Below are positions 1 to 39,455 of a stretch of DNA of 39,455 nucleotides, piece after piece. The notes below the pieces were generated by a model, which was not told the origin of the DNA, made no database searches, and saw nothing but the letters and a program-made list of their open reading frames with translations. The stretch is from Candidatus Altimarinota bacterium (GTDB taxonomy: Bacteria > Patescibacteriota > Gracilibacteria > JAHISY01). A program made the translations under genes and the position numbers. How positions within the stretch are numbered: the first letter of the stretch is position 1; each line of letters opens with the position of its first letter. The DNA lies in contig JAQVAZ010000007.1 of the NCBI GenBank assembly GCA_028690585.1, forward strand, positions 1 to 39,455. Reading direction: 5' to 3'.

Positions 1-674
1 GCTTGGATATCTCCCAGCATCTCGTAACCAAGCACTGCAAGCGCAACATTCTCACTCGCTACAGTGTATTCATCTTGAGTTTTGCCTTTGCGTTTTCCGA
101 GACACAGTGGGCGCAAACCCTCTGGATCACGGAAAGCGAGCAAACCCTGCCCAGCGATGAGAACGATACTAGCGTAACTACCATTCACGCGCTTCATTGT
201 TTTCGATACTGCGGCAAATAATTTCTCAGCAGAGAAACGCTTCATGTGCTGATGCGAAATTTCATCTGCCAAAACATTGAGGAGAATTTCTGAATCACTA
301 CTGGTATTGAGGTGGCGGATCTCTTTGGAATTTAATTCTTTGCGCAGCGCTTCAGGATTGGTGAGATTACCGTTGTGAATCAAAGCTAAACCGAAAGGAG
401 AATTCACATAGAAAGGCTGAGATTCTGCCTCAGAATAACTACCTGCAGTTGGATAGCGCACATGCCCAATACCGAGATTACCGCGCAGCTTCCTCACATC
501 CGCAGCTCCAAATACATCTCTCACCAAACCCCTTCCTTTCTTATCGTGAATTTGCCTCCCATCATAAGTGAATATCCCCGCTGCATCTTGACCCCTGTGT
601 TGCAATGTAGATAAACCATCATAGAGATCTCCGATTACCGGATTCTCTGCTACGATACCGATGATTCCACACAT
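1..674 (-). CDS. purF: Amidophosphoribosyltransferase, C-terminus cut by window edge
   Basis: Translating the complement from ATG at 674 gives an open frame to the window edge, about 224 residues, starting MCGIIGIV. The Cys after Met is the N-terminal nucleophile of class II glutamine amidotransferases. Further family motifs follow: LQHRGQDAAGI near residues 23-33, GIGHVRYPTAG near 68-78, IHNGNLTN near 97-104, and SSDSE near 122-126. PurF makes phosphoribosylamine from PRPP and glutamine, the first committed step of purine synthesis. The visible part is the glutaminase domain; the phosphoribosyltransferase domain lies outside the window. The start is 10 bases after the folD stop, so the two are probably cotranscribed. 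Upstream is pyrimidine-rich with no Shine-Dalgarno site. The small plus-strand frame over the same bases is a shadow. Confidence 0.95.
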   Translation of the reverse strand, partial: MCGIIGIVAENPVIGDLYDGLSTLQHRGQDAAGIFTYDGRQIHDKKGRGLVRDVFGAADVRKLRGNLGIGHVRYPTAGSYSEAESQPFYVNSPFGLALIHNGNLTNPEALRKELNSKEIRHLNTSSDSEILLNVLADEISHQHMKRFSAEKLFAAVSKTMKRVNGSYASIVLIAGQGLLAFRDPEGLRPLCLGKRKGKTQDEYTVASENVALAVLGYEMLGDIQ

Positions 675-684
675 AAAGAAGAAG

Positions 685-1515
685 TTAAATCTTTTTGGTT
701 GCTGCGAGATAAGTATTGTAAATAAGAGTCGCCACTGTCATCGGTCCGACTCCACCTGGCACCGGTGTGATGAAGGCAGCTTTTTTGCTGACGGCAGTGA
801 AATCGATATCCCCTACTAATTTGTCGCCGACTTTGGCGCAGCCGACATCGATCGCAATCACACCCTTCTTCACCATCGGTGCTTTGATAAGATTCGGAAC
901 TCCGGTGGCGCTAATAAGAATGTCTGCATTCTTTGTGTGAAAAGCTAAATCACGCGTATATTGATGGCAAACAGTAACCGTAGCATTGCGATTGATGAGT
1001 AAAGCTGCGAGTGGCTTGCCGACAATATTGGAATGGCCAACCACCGTAATTTCTTTCCCTTGTAGCGGAATCTCATAAGTATCGAGCAACATCAAGATTC
1101 CCGCGGGAGTAGCCGGGAGTAAAGCTGGTAAACCCGCTAAGCATTTCCCAAGATTGATTGGATGGAAACCATCTACATCTTTCTCTGGATTTACGGATTG
1201 GAGAATTTTCGCCACATTAATCTTGCGAGGAAGTGGTAGCTGAATAATAAATCCGTGGATTTTTTTGGAATTATTGAGCTTCGCAATCTCAGCAAGTAAG
1301 CGCTTCTCGGAAACACTCTCGGGCAACTTCACTTCGATATAATCGAAACCCACCTTCTCAGCTGCTAAACGCTTTTGCCTCACATAAGAAGCAGAAGCGG
1401 GATTCTCTCCAACCACAATAACCCCCAATCCTATCGGGGATTTAAGCGCGCAAGTTTTTTGTTTTACCGAAGTGAGGATTTTATCAGCGGTTGCGCGGCC
1501 ATCTAGCAACTGCAT
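685..1515 (-). CDS. folD: Bifunctional methylenetetrahydrofolate dehydrogenase / methenyltetrahydrofolate cyclohydrolase
   Basis: The 276-residue protein is full length for FolD. Recognisable motifs are ASASYVRQKRLAAEKVG (residues 41-57, with the catalytic Tyr and Lys), GFIIQLPLP, PEKDVDGFHPINLGK (substrate Asp), the NADP-binding TVVGHSNIVGKPLAALL and the C-terminal TPVPGGVGPMTVATL. It interconverts 5,10-methylene-, methenyl- and 10-formyl-tetrahydrofolate in the cytosol. Its product feeds purine synthesis and Met-tRNA formylation, which fits its place just upstream of purF and the presence of fmt elsewhere in the window. A promoter with 17-base spacing lies upstream. The ATG at 1515 follows a pyrimidine-rich stretch rather than a ribosome binding site. 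Confidence 0.97.
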   Translation of the reverse strand: MQLLDGRATADKILTSVKQKTCALKSPIGLGVIVVGENPASASYVRQKRLAAEKVGFDYIEVKLPESVSEKRLLAEIAKLNNSKKIHGFIIQLPLPRKINVAKILQSVNPEKDVDGFHPINLGKCLAGLPALLPATPAGILMLLDTYEIPLQGKEITVVGHSNIVGKPLAALLINRNATVTVCHQYTRDLAFHTKNADILISATGVPNLIKAPMVKKGVIAIDVGCAKVGDKLVGDIDFTAVSKKAAFITPVPGGVGPMTVATLIYNTYLAATKKI

Positions 1516-1564
1516 TAGAGGAGAAGAAAATAAAAGCCTTTCCGAATAGGGATAAGGCGCAAGT

Positions 1565-1593
1565 ATTTTAGGAGCTTAGAGTCAAAAATTCAA
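1565..1593 (-). promoter_or_regulatory. Predicted promoter of folD-purF
   Basis: On the complement, TTGAAT (1593-1588) and TAAAAT (1570-1565) are separated by 17 bases. The expected transcription start is near 1558, giving a leader of about 42 bases before folD. This is inferred from spacing and similarity to the sigma-70 consensus. Confidence 0.5.
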
Positions 1594-1695
1594 ATCACAA
1601 GGAAAAAACTTGAAAACACTATTTTGGGAGTAAAATTGTTTCTAGTAATGGAAATACTCAATCCAGCCCGTTAAATCAAAACACAGCTAACCATC

Positions 1696-1724
1696 TTGTT
1701 TTTTTGCCTAGAAAATGTTAGAAT
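1696..1724 (+). promoter_or_regulatory. Predicted promoter of the type IV pilus operon
   Basis: TTGTTT (1696-1701) and TAGAAT (1719-1724) are 17 bases apart, with TG just upstream of the -10 box. Transcription would start near 1731, leaving about 40 bases of leader that end in CCCCTTAACT directly before the ATG at 1771. It stands back to back with the folD promoter in a 255-base intergenic region. Confidence 0.5.
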
Positions 1725-1770
1725 TAGCGGAATAATTTACTTAAACCGTAAGTTTTAAAACCCCTTAACT

Positions 1771-3657
1771 ATGGCTCAAGACTCTAAAATCCCTAGTGAA
1801 GACAAGGAAAAATCTTCCTTCTGGGAAAAGCTTAGTGCCCAAAACGATGCAGCCAAGCATAAGAGTAATTTAGTGAAAAACTCTCTTGTAGATGCGATTG
1901 TTAGTCAAGCTGAAAGAGAATCTTCCCAGCCAAAAATTGAGCAACGCGATACAGAAAAAGCTACTCAAACTTACAAATCTACCAAAAATAAAATACAAGG
2001 TTTTTATGGTTTCAGTAAAACAGTTTTAACGCTTACAATCATTCTCTCTCTGGGTATTTGGGCTTATTTCTACGCGGTTTTGAGTGAAAGTAATTATTTC
2101 CACCAGAAAATTGATCAACAAAATCTAACCACTTTGGTAAACCAAAAAACTCAATATCTAGCTCAACTAGAAACAGATAATACTGATACCCAAAAATTCA
2201 GCAAGCTGTTGCGTATCGAAGATCTTGCTAGCCAAATCGTAGATTTGGATTTGGAGAATCCAGTTTTGAATTACAAGAGACCTCAAGGTGAAAAAGTGAT
2301 TTCTCGAGAGGATAATGGTGAGCCACTTTATCGCACAGTAGATACTAACGGGCAGATTATCTATCTCGCTGAAGCTGATGTTTTAGCTTTGGAAAATGCG
2401 CGTGATGTCAGAATCGAATTTAGTAAAAATGCTTTAGACCAAATCCTAGCTGATGCAGAAGAGCTCAAAGTTTTACCTGATTCTAATGCAGCTATCGAAA
2501 CTGAATTCAAACAACTCACTGGAATCCTCGTAGAAATCAATCCCAAAGAAGTAAGCTTCCCTTCCGCAAGCACCAAAGAAAACTATCAAGCTGCGCAAAT
2601 GGTTGCACAAAATATTCTTACAAAAGTAAAAAACCTCAACCTTAGTAATCTTGTAGCTGATATCAAGAAACAAGCAGCTGCTATTGATGTCACTAGCGCT
2701 GATATAGCTACCCAGGCTGTTGTCGGAAAATTAAAAAACATCGTAACGCAAATCTCTGATAAACGCCTCAGCAGCTTTGAAACTGCACTCGGTGAAGCTG
2801 CAGCGCTCAATGTAGATCAGATTACCGATAATGATGTTTATCAAAAGGCAATTCGTATCACTGGCACCCCAGGTAAAAAGGCTAACGACGGAGATCTCGC
2901 TGCTGCTACAGTGATTGCGCACAACCTTGGTAAAGTAAATATCATCAATCAATTCAAAGCGGGTAGAGTGCCTTGGAGTAATGTGATTGATAGAGTAGAA
3001 AAAATTGCAAGACTTGGAAGTGATCTCGAGAGAGATCCCGCCAATACTGCTTATACGGATCCCCGCGCTGATATCGACCCAGAAGGTAAATACGTAACCT
3101 TCACAGGCTATGCTGGCAAACTCAATAAGGGTGAAATCGAACTCCGTGGCAATGCTTTGGGTGATGCGATTTATAGAGATAGAAACTTTACCCTGCTTGC
3201 TGATTTGATTGATGCGTTTGAAGGCAGCAAATATTTCAAAGAAGTAGATGGTTTTTCTTTCACTAAAAATAAAAACCGCCAAGATGAATACTTCGCACCG
3301 CTCAACTTCACACTCAAGATCCAAAATCCTAGCGTAGCTGATCCTCTCGATGTGAAGGTAGTTACCCCAATCGTAAAGAAAACCAACAGCGAAAATATTA
3401 ATCTCAACTCTCTTAACGATTTGAATTTCGCTACTCCAAAAACTGAAGAAGTAGCAGCTCCAAGCGCAGAAGAGAAAACCGAAGCAAAAGTAGAAACTCC
3501 AACTACAACTTCTGAAACTATGGTTGAAGAGAAAACGGCAGAAACTACTCCTGAGGCAGAAACTCGCACCACTGAAGCAACTACTATCTCAGAAGATAAA
3601 ACTACTGATGTAGATGTATTTGGCTATCTCACTCTGATTCTTAATCCCTCTAATTAA
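1771..3657 (+). CDS. PilN-like inner-membrane pilus assembly protein with large extra regions
   Basis: The protein has 628 residues. It has a charged cytoplasmic N-terminus of about 80 residues, one membrane helix near residues 83-104, and a long periplasmic part with helical stretches. A region near 395-520 contains PWSNVIDRVEKIA, then GYAGKLNKGEIELRG and LADLIDAFEGSKYFKEVDGFS. That pattern resembles the periplasmic fold of PilN, and it is the basis for the call. The C-terminus is a low-complexity Glu/Thr/Ala tail of about 80 residues ending in a short hydrophobic stretch. Normal PilN is near 200 residues, so this one is about three times longer. It is first in an operon with PilO, PilB and PilC, which supports a role in the pilus alignment complex. 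No PilM gene is visible in the window. Confidence 0.65.
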   Translation: MAQDSKIPSEDKEKSSFWEKLSAQNDAAKHKSNLVKNSLVDAIVSQAERESSQPKIEQRDTEKATQTYKSTKNKIQGFYGFSKTVLTLTIILSLGIWAYFYAVLSESNYFHQKIDQQNLTTLVNQKTQYLAQLETDNTDTQKFSKLLRIEDLASQIVDLDLENPVLNYKRPQGEKVISREDNGEPLYRTVDTNGQIIYLAEADVLALENARDVRIEFSKNALDQILADAEELKVLPDSNAAIETEFKQLTGILVEINPKEVSFPSASTKENYQAAQMVAQNILTKVKNLNLSNLVADIKKQAAAIDVTSADIATQAVVGKLKNIVTQISDKRLSSFETALGEAAALNVDQITDNDVYQKAIRITGTPGKKANDGDLAAATVIAHNLGKVNIINQFKAGRVPWSNVIDRVEKIARLGSDLERDPANTAYTDPRADIDPEGKYVTFTGYAGKLNKGEIELRGNALGDAIYRDRNFTLLADLIDAFEGSKYFKEVDGFSFTKNKNRQDEYFAPLNFTLKIQNPSVADPLDVKVVTPIVKKTNSENINLNSLNDLNFATPKTEEVAAPSAEEKTEAKVETPTTTSETMVEEKTAETTPEAETRTTEATTISEDKTTDVDVFGYLTLILNPSN

Positions 3658-3695
3658 ATTAAAAAGTTTTTCCTTAAAACTTAATCACTTCCCCA

Positions 3696-4355
3696 ATGGC
3701 TAAATATGAAGATAGACTCCGCCGCAGCGCTAAAGTGCGTTTTGGAATCTCTGCTGTTATTTTTCTCTGCTTAGTGATTTTCGTAATTATCCCAAGTTGG
3801 CAAAAACTCACTAATGAGAATGGCCAACTTGCAGAGCTGAAAACAAAAATCGCAGACACTGAAAGTAGCTTAGAGTTGAATCGCGATAGCTATCGTGATT
3901 TGAAAGAGGATTACGCTTACCGCGCAGAAGTTGATCAAAAAGCTATCACTACAGCGTTACCCGAGAATGCCGAGCAAACTACAATCGTAAGAGAGATTGA
4001 AGCATATACTAATCAACTTGCTGGCAGTAATCGCACTTTAGTATTGAATTCCATCAACTTTAATAAACCTGTAAAAAAAGATGATATCGATTACGTTGTC
4101 CTCCCATTCAAAATGTCTCTCACTACCACCAAAGAGAATTTGATGGGATTACTGCGCTATCTCGAACATACAGGCAGCATCACGAGTGGTTCCACAAATG
4201 CTGGAAGATTGCTTGATGTGCAAGATATCGATATCCAAGTTTCTGATAGTGATGCAAATGGAATCGGAACAATCACAGCTGATTTAATGGTAAATGCTTA
4301 TATCCTACCAACTAAAACAGAAACCACAGATACCTCTACCTCAAAACAAAACTAA
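3696..4355 (+). CDS. pilO: PilO-like type IV pilus alignment protein
   Basis: The 219-residue protein matches the PilO plan: a short basic N-terminus, one membrane helix near residues 16-35 (FGISAVIFLCLVIFVII), a coiled coil near 36-75, and a periplasmic ferredoxin-like domain to the end. The stretch FKMSLTTTKENLMGLLRYLE is typical of the PilO domain. PilO pairs with PilN in the inner-membrane complex that links the cytoplasmic motor to the pilus. The gene lies 38 bases after the PilN-like gene and 17 bases before pilB, so it is in the same operon. The call rests on architecture and neighbours more than on strict motifs. The start context is TTCCCCA-ATG with no ribosome binding site. Confidence 0.8.
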   Translation: MAKYEDRLRRSAKVRFGISAVIFLCLVIFVIIPSWQKLTNENGQLAELKTKIADTESSLELNRDSYRDLKEDYAYRAEVDQKAITTALPENAEQTTIVREIEAYTNQLAGSNRTLVLNSINFNKPVKKDDIDYVVLPFKMSLTTTKENLMGLLRYLEHTGSITSGSTNAGRLLDVQDIDIQVSDSDANGIGTITADLMVNAYILPTKTETTDTSTSKQN

Positions 4356-4372
4356 AATAACCCAACACCAAA

Positions 4373-5653
4373 ATGTCTGAAAAGCTCACAGAGCTTCAGA
4401 ACGCAATTGTTGCCAGCGATGTCCCTCGTATGGCAGCTAGTATGATCAGCTACGCTATCGAGCTGGAAAGCTCCGATATCCATGTTGAATCAGCTGAATA
4501 CACTATCCGTGTGAGATTTCGTGTAGATGGTATTTTGCGCCCAATTATCGAATACCCACCTAGCCTCCACTCTGCTTTGGTGAGTAGGATTAAGATTATG
4601 AGTAATCTCAAGATTGATGAAACGCGTATTCCGCAAGATGGTCGCACTCGCATCACGACCAAAGATGGTAAAGATTTGGATCTGCGTGTCAGCACTCTTC
4701 CTACAATTTATGGGGAGAAGATTGTTATGCGTATCCAAAATCGTAGCCGCAAAATTCCAACCCTCAACGAATTGGGAATCGATGATCACAATCTCGCGAT
4801 TATCAAAAACGCCATCAGCGCACCGAATGGAATCATGCTAACCACTGGGCCAACTGGAAGTGGAAAAACTACTACGCTATACGCTTGTTTGAATGTTTTA
4901 AATACTCCAGCAGTAAACATCCTTACGATTGAGGATCCAGTGGAAATCCAACTAGATGGTTTGAACCAAAGCCAAGTGCATCCCGCAATTGGTTACGATT
5001 TCGCTTTTGGTTTACGCACTGGCCTCCGCCAAGATCCTGATATCATCATGGTGGGTGAAATCCGTGATAAAGAAACGATTGAGGTGGCAGTGGAAGCTTC
5101 CCTCACCGGTCACCTTGTGCTTTCGACTATCCACACAAATTCTGCTGCCTCTACTATCACTCGTTTAATTGATATGGAAGTAGCAACATTCTTGATTACC
5201 GCTACGCTAAATGCAATTATCGCACAGCGCTTGGTAAGAAAGATTTGCCCAAACTGCCGAGAAGAAGCAGTGATGGTGCCAGAGCTTGAGCAAAAAATCC
5301 GCAGATCCATCGCCACAATGAATCCCGAGGAGAGAAATCGACTTGGTCTAGCTGATGTAAATCAACCTATCAAAATTTTTCACGGAAAAGGTTGTGATGC
5401 TTGTGGTGGCACTGGCTACCACGGCCGCGTTGGTTTGTTTGAAGTGATGCAGCTAGATAACAAACTCAAAGATTTGATTCTCAAGAAAGCAAATGAGCAT
5501 GAGCTTGAGACTGCGGCGATTGCTGGAGGGATGAAAACACTGGAGCATGATGGTATCGAGAAGATCCTCCAAGGAATCACTACACCTGAAGAAGTTTATA
5601 CCGTAGCCCGCGCAACTGAAATCACTGTTACAGAAAAAACAGAAAAACAATAA
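4373..5653 (+). CDS. pilB: Type IV pilus assembly ATPase, PilB/GspE family, short form
   Basis: A secretion ATPase of 426 residues. Visible motifs are Walker A GPTGSGKT (159-166), the Asp box TIEDPVE (185-191), Walker B DPDIIMVGEIRD (221-232) and the His box TGHLVLSTIHTN (245-256). Two CxxC pairs follow (Cys292/Cys295 and Cys341/Cys344), forming the tetracysteine zinc site of PilB/GspE and absent from the retraction ATPase PilT. Usual PilB proteins are about 560 residues. This one starts almost at the N2 domain (SSDIHVES near 33-40) and lacks the N-terminal MshEN-type domain that docks PilM or binds cyclic di-GMP. It powers pilin polymerisation from the cytoplasmic face. PilC follows after 9 bases. 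Confidence 0.92.
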   Translation: MSEKLTELQNAIVASDVPRMAASMISYAIELESSDIHVESAEYTIRVRFRVDGILRPIIEYPPSLHSALVSRIKIMSNLKIDETRIPQDGRTRITTKDGKDLDLRVSTLPTIYGEKIVMRIQNRSRKIPTLNELGIDDHNLAIIKNAISAPNGIMLTTGPTGSGKTTTLYACLNVLNTPAVNILTIEDPVEIQLDGLNQSQVHPAIGYDFAFGLRTGLRQDPDIIMVGEIRDKETIEVAVEASLTGHLVLSTIHTNSAASTITRLIDMEVATFLITATLNAIIAQRLVRKICPNCREEAVMVPELEQKIRRSIATMNPEERNRLGLADVNQPIKIFHGKGCDACGGTGYHGRVGLFEVMQLDNKLKDLILKKANEHELETAAIAGGMKTLEHDGIEKILQGITTPEEVYTVARATEITVTEKTEKQ

Positions 5654-5662
5654 TTCCCTATT

Positions 5663-7012
5663 ATGCTTTTCCAATACACAGCCCGCGATAAAAATGGCAA
5701 AGAAGTTACTGGACAAATAGAGGCTGCCAGCAAACTCGAAGCTGCTGATAAACTTTTTAACCAAGAAAGTTTAAATGTAGTGAGTTTAGAAAAAGCAGAT
5801 GGGAAAGAAGCAGTAGCAACTCCAGAGCCAAAAGTGGAAGATAAATCTGAGAAACTTCACATCGGTAAATCTGAAGAGTATGTGGTGAAGAAAAAAATCA
5901 CTACTGCAAAAAACTTTTTGGAAGCGATTAATGATTATCTCATTAGCCAAACCAAAATCACTCCTCAAGACAAAGCAGTGTGTTTCCGTTTGCTGGCTGT
6001 GATGATTAATGTAGGGCTTTCGATTGTAAAATCACTGAAAATTCTTTCTGAACAAACCGAGAATAAACATCTCCAGAACATTTTACGTGAAATAGCCAAT
6101 CATGTAGAAACTGGTGTAAATTTCTCTAGTGCCTTGGGTGAATATAAAGATATTTTCAATGAAGCTGAAGTTGGTATGATTGCCTCTGGTGAAGTTTCTG
6201 GTCAACTCAATAAAACTCTCACTGATCTCGCTGATGAAACTGAAAAAAGCGCAAACCTCAAAAGTAAAATCCAAAGCGCACTGATTTATCCAGGAGTCGT
6301 TTTAAGTATTTTAGTTTTAGCGGTAATCCTCGTGATGACTCTCGTGATTCCAAATTTAAGTGAATTGTTTGGTAGCGCAGGAGTAGAGCTTCCAGGAATT
6401 ACTCGGTTACTTGTAAACACTTCCAATTGGTGCATCTCTGATACTCTTTTCATTCCAAACTGGTTATTGATAATTCTCTTATTTGTAGGGGCTTTTCTCT
6501 TCGTAAAATCTTGGAAGGCTACAGCGAAAGGTAGATATACCTGGGATAGCTTGATGTTGAAACTTCCACTCTTTGGAGCTTTAAACAAGAGAGTAGCATT
6601 AGCTTCTTTCTCTCGCCAGCTCGCTTTGCTTTCTTCTTCTGGAGTAGCGATTATTCGCTCTCTTGAGATTACTGCCAACGCCGTGGGAAACGAAGTTTAC
6701 AAACGCCGCCTCCTCGAGGTAAAAGAAGAAGTTGAGCGTGGTGTGCCAATTCATAAAGTAATTGAAGGCGACCCTCTCTTCCCAGGATTAGTAGTAAGTA
6801 TGATTGCGGTTGGTGAGCAAACTGCACAGCTTGGAAATGTAGCAGAAAAGATTGCTGAATTTTATGATGAGGAAGTAAATACTTTTGTAAAAAACCTCAC
6901 TACAATCATGGAGCCGACTATCATCGTGATTGTTGGTGTGATGGTGGCAGTTTTGGTAGCAGCGATTATGCTGCCAATCATGGATATCGCTGATATCGCT
7001 TCCGCAGCTTAG
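5663..7012 (+). CDS. pilC: Type IV pilus inner-membrane platform protein PilC/GspF
   Basis: The 449-residue protein starts with the family signature MLFQYTARDKNGKEVTGQIE. A variable, charged linker near residues 45-85 precedes two T2SSF domains. Membrane helices are visible near 207-228, 270-285 and 418-442. The repeated family patterns VCFRLLAVMINVGLSIVKSLKIL and ASFSRQLALLSSSGVAIIRSLEI mark the two homologous halves. PilC is the polytopic platform rotated by PilB during assembly. It ends the pilus operon and stops 2 bases before the convergent topA gene ends, leaving no room for a separate terminator. Confidence 0.93.
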   Translation: MLFQYTARDKNGKEVTGQIEAASKLEAADKLFNQESLNVVSLEKADGKEAVATPEPKVEDKSEKLHIGKSEEYVVKKKITTAKNFLEAINDYLISQTKITPQDKAVCFRLLAVMINVGLSIVKSLKILSEQTENKHLQNILREIANHVETGVNFSSALGEYKDIFNEAEVGMIASGEVSGQLNKTLTDLADETEKSANLKSKIQSALIYPGVVLSILVLAVILVMTLVIPNLSELFGSAGVELPGITRLLVNTSNWCISDTLFIPNWLLIILLFVGAFLFVKSWKATAKGRYTWDSLMLKLPLFGALNKRVALASFSRQLALLSSSGVAIIRSLEITANAVGNEVYKRRLLEVKEEVERGVPIHKVIEGDPLFPGLVVSMIAVGEQTAQLGNVAEKIAEFYDEEVNTFVKNLTTIMEPTIIVIVGVMVAVLVAAIMLPIMDIADIASAA

Positions 7013-7014
7013 AG

Positions 7015-9258
7015 TTAATCTTCTTCGCGTTTTCGCTCTGCTCCACATTTAAGGCAAGTGAATTTATCTTTCTTCGCAACCACTACTCCCCCACACTCTG
7101 CGCAAGGAGTTTTTTGTAGCTCGTCCCAGCTTGCAAATTTACACTCAGGATAATTATCACAACCCCAGAATTTCTTGCGAGATTTCTTCGCGAATTTTTC
7201 AACCACATCACCCTTACCACAATCTGGGCATTTGATCCCACTCTTCTTCGCAGCTTTATCGATGTATTTACAAGTTGGGTAACCACTGCAACCTACGAAG
7301 ATTCCGAATCTTCCGCGCTTTACGGATAAAGGTTTCCCGCAATCTGGGCAAACTCTACCAGCGATTTTTTCTTCCATTTCTTTATTCGCAGCATCTTGCG
7401 CTTTATCGAGTGGTTTCGCATTTTTGCATTCTGGATAGCCAGTGCAGCTAAGGAATTTTCCGAAGCGTCCAAGTTTTATTTCCATCGGCTTCCCACATTT
7501 ATCACACACCTCATCAGTTTTTTCTGCTACCACATCTTGTTTGCTTACACTCTCCATTTTTTCAGTAATTAATTTGTGAAAAGGTTTATAAAAATTCTGC
7601 ATTACTTCATTCCAGCGCAATTCCCCTTCTGCTACTTCATCAAGCTGCAACTCCATGCCCGCAGTGAATTGATAATCCACAATTTTCGGAAAATGTTCCA
7701 CAAGAAAATCATTCACCACCATCCCAGTATCAGTTGGCTTCAAGGCTTTTCCCTCCTTCTCCACATAGCCGCGCGTTTGAATCGTGGTAATCGTTGGAGA
7801 ATAAGTGGAAGGCCTACCGATACCTTCACTTTCCAATTTTTTCACTAAGGTTGCTTCTGTATATCTGGCGGGTGGTTTGGTGAAGTGTTGCTCTGGAAGT
7901 AATTCCAACAGCTTCATGATTTCCTTTTCGTTAATTTCTGGCAGAAGTTTTTCAGAATCTTCTGCGGCTTCTTCTTCAGTATCTTTACCTTCTGAGTAGG
8001 CAGCGAGAAATCCTGGAAATCTCACCGTCTGGCCAGTTGCGCGGAAAGTGTAATCCTTGGCAGTGATATCCGCAGCCGTTTGATCCATCAGCGCTTCTGC
8101 CATCTGGCAAGCCAGCATGCGTTGCCAAACTAATTCGTAAAGTCGGTAAGCGTCTTTTTCAAGCGAATCTTTTACGGATTCAGGAAATCTACTTGGATCA
8201 GTTGGGCGAATCGCTTCATGCGCTTCCTGCGCGCCTTTGGCTTTCTTGGTAAATACGCGTGGAGTCTTTGGCACATATTCTTTCCCCCAGCGTTTTTCGA
8301 TTACACTGCGCGCAGCTTTCACACTCGATTCCGCGAGATTAGTGGAATCGGTTCTCATGTAAGTAATCAAACCTTCTCCCAAATCATCACCTTCATAAAG
8401 TCTCTGCGCTAGCATCATGGTTTTCTTCACGCTGAATCCCAACTTACGTGAAGCTTCTGCTTGCAGCGTGGAGGTGATGAAAGGTGGTGGTGGATTACGC
8501 TTCTTTTCTTTTTTCTCCACGGAGGTAACTGTGAAAGCTCCACCTTTGAGATCCATCAGGATTTTTTCCGCTTGCGCTTTGGTAGATACTACCGCTTTTT
8601 CTCCAGCCACTTTACTTAGCTCTGCGGTAAATTTATCTTTGCGGGGAGTTTCAAGATCAGCTGCGATACTCCAGTATTCGATCGGATTGAATTTTTGGAT
8701 TTCTCTTTCTCTCTCTACGATTAATCTCACCGCAACACTCTGCACTCTACCCGCAGATAATCCGTAGCGAATCTTTTTCCAAATAAGTGGAGAAAGTTCA
8801 TAACCTACCAATCTATCCAAAACTCTCCGCGCTTGCTGCGCATCAATAAGGTTTCGATCTAATTCTCTAGGATTTTCCAAAGCTGCCAAAATCGCGGGTT
8901 TCGTAATCTCATGGAAAGCAATTCTCTCTACTGGTTTATTTTCTTCTCCTTTCGCTTTACCGATTTTGAGCACTTGCAACAAATGCCACGCAATCGCCTC
9001 TCCTTCTCTATCCTCATCAGTTGCGAGTATGAGTTTGTCGGAAGCTTTCATCAGCTTGCGCAACTCAGTCACCACTTTCGTTTTATCGCGCGAAGTAATG
9101 TATTCCGGTAGGAAACCATTTTCGGTATCCACACCAATTTTGGATTTTGGTAAATCTCGGATATGCCCCATGCTAGCTCTCACAGTAAATTCCTTTCCGA
9201 GGAATTTTGTAATTGTGCGCGCTTTGGCTGGAGATTCTACGATTACAAGTTGTTTCAT
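7015..9258 (-). CDS. topA: DNA topoisomerase I (type IA)
   Basis: A 747-residue type IA topoisomerase. The TOPRIM domain starts MKQLVIVESPAKA with catalytic Glu8, and its acidic DEDREGEAIAWH motif is at 81-92. The catalytic tyrosine is Tyr300 in LITYMRTDS. The C-terminus carries several four-cysteine zinc ribbons: CDKC...CTGYPEC, CPDC...CSGYPTC, CPDC...CDNYPEC and a final CAEC...CLKC. It relaxes negative supercoils behind RNA polymerase and replication forks. Length and domain order are normal. It converges on pilC with a 2-base gap. I see no clear -10 box or ribosome binding site before the ATG at 9258, which follows a run of A residues. Confidence 0.97.
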   Translation of the reverse strand: MKQLVIVESPAKARTITKFLGKEFTVRASMGHIRDLPKSKIGVDTENGFLPEYITSRDKTKVVTELRKLMKASDKLILATDEDREGEAIAWHLLQVLKIGKAKGEENKPVERIAFHEITKPAILAALENPRELDRNLIDAQQARRVLDRLVGYELSPLIWKKIRYGLSAGRVQSVAVRLIVEREREIQKFNPIEYWSIAADLETPRKDKFTAELSKVAGEKAVVSTKAQAEKILMDLKGGAFTVTSVEKKEKKRNPPPPFITSTLQAEASRKLGFSVKKTMMLAQRLYEGDDLGEGLITYMRTDSTNLAESSVKAARSVIEKRWGKEYVPKTPRVFTKKAKGAQEAHEAIRPTDPSRFPESVKDSLEKDAYRLYELVWQRMLACQMAEALMDQTAADITAKDYTFRATGQTVRFPGFLAAYSEGKDTEEEAAEDSEKLLPEINEKEIMKLLELLPEQHFTKPPARYTEATLVKKLESEGIGRPSTYSPTITTIQTRGYVEKEGKALKPTDTGMVVNDFLVEHFPKIVDYQFTAGMELQLDEVAEGELRWNEVMQNFYKPFHKLITEKMESVSKQDVVAEKTDEVCDKCGKPMEIKLGRFGKFLSCTGYPECKNAKPLDKAQDAANKEMEEKIAGRVCPDCGKPLSVKRGRFGIFVGCSGYPTCKYIDKAAKKSGIKCPDCGKGDVVEKFAKKSRKKFWGCDNYPECKFASWDELQKTPCAECGGVVVAKKDKFTCLKCGAERKREED

Positions 9259-9298
9259 TTTTTTTGAAAGAAACTGATGGATGCAAGCCTAAAGGAAA

Positions 9299-9342
9299 AA
9301 ACCAGAAAATGAAAATGCCTCCACGCGAGTAGAAGCATTTTC
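9299..9342 (-). terminator. Probable terminator between the 9364-9750 gene and topA
   Basis: On the complement, GAAAATGC...GCATTTTC (9342-9311) forms a stem of about 8 to 11 pairs, allowing one G-U, followed by a T-rich stretch (ATTTTC then GGTTTTTT). It follows the stop of the small membrane protein gene and precedes topA. Confidence 0.5.
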
Positions 9343-9363
9343 TTGAAAAAACTTTTTGAGAAA

Positions 9364-9750
9364 CTACATCATGAAATAACCATAGTAGCTGAGATAACCT
9401 CCCACTAATACCATCGCAACCATTGCAACTTTCATTATCATTGCGTTGTTAAGCACTGGTTTAGCAATTGCAAAAGGTAGACTTGGGAAAGTGAGAAAAA
9501 TCGCACCTTTTACGATACTAGCCCAACCTAAGAAAGTGATAATTCCCGCTGCATTCCATCCCCAGATATTATGATTCAACACAACAATGAAACCCAAAAT
9601 CATAATCATGATTCCTGTGATGTAGGTTAAACCTTGGTTTTTTTCAAAATCATCTATCATTTTTTTGTAAAACTTCAGATGCAGCAGGAAACCGATTCCT
9701 GCAGCCAGGAATGTTGGCCCGATGATTTGAGCTAAAGTGAGTGTTTCCAT
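9364..9750 (-). CDS. Small four-helix membrane protein, function unknown
   Basis: A 128-residue hydrophobic protein with four likely membrane helices near residues 5-24, 42-60, 66-90 and 104-125. The pattern VLNHNIWGWNAAGIITFLGWASIVKGA, with a conserved-looking Asn-His and Trp pair and a Gly-Trp...Lys-Gly in the next helix, reminds me of small membrane proteins common in Patescibacteria genomes. I know no function for them. It is monocistronic, with its own promoter and a hairpin behind it. The leader ends in TTAACCCCTCTCTCT before the ATG, with no ribosome binding site. Confidence 0.75.
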   Translation of the reverse strand: METLTLAQIIGPTFLAAGIGFLLHLKFYKKMIDDFEKNQGLTYITGIMIMILGFIVVLNHNIWGWNAAGIITFLGWASIVKGAIFLTFPSLPFAIAKPVLNNAMIMKVAMVAMVLVGGYLSYYGYFMM

Positions 9751-9780
9751 AGAGAGAGGGGTTAAGAAATAACTGGTTTT

Positions 9781-9810
9781 ATTGTATACAAAAATTACTC
9801 AATGAAGCAA
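9781..9810 (-). promoter_or_regulatory. Predicted promoter of the 9364-9750 gene
   Basis: On the complement, TTGCTT (9810-9805) and TACAAT (9786-9781) are 18 bases apart. Transcription would start near 9774, giving a leader of about 24 bases. Confidence 0.45.
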
Positions 9811-9831
9811 GTGGGTATAATTTCTAAATAC

Positions 9832-9861
9832 TTTACAGAAAGTAAATTCTATTGATAAAAT
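9832..9861 (+). promoter_or_regulatory. Predicted promoter of the 9890-10639 gene
   Basis: TTTACA (9832-9837) and TAAAAT (9856-9861) are 18 bases apart. Transcription would start near 9868, leaving about 22 bases of leader. Confidence 0.4.
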
Positions 9862-9889
9862 TAACCACTAATTTTTAATCATAAACTCC

Positions 9890-10639
9890 ATGCGTGAAAC
9901 ACCTAGAAACCCCGAAGATGTTATCGAAGAAATTCAAGCAATCTTCACAGCTGCAATTCACAGAATTGCGGAAGCTGCAAAAACAGCTGGAGAAGAAAAA
10001 GCGTGGATTCTCCCAGGAGATATTTCATGTGATGCGAATCAACCAGATGCGGATAGGGTTTTAGAATTATTAGAATTTTTCCCAGATAAACTTTCAACTA
10101 TAGCAGCAAGTTTAGATATGGATGTAGATGATTTAGAAATTGTGTTATTAGCTGAGAGAAGAAAACATTTACTATCCGAAAAACAAGCAGCTGAAGCGAA
10201 AGGTGAAACGCAAATAGCAGCGGATTTAGCAAATGAAGTATTTCAAAATGATGGAGTTTTAACTTTAGCTATAAAAACCAGAGAATTACTGAAAGAAGTG
10301 ATGAATCTACAACCTGATTTCCAAACAATATTGCTTGAAGTAATTAGAAGAAAAGGAGGTGAAATTATAACTGATGAAGATGGTAAATCTTATCTAGAGG
10401 TAAAAGTAAAAACTGTAGTAACTGGTGGTGAATTCACTGGAGTAATGGAAGTTGAATTAACTATTGAAAATTTAGCTGATGAGGGAATTTTCAACTCCAT
10501 CGCAGAAACTTTAGGTTTAACTGATGAAGAGAAGGAAAATTTAAAATTCTTTATTAGAGGAGAAAAAGCAAAAGCAGATGCTAGAAAAGCAGCTGAAGAA
10601 TTACTAGCTTTTGCAAAAGCAGCAACTCCCGAAAATTAA
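9890..10639 (+). CDS. Acidic protein of unknown function
   Basis: I do not recognise this 249-residue protein. It has no signal peptide or membrane helix and appears soluble, acidic and mostly helical. A central stretch near residues 155-190 (GGEIITDEDGKSYLEVKVKT then GGEFTGVMEVELT) looks like beta hairpins. The last third is helical and Lys/Ala/Glu-rich. Codons are more AT-rich and contain fewer GCG/CGC than the neighbouring housekeeping genes, a trait shared with other unknown genes in this window. It converges on rmuC, with the two stop codons overlapping by 4 bases. It is a real gene by length, codon pattern and its own promoter. Confidence 0.7.
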   Translation: MRETPRNPEDVIEEIQAIFTAAIHRIAEAAKTAGEEKAWILPGDISCDANQPDADRVLELLEFFPDKLSTIAASLDMDVDDLEIVLLAERRKHLLSEKQAAEAKGETQIAADLANEVFQNDGVLTLAIKTRELLKEVMNLQPDFQTILLEVIRRKGGEIITDEDGKSYLEVKVKTVVTGGEFTGVMEVELTIENLADEGIFNSIAETLGLTDEEKENLKFFIRGEKAKADARKAAEELLAFAKAATPEN

Positions 10640-11754
10640 TCCTCCAACTCCAACTTCTCATTCTCCTCAGCTGCAATCACCACTTTCTCTTCTTTGATTT
10701 CTGCGAGTGGTAAAGCATCGCTGTATTCCCCCACTCTTTCAATCTTCATCTCCAGCTTGGTATAACCAGAAACGGTTTCATCCATATTCTTCTTCGCATT
10801 GTTGAGATGCTTTGCGGTGAGTGTAAGTGCTTCACCAAATTTAGTTGCTTCGGTTTTTACACCAGCAATGAGTCCGAGAACTTTCTTCGCATTCTCTTCA
10901 AATCTCTCACTCTGATAAGCAACCAAAACCACCCGCAGGAAATAGAAAAATGAGTTAGGAGAAACTAGCTGCACATTTTTACTTCTAGCGTATTTGGAGA
11001 TTTCATTATTCTCACTCGCTTCGTTGTAGATCGATTCCGCTGGGAGATAAAGCACCGCAAAATCCACGGTGTTTTCTTCCGGGCGAATATATTTCTTCGC
11101 AATCGCATCGATGTGCTTCTTCATATCTTTTGCAAACTCTTTGCGCGCAGCTTCTGCATCTTTTTCTGCTTCCGCTTGCTGCATCTTCTCGAAGTTTTCG
11201 AGTGGGAATTTGGAATCCACTGGAATCAAACCATTCTTAGTTTCGATTACCGCATCGACAGTTTCTCCACTTTGAAAAGCATATTGAAGTTTCCATTTTT
11301 CATTTGGGAGTGAATCACTCAGCATTTCTTTGAGACCTTCTTCTCCGAGATTGCCACGGCGTTTTCCATGCTTGAGGAAGTGTGTAAGAGATTCCATGCT
11401 GCCTCTTATCTCACTCATCTTTCCTAATTCTCCAGAAACTACACCGATTACTTTGGCAGCATTGTCTAATCTCTCTCCTAATACTTTCGTGTTTTCCGAA
11501 ATCTTCGCATCTACACTCTGGTTGAGATTAGCGAATTTGGTTTCGAGTAAGCGCAAAGTTTCCAGAGTTTCTTTGCGAGTTTCTCCACCTTGGCGATTGA
11601 TTTCTTTGCGGAGGTTTTCGATAACCTCCAGCATGAGTTTTTGCGTGGTATCTTCCTGTGGTTTTTGTAATTCCTCGAATTTACGGTGAATGAAAAAACC
11701 AAACCCCGCAAACGCGAGGAGTAGCGCAATCACGAGAAACCAAATTTCATTCAT
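10636..11754 (-). CDS. rmuC: RmuC-family DNA recombination protein
   Basis: The 372-residue protein has the RmuC layout: an N-terminal membrane helix (residues 4-22), a coiled coil to about 120, and the conserved domain from about 130. Family patterns include KRRGNLGEEGLKEMLSD, then PVDSKFPLENFEKM and DFAVLYLPAESIYNEA. The Asp in VDSKFPLE belongs to the predicted nuclease-like core. RmuC limits recombination at inverted repeats, a suggestive role in a genome this rich in palindromes, though that link is my inference. The N-terminal helix implies inner-membrane anchoring. The stop overlaps that of the convergent upstream gene. Confidence 0.9.
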   Translation of the reverse strand: MNEIWFLVIALLLAFAGFGFFIHRKFEELQKPQEDTTQKLMLEVIENLRKEINRQGGETRKETLETLRLLETKFANLNQSVDAKISENTKVLGERLDNAAKVIGVVSGELGKMSEIRGSMESLTHFLKHGKRRGNLGEEGLKEMLSDSLPNEKWKLQYAFQSGETVDAVIETKNGLIPVDSKFPLENFEKMQQAEAEKDAEAARKEFAKDMKKHIDAIAKKYIRPEENTVDFAVLYLPAESIYNEASENNEISKYARSKNVQLVSPNSFFYFLRVVLVAYQSERFEENAKKVLGLIAGVKTEATKFGEALTLTAKHLNNAKKNMDETVSGYTKLEMKIERVGEYSDALPLAEIKEEKVVIAAEENEKLELED

Positions 11755-11781
11755 AAAGATTTTTTAGGATGCCAGGCTTTG

Positions 11782-11790
11782 ATTTTAGCA
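11782..11790 (-). promoter_or_regulatory. Extended -10 promoter of rmuC
   Basis: The complement reads TTTGCTAAAAT, an extended -10 (TGC plus TAAAAT), with no clear -35 box. Transcription would start near 11775, leaving about 20 bases of leader. Confidence 0.45.
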
Positions 11791-11825
11791 AACTTCCGTT
11801 ACCTCCCGATAAATCAGCGCCACTA

Positions 11826-11855
11826 AACTTCTCGATGCGCTTCGCTTACTCGAAG
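11826..11855. repeat. 30-base intergenic repeat, inverted copy at 19702-19731
   Basis: The 30 bases here begin AACTTCTCGATGCGCTTCG. They recur as the reverse complement at 19702-19731 with one mismatch. Both copies are intergenic and each contains a GCGC-rich imperfect palindrome. Confidence 0.7.
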
Positions 11856-11924
11856 AAAAAAGTGGGAAGTAAATCCAAAAACAATTCCAACAGTTAAAAC
11901 AATTTGAACATTTAGAACTTTCCA

Positions 11925-12485
11925 TTATTCCGCGGAAGCTTCCGCTGCTGCAGCTGCCTGCGCTTCTGCTTCGATATCGATAATTTTGCGCGCTGCGCCA
12001 ATCTTCTGCAGGAAAGCGACTACTGCTTCATGGAGATACTTTTTCAGATCTTCACCATTGCGAATCGCTTCTCTCACCGCTGTCGCAGTGATGCGATATT
12101 TCATCTTTGGCTCAATCACTTTCTTCTTTTTGATCTTGCGAAAAAGCTCTTGCACTTTTGGATTACCACTCACCACCGTATCGAAATCTGGGCAAGTATC
12201 TATCACTTGCTTCACCCATTTCTCATCATCACCGATATCTGGCAGTGGAATCACTTTGTATCTATCCTGCGCAACTTTCAATGCATCCATCGTCGCTTTT
12301 ACCATCGCATGCCTCTCACCCACAGTGAAAGGATTTTCGAGAGTGCGGAATTTATCACTACTCCCAATCACCACTAAGACTTGGTCATATTCTTCTACTA
12401 AATCTTGCAACACAGAAAGGTGTCCGCGATGAAACGGTTGGAATCTTCCGATGAAAGCAACGCGAGAAACTTTTTTGGCTGGCAT
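11925..12485 (-). CDS. nadM: Nicotinamide-nucleotide adenylyltransferase, archaeal (NadM-like) type
   Basis: A 186-residue nucleotidyltransferase. The N-terminus RVAFIGRFQPFHRGHLSVL carries the HxGH signature at His19-His22. SGNPKVQELF and the C-terminal KYRITATAVREAI correspond to the second nucleotide-binding motif, where NadM proteins usually read ISGT followed by an Arg; here the Gly is Ala. It would join NMN (or NaMN) with ATP to make NAD, supplying the NAD kinase encoded at 26781-27647. The last 20 residues are an Ala/Glu-rich tail not needed for the fold. The start is the first ATG after a promoter. Confidence 0.88.
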   Translation of the reverse strand: MPAKKVSRVAFIGRFQPFHRGHLSVLQDLVEEYDQVLVVIGSSDKFRTLENPFTVGERHAMVKATMDALKVAQDRYKVIPLPDIGDDEKWVKQVIDTCPDFDTVVSGNPKVQELFRKIKKKKVIEPKMKYRITATAVREAIRNGEDLKKYLHEAVVAFLQKIGAARKIIDIEAEAQAAAAAEASAE

Positions 12486-12515
12486 AACTAAAGGAATTTC
12501 TATTTTTAGGGCTTT

Positions 12516-12524
12516 ATTCTAGCA
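12516..12524 (-). promoter_or_regulatory. Extended -10 promoter of nadM
   Basis: The complement reads GTGCTAGAAT, the extended -10 form TGC plus TAGAAT seen repeatedly in this window. The predicted start near 12509 leaves about 24 bases of leader. Confidence 0.5.
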
Positions 12525-12544
12525 CAGCTTTGGCAAGCTGGGAA

Positions 12545-15500
12545 TTATCTCACCTCTACATTTTTCCTGCTAGAGATAATGGTTTTACCAACTGCATCCT
12601 TCGCTTTGAAATACAACTCATACTTCCCCGCCCCGAATCCACTCCAAACCGCGGAGAAAGTTTCAGTAGTAGGATTGGTAAGCGTTGCGAAAGAATCACG
12701 CGCGCCAGTTTCTTTATTTCGCGCGATAAATTCTACTTCTACTGGTTTCATCGCAGCTGAATTAATTTGACCGCGCACTTCGAGTTTAGTAGTGCCATTT
12801 TCTACTACGGTGCCATCCGCAGGAGAGATAATCGAATAATCTTCGAGATTTCCATCACCTGCCACCACAACGAAACTAGCTTCTGAGCTGATAGAGAAAC
12901 CCGTGGAATCCGTGGCAGTTACTCTCACTTTGTGATTTCCGAGAGAGGTGCTGGAGCGAATTACCAGAGGAAATTGATAAGGCGTGGAAGTAACTTCTCC
13001 CACTTTGTTCCCATCGAGAAAAAAAACTACGCTAGCAACATCACTACCAGAATCATAAGCAGCCGCCTTCACGAGTAAAGTGGAATCGCGCGAAACTTCT
13101 TGCCCACTAGTTGGAGAAGTAATCCTCACAGTTGGCTGCTGCGTATCCGCACCAACGAAAACCTCCACAGATGAAGTATCGGAGTAATACAGCTTATCGT
13201 AAACCTTCGCGGTAATTGTAAATTTATCACCATCAGCAGCGCGTAGTGAGATAGGAATAATTCCCTTCGCATCTCCAGAGGAAGTAGTAGAGACTAATTC
13301 GCCATCACGGTAAAACTCTACTTTCTCCACGCCACTCGAAGCGGTGACATCGACGAAAATTCCAAGAGTGCCTTTGGCTACAGTGGAGCCTGAGACTGGA
13401 GAAACAATTGTAATCCGAGGAGGATTCTTCGCAGTGGCTGCTGTATGCACGTCATCATATTCGGTTGGTGCTATGGAAAAATTTGCATCGGTTTGCCCAG
13501 AATAAGCTTGCATCCAAGCTCTCACCGGTTTTTCCCAATCAGGATCATCAGGTCTTTCAGAGTGAATATTTACAAATGTTTTCTGCACCTTCGCGCTTTC
13601 GGGAGTATATTCGGTAGGAAGTTTGCCAGAAGCTGCATCGACTGTAATTGTGATGAAAGCGTTATCTACTTCGAGTGGCACGGATTGCGCCGCGAAATAA
13701 TCCACAACGATTTTGTCGGAAGGTGTGGAATCGCTAGGCAGCTTACCAGTCAGCCAACTCACACTACGTTGCACAATTCCCTCAGGCATCGTGAAGTTTT
13801 CTACTGGTAGATTGGTATGCGCATATTCCATGAATTTCTTCCAAATTGGCGCAGCAACAGTAAGACCTTCTGCATGAATATTCATCGCAGTGTTGTTGTT
13901 ATTACCCAGCCACACCGCTGTCGCAATCTGCGGAGTGAAACCAATCGTCCAAATATCGCCTGGCAACACATCATTCTTTTCTTTACCGAAACGGCGATTG
14001 GCGGTGCCAGTCTTGGCGCCTGATGGCCTGCCAGCAAGAGTGAGATAACCATTCCAACCAGCAGGGCGACTATTTGGATCTGTGAGAATACTTTTCACAA
14101 GGAAAGCACTTTGCTCATCTAGCGCTTCGTGTTTCTCGATTTTATCGGCTTCGAATTCATCAAGAATATTTCCTTGGCTATCAGTAACTTTGAGAATCGG
14201 AGTAAGCGGAATATATACACCATCATTATTGAAAACATTGTAAGCCGCCAACATCTCAGTCATCGGCACTTCACCAGCACCGAGCCCGATCGAAGGCCCG
14301 TAACTTCCATTATTCAAGAGAGTATCGATTCCCATTGCTTTCGCTTGCGCAACGATAGCTGGCTCACCAGCAAGAATTGCCATCTTTACCGCAGGAATAT
14401 TGCGGCTGCCACCCAACGCTTTGCGAATCGTAGTTGGTCCCCAAGTGCCTCCATCGAAATTCTTAGGCTCATAAGGACTGCCAGAATTCGCACCGAAAAC
14501 TGTATCTACATCCCATAACACGCTGCCTGGCGCATAACCTTGAGTGAAACCTGTAGCGTAAACAATCGGCTTGAAACTACTACCAGGTTGGCGGGAGCGA
14601 TCAGCAAGATTCGTAGCACCATCATTACCAGTGCCATCAGTGTTTAGAGTTTCGAAGTAATCACGGCTGCCAACCATCGCAAGGATTTGCCCAGTTTTTG
14701 CATCGATAGAAAGTAGCGCAGCATTATTTGCACCACCATAATCTGGTTTCCAGGTAATCACACCTTTATCATCCACTGTGTGTGGGAAATGATTGCTGAT
14801 TAATTCTTCTGCTTTTACCTGTAAATCTGGATTGAGTGTAGTGAAAACACGCAAGCCTCCTCTCTCAACTAAATCTTTTCCATATTTCTCTTCGAGTAAA
14901 TCTCTCACATAGAAAATAAAATGTGGCGCTGCGATATCTTCACGATATTTGGTGAATTGCAGATTATTTGATTCCTGCCAAGCAGCGAGATATTCCTCCT
15001 CGGTAATGAATCCTAAATCCAACATGCGATTCAAAACATAATCTTTCCTTCCAGGAGTGTAATCAGGATCTTCTGGATTCATACAAGTAAAAACCACCAC
15101 TGCTTCCGCTGGCGCAAAATCCTCACGCTTTTGAGTGAAGTTGAGAGAATCAATTTCTAACGGAATATCTCCTACGCTTGCAGTGAAAAATCCATTTTTG
15201 GAAATAATAGTAAACTCATTTTCAAAAGGCATCGTAATTGTATCCCCTACCTTGAAATTACCTTCTTTAAATTTGTCTCCATCAGAAAGTAACTTCAGAT
15301 AAACATTCCCTGTAACTTTGATTTCTAGATCTGCAGCTGCTGCTTCCTTCACTTCCTGATTCGAGCAACTTCCCATGAGTAAATCCCGATTTTGCCCGTA
15401 AGGGCTGTAGCGTGAAGGTGCTTGTGGCAAACCTGCCAAAACTACACTTTCTGCGAGAGTGAGATTCTCTGCATCTTTCCCGAAGAAAGTTTGTGCGGCG

Positions 15501-16123
15501 GCTTGGATTCCGTAAGCATTGTTTCCGTAGGGAATCCGATTGAGATACATCGTGAGAATCTCCTCTTTGGAGAAATTGTTTTCTACTTTCAGCGCGAGTA
15601 GCAACTCTTGGATTTTGCGCCAGTAAGTTCTTTCTGGTGAGAGATACACATTCTTCACGAATTGTTGAGTAATCGTGCTACCTCCGCGTGGCCGACCGAT
15701 TCCGATTTCACTCAGCATCGCTTTCATAATCGCATCTACATCGAAACCAGGATGATGGTAAAAGTTATCATCTTCCGCGGCGATAGTAGCGAGTTGCACA
15801 CTTTCTGGAATTTTTTCCATCGGAACTTCAAAACGATTCTCATCTCCGTGAATTGTGTAAAGCTCCCCTCCAGTGGAATCGTAAATAATCGTAGATTGGC
15901 TAGCGAAAAGCGCTTCTTCGTTTTTGATATCTGGGAGAATCGGAGTGAAAACAAAAGCGATAATCTGCAGCAAAATCAAAACGATGTAAGTGCGGAAGAG
16001 AAAACCAAAAACCGCCACTCCTCCCCAGACTCCCACATGCAGATACCACTTCCTTTTACCTACTCTTTCCTCGTGGCGTTTTCGCATTACTCCCAGCGTA
16101 GTTACCTTGAATTTTTTCAGCAT
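12545..16123 (-). CDS. Class A penicillin-binding protein (PBP1A type) with Ig-like C-terminal domains
   Basis: About 1192 residues from the ATG at 16123. Order: basic N-terminus, membrane helix near 32-60, glycosyltransferase family 51 domain (catalytic Glu117 in AAEDDNFYHH, GGSTITQQFVKN), then transpeptidase domain with Ser515 in SSFK, SRN at 573 and KTG at 704. Two or three Ig-like repeats follow (near 850-1080), then a final beta-rich domain. An extra segment of about 110 residues (near 248-357) interrupts the usual link between the two catalytic domains and carries two Cys. The protein polymerises and cross-links peptidoglycan. An in-frame ATG at 16240 would translate a palindromic repeat, and one at 16156 overlaps the promoter, so I chose 16123. 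Confidence 0.93.
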   Translation of the reverse strand: MLKKFKVTTLGVMRKRHEERVGKRKWYLHVGVWGGVAVFGFLFRTYIVLILLQIIAFVFTPILPDIKNEEALFASQSTIIYDSTGGELYTIHGDENRFEVPMEKIPESVQLATIAAEDDNFYHHPGFDVDAIMKAMLSEIGIGRPRGGSTITQQFVKNVYLSPERTYWRKIQELLLALKVENNFSKEEILTMYLNRIPYGNNAYGIQAAAQTFFGKDAENLTLAESVVLAGLPQAPSRYSPYGQNRDLLMGSCSNQEVKEAAAADLEIKVTGNVYLKLLSDGDKFKEGNFKVGDTITMPFENEFTIISKNGFFTASVGDIPLEIDSLNFTQKREDFAPAEAVVVFTCMNPEDPDYTPGRKDYVLNRMLDLGFITEEEYLAAWQESNNLQFTKYREDIAAPHFIFYVRDLLEEKYGKDLVERGGLRVFTTLNPDLQVKAEELISNHFPHTVDDKGVITWKPDYGGANNAALLSIDAKTGQILAMVGSRDYFETLNTDGTGNDGATNLADRSRQPGSSFKPIVYATGFTQGYAPGSVLWDVDTVFGANSGSPYEPKNFDGGTWGPTTIRKALGGSRNIPAVKMAILAGEPAIVAQAKAMGIDTLLNNGSYGPSIGLGAGEVPMTEMLAAYNVFNNDGVYIPLTPILKVTDSQGNILDEFEADKIEKHEALDEQSAFLVKSILTDPNSRPAGWNGYLTLAGRPSGAKTGTANRRFGKEKNDVLPGDIWTIGFTPQIATAVWLGNNNNTAMNIHAEGLTVAAPIWKKFMEYAHTNLPVENFTMPEGIVQRSVSWLTGKLPSDSTPSDKIVVDYFAAQSVPLEVDNAFITITVDAASGKLPTEYTPESAKVQKTFVNIHSERPDDPDWEKPVRAWMQAYSGQTDANFSIAPTEYDDVHTAATAKNPPRITIVSPVSGSTVAKGTLGIFVDVTASSGVEKVEFYRDGELVSTTSSGDAKGIIPISLRAADGDKFTITAKVYDKLYYSDTSSVEVFVGADTQQPTVRITSPTSGQEVSRDSTLLVKAAAYDSGSDVASVVFFLDGNKVGEVTSTPYQFPLVIRSSTSLGNHKVRVTATDSTGFSISSEASFVVVAGDGNLEDYSIISPADGTVVENGTTKLEVRGQINSAAMKPVEVEFIARNKETGARDSFATLTNPTTETFSAVWSGFGAGKYELYFKAKDAVGKTIISSRKNVEVR

Positions 16124-16146
16124 AAATTTTGCTTTTAGCGCAAAGG

Positions 16147-16155
16147 ATTTTAGCA
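16147..16155 (-). promoter_or_regulatory. Extended -10 promoter deciding the PBP start
   Basis: The complement reads TATGCTAAAAT. TGC plus TAAAAT sits over the in-frame ATG at 16156, so a transcript starting near 16140 would exclude that ATG and leave about 17 bases before the ATG at 16123. Confidence 0.45.
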
Positions 16156-16199
16156 TAAACACCCCAAACGGGGTTTTGAAGGGAAAATAATCGGGCGCA

Positions 16200-16222
16200 G
16201 GTTCAAGTTTATAACTTGAACC
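16200..16222 (+). repeat. REP-like hairpin, left member of a head-to-head pair
   Basis: A perfect hairpin: GGTTCAAGTT, loop TAT, AACTTGAACC. It is preceded by GCA, giving a GCAGGT flank on one side only. A second copy of the same plan lies inverted at 16278-16300, so the pair resembles a BIME. A third relative is at 24381-24405. Confidence 0.75.
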
Positions 16223-16277
16223 ACTCGTTTCTGAAACCAAGTTGAGCTTGAAAACTTCGTGATTTTAAAAAACACAT

Positions 16278-16300
16278 GGTTCGGATTACAAATCCGAACC
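16278..16300 (-). repeat. REP-like hairpin, right member of the pair
   Basis: GGTTCGGATT, loop ACA, AATCCGAACC: 10-pair stem, 3-base loop. On the complement it is also preceded by GCA, so its orientation opposes the copy at 16200-16222. The stems differ in sequence but share GGTTC ends and a TTTRTAA core. Confidence 0.75.
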
Positions 16301-16335
16301 TGCTGGAAGTGTCACATCTTATTCCTACTTCCGTA

Positions 16336-16363
16336 GCATAGTTATCTGTCATCCCCGCGAGGA
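16336..16363. repeat. Duplicated fragment of the dgt 3' end
   Basis: These 28 bases match 16831-16858 inside dgt at 26 positions. In the dgt frame the fragment still reads LAGMTDNYA, the conserved C-terminal dgt motif. The two copies flank the 134-residue gene at 16342-16746, whose last codons lie in the fragment in a different frame. Confidence 0.75.
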
Positions 16364-16746
16364 TTTTGAATTAATTTCAGGTATTCTGAAATCACTATTG
16401 CTTGCACTTTATCAATTATGCGACCTAAAATAATATCTGTTTGTAAATTTACAACACCACGCTCACGTGCTGCCCTACAAATAGCTTGAATAGTAAATTC
16501 AATCGCAACCTGAATTGCAATATATTCTGAATCTCCCACCCCTATTCTCTCTCGAAATTTCTCACCAGCTGCAGCGAGTTGGTATTGGTAACCACCAGCA
16601 CAAAAATTATCCGCAGCTTCGACTAGAATCAAGTGACTATCCCCATCTAATACTTTGCGAAGAATAGAATCACTGACTTCTGTAAAAATTCCTACTTTTC
16701 TTTCAATCTCAGGTTGCTCTGGATTATCTTGTGGATTTTCAGTCAT
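16342..16746 (-). CDS. Small protein of unknown function flanked by dgt-derived direct repeats
   Basis: I do not recognise this 134-residue protein. It looks soluble and helical, with a Pro/Glu/Asn-rich N-terminus (residues 1-18), two helices around FTEVSDSILRKVLDGD and EYIAIQVAIEFTIQAICRAA, and an Ile-rich C-terminal helix. There is no signal peptide or membrane helix. Its final residues NPRGDDR are read from a copied dgt fragment in another frame, so the C-terminus is probably a by-product of the duplication. A TAAAAT box lies about 21 bases upstream, and the leader is CCTTTAATTTTTATTT before the ATG. Codons are AT-rich like those of the other unknown genes here. Confidence 0.6.
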   Translation of the reverse strand: MTENPQDNPEQPEIERKVGIFTEVSDSILRKVLDGDSHLILVEAADNFCAGGYQYQLAAAGEKFRERIGVGDSEYIAIQVAIEFTIQAICRAARERGVVNLQTDIILGRIIDKVQAIVISEYLKLIQNPRGDDR

Positions 16747-16805
16747 AAATAAAAATTAAAGGAGACGATTTTAACTTATTCCCTTAATAAATGTAAGTCT
16801 TTAAA

Positions 16806-17921
16806 TTATAACCTCGCGCAAAACTCATTCGCATAGTTATCTGTCATTCCCGCTAGGAAATCAGCACAAACTTGGTGAAGCGAATCTTTTTCTAGCCTTA
16901 GCGCGAATTCAATCGGTAGCAACTTCGGATTAGTAATCAAAGCTTCGAAGATGCATTGAATCGTCTCCGCGCCTTGATTGCTTAATTCCGCTACAGTTTC
17001 GGAGTTGTAAAAATTGGTGAAAAGAAATCCGCGTAGCTCCGCGAGATTTTGCTGCATCAATGGTGAGAATTGCGCGAGTGGTTTCTGGAAATCTTTTACC
17101 TGCTGAAGTGAAGTGATCTTGTTGGCTTCCAGATTCGCTTCGGTAGTAAGAAGTAAATCAGTAGTAAGCAGCGCAATCACCGCAGAAACTGCGCGATGGT
17201 GAAAAGCTTCGGTGGGAAGCTTCGCATCCACTTTTTTCAGCGCTTGCTGCCACAAAGCAAACTTAGATAAATCTTCCCGCGCAAAAATCCCTGAGCGCAA
17301 TCCATCATCGATATCGTGATTGGTATAAGCAATCTCATCCGCGAGATTTACCAACTGCGCCTCCAGACTCGGAGAAGTTTGAAATTTTTCTTCGCGCTGG
17401 TCGTAACTTGATTGATGTTTGTGCAATCCATCCAGTAATTCGAGACTTACATTCAATCCATCGAAATCTGGATATTTTTTCTCAAGCGTTGTGAGAATTC
17501 TGCGCGATTGGCGATTGTGTTCGAAACCCTCTCCGTAAGTAAGTAGTAACTCATTAAGTTTTTCTTCACCCACATGCCCAAAAGGTGTATGGCCCAAATC
17601 ATGCGCTAGCGCGATAGCTTCAGCCAAATCTTCATTTAATCCGAGATTCCGCGCGAGGCTGCGAGAAATCTGCGCCACTTCCAGTGTGTGAGTCAGGCGA
17701 TTGCGGAAATGATCTCCATGATGCGCTACGAAAACTTGCGTTTTGCCACGCAATCTCCGGAAACTTTTGGAGTGGATAATGCGCGCGATATCGCGCTGAT
17801 AAGCGGTGCGAAATTTATCGGGAGTCTCGGGAAATTCGCGAGTCGCCTCGGCAGAAAAAACCGCATAAGGCGCGAAGGTTTCCTTCTCCCGTTTCTCGAG
17901 ATTTTCACGAGTAAGTAGCAA
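16806..17921 (-). CDS. dgt: Deoxyguanosinetriphosphate triphosphohydrolase-like HD protein
   Basis: A 371-residue HD-superfamily protein. The metal-site motifs are RLTHTLEVAQ (His78) and AHDLGHTPFGHVGE (His107-Asp108), followed by FEHNRQSRRIL and DEIAYTNHDIDDGL. The C-terminal AGMTDNYA is also typical of the family. These enzymes remove triphosphate from dNTPs and help balance nucleotide pools. The only usual start in frame after an upstream TAA is TTG at 17921, preceded by a weak GGTGAT; I use it. The gene lies 43 bases downstream of another minus-strand gene and may be cotranscribed with it. A piece of its 3' end is copied at 16336-16363. Confidence 0.92.
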   Translation of the reverse strand: MLLTRENLEKREKETFAPYAVFSAEATREFPETPDKFRTAYQRDIARIIHSKSFRRLRGKTQVFVAHHGDHFRNRLTHTLEVAQISRSLARNLGLNEDLAEAIALAHDLGHTPFGHVGEEKLNELLLTYGEGFEHNRQSRRILTTLEKKYPDFDGLNVSLELLDGLHKHQSSYDQREEKFQTSPSLEAQLVNLADEIAYTNHDIDDGLRSGIFAREDLSKFALWQQALKKVDAKLPTEAFHHRAVSAVIALLTTDLLLTTEANLEANKITSLQQVKDFQKPLAQFSPLMQQNLAELRGFLFTNFYNSETVAELSNQGAETIQCIFEALITNPKLLPIEFALRLEKDSLHQVCADFLAGMTDNYANEFCARL

Positions 17922-17964
17922 ATCACCAAACTTAAAGCAGAGAGTAATTTACCACTAAAACGGA

Positions 17965-18621
17965 TTATTGAATTGTAGCTTCTTTAGGAATTTCCGATCC
18001 TCTAGAAAAAGCGGAAATCATATCCTCCCGACCTCCGTGCCGAACCTGTTTAATACAAGATAGAAGTAATCCACCTGCACTTAAAACTAATTGTTTATCT
18101 GCTGGTGAAATTCCTAGCTTATCCAGCATGCCAGCTAAAATTTTATTAAGGCTTTTAAGTTGGATTACAGCTTTCTCAGACTCGAGAGAATAAGCTCCAC
18201 CTTCAGCTTTAGCTTCCCTAAGAGAAGTAATCACTCCTTGTGCATCTGCCAAGCGTGCAGAAACTTCAGCACGAATAGAATTCACAGATACCTCATCGAA
18301 AGAGTATTCGTGAAACTCAGAAAAAAGATGTAATACCTCTGGATTCTCAATTGGAGATTTTTTTTCAAGAGATTGCACCTCCCCCATCCAAAGTTTTAAC
18401 TTCTCCATTAATAATCTCCCACCACCATTGAAAGCTTTTGGATTACCTAAAATTTTCTTTAATTCTTTTCCCGCTTCGAGTAATAAACCCTCAAGGTAAC
18501 CACAACCAGCTTGCGCTTCTTCGCAGCTTCGCAACTGAGCAAACTTATTATCAACCACTTCAAGCGCAGTATAAAAATCACCACCACTTTCACCTTCGCA
18601 TGAAGAAACTTGGGGAGCCAT
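17965..18621 (-). CDS. Soluble helical protein of unknown function
   Basis: I do not recognise this 218-residue protein. It has no signal sequence and is predicted by eye to be almost entirely helical, with Leu-rich amphipathic stretches (GYLEGLLLEAGKELKKIL and VIQLKSLNKILAGMLDKLG). Cysteines fall in a cluster near residues 33-41 (CEEAQAGC) and one near the C-terminus. Codons are AT-rich compared with dgt and fmt. Its start is preceded by a perfect 10-base inverted repeat at 18630-18652 that could act on its expression. It may form a transcription unit with dgt. Confidence 0.65.
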   Translation of the reverse strand: MAPQVSSCEGESGGDFYTALEVVDNKFAQLRSCEEAQAGCGYLEGLLLEAGKELKKILGNPKAFNGGGRLLMEKLKLWMGEVQSLEKKSPIENPEVLHLFSEFHEYSFDEVSVNSIRAEVSARLADAQGVITSLREAKAEGGAYSLESEKAVIQLKSLNKILAGMLDKLGISPADKQLVLSAGGLLLSCIKQVRHGGREDMISAFSRGSEIPKEATIQ

Positions 18622-18629
18622 GGGATTGA

Positions 18630-18652
18630 GATTAAGAAACTATTTCTTAATC
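18630..18652. promoter_or_regulatory. Perfect palindrome 8 bases before a start codon
   Basis: GATTAAGAAA, loop CTA, TTTCTTAATC. No T-run follows on the complement, so a terminator is unlikely. Its place just ahead of the ATG at 18621 suits an operator or a hairpin masking the start. Confidence 0.4.
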
Positions 18653-18703
18653 AAGGATTCTCCACACTTCTACCCTGCTAAGCAAACTTTTCCGAATAAC
18701 TTT

Positions 18704-19636
18704 TTAACTCAGGCAACTGCCGATAAAATCTTTTTCACCACGGATAAATTCTTCGATAGCGAGTGGCTTCTTTCCTTCGAGTTGGATTTTTTCAAGAATA
18801 AGCATTCCTTCGCGTGTTTGAATGCCTACACCTTTTTCTAGTTGGATAACTTCTCCTGCTTTGGCTGTGGAAACTTTGGGAGAGATTCGCGCAGCGAGAA
18901 TTTTGAGATTTTTATTTTTATAGGTAGTGAAGATGCCTGGCCATGGTGTGTAGGCGCGGAGTTTGCGGAGAATCTGTAGCGCGGATTCTGAAGTGAAATC
19001 CAGCTTCCCCATCTCTTTGCGAATTTTCTTTGTAAAAGTAACTGCGGAAGTAACCTGCGGAATCGGTTTGAGCTTACCCGCTACGATTTCTTGTAAAACT
19101 TTCGGGAAATATTTTCCTCCAAGAGAAGCTAACTCAGCAGCTAACTCTTCCGAATTTCTCTCACCAACTTTAGTTTCGTAGCGCGCGAAGACTCCACCCG
19201 CATCCAACTCTTTTTCGATTTGCATGAAACTCACTCCCGCTTTTTCATCTCCTGCGAGAATCGCAGCCTGAATCGGTGAAGCGCCGCGACAGCGTGGAAG
19301 TAAACTACCATGGAGATTCACACAACCATATTTTGGAATCGCTAAAACTTCCTCTGGCAAAATCAAACCATAAGCTACCACCACAAGGAAATCTGGATTG
19401 TATTTCTGAAGAATCGCGATTTCTTCTTTTGAAATTTTCGCAGGTTGATACACACGGATGCCGACTTTCTCCGCAAATTCTTTCACTAGTGGTGGAGTAA
19501 TTTTCCCACGATTCCCAGGCTTATCGGGTTGGGTAAAAACTGCGCAAACTTCTATCTCAGCAGAATTTTCCAAAGCTTGTAGTGATGGCAGCGCAAACTG
19601 CGGAGTGCCAGCGAAAATAATTTTCAAGCGTTGCAT
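18704..19636 (-). CDS. fmt: Methionyl-tRNA formyltransferase
   Basis: The 310-residue protein is full length. The N-terminal Rossmann-like domain begins KIIFAGTPQFALPSL. The catalytic region has CVNLHGSLLPRCRGASPIQ (Asn107, His109) and Asp145 in ELDAGG. The C-terminal OB-like domain includes RKLRAYTPWPGIFTTY. It formylates initiator Met-tRNA with 10-formyl-THF, which FolD can supply. The def deformylase gene that often accompanies fmt is not adjacent. A TATAAT box lies upstream within a 7-base-phased array. Confidence 0.96.
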   Translation of the reverse strand: MQRLKIIFAGTPQFALPSLQALENSAEIEVCAVFTQPDKPGNRGKITPPLVKEFAEKVGIRVYQPAKISKEEIAILQKYNPDFLVVVAYGLILPEEVLAIPKYGCVNLHGSLLPRCRGASPIQAAILAGDEKAGVSFMQIEKELDAGGVFARYETKVGERNSEELAAELASLGGKYFPKVLQEIVAGKLKPIPQVTSAVTFTKKIRKEMGKLDFTSESALQILRKLRAYTPWPGIFTTYKNKNLKILAARISPKVSTAKAGEVIQLEKGVGIQTREGMLILEKIQLEGKKPLAIEEFIRGEKDFIGSCLS

Positions 19637-19641
19637 GGCAG

Positions 19642-19683
19642 TAGTTTACAGTTGGTAGATTATAGATGGTAGCTTGTTGGTTT
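19642..19683. repeat. 7-base-phased array overlapping the fmt promoter
   Basis: Six heptamers in exact phase: TAGTTTA, CAGTTGG, TAGATTA, TAGATGG, TAGCTTG, TTGGTTT. TAGATGG recurs in the array at 37209-37299. Confidence 0.6.
19659..19664 (-). promoter_or_regulatory. -10 box of fmt
   Basis: TATAAT on the complement, about 22 bases before the fmt ATG. I see no good -35 box. The box is part of the heptamer array. Confidence 0.4.
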
Positions 19684-19701
19684 TTTACCTAAGATTTTTA
19701 T

Positions 19702-19731
19702 CTTCGAGTAAGCGTAGCGCATCGAGAAGTT
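19702..19731. repeat. Inverted copy of the 11826-11855 repeat
   Basis: Begins CTTCGAGTAAGCGTAGCGC. The reverse complement matches 11826-11855 at 29 of 30 bases. Confidence 0.7.
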
Positions 19732-19768
19732 TTACCTTTCTAAATTCTCGATTGCGCGCTTCGCGCTT

Positions 19769-19832
19769 CACTCGAATAAAAAATGTAAGCGAAATCCTTT
19801 ATTCCATATTCTTTATTCTTTATACTTACTCC
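19769..19832 (+). repeat. Repeat with heptamer tail ending at the rbfA ATG
   Basis: Begins CACTCGAATAAAA and ends with five in-phase heptamers, TTTATTC, CATATTC, TTTATTC, TTTATAC, TTACTCC, directly followed by the rbfA ATG. A near copy is at 20282-20339, so rbfA is flanked by direct repeats. Confidence 0.65.
19821..19826 (+). promoter_or_regulatory. -10 box of a probable leaderless rbfA mRNA
   Basis: TATACT ends 6 bases before the rbfA ATG at 19833, so transcription would start at or next to the A of ATG. It lies inside the heptamer repeat. Confidence 0.45.
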
Positions 19833-20150
19833 ATGAAATTCACCCGCAGCCAACAACTCGAAAAAATGCTGGCGCATGAGATTGCGCAGATTCTCCCAGA
19901 ATTTTTTTCTTCGCAGCGCTATGGAATGCTAACTGTCACAGGAGTAAGTTGCGCGAAGAGTTTTGATTCTGCGCGTGTGAGAGTGAGTGTATTACGCAAC
20001 GGGCATCAATTCGATGAAGATGCGCGCAAAGTAGTAGCGCGGATTCAACAGATTCTGAATAAGAAGCTAGTAATGAAAAAAATCCCCAAGCTGATTTTTG
20101 ATTTAGATAAAACCGCCAGCCTCATCGATAAGCTCGAGAATCTAGGATAG
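19833..20150 (+). CDS. rbfA: Ribosome-binding factor A
   Basis: A 105-residue KH-fold protein. RbfA features are MKFTRSQQLEKMLAHEIAQIL at the N-terminus, LLTVTGVSCAKSFDSARVRVSVL-like strands in the middle and LVMKKIPKLIFDLDKTASLIDKL at the end. It binds the 30S subunit during maturation of the 16S rRNA 5' end. The frame is open further upstream, but those codons would translate intergenic repeats. The ATG at 19833 begins the conserved domain and sits 6 bases after a -10 box, so I use it. The gene stands alone rather than in the usual infB-rbfA-truB cluster. Confidence 0.9.
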   Translation: MKFTRSQQLEKMLAHEIAQILPEFFSSQRYGMLTVTGVSCAKSFDSARVRVSVLRNGHQFDEDARKVVARIQQILNKKLVMKKIPKLIFDLDKTASLIDKLENLG

Positions 20151-20182
20151 TTTGCAGCTTCAAGTCAGCAGTTGGCAGTTTT
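20148..20182. repeat. 7-base-phased array starting at the rbfA stop codon
   Basis: TAGTTTG, CAGCTTC, AAGTCAG, CAGTTGG, CAGTTTT in exact phase. The first TAG is the rbfA stop. CAGTTGG also occurs in the array at 19642-19683. Confidence 0.5.
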
Positions 20183-20210
20183 TCTTTTTTGGAATTCCAG
20201 TTTTATTTTT

Positions 20211-20273
20211 GTCACCCCGAGCCTGCCGAGGGGTTTTAGTTTTTCTACTGTGGTTCGGCAAGCTCACCACGAC
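20211..20273. repeat. Long intergenic inverted repeat, copy 1
   Basis: Left arm GTCACCCCGAGCCTGCCGAG and right arm TGGTTCGGCAAGCTCACCAC are related in inverted orientation. Both arms recur identically at 31265-31328 with a different spacer. It lies between rbfA and the end of dapB and could act as a bidirectional terminator. Confidence 0.75.
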
Positions 20274-20281
20274 AAAAACTT

Positions 20282-20339
20282 CACTCGAATAAAATATGGA
20301 AAACTTTATTCCATATTTCTTATTCTTTATTCCCTTTTA
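20282..20339. repeat. Second copy of the rbfA-flanking heptamer repeat
   Basis: Begins CACTCGAATAAAA and ends TTTATTC, CATATTT, CTTATTC, TTTATTC, CCTTTTA in phase, running into the dapB stop codon. It matches 19769-19823. Confidence 0.6.
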
Positions 20340-21074
20340 TAATCCCAGCCAATCCTTCGCAGTGAAGACACCGTGTTTTCCTTGCAACCACTGCGCAGCG
20401 GAAACCGCGCCAGAAGCATAACCCATCCGATTTTTGCCTGAGTGAATGAGAGTGATGGTATCAGATTCTCCATCGAAAGTGACTTCATGAATCCCCACTA
20501 CTTTCCCCACGCGTGAGGAAGAAATCTGAAGTGAGTCTGGCTTCACTGGTTGCTCCGCATTATCGAGCAGAATTTTTTTCTTACTTCCGAAATTCGCGAG
20601 AATCGTATTAGCGATTTCCCGCGCTGTGCCACTCGGCGCATCCGCTTTGCCAGTGTGATGTGTTTCATGAATCGCCACATCGAAACCACCAAAAGAAGAT
20701 AAGCGTTTCGCAGCTTCCGCTACCACCGCGTAAAAAGTATTTACTCCCACGGAAAAATTCCCAGCGTAGAGTAAACCAATCCCACCAAGCGAGACAATTT
20801 TCTCCACTTCTGGTAATTCAGAATACCAACCCGTGGTGCCAATCACCGCATTCACTTTGGCTTCAGCGTATTTACGGATATTGCTGATGACGGAATCAGG
20901 ATGCGTGAAATCAATCGCGACTTCCGCGCCATTCAACGCTTCGCGGGAAATTGCTTCCGCAGTAGCTTCAGCAGCAGCGGAATCAATAATCGCTACCACC
21001 TCATGCTGCGCAGTTTTGACAGCTGCTTCTACTGCTTTACCCATTTTCCCGTAACCAATGATTGCAATCTTCAT
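20337..21074 (-). CDS. dapB: 4-hydroxy-tetrahydrodipicolinate reductase
   Basis: A 245-residue DapB. The nucleotide-binding motif GYGKMG is at 7-12, the inter-domain region reads IGTTGWY near 78-84, and the catalytic signature HETHHTGKADAPSGTA has His139, His140 and Lys143. It reduces the dihydrodipicolinate precursor on the way to diaminopimelate and lysine, so it links to peptidoglycan synthesis along with the PBP and the WecA-like enzyme here. No other dap gene is in the window. The -10 box ends 6 bases before the ATG. Confidence 0.96.
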   Translation of the reverse strand: MKIAIIGYGKMGKAVEAAVKTAQHEVVAIIDSAAAEATAEAISREALNGAEVAIDFTHPDSVISNIRKYAEAKVNAVIGTTGWYSELPEVEKIVSLGGIGLLYAGNFSVGVNTFYAVVAEAAKRLSSFGGFDVAIHETHHTGKADAPSGTAREIANTILANFGSKKKILLDNAEQPVKPDSLQISSSRVGKVVGIHEVTFDGESDTITLIHSGKNRMGYASGAVSAAQWLQGKHGVFTAKDWLGL

Positions 21075-21080
21075 AAAGCA

Positions 21081-21089
21081 ATTCTAGCA
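21081..21089 (-). promoter_or_regulatory. Extended -10 promoter of a probable leaderless dapB mRNA
   Basis: The complement reads TTGCTAGAAT, then 6 bases (TGCTTT), then the ATG at 21074. Transcription is expected to start at or beside the ATG. Confidence 0.5.
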
Positions 21090-21145
21090 AAATTGATAAA
21101 CCCAGACTACGCAGCTAAACTACCCTCCGCTTTACAGAAATATTT

Positions 21146-22981
21146 ATGAATAAAATGCCTCGCCGCAGAAACGGTTTACTTACTCTCCTCATCATTGCGT
21201 TGATTGTTGCGAGTGCTTACATTCTGCTAAATCCTCAACTAGAAGCTGCAGTGGAAGTGCCAATCACTACGATTCAGCAACAATACCGCGCGAAGGAAAT
21301 TAAAAGTATCAAGGTAGAAGGCAGCAGCCTCACTGTGGAACTCAAAACTGGAGCAAAAGAAAAATCCACCCGCCCAGCTGGTGAAACGCTGAAAGATTTG
21401 GGGTTGAGTGAAGCTGATAGCGATGTAGTGATTCAAGCGGTAGATAATACTGGTAGTGATTTCTGGCTGAATGTTTTGGCAGGAATTATTCCTTTTGTTT
21501 TGATTGCGGTTTTCTTGGTTTACATGATGCGACAAGCGCAATCGCATAACCAAGGCGCGATGAGTTTCGGGCAATCGCGCGCTACTGTGGTGGATAAGGA
21601 AAAAAATAAAACTACTTTCGCCGATGTCGCTGGTGCGAATGAAGCGAAAGCAGAATTAGTGGAAGTAGTAGATTTCTTGAAGAATCCAAAGAAATATACT
21701 TCGATGGGTGCGAAGATTCCGAAAGGTGTGATGCTGGTTGGCGCGCCTGGCACTGGAAAAACTTTACTCGCCCGCGCAGTTGCGGGTGAAGCCAATGTGC
21801 CTTTCTTCTCTATCTCGGGAAGTGAGTTTGTCGAAATGTTTGTCGGTGTCGGCGCATCGCGAGTAAGAGATTTATTTAAGAAAGCAAAACGCAACTCCCC
21901 TTCTATCGTGTTTGTTGATGAGATTGATGCAGTCGGCAGACAACGTGGCACTGGAGTCGGTGGTGGCCACGATGAAAGAGAGCAAACACTGAATCAGATT
22001 CTGACCGAGATGGATGGTTTCGAGACTGGCACAAATGTAATTGTAATCGCAGCTACGAATCGCCCCGATGTTTTGGATCCAGCGCTTCTCCGCCCAGGAA
22101 GATTCGATCGGAGAGTGGTGATTGATGTGCCAGATGTAAAAGAAAGAAATGAAATCCTCGCAGTGCATTCAAGGAATAAACCTTTTGCGAAAGATGCCGA
22201 TCTCGAGAAAGTGGCGAAGCAAACTCCAGGCTTCACTGGCGCTGATTTGGAAAACCTTTTGAATGAAGCAGCAATCCTCGCTGCCAGCAAAAGTCAGAAA
22301 ACTATCACACACGAAGATCTCGAGAAATCTATCGAGAAAGTTGCGCTAGGTCCTGAGAAAAAATCGCGCGTCTTGAATGAAGAAGAAAAAATCGTAACCG
22401 CTTATCACGAAGTCGGCCACGCGATTGTGGCGCATATGCTGCCGCATACCGATCCCGTGCACAAAGTTTCCATCGTTTCGAGAGGAATGGCACTTGGTGT
22501 TACTTGGTATCTCCCAAAAGAAGATCGCCACCTCGCAAGTGAATCGCGCTTCCACGATGAGTTAGCCAGCTTACTTGGTGGGCATGTAGCAGAAGAGTTA
22601 GCGTTTGGAGAAGTAACCACTGGCAGCAGCAACGATTTGGAAAGAGCCAGCAAGATTGCACGCGCGATGGTTACGAAATACGGAATGAGTCACAAGATCG
22701 GCCCAGTGATTTATGGTAGCAATCACGGCAGTGTTTTCCTTGGCAAAGATCTCATGCATGAGAGAGATTATAGTGATGCAATGGCAAACGAGATTGATAA
22801 GGAAGTAAAAGTAATCGTGGAAACTGCTTACACCACCGCGAAATCTATCCTCACGAAAAACAAAGAGAAGTTGAAGAAAGTTGCGAATGAATTACTCAAA
22901 GTGGAAACTTTCACAGCAGAAGAATTTGAAAAAGCTTTTGGAGAGAAAAAAGCGGTAGCTAAAATTAAACCTAAATTCTAA
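21146..22981 (+). CDS. ftsH: ATP-dependent zinc metalloprotease FtsH
   Basis: A 611-residue membrane protease. It has a first helix near 10-28, a small extracytoplasmic domain, and a second helix near 107-128. The AAA domain carries Walker A GAPGTGKT (199-206), Walker B IVFVDEID (about 254-261) and the second region of homology [20 protein letters not shown]. The zinc site HEVGH is at 421-425, with a third ligand Asp in SSNDLERA. It degrades membrane and regulatory proteins. The stop overlaps the rpiB start in TAATG, so the two are translationally coupled. No clear ribosome binding site or promoter is visible. Confidence 0.97.
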
Positions 22982-23409
22982 TGATTTACCTCGCTTCCGA
23001 TCACGCTGGTTTCACACTCAAAGAAGAGATGAGAAAATATCTCGCAGAGAAAGGTGAAGCAGTGGAAGATCTCGGCACTCATTCGGAAGAATCCACCGAC
23101 TATGCCATCTACGCGCATAAACTCGCGGAAGCAATCCAAAAAAATCCTGAAGCGAAAGGTATCGCAGTCTGCGGAAGCGGATTGGGAATCTCGATGGCGC
23201 TAAATCGCCACAATGGAATCCGCGCTGCGCGCAGCATGAGTGTGGAAGACGCAGAGATGACTCGCCGCCACAACGATGCAAATGTTTTGGCATTGAGTGG
23301 CAGGCAGACAGATACGGAAACCGCTAAGCAAATGGTAGATAAATTTCTCACTACAGAATTCGAAGGTGGCAGACATGAAGCTAGAGTAAAAAATATTGAT
23401 TTAAAATAA
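22981..23409 (+). CDS. rpiB: Ribose-5-phosphate isomerase B
   Basis: The 142-residue protein matches the RpiB/LacAB family: [17 protein letters not shown] at the N-terminus, the active-site loop VCGSGLGISMALN with Cys64, and RRHNDANVLALSGR containing His97. It interconverts ribose- and ribulose-5-phosphate in the cytosol. It overlaps ftsH by one base (TAATG). Ribulose-phosphate epimerase follows about 100 bases downstream, so two adjacent steps of the non-oxidative pentose phosphate pathway lie together. The PRPP that PurF needs can come from this route. Confidence 0.95.
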   Translation: MIYLASDHAGFTLKEEMRKYLAEKGEAVEDLGTHSEESTDYAIYAHKLAEAIQKNPEAKGIAVCGSGLGISMALNRHNGIRAARSMSVEDAEMTRRHNDANVLALSGRQTDTETAKQMVDKFLTTEFEGGRHEARVKNIDLK

Positions 23410-23437
23410 TTACTAAATTGTCATTTCAGCCTTCCTT

Positions 23438-23465
23438 GTCATTCCCGCGAAAGCGGGAATCCAGA
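23438..23465. repeat. Palindromic repeat GTCATTCCCGC type, copy 1
   Basis: GTCATTCCCGCGAAAGCGGG continues with AATCCAGA. The stem is ATTCCCGC with GCGGGAAT. An identical copy is at 39287-39314 and diverged relatives are at 24240-24264 and 25767-25817. Confidence 0.8.
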
Positions 23466-23502
23466 AAAAAAATTATAAGAAATTATTTCTCACCAACTAT
23501 TC

Positions 23503-23508
23503 GCTAAT
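23503..23508 (+). promoter_or_regulatory. Possible -10 box of rpe
   Basis: GCTAAT ends 7 bases before the rpe ATG at 23516, matching the leaderless spacing seen elsewhere. It matches the -10 consensus at only four positions and no -35 box is evident. Confidence 0.25.
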
Positions 23509-23515
23509 TCTCATC

Positions 23516-24151
23516 ATGCCTCCAACTCTCAAGATTGCGCCTTCGATTCTCTCCGCCGATTTCGGAAAGTTGAATGAGGAAATCGCGAGTGTGGAATCCG
23601 CCAGCGAGTGGTTGCATATCGATGTGATGGATAATCACTTCGTGCCAAATCTCACCATCGGTGCCGGTGTAGTGAAATGCCTGCAGACGAAACTCGTGAA
23701 AGATTGCCATCTCATGGTGAGCGATCCAGAGAGTTTGATCGCAGACTTCGCGGAGGCTGGCACCGATTACCTCACCTTCCATATCGAAGCATGTGAGAAT
23801 CCAGAAGAGTTGATAGCGAAAATCAAAGCACTGGGTATGAAACCAGGAATTTCTCTCAAACCAAAAACCGAAGTCAGCGCGATTGAAAAATATTTAGATC
23901 AGATTGATTTAGTTTTGGTGATGAGTGTGGAGCCAGGCTTCGGTGGGCAGAAATTTATGGAAAGCGCATTGCTAAAAATTCAGCAGCTGCGAAAACTGAA
24001 ACCTGATTTAGATATTTCGATTGATGGAGGAATCAATGCGCAGACGGCAAAACTCGCGCGCGAAGCCAGCGCGAATATTTTGGTAGCTGGTAATGCAATC
24101 TTCAAAGCTGAGAATCGATTGGAAGCGATTCGGGAGATTCGTGGAAGCTAA
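23516..24151 (+). CDS. rpe: Ribulose-phosphate 3-epimerase
   Basis: The 211-residue TIM-barrel protein has family motifs: IAPSILSADFGKLNEE at the N-terminus, WLHIDVMDNHFVPNLT with metal-binding His and Asp, DCHLMVSDPESL, MSVEPGFGGQKF (phosphate loop) and ISIDGGINAQTA with the catalytic Asp. It interconverts ribulose- and xylulose-5-phosphate. It follows rpiB on the same strand after a palindromic repeat and may have its own weak promoter. The 30-base perfect palindrome at 24514-24543 may terminate the transcript. Confidence 0.96.
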   Translation: MPPTLKIAPSILSADFGKLNEEIASVESASEWLHIDVMDNHFVPNLTIGAGVVKCLQTKLVKDCHLMVSDPESLIADFAEAGTDYLTFHIEACENPEELIAKIKALGMKPGISLKPKTEVSAIEKYLDQIDLVLVMSVEPGFGGQKFMESALLKIQQLRKLKPDLDISIDGGINAQTAKLAREASANILVAGNAIFKAENRLEAIREIRGS

Positions 24152-24164
24152 TTTAAGGATTAAG

Positions 24165-24184
24165 CCTGCCTGCCGGTAGGCAGG
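24165..24184. repeat. 20-base palindrome, first copy
   Basis: CCTGCCTGCCGGTAGGCAGG, repeated exactly at 24323-24342; the identity includes the two preceding bases AG. Confidence 0.8.
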
Positions 24185-24239
24185 GAAACAGGATTAAGAA
24201 TTAAGTTTTTGGTTTTTTGTTGCGAATAATTTTTCCGTT

Positions 24240-24264
24240 GTCATCCCCGCGCAAGCGGGGATCC
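24240..24264. repeat. GTCATCCCC-type palindromic repeat
   Basis: The stem ATCCCCGC / GCGGGGAT with a short loop, preceded by CCGTT and followed by CC and a run of A. Relative of the copies at 23438 and 39287. Confidence 0.75.
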
Positions 24265-24322
24265 AAAAAAATATTAAAAGTGATTTCCTTTTATTCTCCC
24301 TTTGGTAAAGGGAGTGGTTGAG

Positions 24323-24342
24323 CCTGCCTGCCGGTAGGCAGG
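24323..24342. repeat. 20-base palindrome, second copy
   Basis: Exact repeat of 24165-24184, here embedded between GTGGTTGAG and CGAAGCGAAACC. Confidence 0.8.
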
Positions 24343-24380
24343 CGAAGCGAAACCGAGGGATTTAGAATTTAAATCTCATC

Positions 24381-24405
24381 GCTGGTCGGGGTTTGTAACC
24401 CCGAC
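24381..24405 (+). repeat. REP-like hairpin with GCTGGT flank
   Basis: GCTG followed by GTCGGGG, TTTGTAA, CCCCGAC. Same plan as the pair at 16200 and 16278: a GCWGGT flank and a TTTRTAA centre. Confidence 0.65.
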
Positions 24406-24513
24406 TTTTCGTTTTTAGAAAAGTAGCGATAGAAATCTGGAAAATAATTTCAGAAAGAAATTCTGCTTCGAAAAAACTATTACGAAGAAATCTAAGAGCT
24501 GAGGTTCCAAACC

Positions 24514-24551
24514 GTTAACCTACCACTTAAGTGGTAGGTTAACTTTTCTTT
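24514..24551 (+). terminator. Perfect 30-base palindrome followed by T-rich tract
   Basis: The arm GTTAACCTACCACTT is followed at once by its exact reverse complement, then TTTTCTTT. Read on the plus strand this is a plausible factor-independent terminator after rpe, although 360 bases downstream of it. With no spacer it forms a hairpin of up to about 13 pairs. Confidence 0.4.
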
Positions 24552-24658
24552 AAATCTAGCTTCTGCCACTAAGAATTCTTCTCGGATTGCTTCATGTATA
24601 ATTAATGTAAAACAAAATAATGTTACGATTCTAAAACCAGCCGACTCTTTTTCGCAAA

Positions 24659-25714
24659 TCAGTCTATTTCTTTCTCGAGTTGATACCTCCGCAACCGCCA
24701 ACCAATCGTCAGCATCACGAAAGATAAACCGATTAACGCCACTAATTTCCCAAAAGCTGTCTCGATGAATAAAGCTACACTGCCGAAAGCCGCTGCTGCG
24801 AGATAAATCGCAATCACTGTTTGCCTCGGAGATAAACCTGCAGCGAGGAGACGATGATGCAGATGTGAGTAATCTCCGTGAAAAGGAGATTTTCCCTGAA
24901 GAAGTCTGCGAATAATCACAGTGACTGCATCGAGAAGTGGAAATCCCAAAACTAGCGCAGCAGTCGCCACTTTCCCTCCCGAGAAGATTGCTAGCGCTGC
25001 CAACACAAAACCAAAAAGCATACTGCCAGTATCTCCGAGGAGAATCCGTGGTGGTGGAAAATTGAAAAGTGTAAATCCAAAAGCGCAACCAGCAAGAATG
25101 CCTGCGATAGTGATTACCGCAGTTTGATCGAAGTAGTGGTAGCCCTCCCGCGCTGCAAGGAAAAATAAAACCAACGCGGCGAGACCAGCAATCCCAGAAG
25201 ATAAACCAGGAATTCCATCAAACCAGTTGAGTGAATTCGTGAGGAGAATCACCCACACTACTGTGAAAGCATCGGCGAGTAGCGTGATGTGATATTCGTT
25301 TAAACCGATGAAGATTGGGAAATCCCACACGGTGAAATCAATCACTCCTCCGAGAGGATTCGTGATGTGAGAAATTCCGACACCTGCAATTACTAGCATG
25401 CCTGCTGCGAGAATCTGTGTGGCGAGTCTCAGTAGTGGTGGTAATCCGTGTTTATCATCGAGGAAGCTAACGAAAGCGAGTAACACCACTCCTGTAAGTA
25501 AACCAATCACTTCTTTACTGAGTGGAATGAAAACCAAAACACTGATAACGAATCCGAGGAAAACTGCGACTCCTCCGAAGTAAGGAATCGGTTTGCGTTT
25601 CAATCCATACTTCTCAGGATTATCGAGTAAACCCCAACGCGGAAAAACTTTTACTGCGAGGAAAGTCAGCGCAGCAGTCAGAAGGAAAGCGAAGCCAAGG
25701 GGTAAAAACTTCAC
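24659..25714 (-). CDS. Undecaprenyl-phosphate N-acetylglucosaminyl-1-phosphate transferase family (WecA/TagO-like)
   Basis: A 351-residue polytopic membrane protein with about ten helices. It carries the family's catalytic motifs: Asp86-Asp87 in FLDDKHGLPP, NSLNWFDGIPGL (Asn163, Asp166), the GDTGS loop near 237 and HLHHR near 291. The HLHHR and NWFDG forms fit the WecA/TagO branch better than MraY. It would transfer a sugar phosphate to undecaprenyl phosphate, starting a surface polysaccharide. It starts at GTG, 7 bases after a TAAAAT box. It is one of only three complete genes here that end in TGA. Confidence 0.9.
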   Translation of the reverse strand: MKFLPLGFAFLLTAALTFLAVKVFPRWGLLDNPEKYGLKRKPIPYFGGVAVFLGFVISVLVFIPLSKEVIGLLTGVVLLAFVSFLDDKHGLPPLLRLATQILAAGMLVIAGVGISHITNPLGGVIDFTVWDFPIFIGLNEYHITLLADAFTVVWVILLTNSLNWFDGIPGLSSGIAGLAALVLFFLAAREGYHYFDQTAVITIAGILAGCAFGFTLFNFPPPRILLGDTGSMLFGFVLAALAIFSGGKVATAALVLGFPLLDAVTVIIRRLLQGKSPFHGDYSHLHHRLLAAGLSPRQTVIAIYLAAAAFGSVALFIETAFGKLVALIGLSFVMLTIGWRLRRYQLEKEID

Positions 25715-25721
25715 GGAAGTT

Positions 25722-25727
25722 ATTTTA
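25722..25727 (-). promoter_or_regulatory. -10 box of a probable leaderless wecA-like mRNA
   Basis: TAAAAT on the complement, then 7 bases (AACTTCC), then the GTG start at 25714. Confidence 0.4.
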
Positions 25728-25766
25728 ACTCAATTAGAGATTGAAGATTAACAAAAAGCCTCCGTT

Positions 25767-25817
25767 GTCATCCCAGCCTCCAATCAAGTTGAGGGTAAAC
25801 TCCAGCTGGGATCCAGA
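25767..25817. repeat. Expanded member of the GTCATCCC repeat family
   Basis: GTCATCCCAGC and GCTGGGATCCAGA end-pieces enclose a longer middle of about 30 bases than in the other copies. It lies between the starts of the wecA-like gene and the 3' end of truB. Confidence 0.6.
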
Positions 25818-25900
25818 AATTAGAAAAGCAAAACTTTTCGAATCACTCCTTTTGCTTGAAAAAATAAATTTGCTAACTGCAGACTTGAAACTACAAACTC

Positions 25901-26752
25901 TTACACAAAAACTTTCACTGGCTTCAGAGTATGTTTTTCTTTTTCCGCTTCGAGGATTGCGAGTAATTTACCTTCGGCGAAACCTGCGATAAAACCTTCA
26001 CACACTTCCCCGCCTCGGCAGGCAATTTTTTGCCCATTGCGAATTTTAGCGGCTTCGATAATAGTGAGATTGAGTCGCGAAAAAACTAAACCTTCCTCGA
26101 GTGGCAGAATTTTTTCTTCGGCAATCGCTTTGAGAGAGATTGCTTGTTTGATGTTAAATTTCCCGACACGCATCCGTTTCAGCCGAGTGAGATAACCACC
26201 TGCCAGTAAATCCTCTCCGAGATCTCGCGCAATCGAGCGAATGTAAGTGCCACTGCCACAGTGAATATGTAAATCTGCTTTGGGATAGCGGAAGCTGATG
26301 AGTTTCAAAGCGTGAATCTCAATCTCGCGTGGTTGCATCTCGATTTCGATTCCTTCGCGCGCCAACTCGTAAGCATTCTTGCCACCGATTTTGATAGCAG
26401 AATACTGTGGAGGAATTTGGGAAATTTTCCCCAAATATTTCGGCAGTAATTTTTCTAAATCCTCACGCGCAAAAACTGGAGAATTCAGAGTTGGAATAAT
26501 TTCTCCTTCACTATCGCCTGTATTGCTTCTCCCTCCGAAAGTAATTTCTGCTTCGTATTCTTTATCGCAACCAACGATGTATTCGATTAAGCGTGTGGCG
26601 CTACCAACACCCAAAACTAAGACTCCCGTAGCGAGTGGATCGAGAGTGCCAGTGTGGCCAATCTTTGGATTTTTTAATCTTCTGCGCGCAAAAGCAACTA
26701 CATCATGAGAAGTAATCCCTGCGGGTTTGTCGATAATAAGCCAACCATCCAT
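25901..26752 (-). CDS. truB: tRNA pseudouridine(55) synthase
   Basis: A 283-residue TruB. MDGWLIIDKPAGITSHDVV begins the domain, the catalytic Asp38 is in HTGTLDPLATGVL, and YSAIKIGGKNAYELAREG and GTYIRSIARDLGE follow. A short C-terminal PUA-like region completes it. It makes pseudouridine 55 in the T-loop of tRNAs; both tRNA genes in this window have the TTC T-loop target. It is divergent from nadK across only 28 bases. The start codon follows a TAAAAT box by 7 bases. Confidence 0.96.
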   Translation of the reverse strand: MDGWLIIDKPAGITSHDVVAFARRRLKNPKIGHTGTLDPLATGVLVLGVGSATRLIEYIVGCDKEYEAEITFGGRSNTGDSEGEIIPTLNSPVFAREDLEKLLPKYLGKISQIPPQYSAIKIGGKNAYELAREGIEIEMQPREIEIHALKLISFRYPKADLHIHCGSGTYIRSIARDLGEDLLAGGYLTRLKRMRVGKFNIKQAISLKAIAEEKILPLEEGLVFSRLNLTIIEAAKIRNGQKIACRGGEVCEGFIAGFAEGKLLAILEAEKEKHTLKPVKVFV

Positions 26753-26759
26753 CTGGAGG

Positions 26760-26774
26760 ATTTTAGCGTAAAAT
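26760..26774. promoter_or_regulatory. Symmetrical bidirectional promoter of truB and nadK
   Basis: ATTTTA-GCG-TAAAAT reads as a -10 box on both strands. On the plus strand TAAAAT ends 6 bases before the nadK ATG. On the minus strand it ends 7 bases before the truB ATG. Both transcripts would be leaderless. Confidence 0.55.
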
Positions 26775-26780
26775 AGAGTT

Positions 26781-27647
26781 ATGCAAACCGAAGCCTTCCA
26801 AGTTATCGCACTTTCTACTCGGCCAGAGCTAAAAGCCGATTTGAAACCTTTTCACACGCTAGTGAAATTTTTAAATAAAGCTGGGAAAAAAGTTTTACTA
26901 GATAGCAACGCTGGCAAACTACTAGGTATGAAAGCCAGTAGCGATATCGAGATTCGCGAAGAAGCAGATTTGATTTTGGTATTTGGTGGCGATGGCGCTT
27001 TTCTCGGCGCAGCGCGGCATTTCCATGGCAGCGATGCAGTTTTCGCCGGTGTGCGATACGGGAAGCTCGGATTTCTTACAGAATATTTACCTAGCGAGAT
27101 TAAGCAAGTTTTGGAAAAATTTTTCAGTGGAGATTATCGTATCAGCGAGAGAATCGCGCTGGAGGCGGAAGTGTTGCGCGGCAAAAAAATCGTGAAGCGC
27201 CTGTTTGCGCTGAATGAAGTAGCAGTAAATCAAAACAAACTCTGCCGCATGGTGGAGCTCGAAATCGAGATGAATGGTAAACCGATTACCACTTACAATT
27301 CTGATGGAGTGATTCTCGCGACTCCCACTGGCTCCACTGCTTACTCACTTTCCGCAGGTGGCCCGATTGTGTATCCGAGCCTCAATGCTTTTGTGCTTAC
27401 TCCGATAAATCCACATCTGCTAGCAAACCGCCCACTCATGATTCCTGATAATCGTGAAATCGGCATCATCGTGAAAAACGCGAATGTAACTCTCACCGCT
27501 GATGGGCAAAAAACTTTCCCGCTGCGTGAAGGTGATAAAGTTTTGATTCGCAAAGCTGCACAGCCAATCAGAGTAATCCATGAAACCAACCGCAACTACT
27601 TCGATATCCTCCGCGCAAAACTCGGATGGGGTGAGAGAGAAAGATAA
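26781..27647 (+). CDS. nadK: NAD kinase
   Basis: A 288-residue NAD kinase. GGDG at 69-72 is the phosphate-binding motif. Further family blocks are GVRYGKLGFLTEY, FALNEVAVNQ and YNSDGVILATPTGSTAYSLSAGGPIVYP. It phosphorylates NAD to NADP in the cytosol, downstream of the adenylyltransferase at 11925-12485. Upstream lies a two-way promoter shared with truB. The ATG is 6 bases after the -10 box, leaving no space for a ribosome binding site. Confidence 0.96.
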   Translation: MQTEAFQVIALSTRPELKADLKPFHTLVKFLNKAGKKVLLDSNAGKLLGMKASSDIEIREEADLILVFGGDGAFLGAARHFHGSDAVFAGVRYGKLGFLTEYLPSEIKQVLEKFFSGDYRISERIALEAEVLRGKKIVKRLFALNEVAVNQNKLCRMVELEIEMNGKPITTYNSDGVILATPTGSTAYSLSAGGPIVYPSLNAFVLTPINPHLLANRPLMIPDNREIGIIVKNANVTLTADGQKTFPLREGDKVLIRKAAQPIRVIHETNRNYFDILRAKLGWGERER

Positions 27648-27649
27648 AA

Positions 27650-27835
27650 CTAACCTTGATAGAAATCAGAAACAACCTTAGCGGGCTCATCAGCATCCTT
27701 TTCCCGTAAAGGAATTTCGTGTTGAGTAGCTGCTACCACTTGATTACGAGTTGGTTCTATAAGTAGAAGTCCTTCTTTGGGTTTACCGCTATCTTTATTT
27801 CTTTCTCCCCAAAATTCAAACTGATTAGTATTCAT
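27650..27835 (-). CDS. Small unknown protein, last gene of the accessory cassette
   Basis: A 61-residue soluble protein I do not recognise. It has a polar, aromatic N-terminus (MNTNQFEFWGERNKDS) and a charged remainder with no membrane helix. It is 27 bases after the 122-residue gene. Its leader, TTTAATAACTAAAATT before the ATG, nearly repeats the leader of the cassette's first gene. It converges on nadK, with only 2 bases between the stop codons. Confidence 0.5.
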   Translation of the reverse strand: MNTNQFEFWGERNKDSGKPKEGLLLIEPTRNQVVAATQHEIPLREKDADEPAKVVSDFYQG

Positions 27836-27862
27836 AATTTTAGTTATTAAAGAATTAAGAAT

Positions 27863-28231
27863 TTATTTAATTTTACTTATCGCTTCTCTAATCTTCAAAA
27901 TTCTTTTTTTTATACGCTGTATTCCAGATACATCTTGCATCTCAGATCCATCTAGTATCGCAGATTTATCTATCGCGGATTTTGATTCTTCGGTGAGGTT
28001 AGCTAGTAAGAAATTCAAATCATCAAGATGTGTTTTTAAAACATCAATCGTTTCTCTAGTAAGATCATCCGCAACTTCCTGAGCCCACCTCAATCTATTT
28101 TTGATTCCATCGCAAAGTTCTAAAATATTTTTGCAATAATCAACCCAACCTAATATTTCGTGAATTTTTTTTCTTGACTCAGGAGTTTCACCAACACTAA
28201 TTAATTTCGGAACATCTAATTCTATTTTCAC
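27863..28231 (-). CDS. Helical protein of unknown function, third gene of the cassette
   Basis: A 122-residue soluble protein starting at GTG, 6 bases after the previous gene. By eye it is a bundle of amphipathic helices: SRKKIHEILGWVDYCKNIL, DDLTRETIDVLKTHLDDL and a basic C-terminal helix GIQRIKKRILKIREAISKIK. I recognise no domain. Close spacing suggests translation coupled to the 237-residue gene. Confidence 0.6.
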   Translation of the reverse strand: MKIELDVPKLISVGETPESRKKIHEILGWVDYCKNILELCDGIKNRLRWAQEVADDLTRETIDVLKTHLDDLNFLLANLTEESKSAIDKSAILDGSEMQDVSGIQRIKKRILKIREAISKIK

Positions 28232-28237
28232 AAAAAA

Positions 28238-28951
28238 TTAAGGATTATTGCTTTGTGTTTCCCAATCAAAAGCTGAACCAGCAGCTTCTACGCATTTTCT
28301 ATGATTAGGATCACCAACTTTCCTAGCAACTCCAGCAACCATCTCATCTTCACTCATTCCTAATCCTACCGCAGCGCGAGTAGATTGCTTCAACTCTGGC
28401 AAAAACTTTTCTGGAAGCTTACCTAATAGCGCAGCCACTCTGCCTTCAATCCTCTGAAGCTCAGCTTCACCAATTACCAATCTTTCTTCATCTGAAAGTT
28501 TTTCTATCAAATCATGAATCTTATCAAGACACAAAGAAATCTCAGCAACTGATATTGCTTCGATGTCTAAAACTGCAGCATCCTCACGATAAATTTCTTC
28601 AGCTTGCTTCAGAGCTTCTAGTATCTCTGCGTGTAACTCATTTTCTGTCAAAATAATCAAAGCATCGGGAAATTTTTCCCAGATTGCATCTATAAAATTA
28701 GTAATCCTTGTTTTAATCGCCTGCAAATCTACTGTGGTAAGTTTCTCTTCTCTACCTAGCGGAGGATTATCTAATCGGAAAATCATCGCTTTCAAATTGG
28801 CTGATAAATCACAAGCTAATATGTAATCAAAGTCAGAGTTTCCAAGGGAATTATCAATAATATTACCTATATCATCTAACTCCGACATGAAGCCAGAAAA
28901 AAGAGATTCATTACCATTATCCAATCCTAGAGATGCTGAAGATTCTTGCAT
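28238..28951 (-). CDS. Acidic helical protein of unknown function, second gene of the cassette
   Basis: A 237-residue soluble acidic protein without signal peptide. It has mostly helical stretches such as LQAIKTRITNFIDAIWEKF and ISLCLDKIHDLIEKL. The C-terminal third contains LLGKLPEKFLPELKQSTRAA and ends in a Cys/Trp-containing tail (CVEAAGSAFDWETQ). I recognise no family. It lies 20 bases after the 56-residue gene and 6 bases before the 122-residue gene. Codons are AT-rich like the other unknown genes here. Confidence 0.6.
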   Translation of the reverse strand: MQESSASLGLDNGNESLFSGFMSELDDIGNIIDNSLGNSDFDYILACDLSANLKAMIFRLDNPPLGREEKLTTVDLQAIKTRITNFIDAIWEKFPDALIILTENELHAEILEALKQAEEIYREDAAVLDIEAISVAEISLCLDKIHDLIEKLSDEERLVIGEAELQRIEGRVAALLGKLPEKFLPELKQSTRAAVGLGMSEDEMVAGVARKVGDPNHRKCVEAAGSAFDWETQSNNP

Positions 28952-28971
28952 AAGTTAAATTAAAGATTTAT

Positions 28972-29142
28972 TTATTCCTTATCTGTATCAGCATTCTTTT
29001 CGTCTCCACCAACAACACTTCCTCTCCTGCCAAGCGTTTCTGCAACTCTACCCCTGCCAGCTGCTTCTCTGGCATCTGCAGCTGCATCCTCTACACCCGC
29101 ATCAGCACCCCTGCGATTATCTGGAATTTCTCCTCTTGGCAT
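28972..29142 (-). CDS. 56-residue disordered basic/acidic peptide, first gene of the cassette
   Basis: The frame from ATG at 29142 to TAA at 28972 encodes 56 residues, starting MPRGEIPDNRRGADAGV and ending KNADTDKE. It is rich in Arg, Ala, Gly and Asp with almost no hydrophobic residues, so it is probably intrinsically disordered. Evidence that it is real: it sits at the expected distance from the best promoter in the window, its leader matches that of the last cassette gene, and the next gene begins 20 bases after its stop. I recognise no homologue. Confidence 0.55.
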   Translation of the reverse strand: MPRGEIPDNRRGADAGVEDAAADAREAAGRGRVAETLGRRGSVVGGDEKNADTDKE

Positions 29143-29172
29143 AAATTTAGTTATTAAAAAAATAAGGAGAGA

Positions 29173-29201
29173 ATTATAGGTAATAAATTTCCTTTAGTCA
29201 A
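29173..29201 (-). promoter_or_regulatory. Near-consensus promoter of the four-gene cassette
   Basis: On the complement TTGACT (29201-29196) and TATAAT (29178-29173) are exactly 17 bases apart. This is the closest match to the sigma-70 consensus in the window. Transcription would start near 29166, giving a leader of about 24 bases. Confidence 0.65.
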
Positions 29202-29238
29202 AAACCTAATTCTTAATCCTTATCAACTTAATTCTTTC

Positions 29239-29739
29239 CTACACCTCCCTCTTCACCCACTTGAGATACAAGCTGGTTAAAGCTTCCTTCGTAGCGCTGA
29301 TGAGTGAAGCTAATACATCCTTGAGATTGCGAATCCGCGCAACCAATTCAGCAAGCTTGTGTGGCGGCATTTTCTTCACACCCACATAAGCCAGTAAAAC
29401 TTTTCTCTCATCTTTGCGAATCTCTTTGCGAATCTCCTCTGCGATTTCTTTACGCATCACTACAGTCTCTGGCAGTGGCTGAAACTGAGGGATAGAAGCA
29501 GCAACAGAATCATCTTGTTTTTTACCACCACTGCTTTGTTTGCCTTTGGTTTGGCTTTCATCCTCACCGAAAGATTCTCCATCTTCGATTCCGAGATCCG
29601 CAATCTCTCCAGAGATTTCTGCCTGAGTTACCATAAACTCAGTAGCCGCAGAGACATCTGTTTCTTTAGCCTGAGAATCACTTTTGGCTTCTTGGGATTC
29701 TGGTTTTTCGAGATGAGAATCGTTTTTCGTATCAGACAT
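29239..29739 (-). CDS. Protein of unknown function with disordered N-terminus
   Basis: A 166-residue protein. Residues 1-95 are low complexity (Ser, Glu, Asp, Lys, Gln), with no signal peptide. Residues 96-166 look folded and helical: VMRKEIAEEIRKEIRKDERK, then VGVKKMPPHKLAELVARIRNL and an amphipathic end LTSLYLKWVKREV. I recognise no domain. A TAAAAT box lies 8 bases upstream of the ATG. It is divergent from rplA and separated from the cassette promoter by AATTCTT-type heptamers. Confidence 0.65.
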   Translation of the reverse strand: MSDTKNDSHLEKPESQEAKSDSQAKETDVSAATEFMVTQAEISGEIADLGIEDGESFGEDESQTKGKQSSGGKKQDDSVAASIPQFQPLPETVVMRKEIAEEIRKEIRKDERKVLLAYVGVKKMPPHKLAELVARIRNLKDVLASLISATKEALTSLYLKWVKREV

Positions 29740-29747
29740 ACCAGACT

Positions 29748-29753
29748 ATTTTA
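29748..29753 (-). promoter_or_regulatory. -10 box of the 29239-29739 gene
   Basis: TAAAAT on the complement (overlapping TATAAA), 8 bases before the ATG, so the mRNA would have little or no leader. Confidence 0.35.
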
Positions 29754-29793
29754 TACTGTAATTATGGCATAGTGAAATCCCTCTATCAATTAT

Positions 29794-29822
29794 TTGCAAA
29801 GAAACTGATGTTTCCGTAGAAT
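29794..29822 (+). promoter_or_regulatory. Predicted promoter of rplA-dut
   Basis: TTGCAA (29794-29799) and TAGAAT (29817-29822) with a 17-base spacer. Transcription would start near 29829, leaving about 57 bases that contain the hairpin at 29835-29872. Confidence 0.6.
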
Positions 29823-29834
29823 CTCCGCACTTTT

Positions 29835-29872
29835 GAGGGAGTCTGCCGAAAGCCGGTAGACGCTAATACCTC
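29835..29872 (+). promoter_or_regulatory. Probable ribosomal protein L1 autoregulatory leader
   Basis: Outer stem GAGG/CCTC (29835-29838 with 29869-29872). An asymmetric internal loop, GA against GCTAATA, follows. The inner stem GTCTGCCG/CGGTAGAC (29841-29848 with 29854-29861) has one G-U pair and the loop AAAGC. The 5' side GGGAG and 3' side AATACC resemble, from memory, the GGGAG and AAATACC sides of the L1 site in 23S rRNA helices 76-77. Its place directly before rplA fits feedback control by L1. Confidence 0.6.
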
Positions 29873-29886
29873 TAACCCTACTCATT

Positions 29887-30792
29887 ATGAATCCTAAGAA
29901 AACCCCAGCCACTGAGGCTGAAGCAACTCCTACTGTCGATGATAAGGAGCTTCTTAAGCAGAAAAAAGAAGAAGCGAAACAACGCAAAGAAGCAGAGAAA
30001 GAAGAGAAGAAAGTTGAAAAACAATCCAAGAAGAAAGGCGCTGGCGCAGCCAAAGGTAAGAAAGAGAAGAAAGAGCAACGCCGCAATCCTCTCAAAATGC
30101 ATGGTAAGAAATACCGCGCAGTAGCGGCGAAGATTGATAAAGAAAAAACTTACTCTCTCACTGAAGCGGTGAAACTCGTGAAAGAAACTTCTGTAACGAA
30201 ATTCGATGGTAGTGTAGAGATTCACACTCGCCTCGGAATCAATACCAAAAAATCTGACCAAGTGATTCGCTCCACTGTGGCATTACCTCACGGCACTGGC
30301 AAGAAACTTCGCGTGATTGCTTTCGTAGGTGAAGATAAAGCAGCTGAGGCGAAGAAACTCGGCGCTATCGAAGCTGGTGAAAACAGTTTGATTGAGAAGA
30401 TTGCCAAAGGTTGGCTGGATTTCGATGTTGCGATTGCGACACCAGAGATGATGAAAGGCTTGGGTAAGATTGCGAAAACTCTCGGTCAAAAAGGTTTGAT
30501 GCCAAATCCAAAGGCTGGCACTGTCACTCCAGATATCGGCAACGCGATTGCTGAAATCCAAAAAGGTAAAGTGGAATTCCGCAACGATTCTTTTGGAATC
30601 CTCCACAACCTCGTTGGCAAAGTTTCTTTCGATGATGCGAAGTTGATTGAGAATATCAAAACTTATCTCAAAGCGGTGAATGAATCCAAACCAAAAGCAG
30701 TGAAAGGCGCTTTCATCCAAAGCATCAGCCTCGCTTCTTCTATGGGACCTGGTATCCGTATCGATGCTGCTGGCGTAATCCGCGAGCTGTAA
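29887..30792 (+). CDS. rplA: 50S ribosomal protein L1 with long charged N-terminal extension
   Basis: Residues about 75-301 match L1: [37 protein letters not shown], the signature [18 protein letters not shown], and the C-terminal [15 protein letters not shown]. The first 70 or so residues are an extra Lys/Glu-rich segment with Lys-Lys-Lys-Gly-Ala type repeats. Bacterial L1 is usually near 230 residues; this one has 301. L1 forms the mobile stalk at the ribosomal E site. The rplK gene that usually precedes rplA is absent. The stop overlaps the dut ATG (TAATG). The leader resembles the L1 rRNA target. Confidence 0.96.
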
Positions 30793-31235
30793 TGCAAGTA
30801 AAAATCTTTCGCCTCGATAAATCCCTACCGCTACCAACTTATGAAACAGCTGGGGCGGTAGGTTTCGATTTACTGGCACGAGAAGAAGTAATGATTGAGC
30901 CAGGCGAGATTAAACTCATTCCTGCAAATGTAATTGTAGAAACTCCCGTGGGTTATGCTTTACTGATTGCAAGCAGAAGTTCTACTCCGAAGAAGAAAGG
31001 TTTAACTCCTCCGCATGGCCTCGGAATTATCGACCAAGATTATTGTGGCGCGGAAGATGAATTGAAGATTCAAGTGCAAAACTCCACTACTACTCCAGTT
31101 ACAGTTTCGCGTGGAGAAAAAATCGCGCAAGCGCTTTTCGTGCCAATCGCCAAAGCAGAATTTATCGAAATTGATAAAGTCGAGAATCAAACGCGTGGCG
31201 GCTTCGGCAGCACCGATGCAATTAAAAATAGTTAG
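30792..31235 (+). CDS. dut: dUTP diphosphatase
   Basis: A 147-residue trimeric-type dUTPase with the five motifs in order: AGAVGFDLLA (1), SRSSTPKKKG (2), GLGIIDQDYCG (3, catalytic Asp), GEKIAQALFVP (4) and TRGGFGST (5). It hydrolyses dUTP to dUMP, keeping uracil out of DNA and providing the thymidylate precursor. It overlaps rplA by one base in TAATG, so it is probably translated by reinitiation. The linkage with a ribosomal protein gene is unusual. A long inverted repeat follows 30 bases after the stop. Confidence 0.95.
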   Translation: MQVKIFRLDKSLPLPTYETAGAVGFDLLAREEVMIEPGEIKLIPANVIVETPVGYALLIASRSSTPKKKGLTPPHGLGIIDQDYCGAEDELKIQVQNSTTTPVTVSRGEKIAQALFVPIAKAEFIEIDKVENQTRGGFGSTDAIKNS

Positions 31236-31264
31236 TAGATTTTATTTCCTCTGAATTTCCTTTT

Positions 31265-31328
31265 GTCACCCCGAGCCTGCCGAGGGGTATTGTGAATTTT
31301 GCTTGTGGTTCGGCAAGCTCACCACGAC
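31265..31328. repeat. Long intergenic inverted repeat, copy 2
   Basis: Same arms as 20211-20273, different spacer. It separates dut from the lipoprotein gene and could terminate transcription. Confidence 0.75.
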
Positions 31329-31365
31329 AAAAACGAAACTTTGTTCTTAATCCTTATTTTCTTTT

Positions 31366-31374
31366 TGCTACAAT
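31366..31374 (+). promoter_or_regulatory. Extended -10 promoter of the vWA lipoprotein gene
   Basis: TGC plus TACAAT, no good -35 box. Transcription would start near 31381, leaving about 18 bases with TTAACTCCCCTATT before the ATG. Confidence 0.45.
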
Positions 31375-31398
31375 ACTTTCTGCATTAACTCCCCTATT

Positions 31399-32667
31399 AT
31401 GCGTTTCCAAAAATCTTCTGCGCTGGCGGTAATCCTGCTAGTAACTTTATTTGTAGGCGGTTGCGGTAACGCTACTGAAACAACTCCTGAGAAAAAAATT
31501 GCGCGAGGAGTCAATGAAGTTATGCAAAATAAAGCAGCGAGTGAAGATGAAGATGCTGCCGATACGGAAGATTCTGATAGCGAAGAAGTGATAACAACTG
31601 GAGAAGCCGGAGTAAATTCCACCGACAGTTGTGATGCAAGTTTTCAGAAACTAGTAGATAAATATGGAAAAGAATACGGTGATTGCTATGGAAATGTCGA
31701 TGATAGTTACGCTTGCAGCGAGAAACAGAAAATCACCAACTTGATTTTAGTTTTAGATGGCAGCGGCAGCATGGGTGCCAAAGTGCAAGATGAAAGCAAG
31801 ATGGAAATCGCAAAAGCCGCTGCGAGTAATTTTGTTGGCAGCCTCAAGAGTGAGGTAAATTTTGGGTTCATCATCTACGGACAAAAAGGTAGCACTGCGC
31901 AGAAAGCGATTTCTTGCGCAGGTATCGATACCATTGCAACTCTCGGGAAAGTAAATGCGACTGCTACCAAAGCAGAGATTGCGAAACTGAGACCCGTGGG
32001 TTGGACTCCGATTGCAGATTCGTTGAGAAAAGCACAAACGCTGCTAGAGAAATATCCTGCCGATAAGTATCGCAACATTATTCTCCTCATCAGCGATGGA
32101 GAAGAAACTTGCGATGGAGATCCTGTCGCCACTGCGAAAGCTTTGCAAGCCAGCGGAAGTAAAACCGTTACGAATGTAATCGGTTTCGATGTGGGGGGTG
32201 AAGCGGAAGCGCAGCTAAAAAATATCGCGAGTAATGGAAGCGGTGCTTATTACTCTGCGCGCACCGCAAATGAGTTGAATTCCGCGCTGGTGAATCTCAC
32301 CAAAGTTACTTGCGCTTCGCAACCGAATGCTTGGAGCAAAGGCTTCTCTTCTGTATTGGATAATTTCTTGGAATGTAATCAACGCCTCGGAGACGAGAAA
32401 CACGAAATCCAAATGGCAATTGGCCTCGATGAAATCGGAAATCCAAAATGTAAAGCTGCGATTAAAGCAAAATACGATGAGAGATATCAAAGTATCTACA
32501 CCCAAATCAAAGCAGCCGAAGCAGCTGGTAACGCGAAGCTAAAAAATATCTCTCCAAATTCCGATGATGCATTTTTCAATCCTGCGACTACCAAAGAAGT
32601 AGATGATGAAACGATGGAAGATGAGACTTTAGATATTTCCGATACTGATACGGAAGATTGGGAATAG
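31399..32667 (+). CDS. Secreted lipoprotein with von Willebrand factor A domain
   Basis: A 422-residue protein with a lipoprotein signal peptide: a short basic start, a hydrophobic core and the lipobox FVGGC near residue 22. An acidic, disordered linker (about 40-75) leads to the vWA domain near 115-300. Its MIDAS begins DGSGSMG, and SDGEETCDGD carries later metal-site residues. Cysteines are frequent in and after the domain, suggesting disulfides outside the membrane. The C-terminal 110 residues contain more Cys and an acidic tail. Such proteins usually bind other proteins or surfaces through a metal ion. The partner is unknown. It ends in TAG. Confidence 0.88.
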   Translation: MRFQKSSALAVILLVTLFVGGCGNATETTPEKKIARGVNEVMQNKAASEDEDAADTEDSDSEEVITTGEAGVNSTDSCDASFQKLVDKYGKEYGDCYGNVDDSYACSEKQKITNLILVLDGSGSMGAKVQDESKMEIAKAAASNFVGSLKSEVNFGFIIYGQKGSTAQKAISCAGIDTIATLGKVNATATKAEIAKLRPVGWTPIADSLRKAQTLLEKYPADKYRNIILLISDGEETCDGDPVATAKALQASGSKTVTNVIGFDVGGEAEAQLKNIASNGSGAYYSARTANELNSALVNLTKVTCASQPNAWSKGFSSVLDNFLECNQRLGDEKHEIQMAIGLDEIGNPKCKAAIKAKYDERYQSIYTQIKAAEAAGNAKLKNISPNSDDAFFNPATTKEVDDETMEDETLDISDTDTEDWE

Positions 32668-32689
32668 CGAAAAATTAAGAATTAAGTTT

Positions 32690-32760
32690 CCGTTGTCATC
32701 CAACGCAGGAGCAGGGTTACAAGCTGAAAGCTTCCCCTTGGGAAATCCAGACCAGCGATG
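32690..32760. repeat. Degenerate GTTGTCATCC repeat region
   Basis: CCGTTGTCATCC near 32690 and GGAAATCCAGACC near 32741 echo the ends of the GTCATCCC repeat family, with a longer unrelated middle. It is probably a decayed or expanded member. Confidence 0.35.
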
Positions 32761-32802
32761 GTTTCGGGAACACGGATTATATCTTCACAAATGAAAGATA
32801 AA

Positions 32803-32811
32803 TGCTAGAAT
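32803..32811 (+). promoter_or_regulatory. Extended -10 promoter of the 32841-33413 gene
   Basis: TGC plus TAGAAT (32806-32811); TTCACA lies 16 bases upstream as a possible -35. An ATG at 32802 overlaps the box, so translation should start later, at 32841. Confidence 0.5.
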
Positions 32812-32840
32812 GGGGAACTATACTTTTATTTTCCTATTGT

Positions 32841-33413
32841 ATGAGCATTGAGACAACACAAAAAACAAGCTCCCTAAGAAGAATAGTTGATTGTGCGCGT
32901 GCCGGCATCGATTATCTGTCGCGATTGCTTGATGCTGCGGTGGAAGATTGTTTGACAGATGAAGATCTTCGCAAAAGAGAAGTGGGTCTTGAGACAAGAA
33001 GAAATGTGAAACAAGCATTAGCGCTCTTGAAAAGCGAAAACGAAAATTTTTTAAGAGAGTCAGTCGCCTCTGGCGAGGCGATGCCGGTAAGCAAATTTTT
33101 TGAGAATCCTAAAAGCTTGGTTGGCAAAAAGGTAATAATCATACGACATCATCCTGCTAGTATGCAGCACTCTGAGAGTAAATTTACTTCCCTCACCAGA
33201 GAGGGGAAAGAACACTATTCTGTAATTGAACGAGGTCGCATAAAAACCGCAGAGCTAAAAAATAACCACCTAGAGATAAAAATGGATGGAGATTTTTTCA
33301 GCTGGCATCTTTATCCAAACGACAGAATAGTCATTGAAGCTGGTGAATGTGATGAGCTTTTTTGGAATAAAAATAAAATCGCCATAAAATTCCTAGCCCC
33401 TAGCAATCACTAA
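32841..33413 (+). CDS. Protein of unknown function carrying in-frame palindromes
   Basis: A 190-residue soluble protein I do not recognise. The N-terminal half is helical (DYLSRLLDAAVEDCLTDEDL); the C-terminal half looks beta-rich (LVGKKVIIIRHH, then HYSVIERGRIKTAELKNNHL and RIVIEAGECDEL). I use the ATG at 32841, because the in-frame ATG at 32802 lies within the -10 box. Two palindromes occur in the coding sequence, near 33064-33081 and 33186-33208. Codon use is more mixed than in its neighbours, suggesting transfer. It converges on comFC with a 21-base overlap of coding regions. Confidence 0.65.
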   Translation: MSIETTQKTSSLRRIVDCARAGIDYLSRLLDAAVEDCLTDEDLRKREVGLETRRNVKQALALLKSENENFLRESVASGEAMPVSKFFENPKSLVGKKVIIIRHHPASMQHSESKFTSLTREGKEHYSVIERGRIKTAELKNNHLEIKMDGDFFSWHLYPNDRIVIEAGECDELFWNKNKIAIKFLAPSNH

Positions 33414-34088
33414 TCCCCAAACTTCTTTCGCGCCAGCTGCGCGCAAAACTTTCGCAGCCTCAGAGAGAGTGGTGGCAGTAGAAGCAATGTCATCGACGAG
33501 AATCACCGTTTTGTTTTGCAGACTGATTGGAGAAGCGAGAGAGAAAGCATCGCGCAAATTTTGTAATCTTTTTTCGCGAGAGAGTTTCGCTTGTTGCAAA
33601 GTGTTACGACTACGAATCAGTAAATTCTCGTAAGGCAGCTGGAGATTGCTTGCGACTTCTCGCGCGAGTAACTCCGCTTGATTGAAGCCACGGTAGCGCA
33701 AGCGTTTCGTATGCAGTGGAATTGCAGTGATGATTCTCTCCTCTGCATAATTTTTTTGTGTAATCGCGCGAGTGAGAATTTCTGCAAGATTACGCGCGAG
33801 TGGTTGGCTGAATTTATATTTGAGAGTTTTCACGGCAGCAGCCAGCGTAGGATTTTCTGCGTAACTCGCCGCCACGCGCAAACCAGCAAGCGGAGAAATT
33901 CCTCTGCAAGTTTCACAAGTTTTGCCACCAGAACTTGGCTGCCAACACACTGGGCAAAACTGTTTCTGATTGAGAGTAACTTTCGTAGCGCAGCCACTAC
34001 AAAACCATTCCCCTTCTCGGCGGCAACTCACACAATGAATCGGAAAAATTAAATCGATTACGAAATCACAGCAGCGCGCGAAAATCAT
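33393..34088 (-). CDS. comFC: ComF-family phosphoribosyltransferase-like protein
   Basis: A 231-residue ComFC-type protein. The N-terminus has a zinc-binding cysteine cluster (CVSC, CSGC, CPVC, CETC between about 19 and 62), and the C-terminus has a type I phosphoribosyltransferase fold with VILVDDIASTATTL. The usual TTGAT of the PRPP loop is STATT here. Between them lie KYRF-like AAAVKTLKYKFSQPLA and IPLHTKRLRYRGFNQAELLA. The family takes part in DNA uptake for natural transformation, which fits the pilus operon in this window, though the link is inferred. Its ATG overlaps the previous gene's TGA (ATGA). Confidence 0.9.
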   Translation of the reverse strand: MIFARCCDFVIDLIFPIHCVSCRREGEWFCSGCATKVTLNQKQFCPVCWQPSSGGKTCETCRGISPLAGLRVAASYAENPTLAAAVKTLKYKFSQPLARNLAEILTRAITQKNYAEERIITAIPLHTKRLRYRGFNQAELLAREVASNLQLPYENLLIRSRNTLQQAKLSREKRLQNLRDAFSLASPISLQNKTVILVDDIASTATTLSEAAKVLRAAGAKEVWGLVIARG

Positions 34089-34696
34089 TTAATTGAATCC
34101 ACAAATGTTTCGGTAGTAGCTTCGGTAATTCCGTTGATACCAACCAATACACTCATCAACTTTTTCGTGAAAGCATAATTTGTATTCGTAGTCTCAAAAG
34201 CGAGAATCTTATCGGGCAGCGGCAAAACCGCTGTGAGTTTATCCCCATCGAGATAAGTAAAAGCATCAGGAAAAGCTTCGCTGATGAGTTGTAAATTGAA
34301 ACTCGCCAGATTACTACGCATCGTTTCCGCTACTTCTGCGACTGTTGCATCCGCTGGTAAATTCATTTCAAAAAGATTGCCTAAAACATTTCCATCTTTA
34401 TCTTTGATTGCTACTGCGATCCCATCTGTGACATCGCTAACTTGTAAACGCTTGGGAAGCGTATCTGTCACAATCCCGATTCCTGAAACATAATCGAAAG
34501 TTTTGAGAATCTCATCCTTCACCGCAGTTTGCATGATGAAGAAAGGTTGAGTTTCCATCTCTGTCGCTTCCTCAGTGGTTGGCGCAAATGGAGAATTGCC
34601 TCGCTGGATTTGCCAAACATATGCTGCGATAAAAATCACAACTACTCCGAAAGAAGTTAACCAAACTTTGCGGTTGTTGATTTGGTATTCAATCAT
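34085..34696 (-). CDS. Membrane-anchored protein of unknown function upstream of comFC
   Basis: A 203-residue protein with one N-terminal membrane helix near residues 10-27 (VWLTSFGVVVIFIAAYVW) and a predicted extracytoplasmic domain. The domain has alternating strands and helices, including GVTDGIAVAIKDKDGNVLGN-like hairpins and a long stretch around EVAETMRSNLASFNLQL. I recognise no family. It ends in TGA, overlapping the comFC ATG, so the two are coupled. The ATG follows an extended -10 box by 6 bases, so the mRNA is probably leaderless. Confidence 0.7.
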   Translation of the reverse strand: MIEYQINNRKVWLTSFGVVVIFIAAYVWQIQRGNSPFAPTTEEATEMETQPFFIMQTAVKDEILKTFDYVSGIGIVTDTLPKRLQVSDVTDGIAVAIKDKDGNVLGNLFEMNLPADATVAEVAETMRSNLASFNLQLISEAFPDAFTYLDGDKLTAVLPLPDKILAFETTNTNYAFTKKLMSVLVGINGITEATTETFVDSIK

Positions 34697-34702
34697 GCGA
34701 GA

Positions 34703-34711
34703 ATTCTAGCA
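34703..34711 (-). promoter_or_regulatory. Extended -10 promoter, leaderless, of the 34085-34696 gene and comFC
   Basis: The complement reads TTTGCTAGAAT, then 6 bases (TCTCGC), then the ATG at 34696. Confidence 0.5.
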
Positions 34712-34807
34712 AATCGAGAAACTAAGTTTCCGTTTCATGCGCTAACTTTTCAGTTTTTCTTAACTAAGTTTTAGTGAGAAATAAGCGGAAAACTAGATTA
34801 AAATAGA

Positions 34808-34836
34808 TTGAAGTTTTGTCAAATTTCTGCTAGAAT
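34808..34836 (+). promoter_or_regulatory. Promoter of the 34862-35407 gene
   Basis: TTGAAG (34808-34813), a 17-base spacer ending TGC, then TAGAAT (34831-34836). Transcription would start near 34843. A TTG start at 34808 is therefore in the promoter and not a real start. Confidence 0.6.
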
Positions 34837-34861
34837 ATACGCAACCTTTAACCAAAAACAA

Positions 34862-35407
34862 ATGCCTAATACAAAAACTTTCTCAGCAGAAACTCTTTCT
34901 TCTCTCCCGAAGCGGTTAGTTTTCTTTAATGGTGCGGAAGGAATTAAACCACCAGAAGCCAAAGGCGAAGCTCCAAAAACTGCGAAAGCAGAAAAGAAAT
35001 CAGTTGCAGATAAAACAAGTGGGCAACTAGGATTTGTTATGGAGAGTAATAATGATTACTTCCGAAGAACTCTTAATCTACCGCCTAATGCAACATCAGA
35101 AGAAATTTTCAAAGCATTGCGTCAGAGAAATCAAGATGCCTTAAATAAAGAATTAGCAAGAGCACTTGCTGAAAAATCAATTAGCCAAACAGAATTTGAT
35201 ACACTCAGTAATTCAAAACTTAACCCTCTAGAAACAACGATAAAGTTACATCGCCTAGAGAGAAGTAATCTAGAATCAGCAATAGATAAGGATTATGCGA
35301 GTGGGAAAATTACAAAAGCACAATATGAGCAAAGAATTGCTGGAATTATAGAGGAATGGGATGATGCTCCCATGAGAGAGATTCTTGGGATAGAAGAGAA
35401 AAAATAA
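34862..35407 (+). CDS. Protein of unknown function with a J-like segment and SHOCT-like repeats
   Basis: A 181-residue soluble protein. The first 60 residues are disordered (Lys, Ala, Glu, Pro). Residues about 68-90, DYFRRTLNLPPNATSEEIFK, resemble helix I and the turn of a J domain, but no HPD motif follows. Later, LAEKSISQTEFDTLSN and YASGKITKAQYEQRIAGI each resemble the short GxITxxEYxxR pattern of SHOCT segments. These are weak resemblances, not assignments. It has its own promoter and a TTTAACC-containing leader. Confidence 0.65.
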   Translation: MPNTKTFSAETLSSLPKRLVFFNGAEGIKPPEAKGEAPKTAKAEKKSVADKTSGQLGFVMESNNDYFRRTLNLPPNATSEEIFKALRQRNQDALNKELARALAEKSISQTEFDTLSNSKLNPLETTIKLHRLERSNLESAIDKDYASGKITKAQYEQRIAGIIEEWDDAPMREILGIEEKK

Positions 35408-35428
35408 TAGTGATTATCTAATCTTTAG

Positions 35429-35941
35429 CTACAGAAGTTTTTCACGGAAACTTCTTCCTACTACTATTCCAATCACTGCACCGATAATCGCACCAGCGAT
35501 GAATTCGGAAAACCAGTGGATACTGAGTGATACTGCGATTCCGATATAAAGCGCGTAAAGCAAAGCTGCGTAGCACAGATTTTTTAACTTCGGATATAAA
35601 GTAATCAAAGTGAAAGCCATCGCAAACGCAATCGTAGTATGCGAGGAAGGCCAACCCCAAAAAATTCCATGCTGGAGAAAACCAAAATTAAAATCCCTAC
35701 TAATATCAATAGCGGGATTCGCGAAGTCTGGCTGGATTCTCCCTGTGAATGTTTTGTAGATGGATGAAATTACTGAGCCAAGAATCGCTGCTTGCCCTAG
35801 CGCTAAGCCTGCGAGAATTTTCTCAGAATTTTTGCGCAACTTTCCGCTGATAAATAAAATGATCGGCAGGATGATTGGCAAAAGCCCACCAAGCATGAAA
35901 GCTGGAATGAGAAATCCTCTGGGGATTTTTACTCCAATCAC
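35429..35941 (-). CDS. PAP2-superfamily membrane phosphatase
   Basis: At least 170 residues with five or so membrane helices. PAP2 motifs in order: KTFTGRIQP (form of KxxxxxxRP), PSSHT with the acid/base His, and SLSIHWFSEFIAG with the nucleophilic His, where the usual Asp is Glu. Such enzymes dephosphorylate lipid pyrophosphates such as undecaprenyl pyrophosphate, which would suit cell-wall recycling next to the PBP and WecA-like enzymes. GTG at 35941 is the first usual start. The frame stays open 63 bases further to 36004 and encodes a convincing membrane helix (LLAILLTYIFVASGFDWFYF) with no ATG, GTG or TTG, so the real N-terminus is uncertain. Confidence 0.85.
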   Translation of the reverse strand: MIGVKIPRGFLIPAFMLGGLLPIILPIILFISGKLRKNSEKILAGLALGQAAILGSVISSIYKTFTGRIQPDFANPAIDISRDFNFGFLQHGIFWGWPSSHTTIAFAMAFTLITLYPKLKNLCYAALLYALYIGIAVSLSIHWFSEFIAGAIIGAVIGIVVGRSFREKLL

Positions 35942-36072
35942 AGAGAAATAAAACCAATCAAAACCAGAAGCTACAAAAATGTAAGTGAGTAGTATTGCTA
36001 GCAGCTGCTAGAGTAAATTGTAACCTTGGAAACATTTCAGGAAATGCTGTGGTAATTTATAGAATAAATTTT

Positions 36073-36357
36073 TCATTTCTTGGATTTAGGTAAACCCCAC
36101 TGCCACTTTGGCTTCTCACCTTTGGAGTAACCGAAAAAGAATATAAGCGCAAACATCAGTAAGATGCCTAGCAGCGCCGCGCCAGGCGCATCATCGGTAT
36201 CTCCTACATAGACACCAAAAATACCAATGGCTATGCTGATAACTATAACCAACCACCCCTGCCACTTCACTGGAGTCCAACCCCAACCGTAAAGTTTTCG
36301 CTTAAACCAATAACCCTTTGGATTATCTTTTAGATAAGCAGAGTATTCTTTCAGCAT
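36073..36357 (-). CDS. Small membrane protein, YWF+RK...GWTP type
   Basis: A 94-residue protein starting at ATG 36357. It has a polar N-terminus with GYWFKRKLYGWGWTPVKWQGW, two membrane helices near 36-52 and 60-77, and a basic tail. The aromatic N-terminal pattern recurs in the protein at 38944-39246 (KYWFRHRKFPNFGYTPISAEGW), so they are probably relatives. I recall similar small proteins in Patescibacteria but know no function. The frame is open for 80 more codons upstream, but those translate repeats and a tRNA fragment. It ends in TGA. Confidence 0.7.
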   Translation of the reverse strand: MLKEYSAYLKDNPKGYWFKRKLYGWGWTPVKWQGWLVIVISIAIGIFGVYVGDTDDAPGAALLGILLMFALIFFFGYSKGEKPKWQWGLPKSKK

Positions 36358-36770
36358 AGGATTTGAGTTACTTGGTGAATGAAAGCCAGCTTGCCAGCCG
36401 AAACCCGCAGAGAGAAGAATGGCCTGCCAGCCGTAGCCCGAAGAGTTTTTTGCCCATGCTTCGCCAAGGCTACGCAGGGCATTCTTCTCCTTACCACAAC
36501 AGTTTAGATTAGCGAGAAGGAATGGCTGTGCCATTCGAAGTTCCGACGAAGTCGGAACGAAGAATGGTGGGTTTGAGAGGAGTCGAAGGTTAGCCAACGG
36601 ATGTAGTTTACCAAAGTTTATTCACCAGCCGCCTGGGATTTCCTCTGAGTGAATTAAAGTTTTTTCCTCCACGGGGAAATTCTCAGCACCCCAATTCACC
36701 AGAAAAAACCTCGTAGCTCGCATGGTGAATCGGAAGCTGGCTTGCTAGCCGTAGCCCGAAAGGCGAAGGC
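36358..36770. other. Gene-free repeat region beside tRNA-Val
   Basis: I see no gene. It contains the tRNA-Val 3' copy (36565-36587), GCCAGC/GTAGCCCGAA-rich imperfect repeats near 36386-36470 and 36731-36770, TTCCGACgaaGTCGGAA (36541-36557), and TTCACCAG...CCTCTGAGT (36621-36650), which recurs at 37011-37039. Confidence 0.55.
36565..36587. repeat. Copy of the 3' end of tRNA-Val
   Basis: These 23 bases are identical to 36771-36793, which cover CCA, discriminator, acceptor strand and half the T-arm of tRNA-Val. The two copies are direct repeats 206 bases apart, like attachment sites. Confidence 0.75.
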
Positions 36771-36847
36771 TGGTGGGTTTGAGAGGAGTCGAACCTCTGA
36801 CCTCATCCACGTCAAGGATGCGCTCTAACCAACTGAGCTACAAACCC
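36771..36847 (-). tRNA. tRNA-Val (anticodon GAC)
   Basis: The complement folds as a 77-base tRNA with CCA encoded: acceptor GGGTTTG/CAAACCC, D-arm GCTCAGTTGGTTAGAGC, anticodon loop TTGACGT on stem CATCC/GGATG, T-arm AGAGG-TTCGACT-CCTCT, discriminator A. The anticodon GAC reads GUC and GUU. Confidence 0.96.
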
Positions 36848-36872
36848 GTGATTTCAAACTAACAACCGAGGT

Positions 36873-36901
36873 ATTTTACAACACTTAGATTTATTCACCA
36901 A
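36873..36901 (-). promoter_or_regulatory. Predicted promoter of tRNA-Val
   Basis: On the complement TTGGTG (36901-36896) and TAAAAT (36878-36873), 17 bases apart, followed by a GC-containing discriminator ACCTCGG as is common for stable RNA genes. Confidence 0.5.
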
Positions 36902-36918
36902 TATCTAAAAAATTATAG

Positions 36919-36985
36919 ACAAGGGGAATCTCACCGCTAGCTTTTATAAATCTGAATGTAGCCAAGGGGAATCTCACCACTAGCC
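36919..36985. repeat. Tandem-like repeats containing tRNA-Glu T-arm fragments
   Basis: CAAGGGGAATCTCACCGCTA (from 36920) recurs as CAAGGGGAATCTCACCACTA (from 36963). Their GCCAAGGGGAATC core equals the tRNA-Glu 3' strand at 37138-37150. Confidence 0.6.
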
Positions 36986-37010
36986 AACACTCCTTCTAAA
37001 CCTGCATTAT

Positions 37011-37039
37011 TTCACCAGGCGCCTGGAAACCTCTGAGTT
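37011..37039. repeat. Second TTCACCAG...CCTCTGAGT repeat
   Basis: Matches 36621-36650. It contains the perfect palindrome CCAGGCGCCTGG. Its start also resembles the -35 region of the tRNA-Val promoter. Confidence 0.5.
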
Positions 37040-37088
37040 AAATTTTAGCTAGCGCTCATTTAGGTTTTCTCAACCCCATCACCCAACT

Positions 37089-37117
37089 AAAACAAAAACC
37101 TTCTCACTTCGTGAGAA
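37089..37117 (-). terminator. Terminator of tRNA-Glu
   Basis: On the complement TTCTCAC, loop GAA, GTGAGAA, then GGTTTTTGTTTTAG. A 7-pair stem and T-rich tract 13 bases after the tRNA 3' end. Confidence 0.75.
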
Positions 37118-37129
37118 GAACTTTGTTTT

Positions 37130-37204
37130 TGGTAGGGCCAAGGGGAATCGAACCCCTATTACCAGGATGAGAACCTGGCGTCCTAACCGTTAGACGATGG
37201 CCCC
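37130..37204 (-). tRNA. tRNA-Glu (anticodon CTC)
   Basis: A 75-base tRNA with encoded CCA: acceptor GGGGCCA/TGGCCCT (first pair G-U), anticodon loop TTCTCAT on stem CCAGG/CCTGG, T-arm AGGGG-TTCGATT-CCCCT, discriminator A. CTC reads GAG only, so a UUC-anticodon tRNA-Glu should exist elsewhere. Confidence 0.95.
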
Positions 37205-37208
37205 ATGA

Positions 37209-37299
37209 TAGATGGTAGAAGTTAGATAGTAGATGTTAGAGAAAGAATTACTGATTAGTAATCCAAATCTATAATCTAAAATCTAATAACTACAATCTT
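37209..37299. repeat. Thirteen in-phase heptamers forming an inverted array
   Basis: TAGATGG, TAGAAGT, TAGATAG, TAGATGT, TAGAGAA, AGAATTA, CTGATTA, GTAATCC, AAATCTA, TAATCTA, AAATCTA, ATAACTA, CAATCTT. The left half follows TAGANNN and the right half its complement NNATCTA, with a small palindrome ATTACTGATTAGTAAT at the centre. It fills the leader of the tRNA-Glu transcript. Confidence 0.75.
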
Positions 37300-37311
37300 C
37301 AAAGCCCGAGT

Positions 37312-37340
37312 ATTCTAGCGATAATCGCTACCTAAGCCAA
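37312..37340 (-). promoter_or_regulatory. Predicted promoter of tRNA-Glu
   Basis: On the complement TTGGCT (37340-37335), which lies over the last csaA codons, and TAGAAT (37317-37312), 17 bases apart. The downstream discriminator ACTCGGGC is GC-rich. The small palindrome TAGCGATTATCGCTA sits in the spacer. Confidence 0.55.
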
Positions 37341-37669
37341 CCGTTTCCCTTTCTCCACTTCCGAATCAGTAGTGGCTAAAACCACTTTTCCATCTTCGCG
37401 GTAGAAGCCAGTAGTGAGAACTTCAGAAAGAAAATTCGCTACCTGCCGCGGCGGGAAATTCGTAACACAAATCACCTGCTTGCCGAGTAAATCTTCTTTC
37501 GAATATAAATCTGTAATCTGCGCAGAAGATTTTTTCACACCCAATCCCTCTCCGAAATCAATCCAAAGTTTGTAAGCCGGTTTCCGTGCTTCAGGAAAAT
37601 CTTCTACTTTTACAATTTCTCCCACACGCAATTCCACTTTTTCGAAATCAGAAAAACTTATCTCACTCA

Positions 37670-37670
<1 letters not shown>
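37332..37670 (-). CDS. csaA: CsaA-type tRNA-binding protein
   Basis: A 112-residue single OB-fold tRNA-binding domain. The family pattern is clear: FEKVELRVGEIVKVEDFPEA, then YKLWIDFGEGLGVKKSSAQI, GKQVICVTNFPPRQVANFLS and EVLTTGFY. CsaA binds tRNA-like structures and has chaperone-like activity reported in Bacillus, with secretion as its suggested role. The start overlaps the enolase stop in TAATG, so it is translated after eno. Its last codons carry the -35 box of the tRNA-Glu promoter. Confidence 0.93.
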
Positions 37671-39246
<1,576 letters not shown>

Positions 39247-39269
39247 GGGAAGAGAGTTAAGTTAAAGAG

Positions 39270-39275
39270 ATTTTA
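39270..39275 (-). promoter_or_regulatory. -10 box of the small membrane protein-eno-csaA operon
   Basis: TAAAAT on the complement, about 23 bases before the ATG at 39246; no -35 box recognised. Confidence 0.35.
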
Positions 39276-39286
39276 ACACGCAGCTT

Positions 39287-39314
39287 GTCATTCCCGCGAA
39301 AGCGGGAATCCAGA
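39287..39314. repeat. Palindromic repeat GTCATTCCCGC type, copy 2
   Basis: Identical to 23438-23465. Followed by CCCCTCTTTCGTAAAGGGAC, a relative of the element at 24293-24312. Confidence 0.8.
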
Positions 39315-39351
39315 AATTCCCCTCTTTCGTAAAGGGACTGGCATAGATAAT

Positions 39352-39455
39352 TCATTTCAATCGTAAGTATCTCCTTAGCTTCAAGCGTAATTGTTGTTTG
39401 TCAGGGTTGCAGAACCTGAAGACTGCCTCGTCAAGGTGAAGTTGGTATTCTACGC
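39352..39455 (-). pseudogene. Possible transposase C-terminus, cut by window edge
   Basis: An open frame enters from the right edge and ends in TGA at 39352. It encodes about 33 residues including YQLHLDEAVFRFCNPDK followed by a basic tail. The HLDEAVFRFxN pattern resembles the C-terminal end of ISXO2/IS1595-type transposases. The TGA stop is unusual for this genome. With so little sequence this could be chance or a fragment. Confidence 0.35.

Follow-up and report, generated by a model that had tools for sequence, protein, structure and literature searches.

A probable autogenous L1 operator in the rplA leader of a Gracilibacteria genome and its relatives

Introduction

Does the short leader that precedes rplA in Candidatus Altimarinota bacterium carry a binding site for the very protein that this gene encodes? 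The question arises from the window, that is, the whole 39,455-nt stretch of DNA analysed here (contig JAQVAZ010000007.1 of assembly GCA_028690585.1), in which a small hairpin stands immediately before rplA. Ribosomal protein uL1 represses its own synthesis at the level of translation, and the mRNA sites that it recognizes resemble its site on 23S rRNA (PMC10931766). Such sites are found before rplK in Proteobacteria, before rplA in Actinobacteria and Cyanobacteria, and before both rplK and rplA in Firmicutes and some thermophiles (PMC10931766). Since the complex of uL1 with rRNA is more stable than its complex with mRNA, newly made rRNA lifts the repression (PMC10931766).

The genome comprises 1.05 Mb in 48 contigs, and its nearest named relatives are assemblies labelled 'Candidatus Gracilibacteria' and 'Candidatus Peribacteraceae'. 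In part of the class, TGA is read inside rplA. Such reading of TGA is known from Gracilibacteria and Absconditabacteria.

Results and Discussion

The rplA leader folds into a hairpin with an asymmetric internal loop

The rplA leader has the sequence CUUUUGAGGGAGUCUGCCGAAAGCCGGUAGACGCUAAUACCUCUAACCCUACUCAUU-AUG. Its segment 29835-29872 forms a hairpin with an outer stem of 4 bp and an inner stem of 8 bp, separated by an internal loop in which GA faces GCUAAUA; the hairpin ends 14 nt 5' of the ATG of the uL1 gene (Table 1). The minimum-energy fold of 29829-29886 is exactly this hairpin (-17.3 kcal/mol), with pair probabilities of 0.92-0.94 in the outer stem. The two stems around an asymmetric loop that the initial annotation had proposed are thereby recovered at exact coordinates, and the GGGAG and AATACC strands to which it drew attention are present in the sequence as described. 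The promoter that it called good was found as well, albeit as a moderate match to the consensus, and a similar TTTG...TANAAT arrangement was seen in several relatives of the family.

When the folded range is 29810-29900, promoter DNA included, the outer stem is hidden and the energy is ordinary for the composition (z -0.42). That fold is misleading because the range begins before the probable start of the transcript, yet its z score means that folding energy, taken alone, is weak evidence. The GAGGGAG sequence was considered as a Shine-Dalgarno sequence and rejected, since it forms part of the stem and the AUG follows about 46 nt later. A scan of the whole window with Rfam 15 at the gathering threshold returned two tRNAs and no other match, and at E<=10 only chance-level Rfam 15 matches fell in the leader. 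On the minus strand, positions 29239-29739 encode a divergent 166-aa protein devoid of Pfam match, which shares its intergenic region with rplA.

Table 1. Coordinates of the features of the rplA-dut locus in the window
Feature	Position	Strand	Basis and remarks
Sigma-70-like promoter, TTGCAA-17-TAGAAT	29794..29822	+	Consensus scan, 9/12 matches, moderate
5' leader predicted for the rplA-dut transcript	29829..29886	+	Start inferred from promoter; fold
Outer stem, 5' strand, GAGG	29835..29838	+	Covariation
Internal-loop GA of the asymmetric loop; A invariant in the 17-leader alignment A1	29839..29840	+	
Inner stem, 5' strand, GUCUGCCG; its first G does not vary in A1	29841..29848	+	Alignment, covariation
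Apical loop AAAGC, varies among relatives	29849..29853	+	Alignment
Inner stem, 3' strand, CGGUAGAC	29854..29861	+	Alignment, covariation
7-nt loop strand GCUAAUA, consensus GYUNNNA	29862..29868	+	Alignment, E. coli comparison
Outer stem, 3' strand, CCUC	29869..29872	+	Covariation
14-nt spacer to start codon, without Shine-Dalgarno sequence	29873..29886	+	
rplA, uL1	29887..30792	+	Pfam PF00687, residues 98-288, E 8.6e-56
dut, dUTPase	30792..31235	+	Pfam PF00692, E 5.5e-23; ATG overlaps rplA stop (TAATG)

Both helices covary in relatives of the class

For comparison, rplA regions were taken from 55 other genomes of the window's class. In most of the 55, a descriptor scan detected this hairpin directly 5' of rplA, and the commonest gap between the end of the outer stem and the AUG is 14 nt, as in the window. 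Seventeen rplA leaders of the class were then aligned by sequence, without structural information, to give alignment A1. Pairing is observed in 97.7% of its cells versus 70.4% in shuffles, a value that is partly built in because the descriptor by which the A1 leaders were picked demanded pairing, a bias of which matches outside the training set are free. Two-sided changes amount to 50 versus 14.6 in shuffles, both helices covarying strongly, while slid registers pair at 41-56%, none coming near the true register. An 86-sequence alignment, fitted to the structure, again displays far more two-sided changes than expected (204 versus 49.5). Around the internal loop of A1, GG, A, G, C and ACC are invariant, or nearly so at some positions.

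A hairpin arisen by chance would agree with the ordinary folding energy obtained when upstream DNA is included. This explanation is already contradicted by the comparative data, namely covariation and position in relatives, and a relaxed form of the motif appeared in only 3 of 20,000 versions of the leader shuffled by dinucleotides; we regard it as vanishingly improbable.

Covariance models find the site before rplA and hardly elsewhere

A first covariance model, R1, was trained solely on 17 rplA leaders of the window's class. Run on both strands of 253 kb of loci, it detected 45 sites at E<=5, all 45 immediately 5' of rplA and on the rplA strand, 28 of them outside the training set. In the whole 1.05-Mb genome, the leader is its sole significant match (E 6.5e-8), the next one having an E value of 3.78.

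Of the 287 Patescibacteria genomes drawn, 60 were matched by R1. The 53 matches read in 50 Patescibacteria loci are overwhelmingly located before rplA (44), with 2 before rplK and 7 in other positions. Two of these seven are near rplA, from which a larger gap (L101) or a small ORF (L103) separates them; the other five are chance matches. Matches in L098, L112, L116 and L117, together with a second one in L101, were considered as pointing to other regulated genes and rejected, as they correspond to tRNA-Leu, coding sequence or a GC hairpin and have low scores. In L103, the L1-type site (1041-1083) lies 5' of the small ORF that precedes rplA, so that the operator may control this leader gene along with rplA.

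A second and broader model, R2, was used with strict filters in the scan of the 287 genomes, of which it matched 78. Wherever an rplA position was listed, the R2 site was upstream of rplA and on its strand (68 of 68). All 78 matched genomes encode uL1, while 41 of the 287 have no uL1 match (hypergeometric 7e-7). With these strict filters, R2 sites occur in about a third of the uL1-bearing Patescibacteria genomes (78 versus 246); consequently, either some of these genomes lack the site or the model is drawn too narrowly.

The leader resembles the E. coli L1 operator and, less closely, the 23S rRNA site

In the secE-nusG-rplK-rplA region of E. coli K-12 (3.5 kb), the best match of R1 is GGGAGCCUCUCAGAGGCGUUAUUACC (18.8 bits, E 0.0004), found at 1404-1429 of locus L090 and ending 18 nt 5' of rplK. 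We take this sequence to be the classical E. coli L1 target; Thomas and Nomura (1987) reportedly defined the L1 target in the E. coli rplK leader by mutations. The operator of the E. coli L11 operon and the hairpin of the window have in common GG-GA-G, the inner stem, a 7-nt loop strand (GUUAUUA in E. coli, GCUAAUA in the window), CC and proximity to a start codon. They diverge in their setting: in E. coli the operator precedes rplK, governs both rplK and rplA, and is separated from the start codon by a stretch with an SD-like GAGG, whereas the site of the window stands before rplA alone in a leader without Shine-Dalgarno sequence.

In helices 76-77, the organism's own 23S rRNA (AGGUGGGAGACUUUG...GUGGAGUCAACCUUGAAAUACCACCC, from position 3703 of L001) has GGUGGGAG and AAAUACCACC as contact strands, arranged about the same internal loop and in the order seen in the leader. 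The GUGG/CCAC outer stem usual in the leader family is identical to that of this 23S rRNA, and the window bears the compensatory GAGG/CCUC. However, the loop strand of the own 23S rRNA has 12 nt versus 7 in the leader, and its inner helix leads to H77-H78. Because of this 12-nt strand and of helices 77-78, R1 gives the own 23S L1 site no significant score (5.1 bits, E 5.9), although contact strands and order match. Based on the difference in loop length and on this low score, the leader would be a simplified mimic; it is much nearer to other mRNA operators than to the rRNA.

By description, the rplA-proximal sites of Actinobacteria and Cyanobacteria and the second site of Firmicutes and thermophiles share the placement and the irregular stem-loop with internal bulge (PMC10931766). 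The window differs from those rplA-proximal sites in that it comes from another phylum and in that its rplA stands apart from rplK and has dut behind it. A site before rplA was also seen in four Synergistaceae loci (L121, L123, L134 and L162). The hairpin of the window fits the rplA-proximal type of L1 operator, a kind of control that is already known.

A hairpin that provides 5' stability or a standby structure without binding uL1, its likeness to L1 sites being coincidental, would suit the short leader, the strong inner stem and a start near the predicted 5' end. We nonetheless find it highly improbable: unpaired positions are conserved too (GG-A-G ... C-(7)-ACC), as they are in the E. coli target and in the own 23S rRNA, and the sites are found at rplA, hardly elsewhere, and only in genomes encoding uL1.

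The site precedes rplA even where rplK is a neighbour

The initial annotation described rplA as solitary, which is right locally, and rplK as missing, which is not: rplK is located on another contig (G000:C27), behind secE-nusG and followed by a convergent gene. No site was found before this rplK in a model search with filters off. Among 56 class members, about 30 have rplK at most 200 nt upstream of rplA, with the site still located between both genes, and no R1 match precedes rplK in any of the 56. Because the site persists between adjacent rplK and rplA, the proposed control restricted to rplA is a feature of the class and not the outcome of an operon split, contrary to the earlier suggestion that it would act on rplA-dut alone since rplK is missing.

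Three class members (L003, L024 and L057) have no recognisable L1 site at rplK or rplA. Their rplA begins 13 nt after rplK or overlaps the rplK reading frame, and it may depend on coupling to rplK. Two other loci, L076 (genome G272) and L093 (genome G105), contain two L1-type sites each, before rplK and before rplA, and account for the two rplK matches mentioned above; in L076, both hairpins share GGGAGCUUAAUUUGUCUAUUAAGC, as if copied. As for the protein itself, the uL1 of the window (29887-30160) has about 70 extra N-terminal residues rich in Lys and Glu, an extension common to the family relatives L028, L032, L035 and L044 and absent in most class members examined.

A dUTPase gene recurs downstream of rplA

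In 16 class members, dut is found 3' of rplA on the same strand, at a distance of at most 120 nt in 12 of them and with an overlap or a gap below 10 nt in six. This pairing, always on the same strand, is known from at least four families of the class. The two genes are neighbours in the window and in L005, L018, L021, L023, L026, L029, L030 and L032-L035, and the rplA stop overlaps the dut start in the window and in L035. Since the dut start overlaps the rplA stop, and relatives likewise have dut after rplA, co-regulation of the dUTPase with rplA by the operator is plausible from the gene arrangement. It is a more tentative idea, and one we rather doubt, that in this lineage uL1 sets the dUTPase level, the operator on the rplA-dut mRNA tying dUTPase output to the balance between free uL1 and new rRNA.

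A model of autogenous control

We consider it very likely that the leader segment 29835-29872 is an autogenous translational operator to which uL1 binds. The proposal of the initial annotation, an rplA leader that mimics the L1 site and mediates autogenous control, is strongly backed by covariation, by position upstream of rplA in the class and across Patescibacteria, by the uniqueness of the match in the genome and by the recovery of the E. coli target. We predict that uL1 in excess over new 23S rRNA would bind the internal-loop hairpin, an imitation of the contact region of 23S H76-77. Bound 15-52 nt upstream of the AUG, uL1 would keep the 30S subunit off a leader that lacks a Shine-Dalgarno sequence; given the 14-nt spacer without such a sequence, the hairpin and its bound uL1 would sit on the stretch of mRNA that the 30S subunit needs. 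Repression would act on rplA and probably, by way of the overlapping stop and start (TAATG), on dut as well, until new 23S rRNA takes uL1 away and lifts it.

No clear Shine-Dalgarno sequence was found in the few window genes checked. The 3' end of the 16S rRNA (L198) reads GGATCATCTCCTTTCTAGG, with UCUCC rather than CCUCC as anti-Shine-Dalgarno core.

An L1 operator could also act by transcription attenuation or mRNA decay instead of blocking initiation, and other ribosomal protein leaders do use attenuation (e.g., rplJL of B. subtilis). For the present leader we deem this unlikely, as no terminator-like structure is found downstream on the plus strand, no U run follows the hairpin, and the gap to the AUG is nearly fixed at 14 nt in many relatives.

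Biological significance

We found no earlier report of an L1 operator in Patescibacteria in the open-licence literature. The covariance models obtained here describe an element that has no Rfam 15 match in this leader. Placement before rplA throughout the class, with rplK adjacent or not, points to an operator tied to rplA itself rather than to an rplK-rplA operon. Genomes with tightly coupled rplK-rplA and no site, along with the two genomes with double sites, offer a way to test how the operator was gained and lost. With this finding, an RNA-based feedback loop that is among the oldest known would extend to Patescibacteria, where gene regulation has hardly been studied by experiment.
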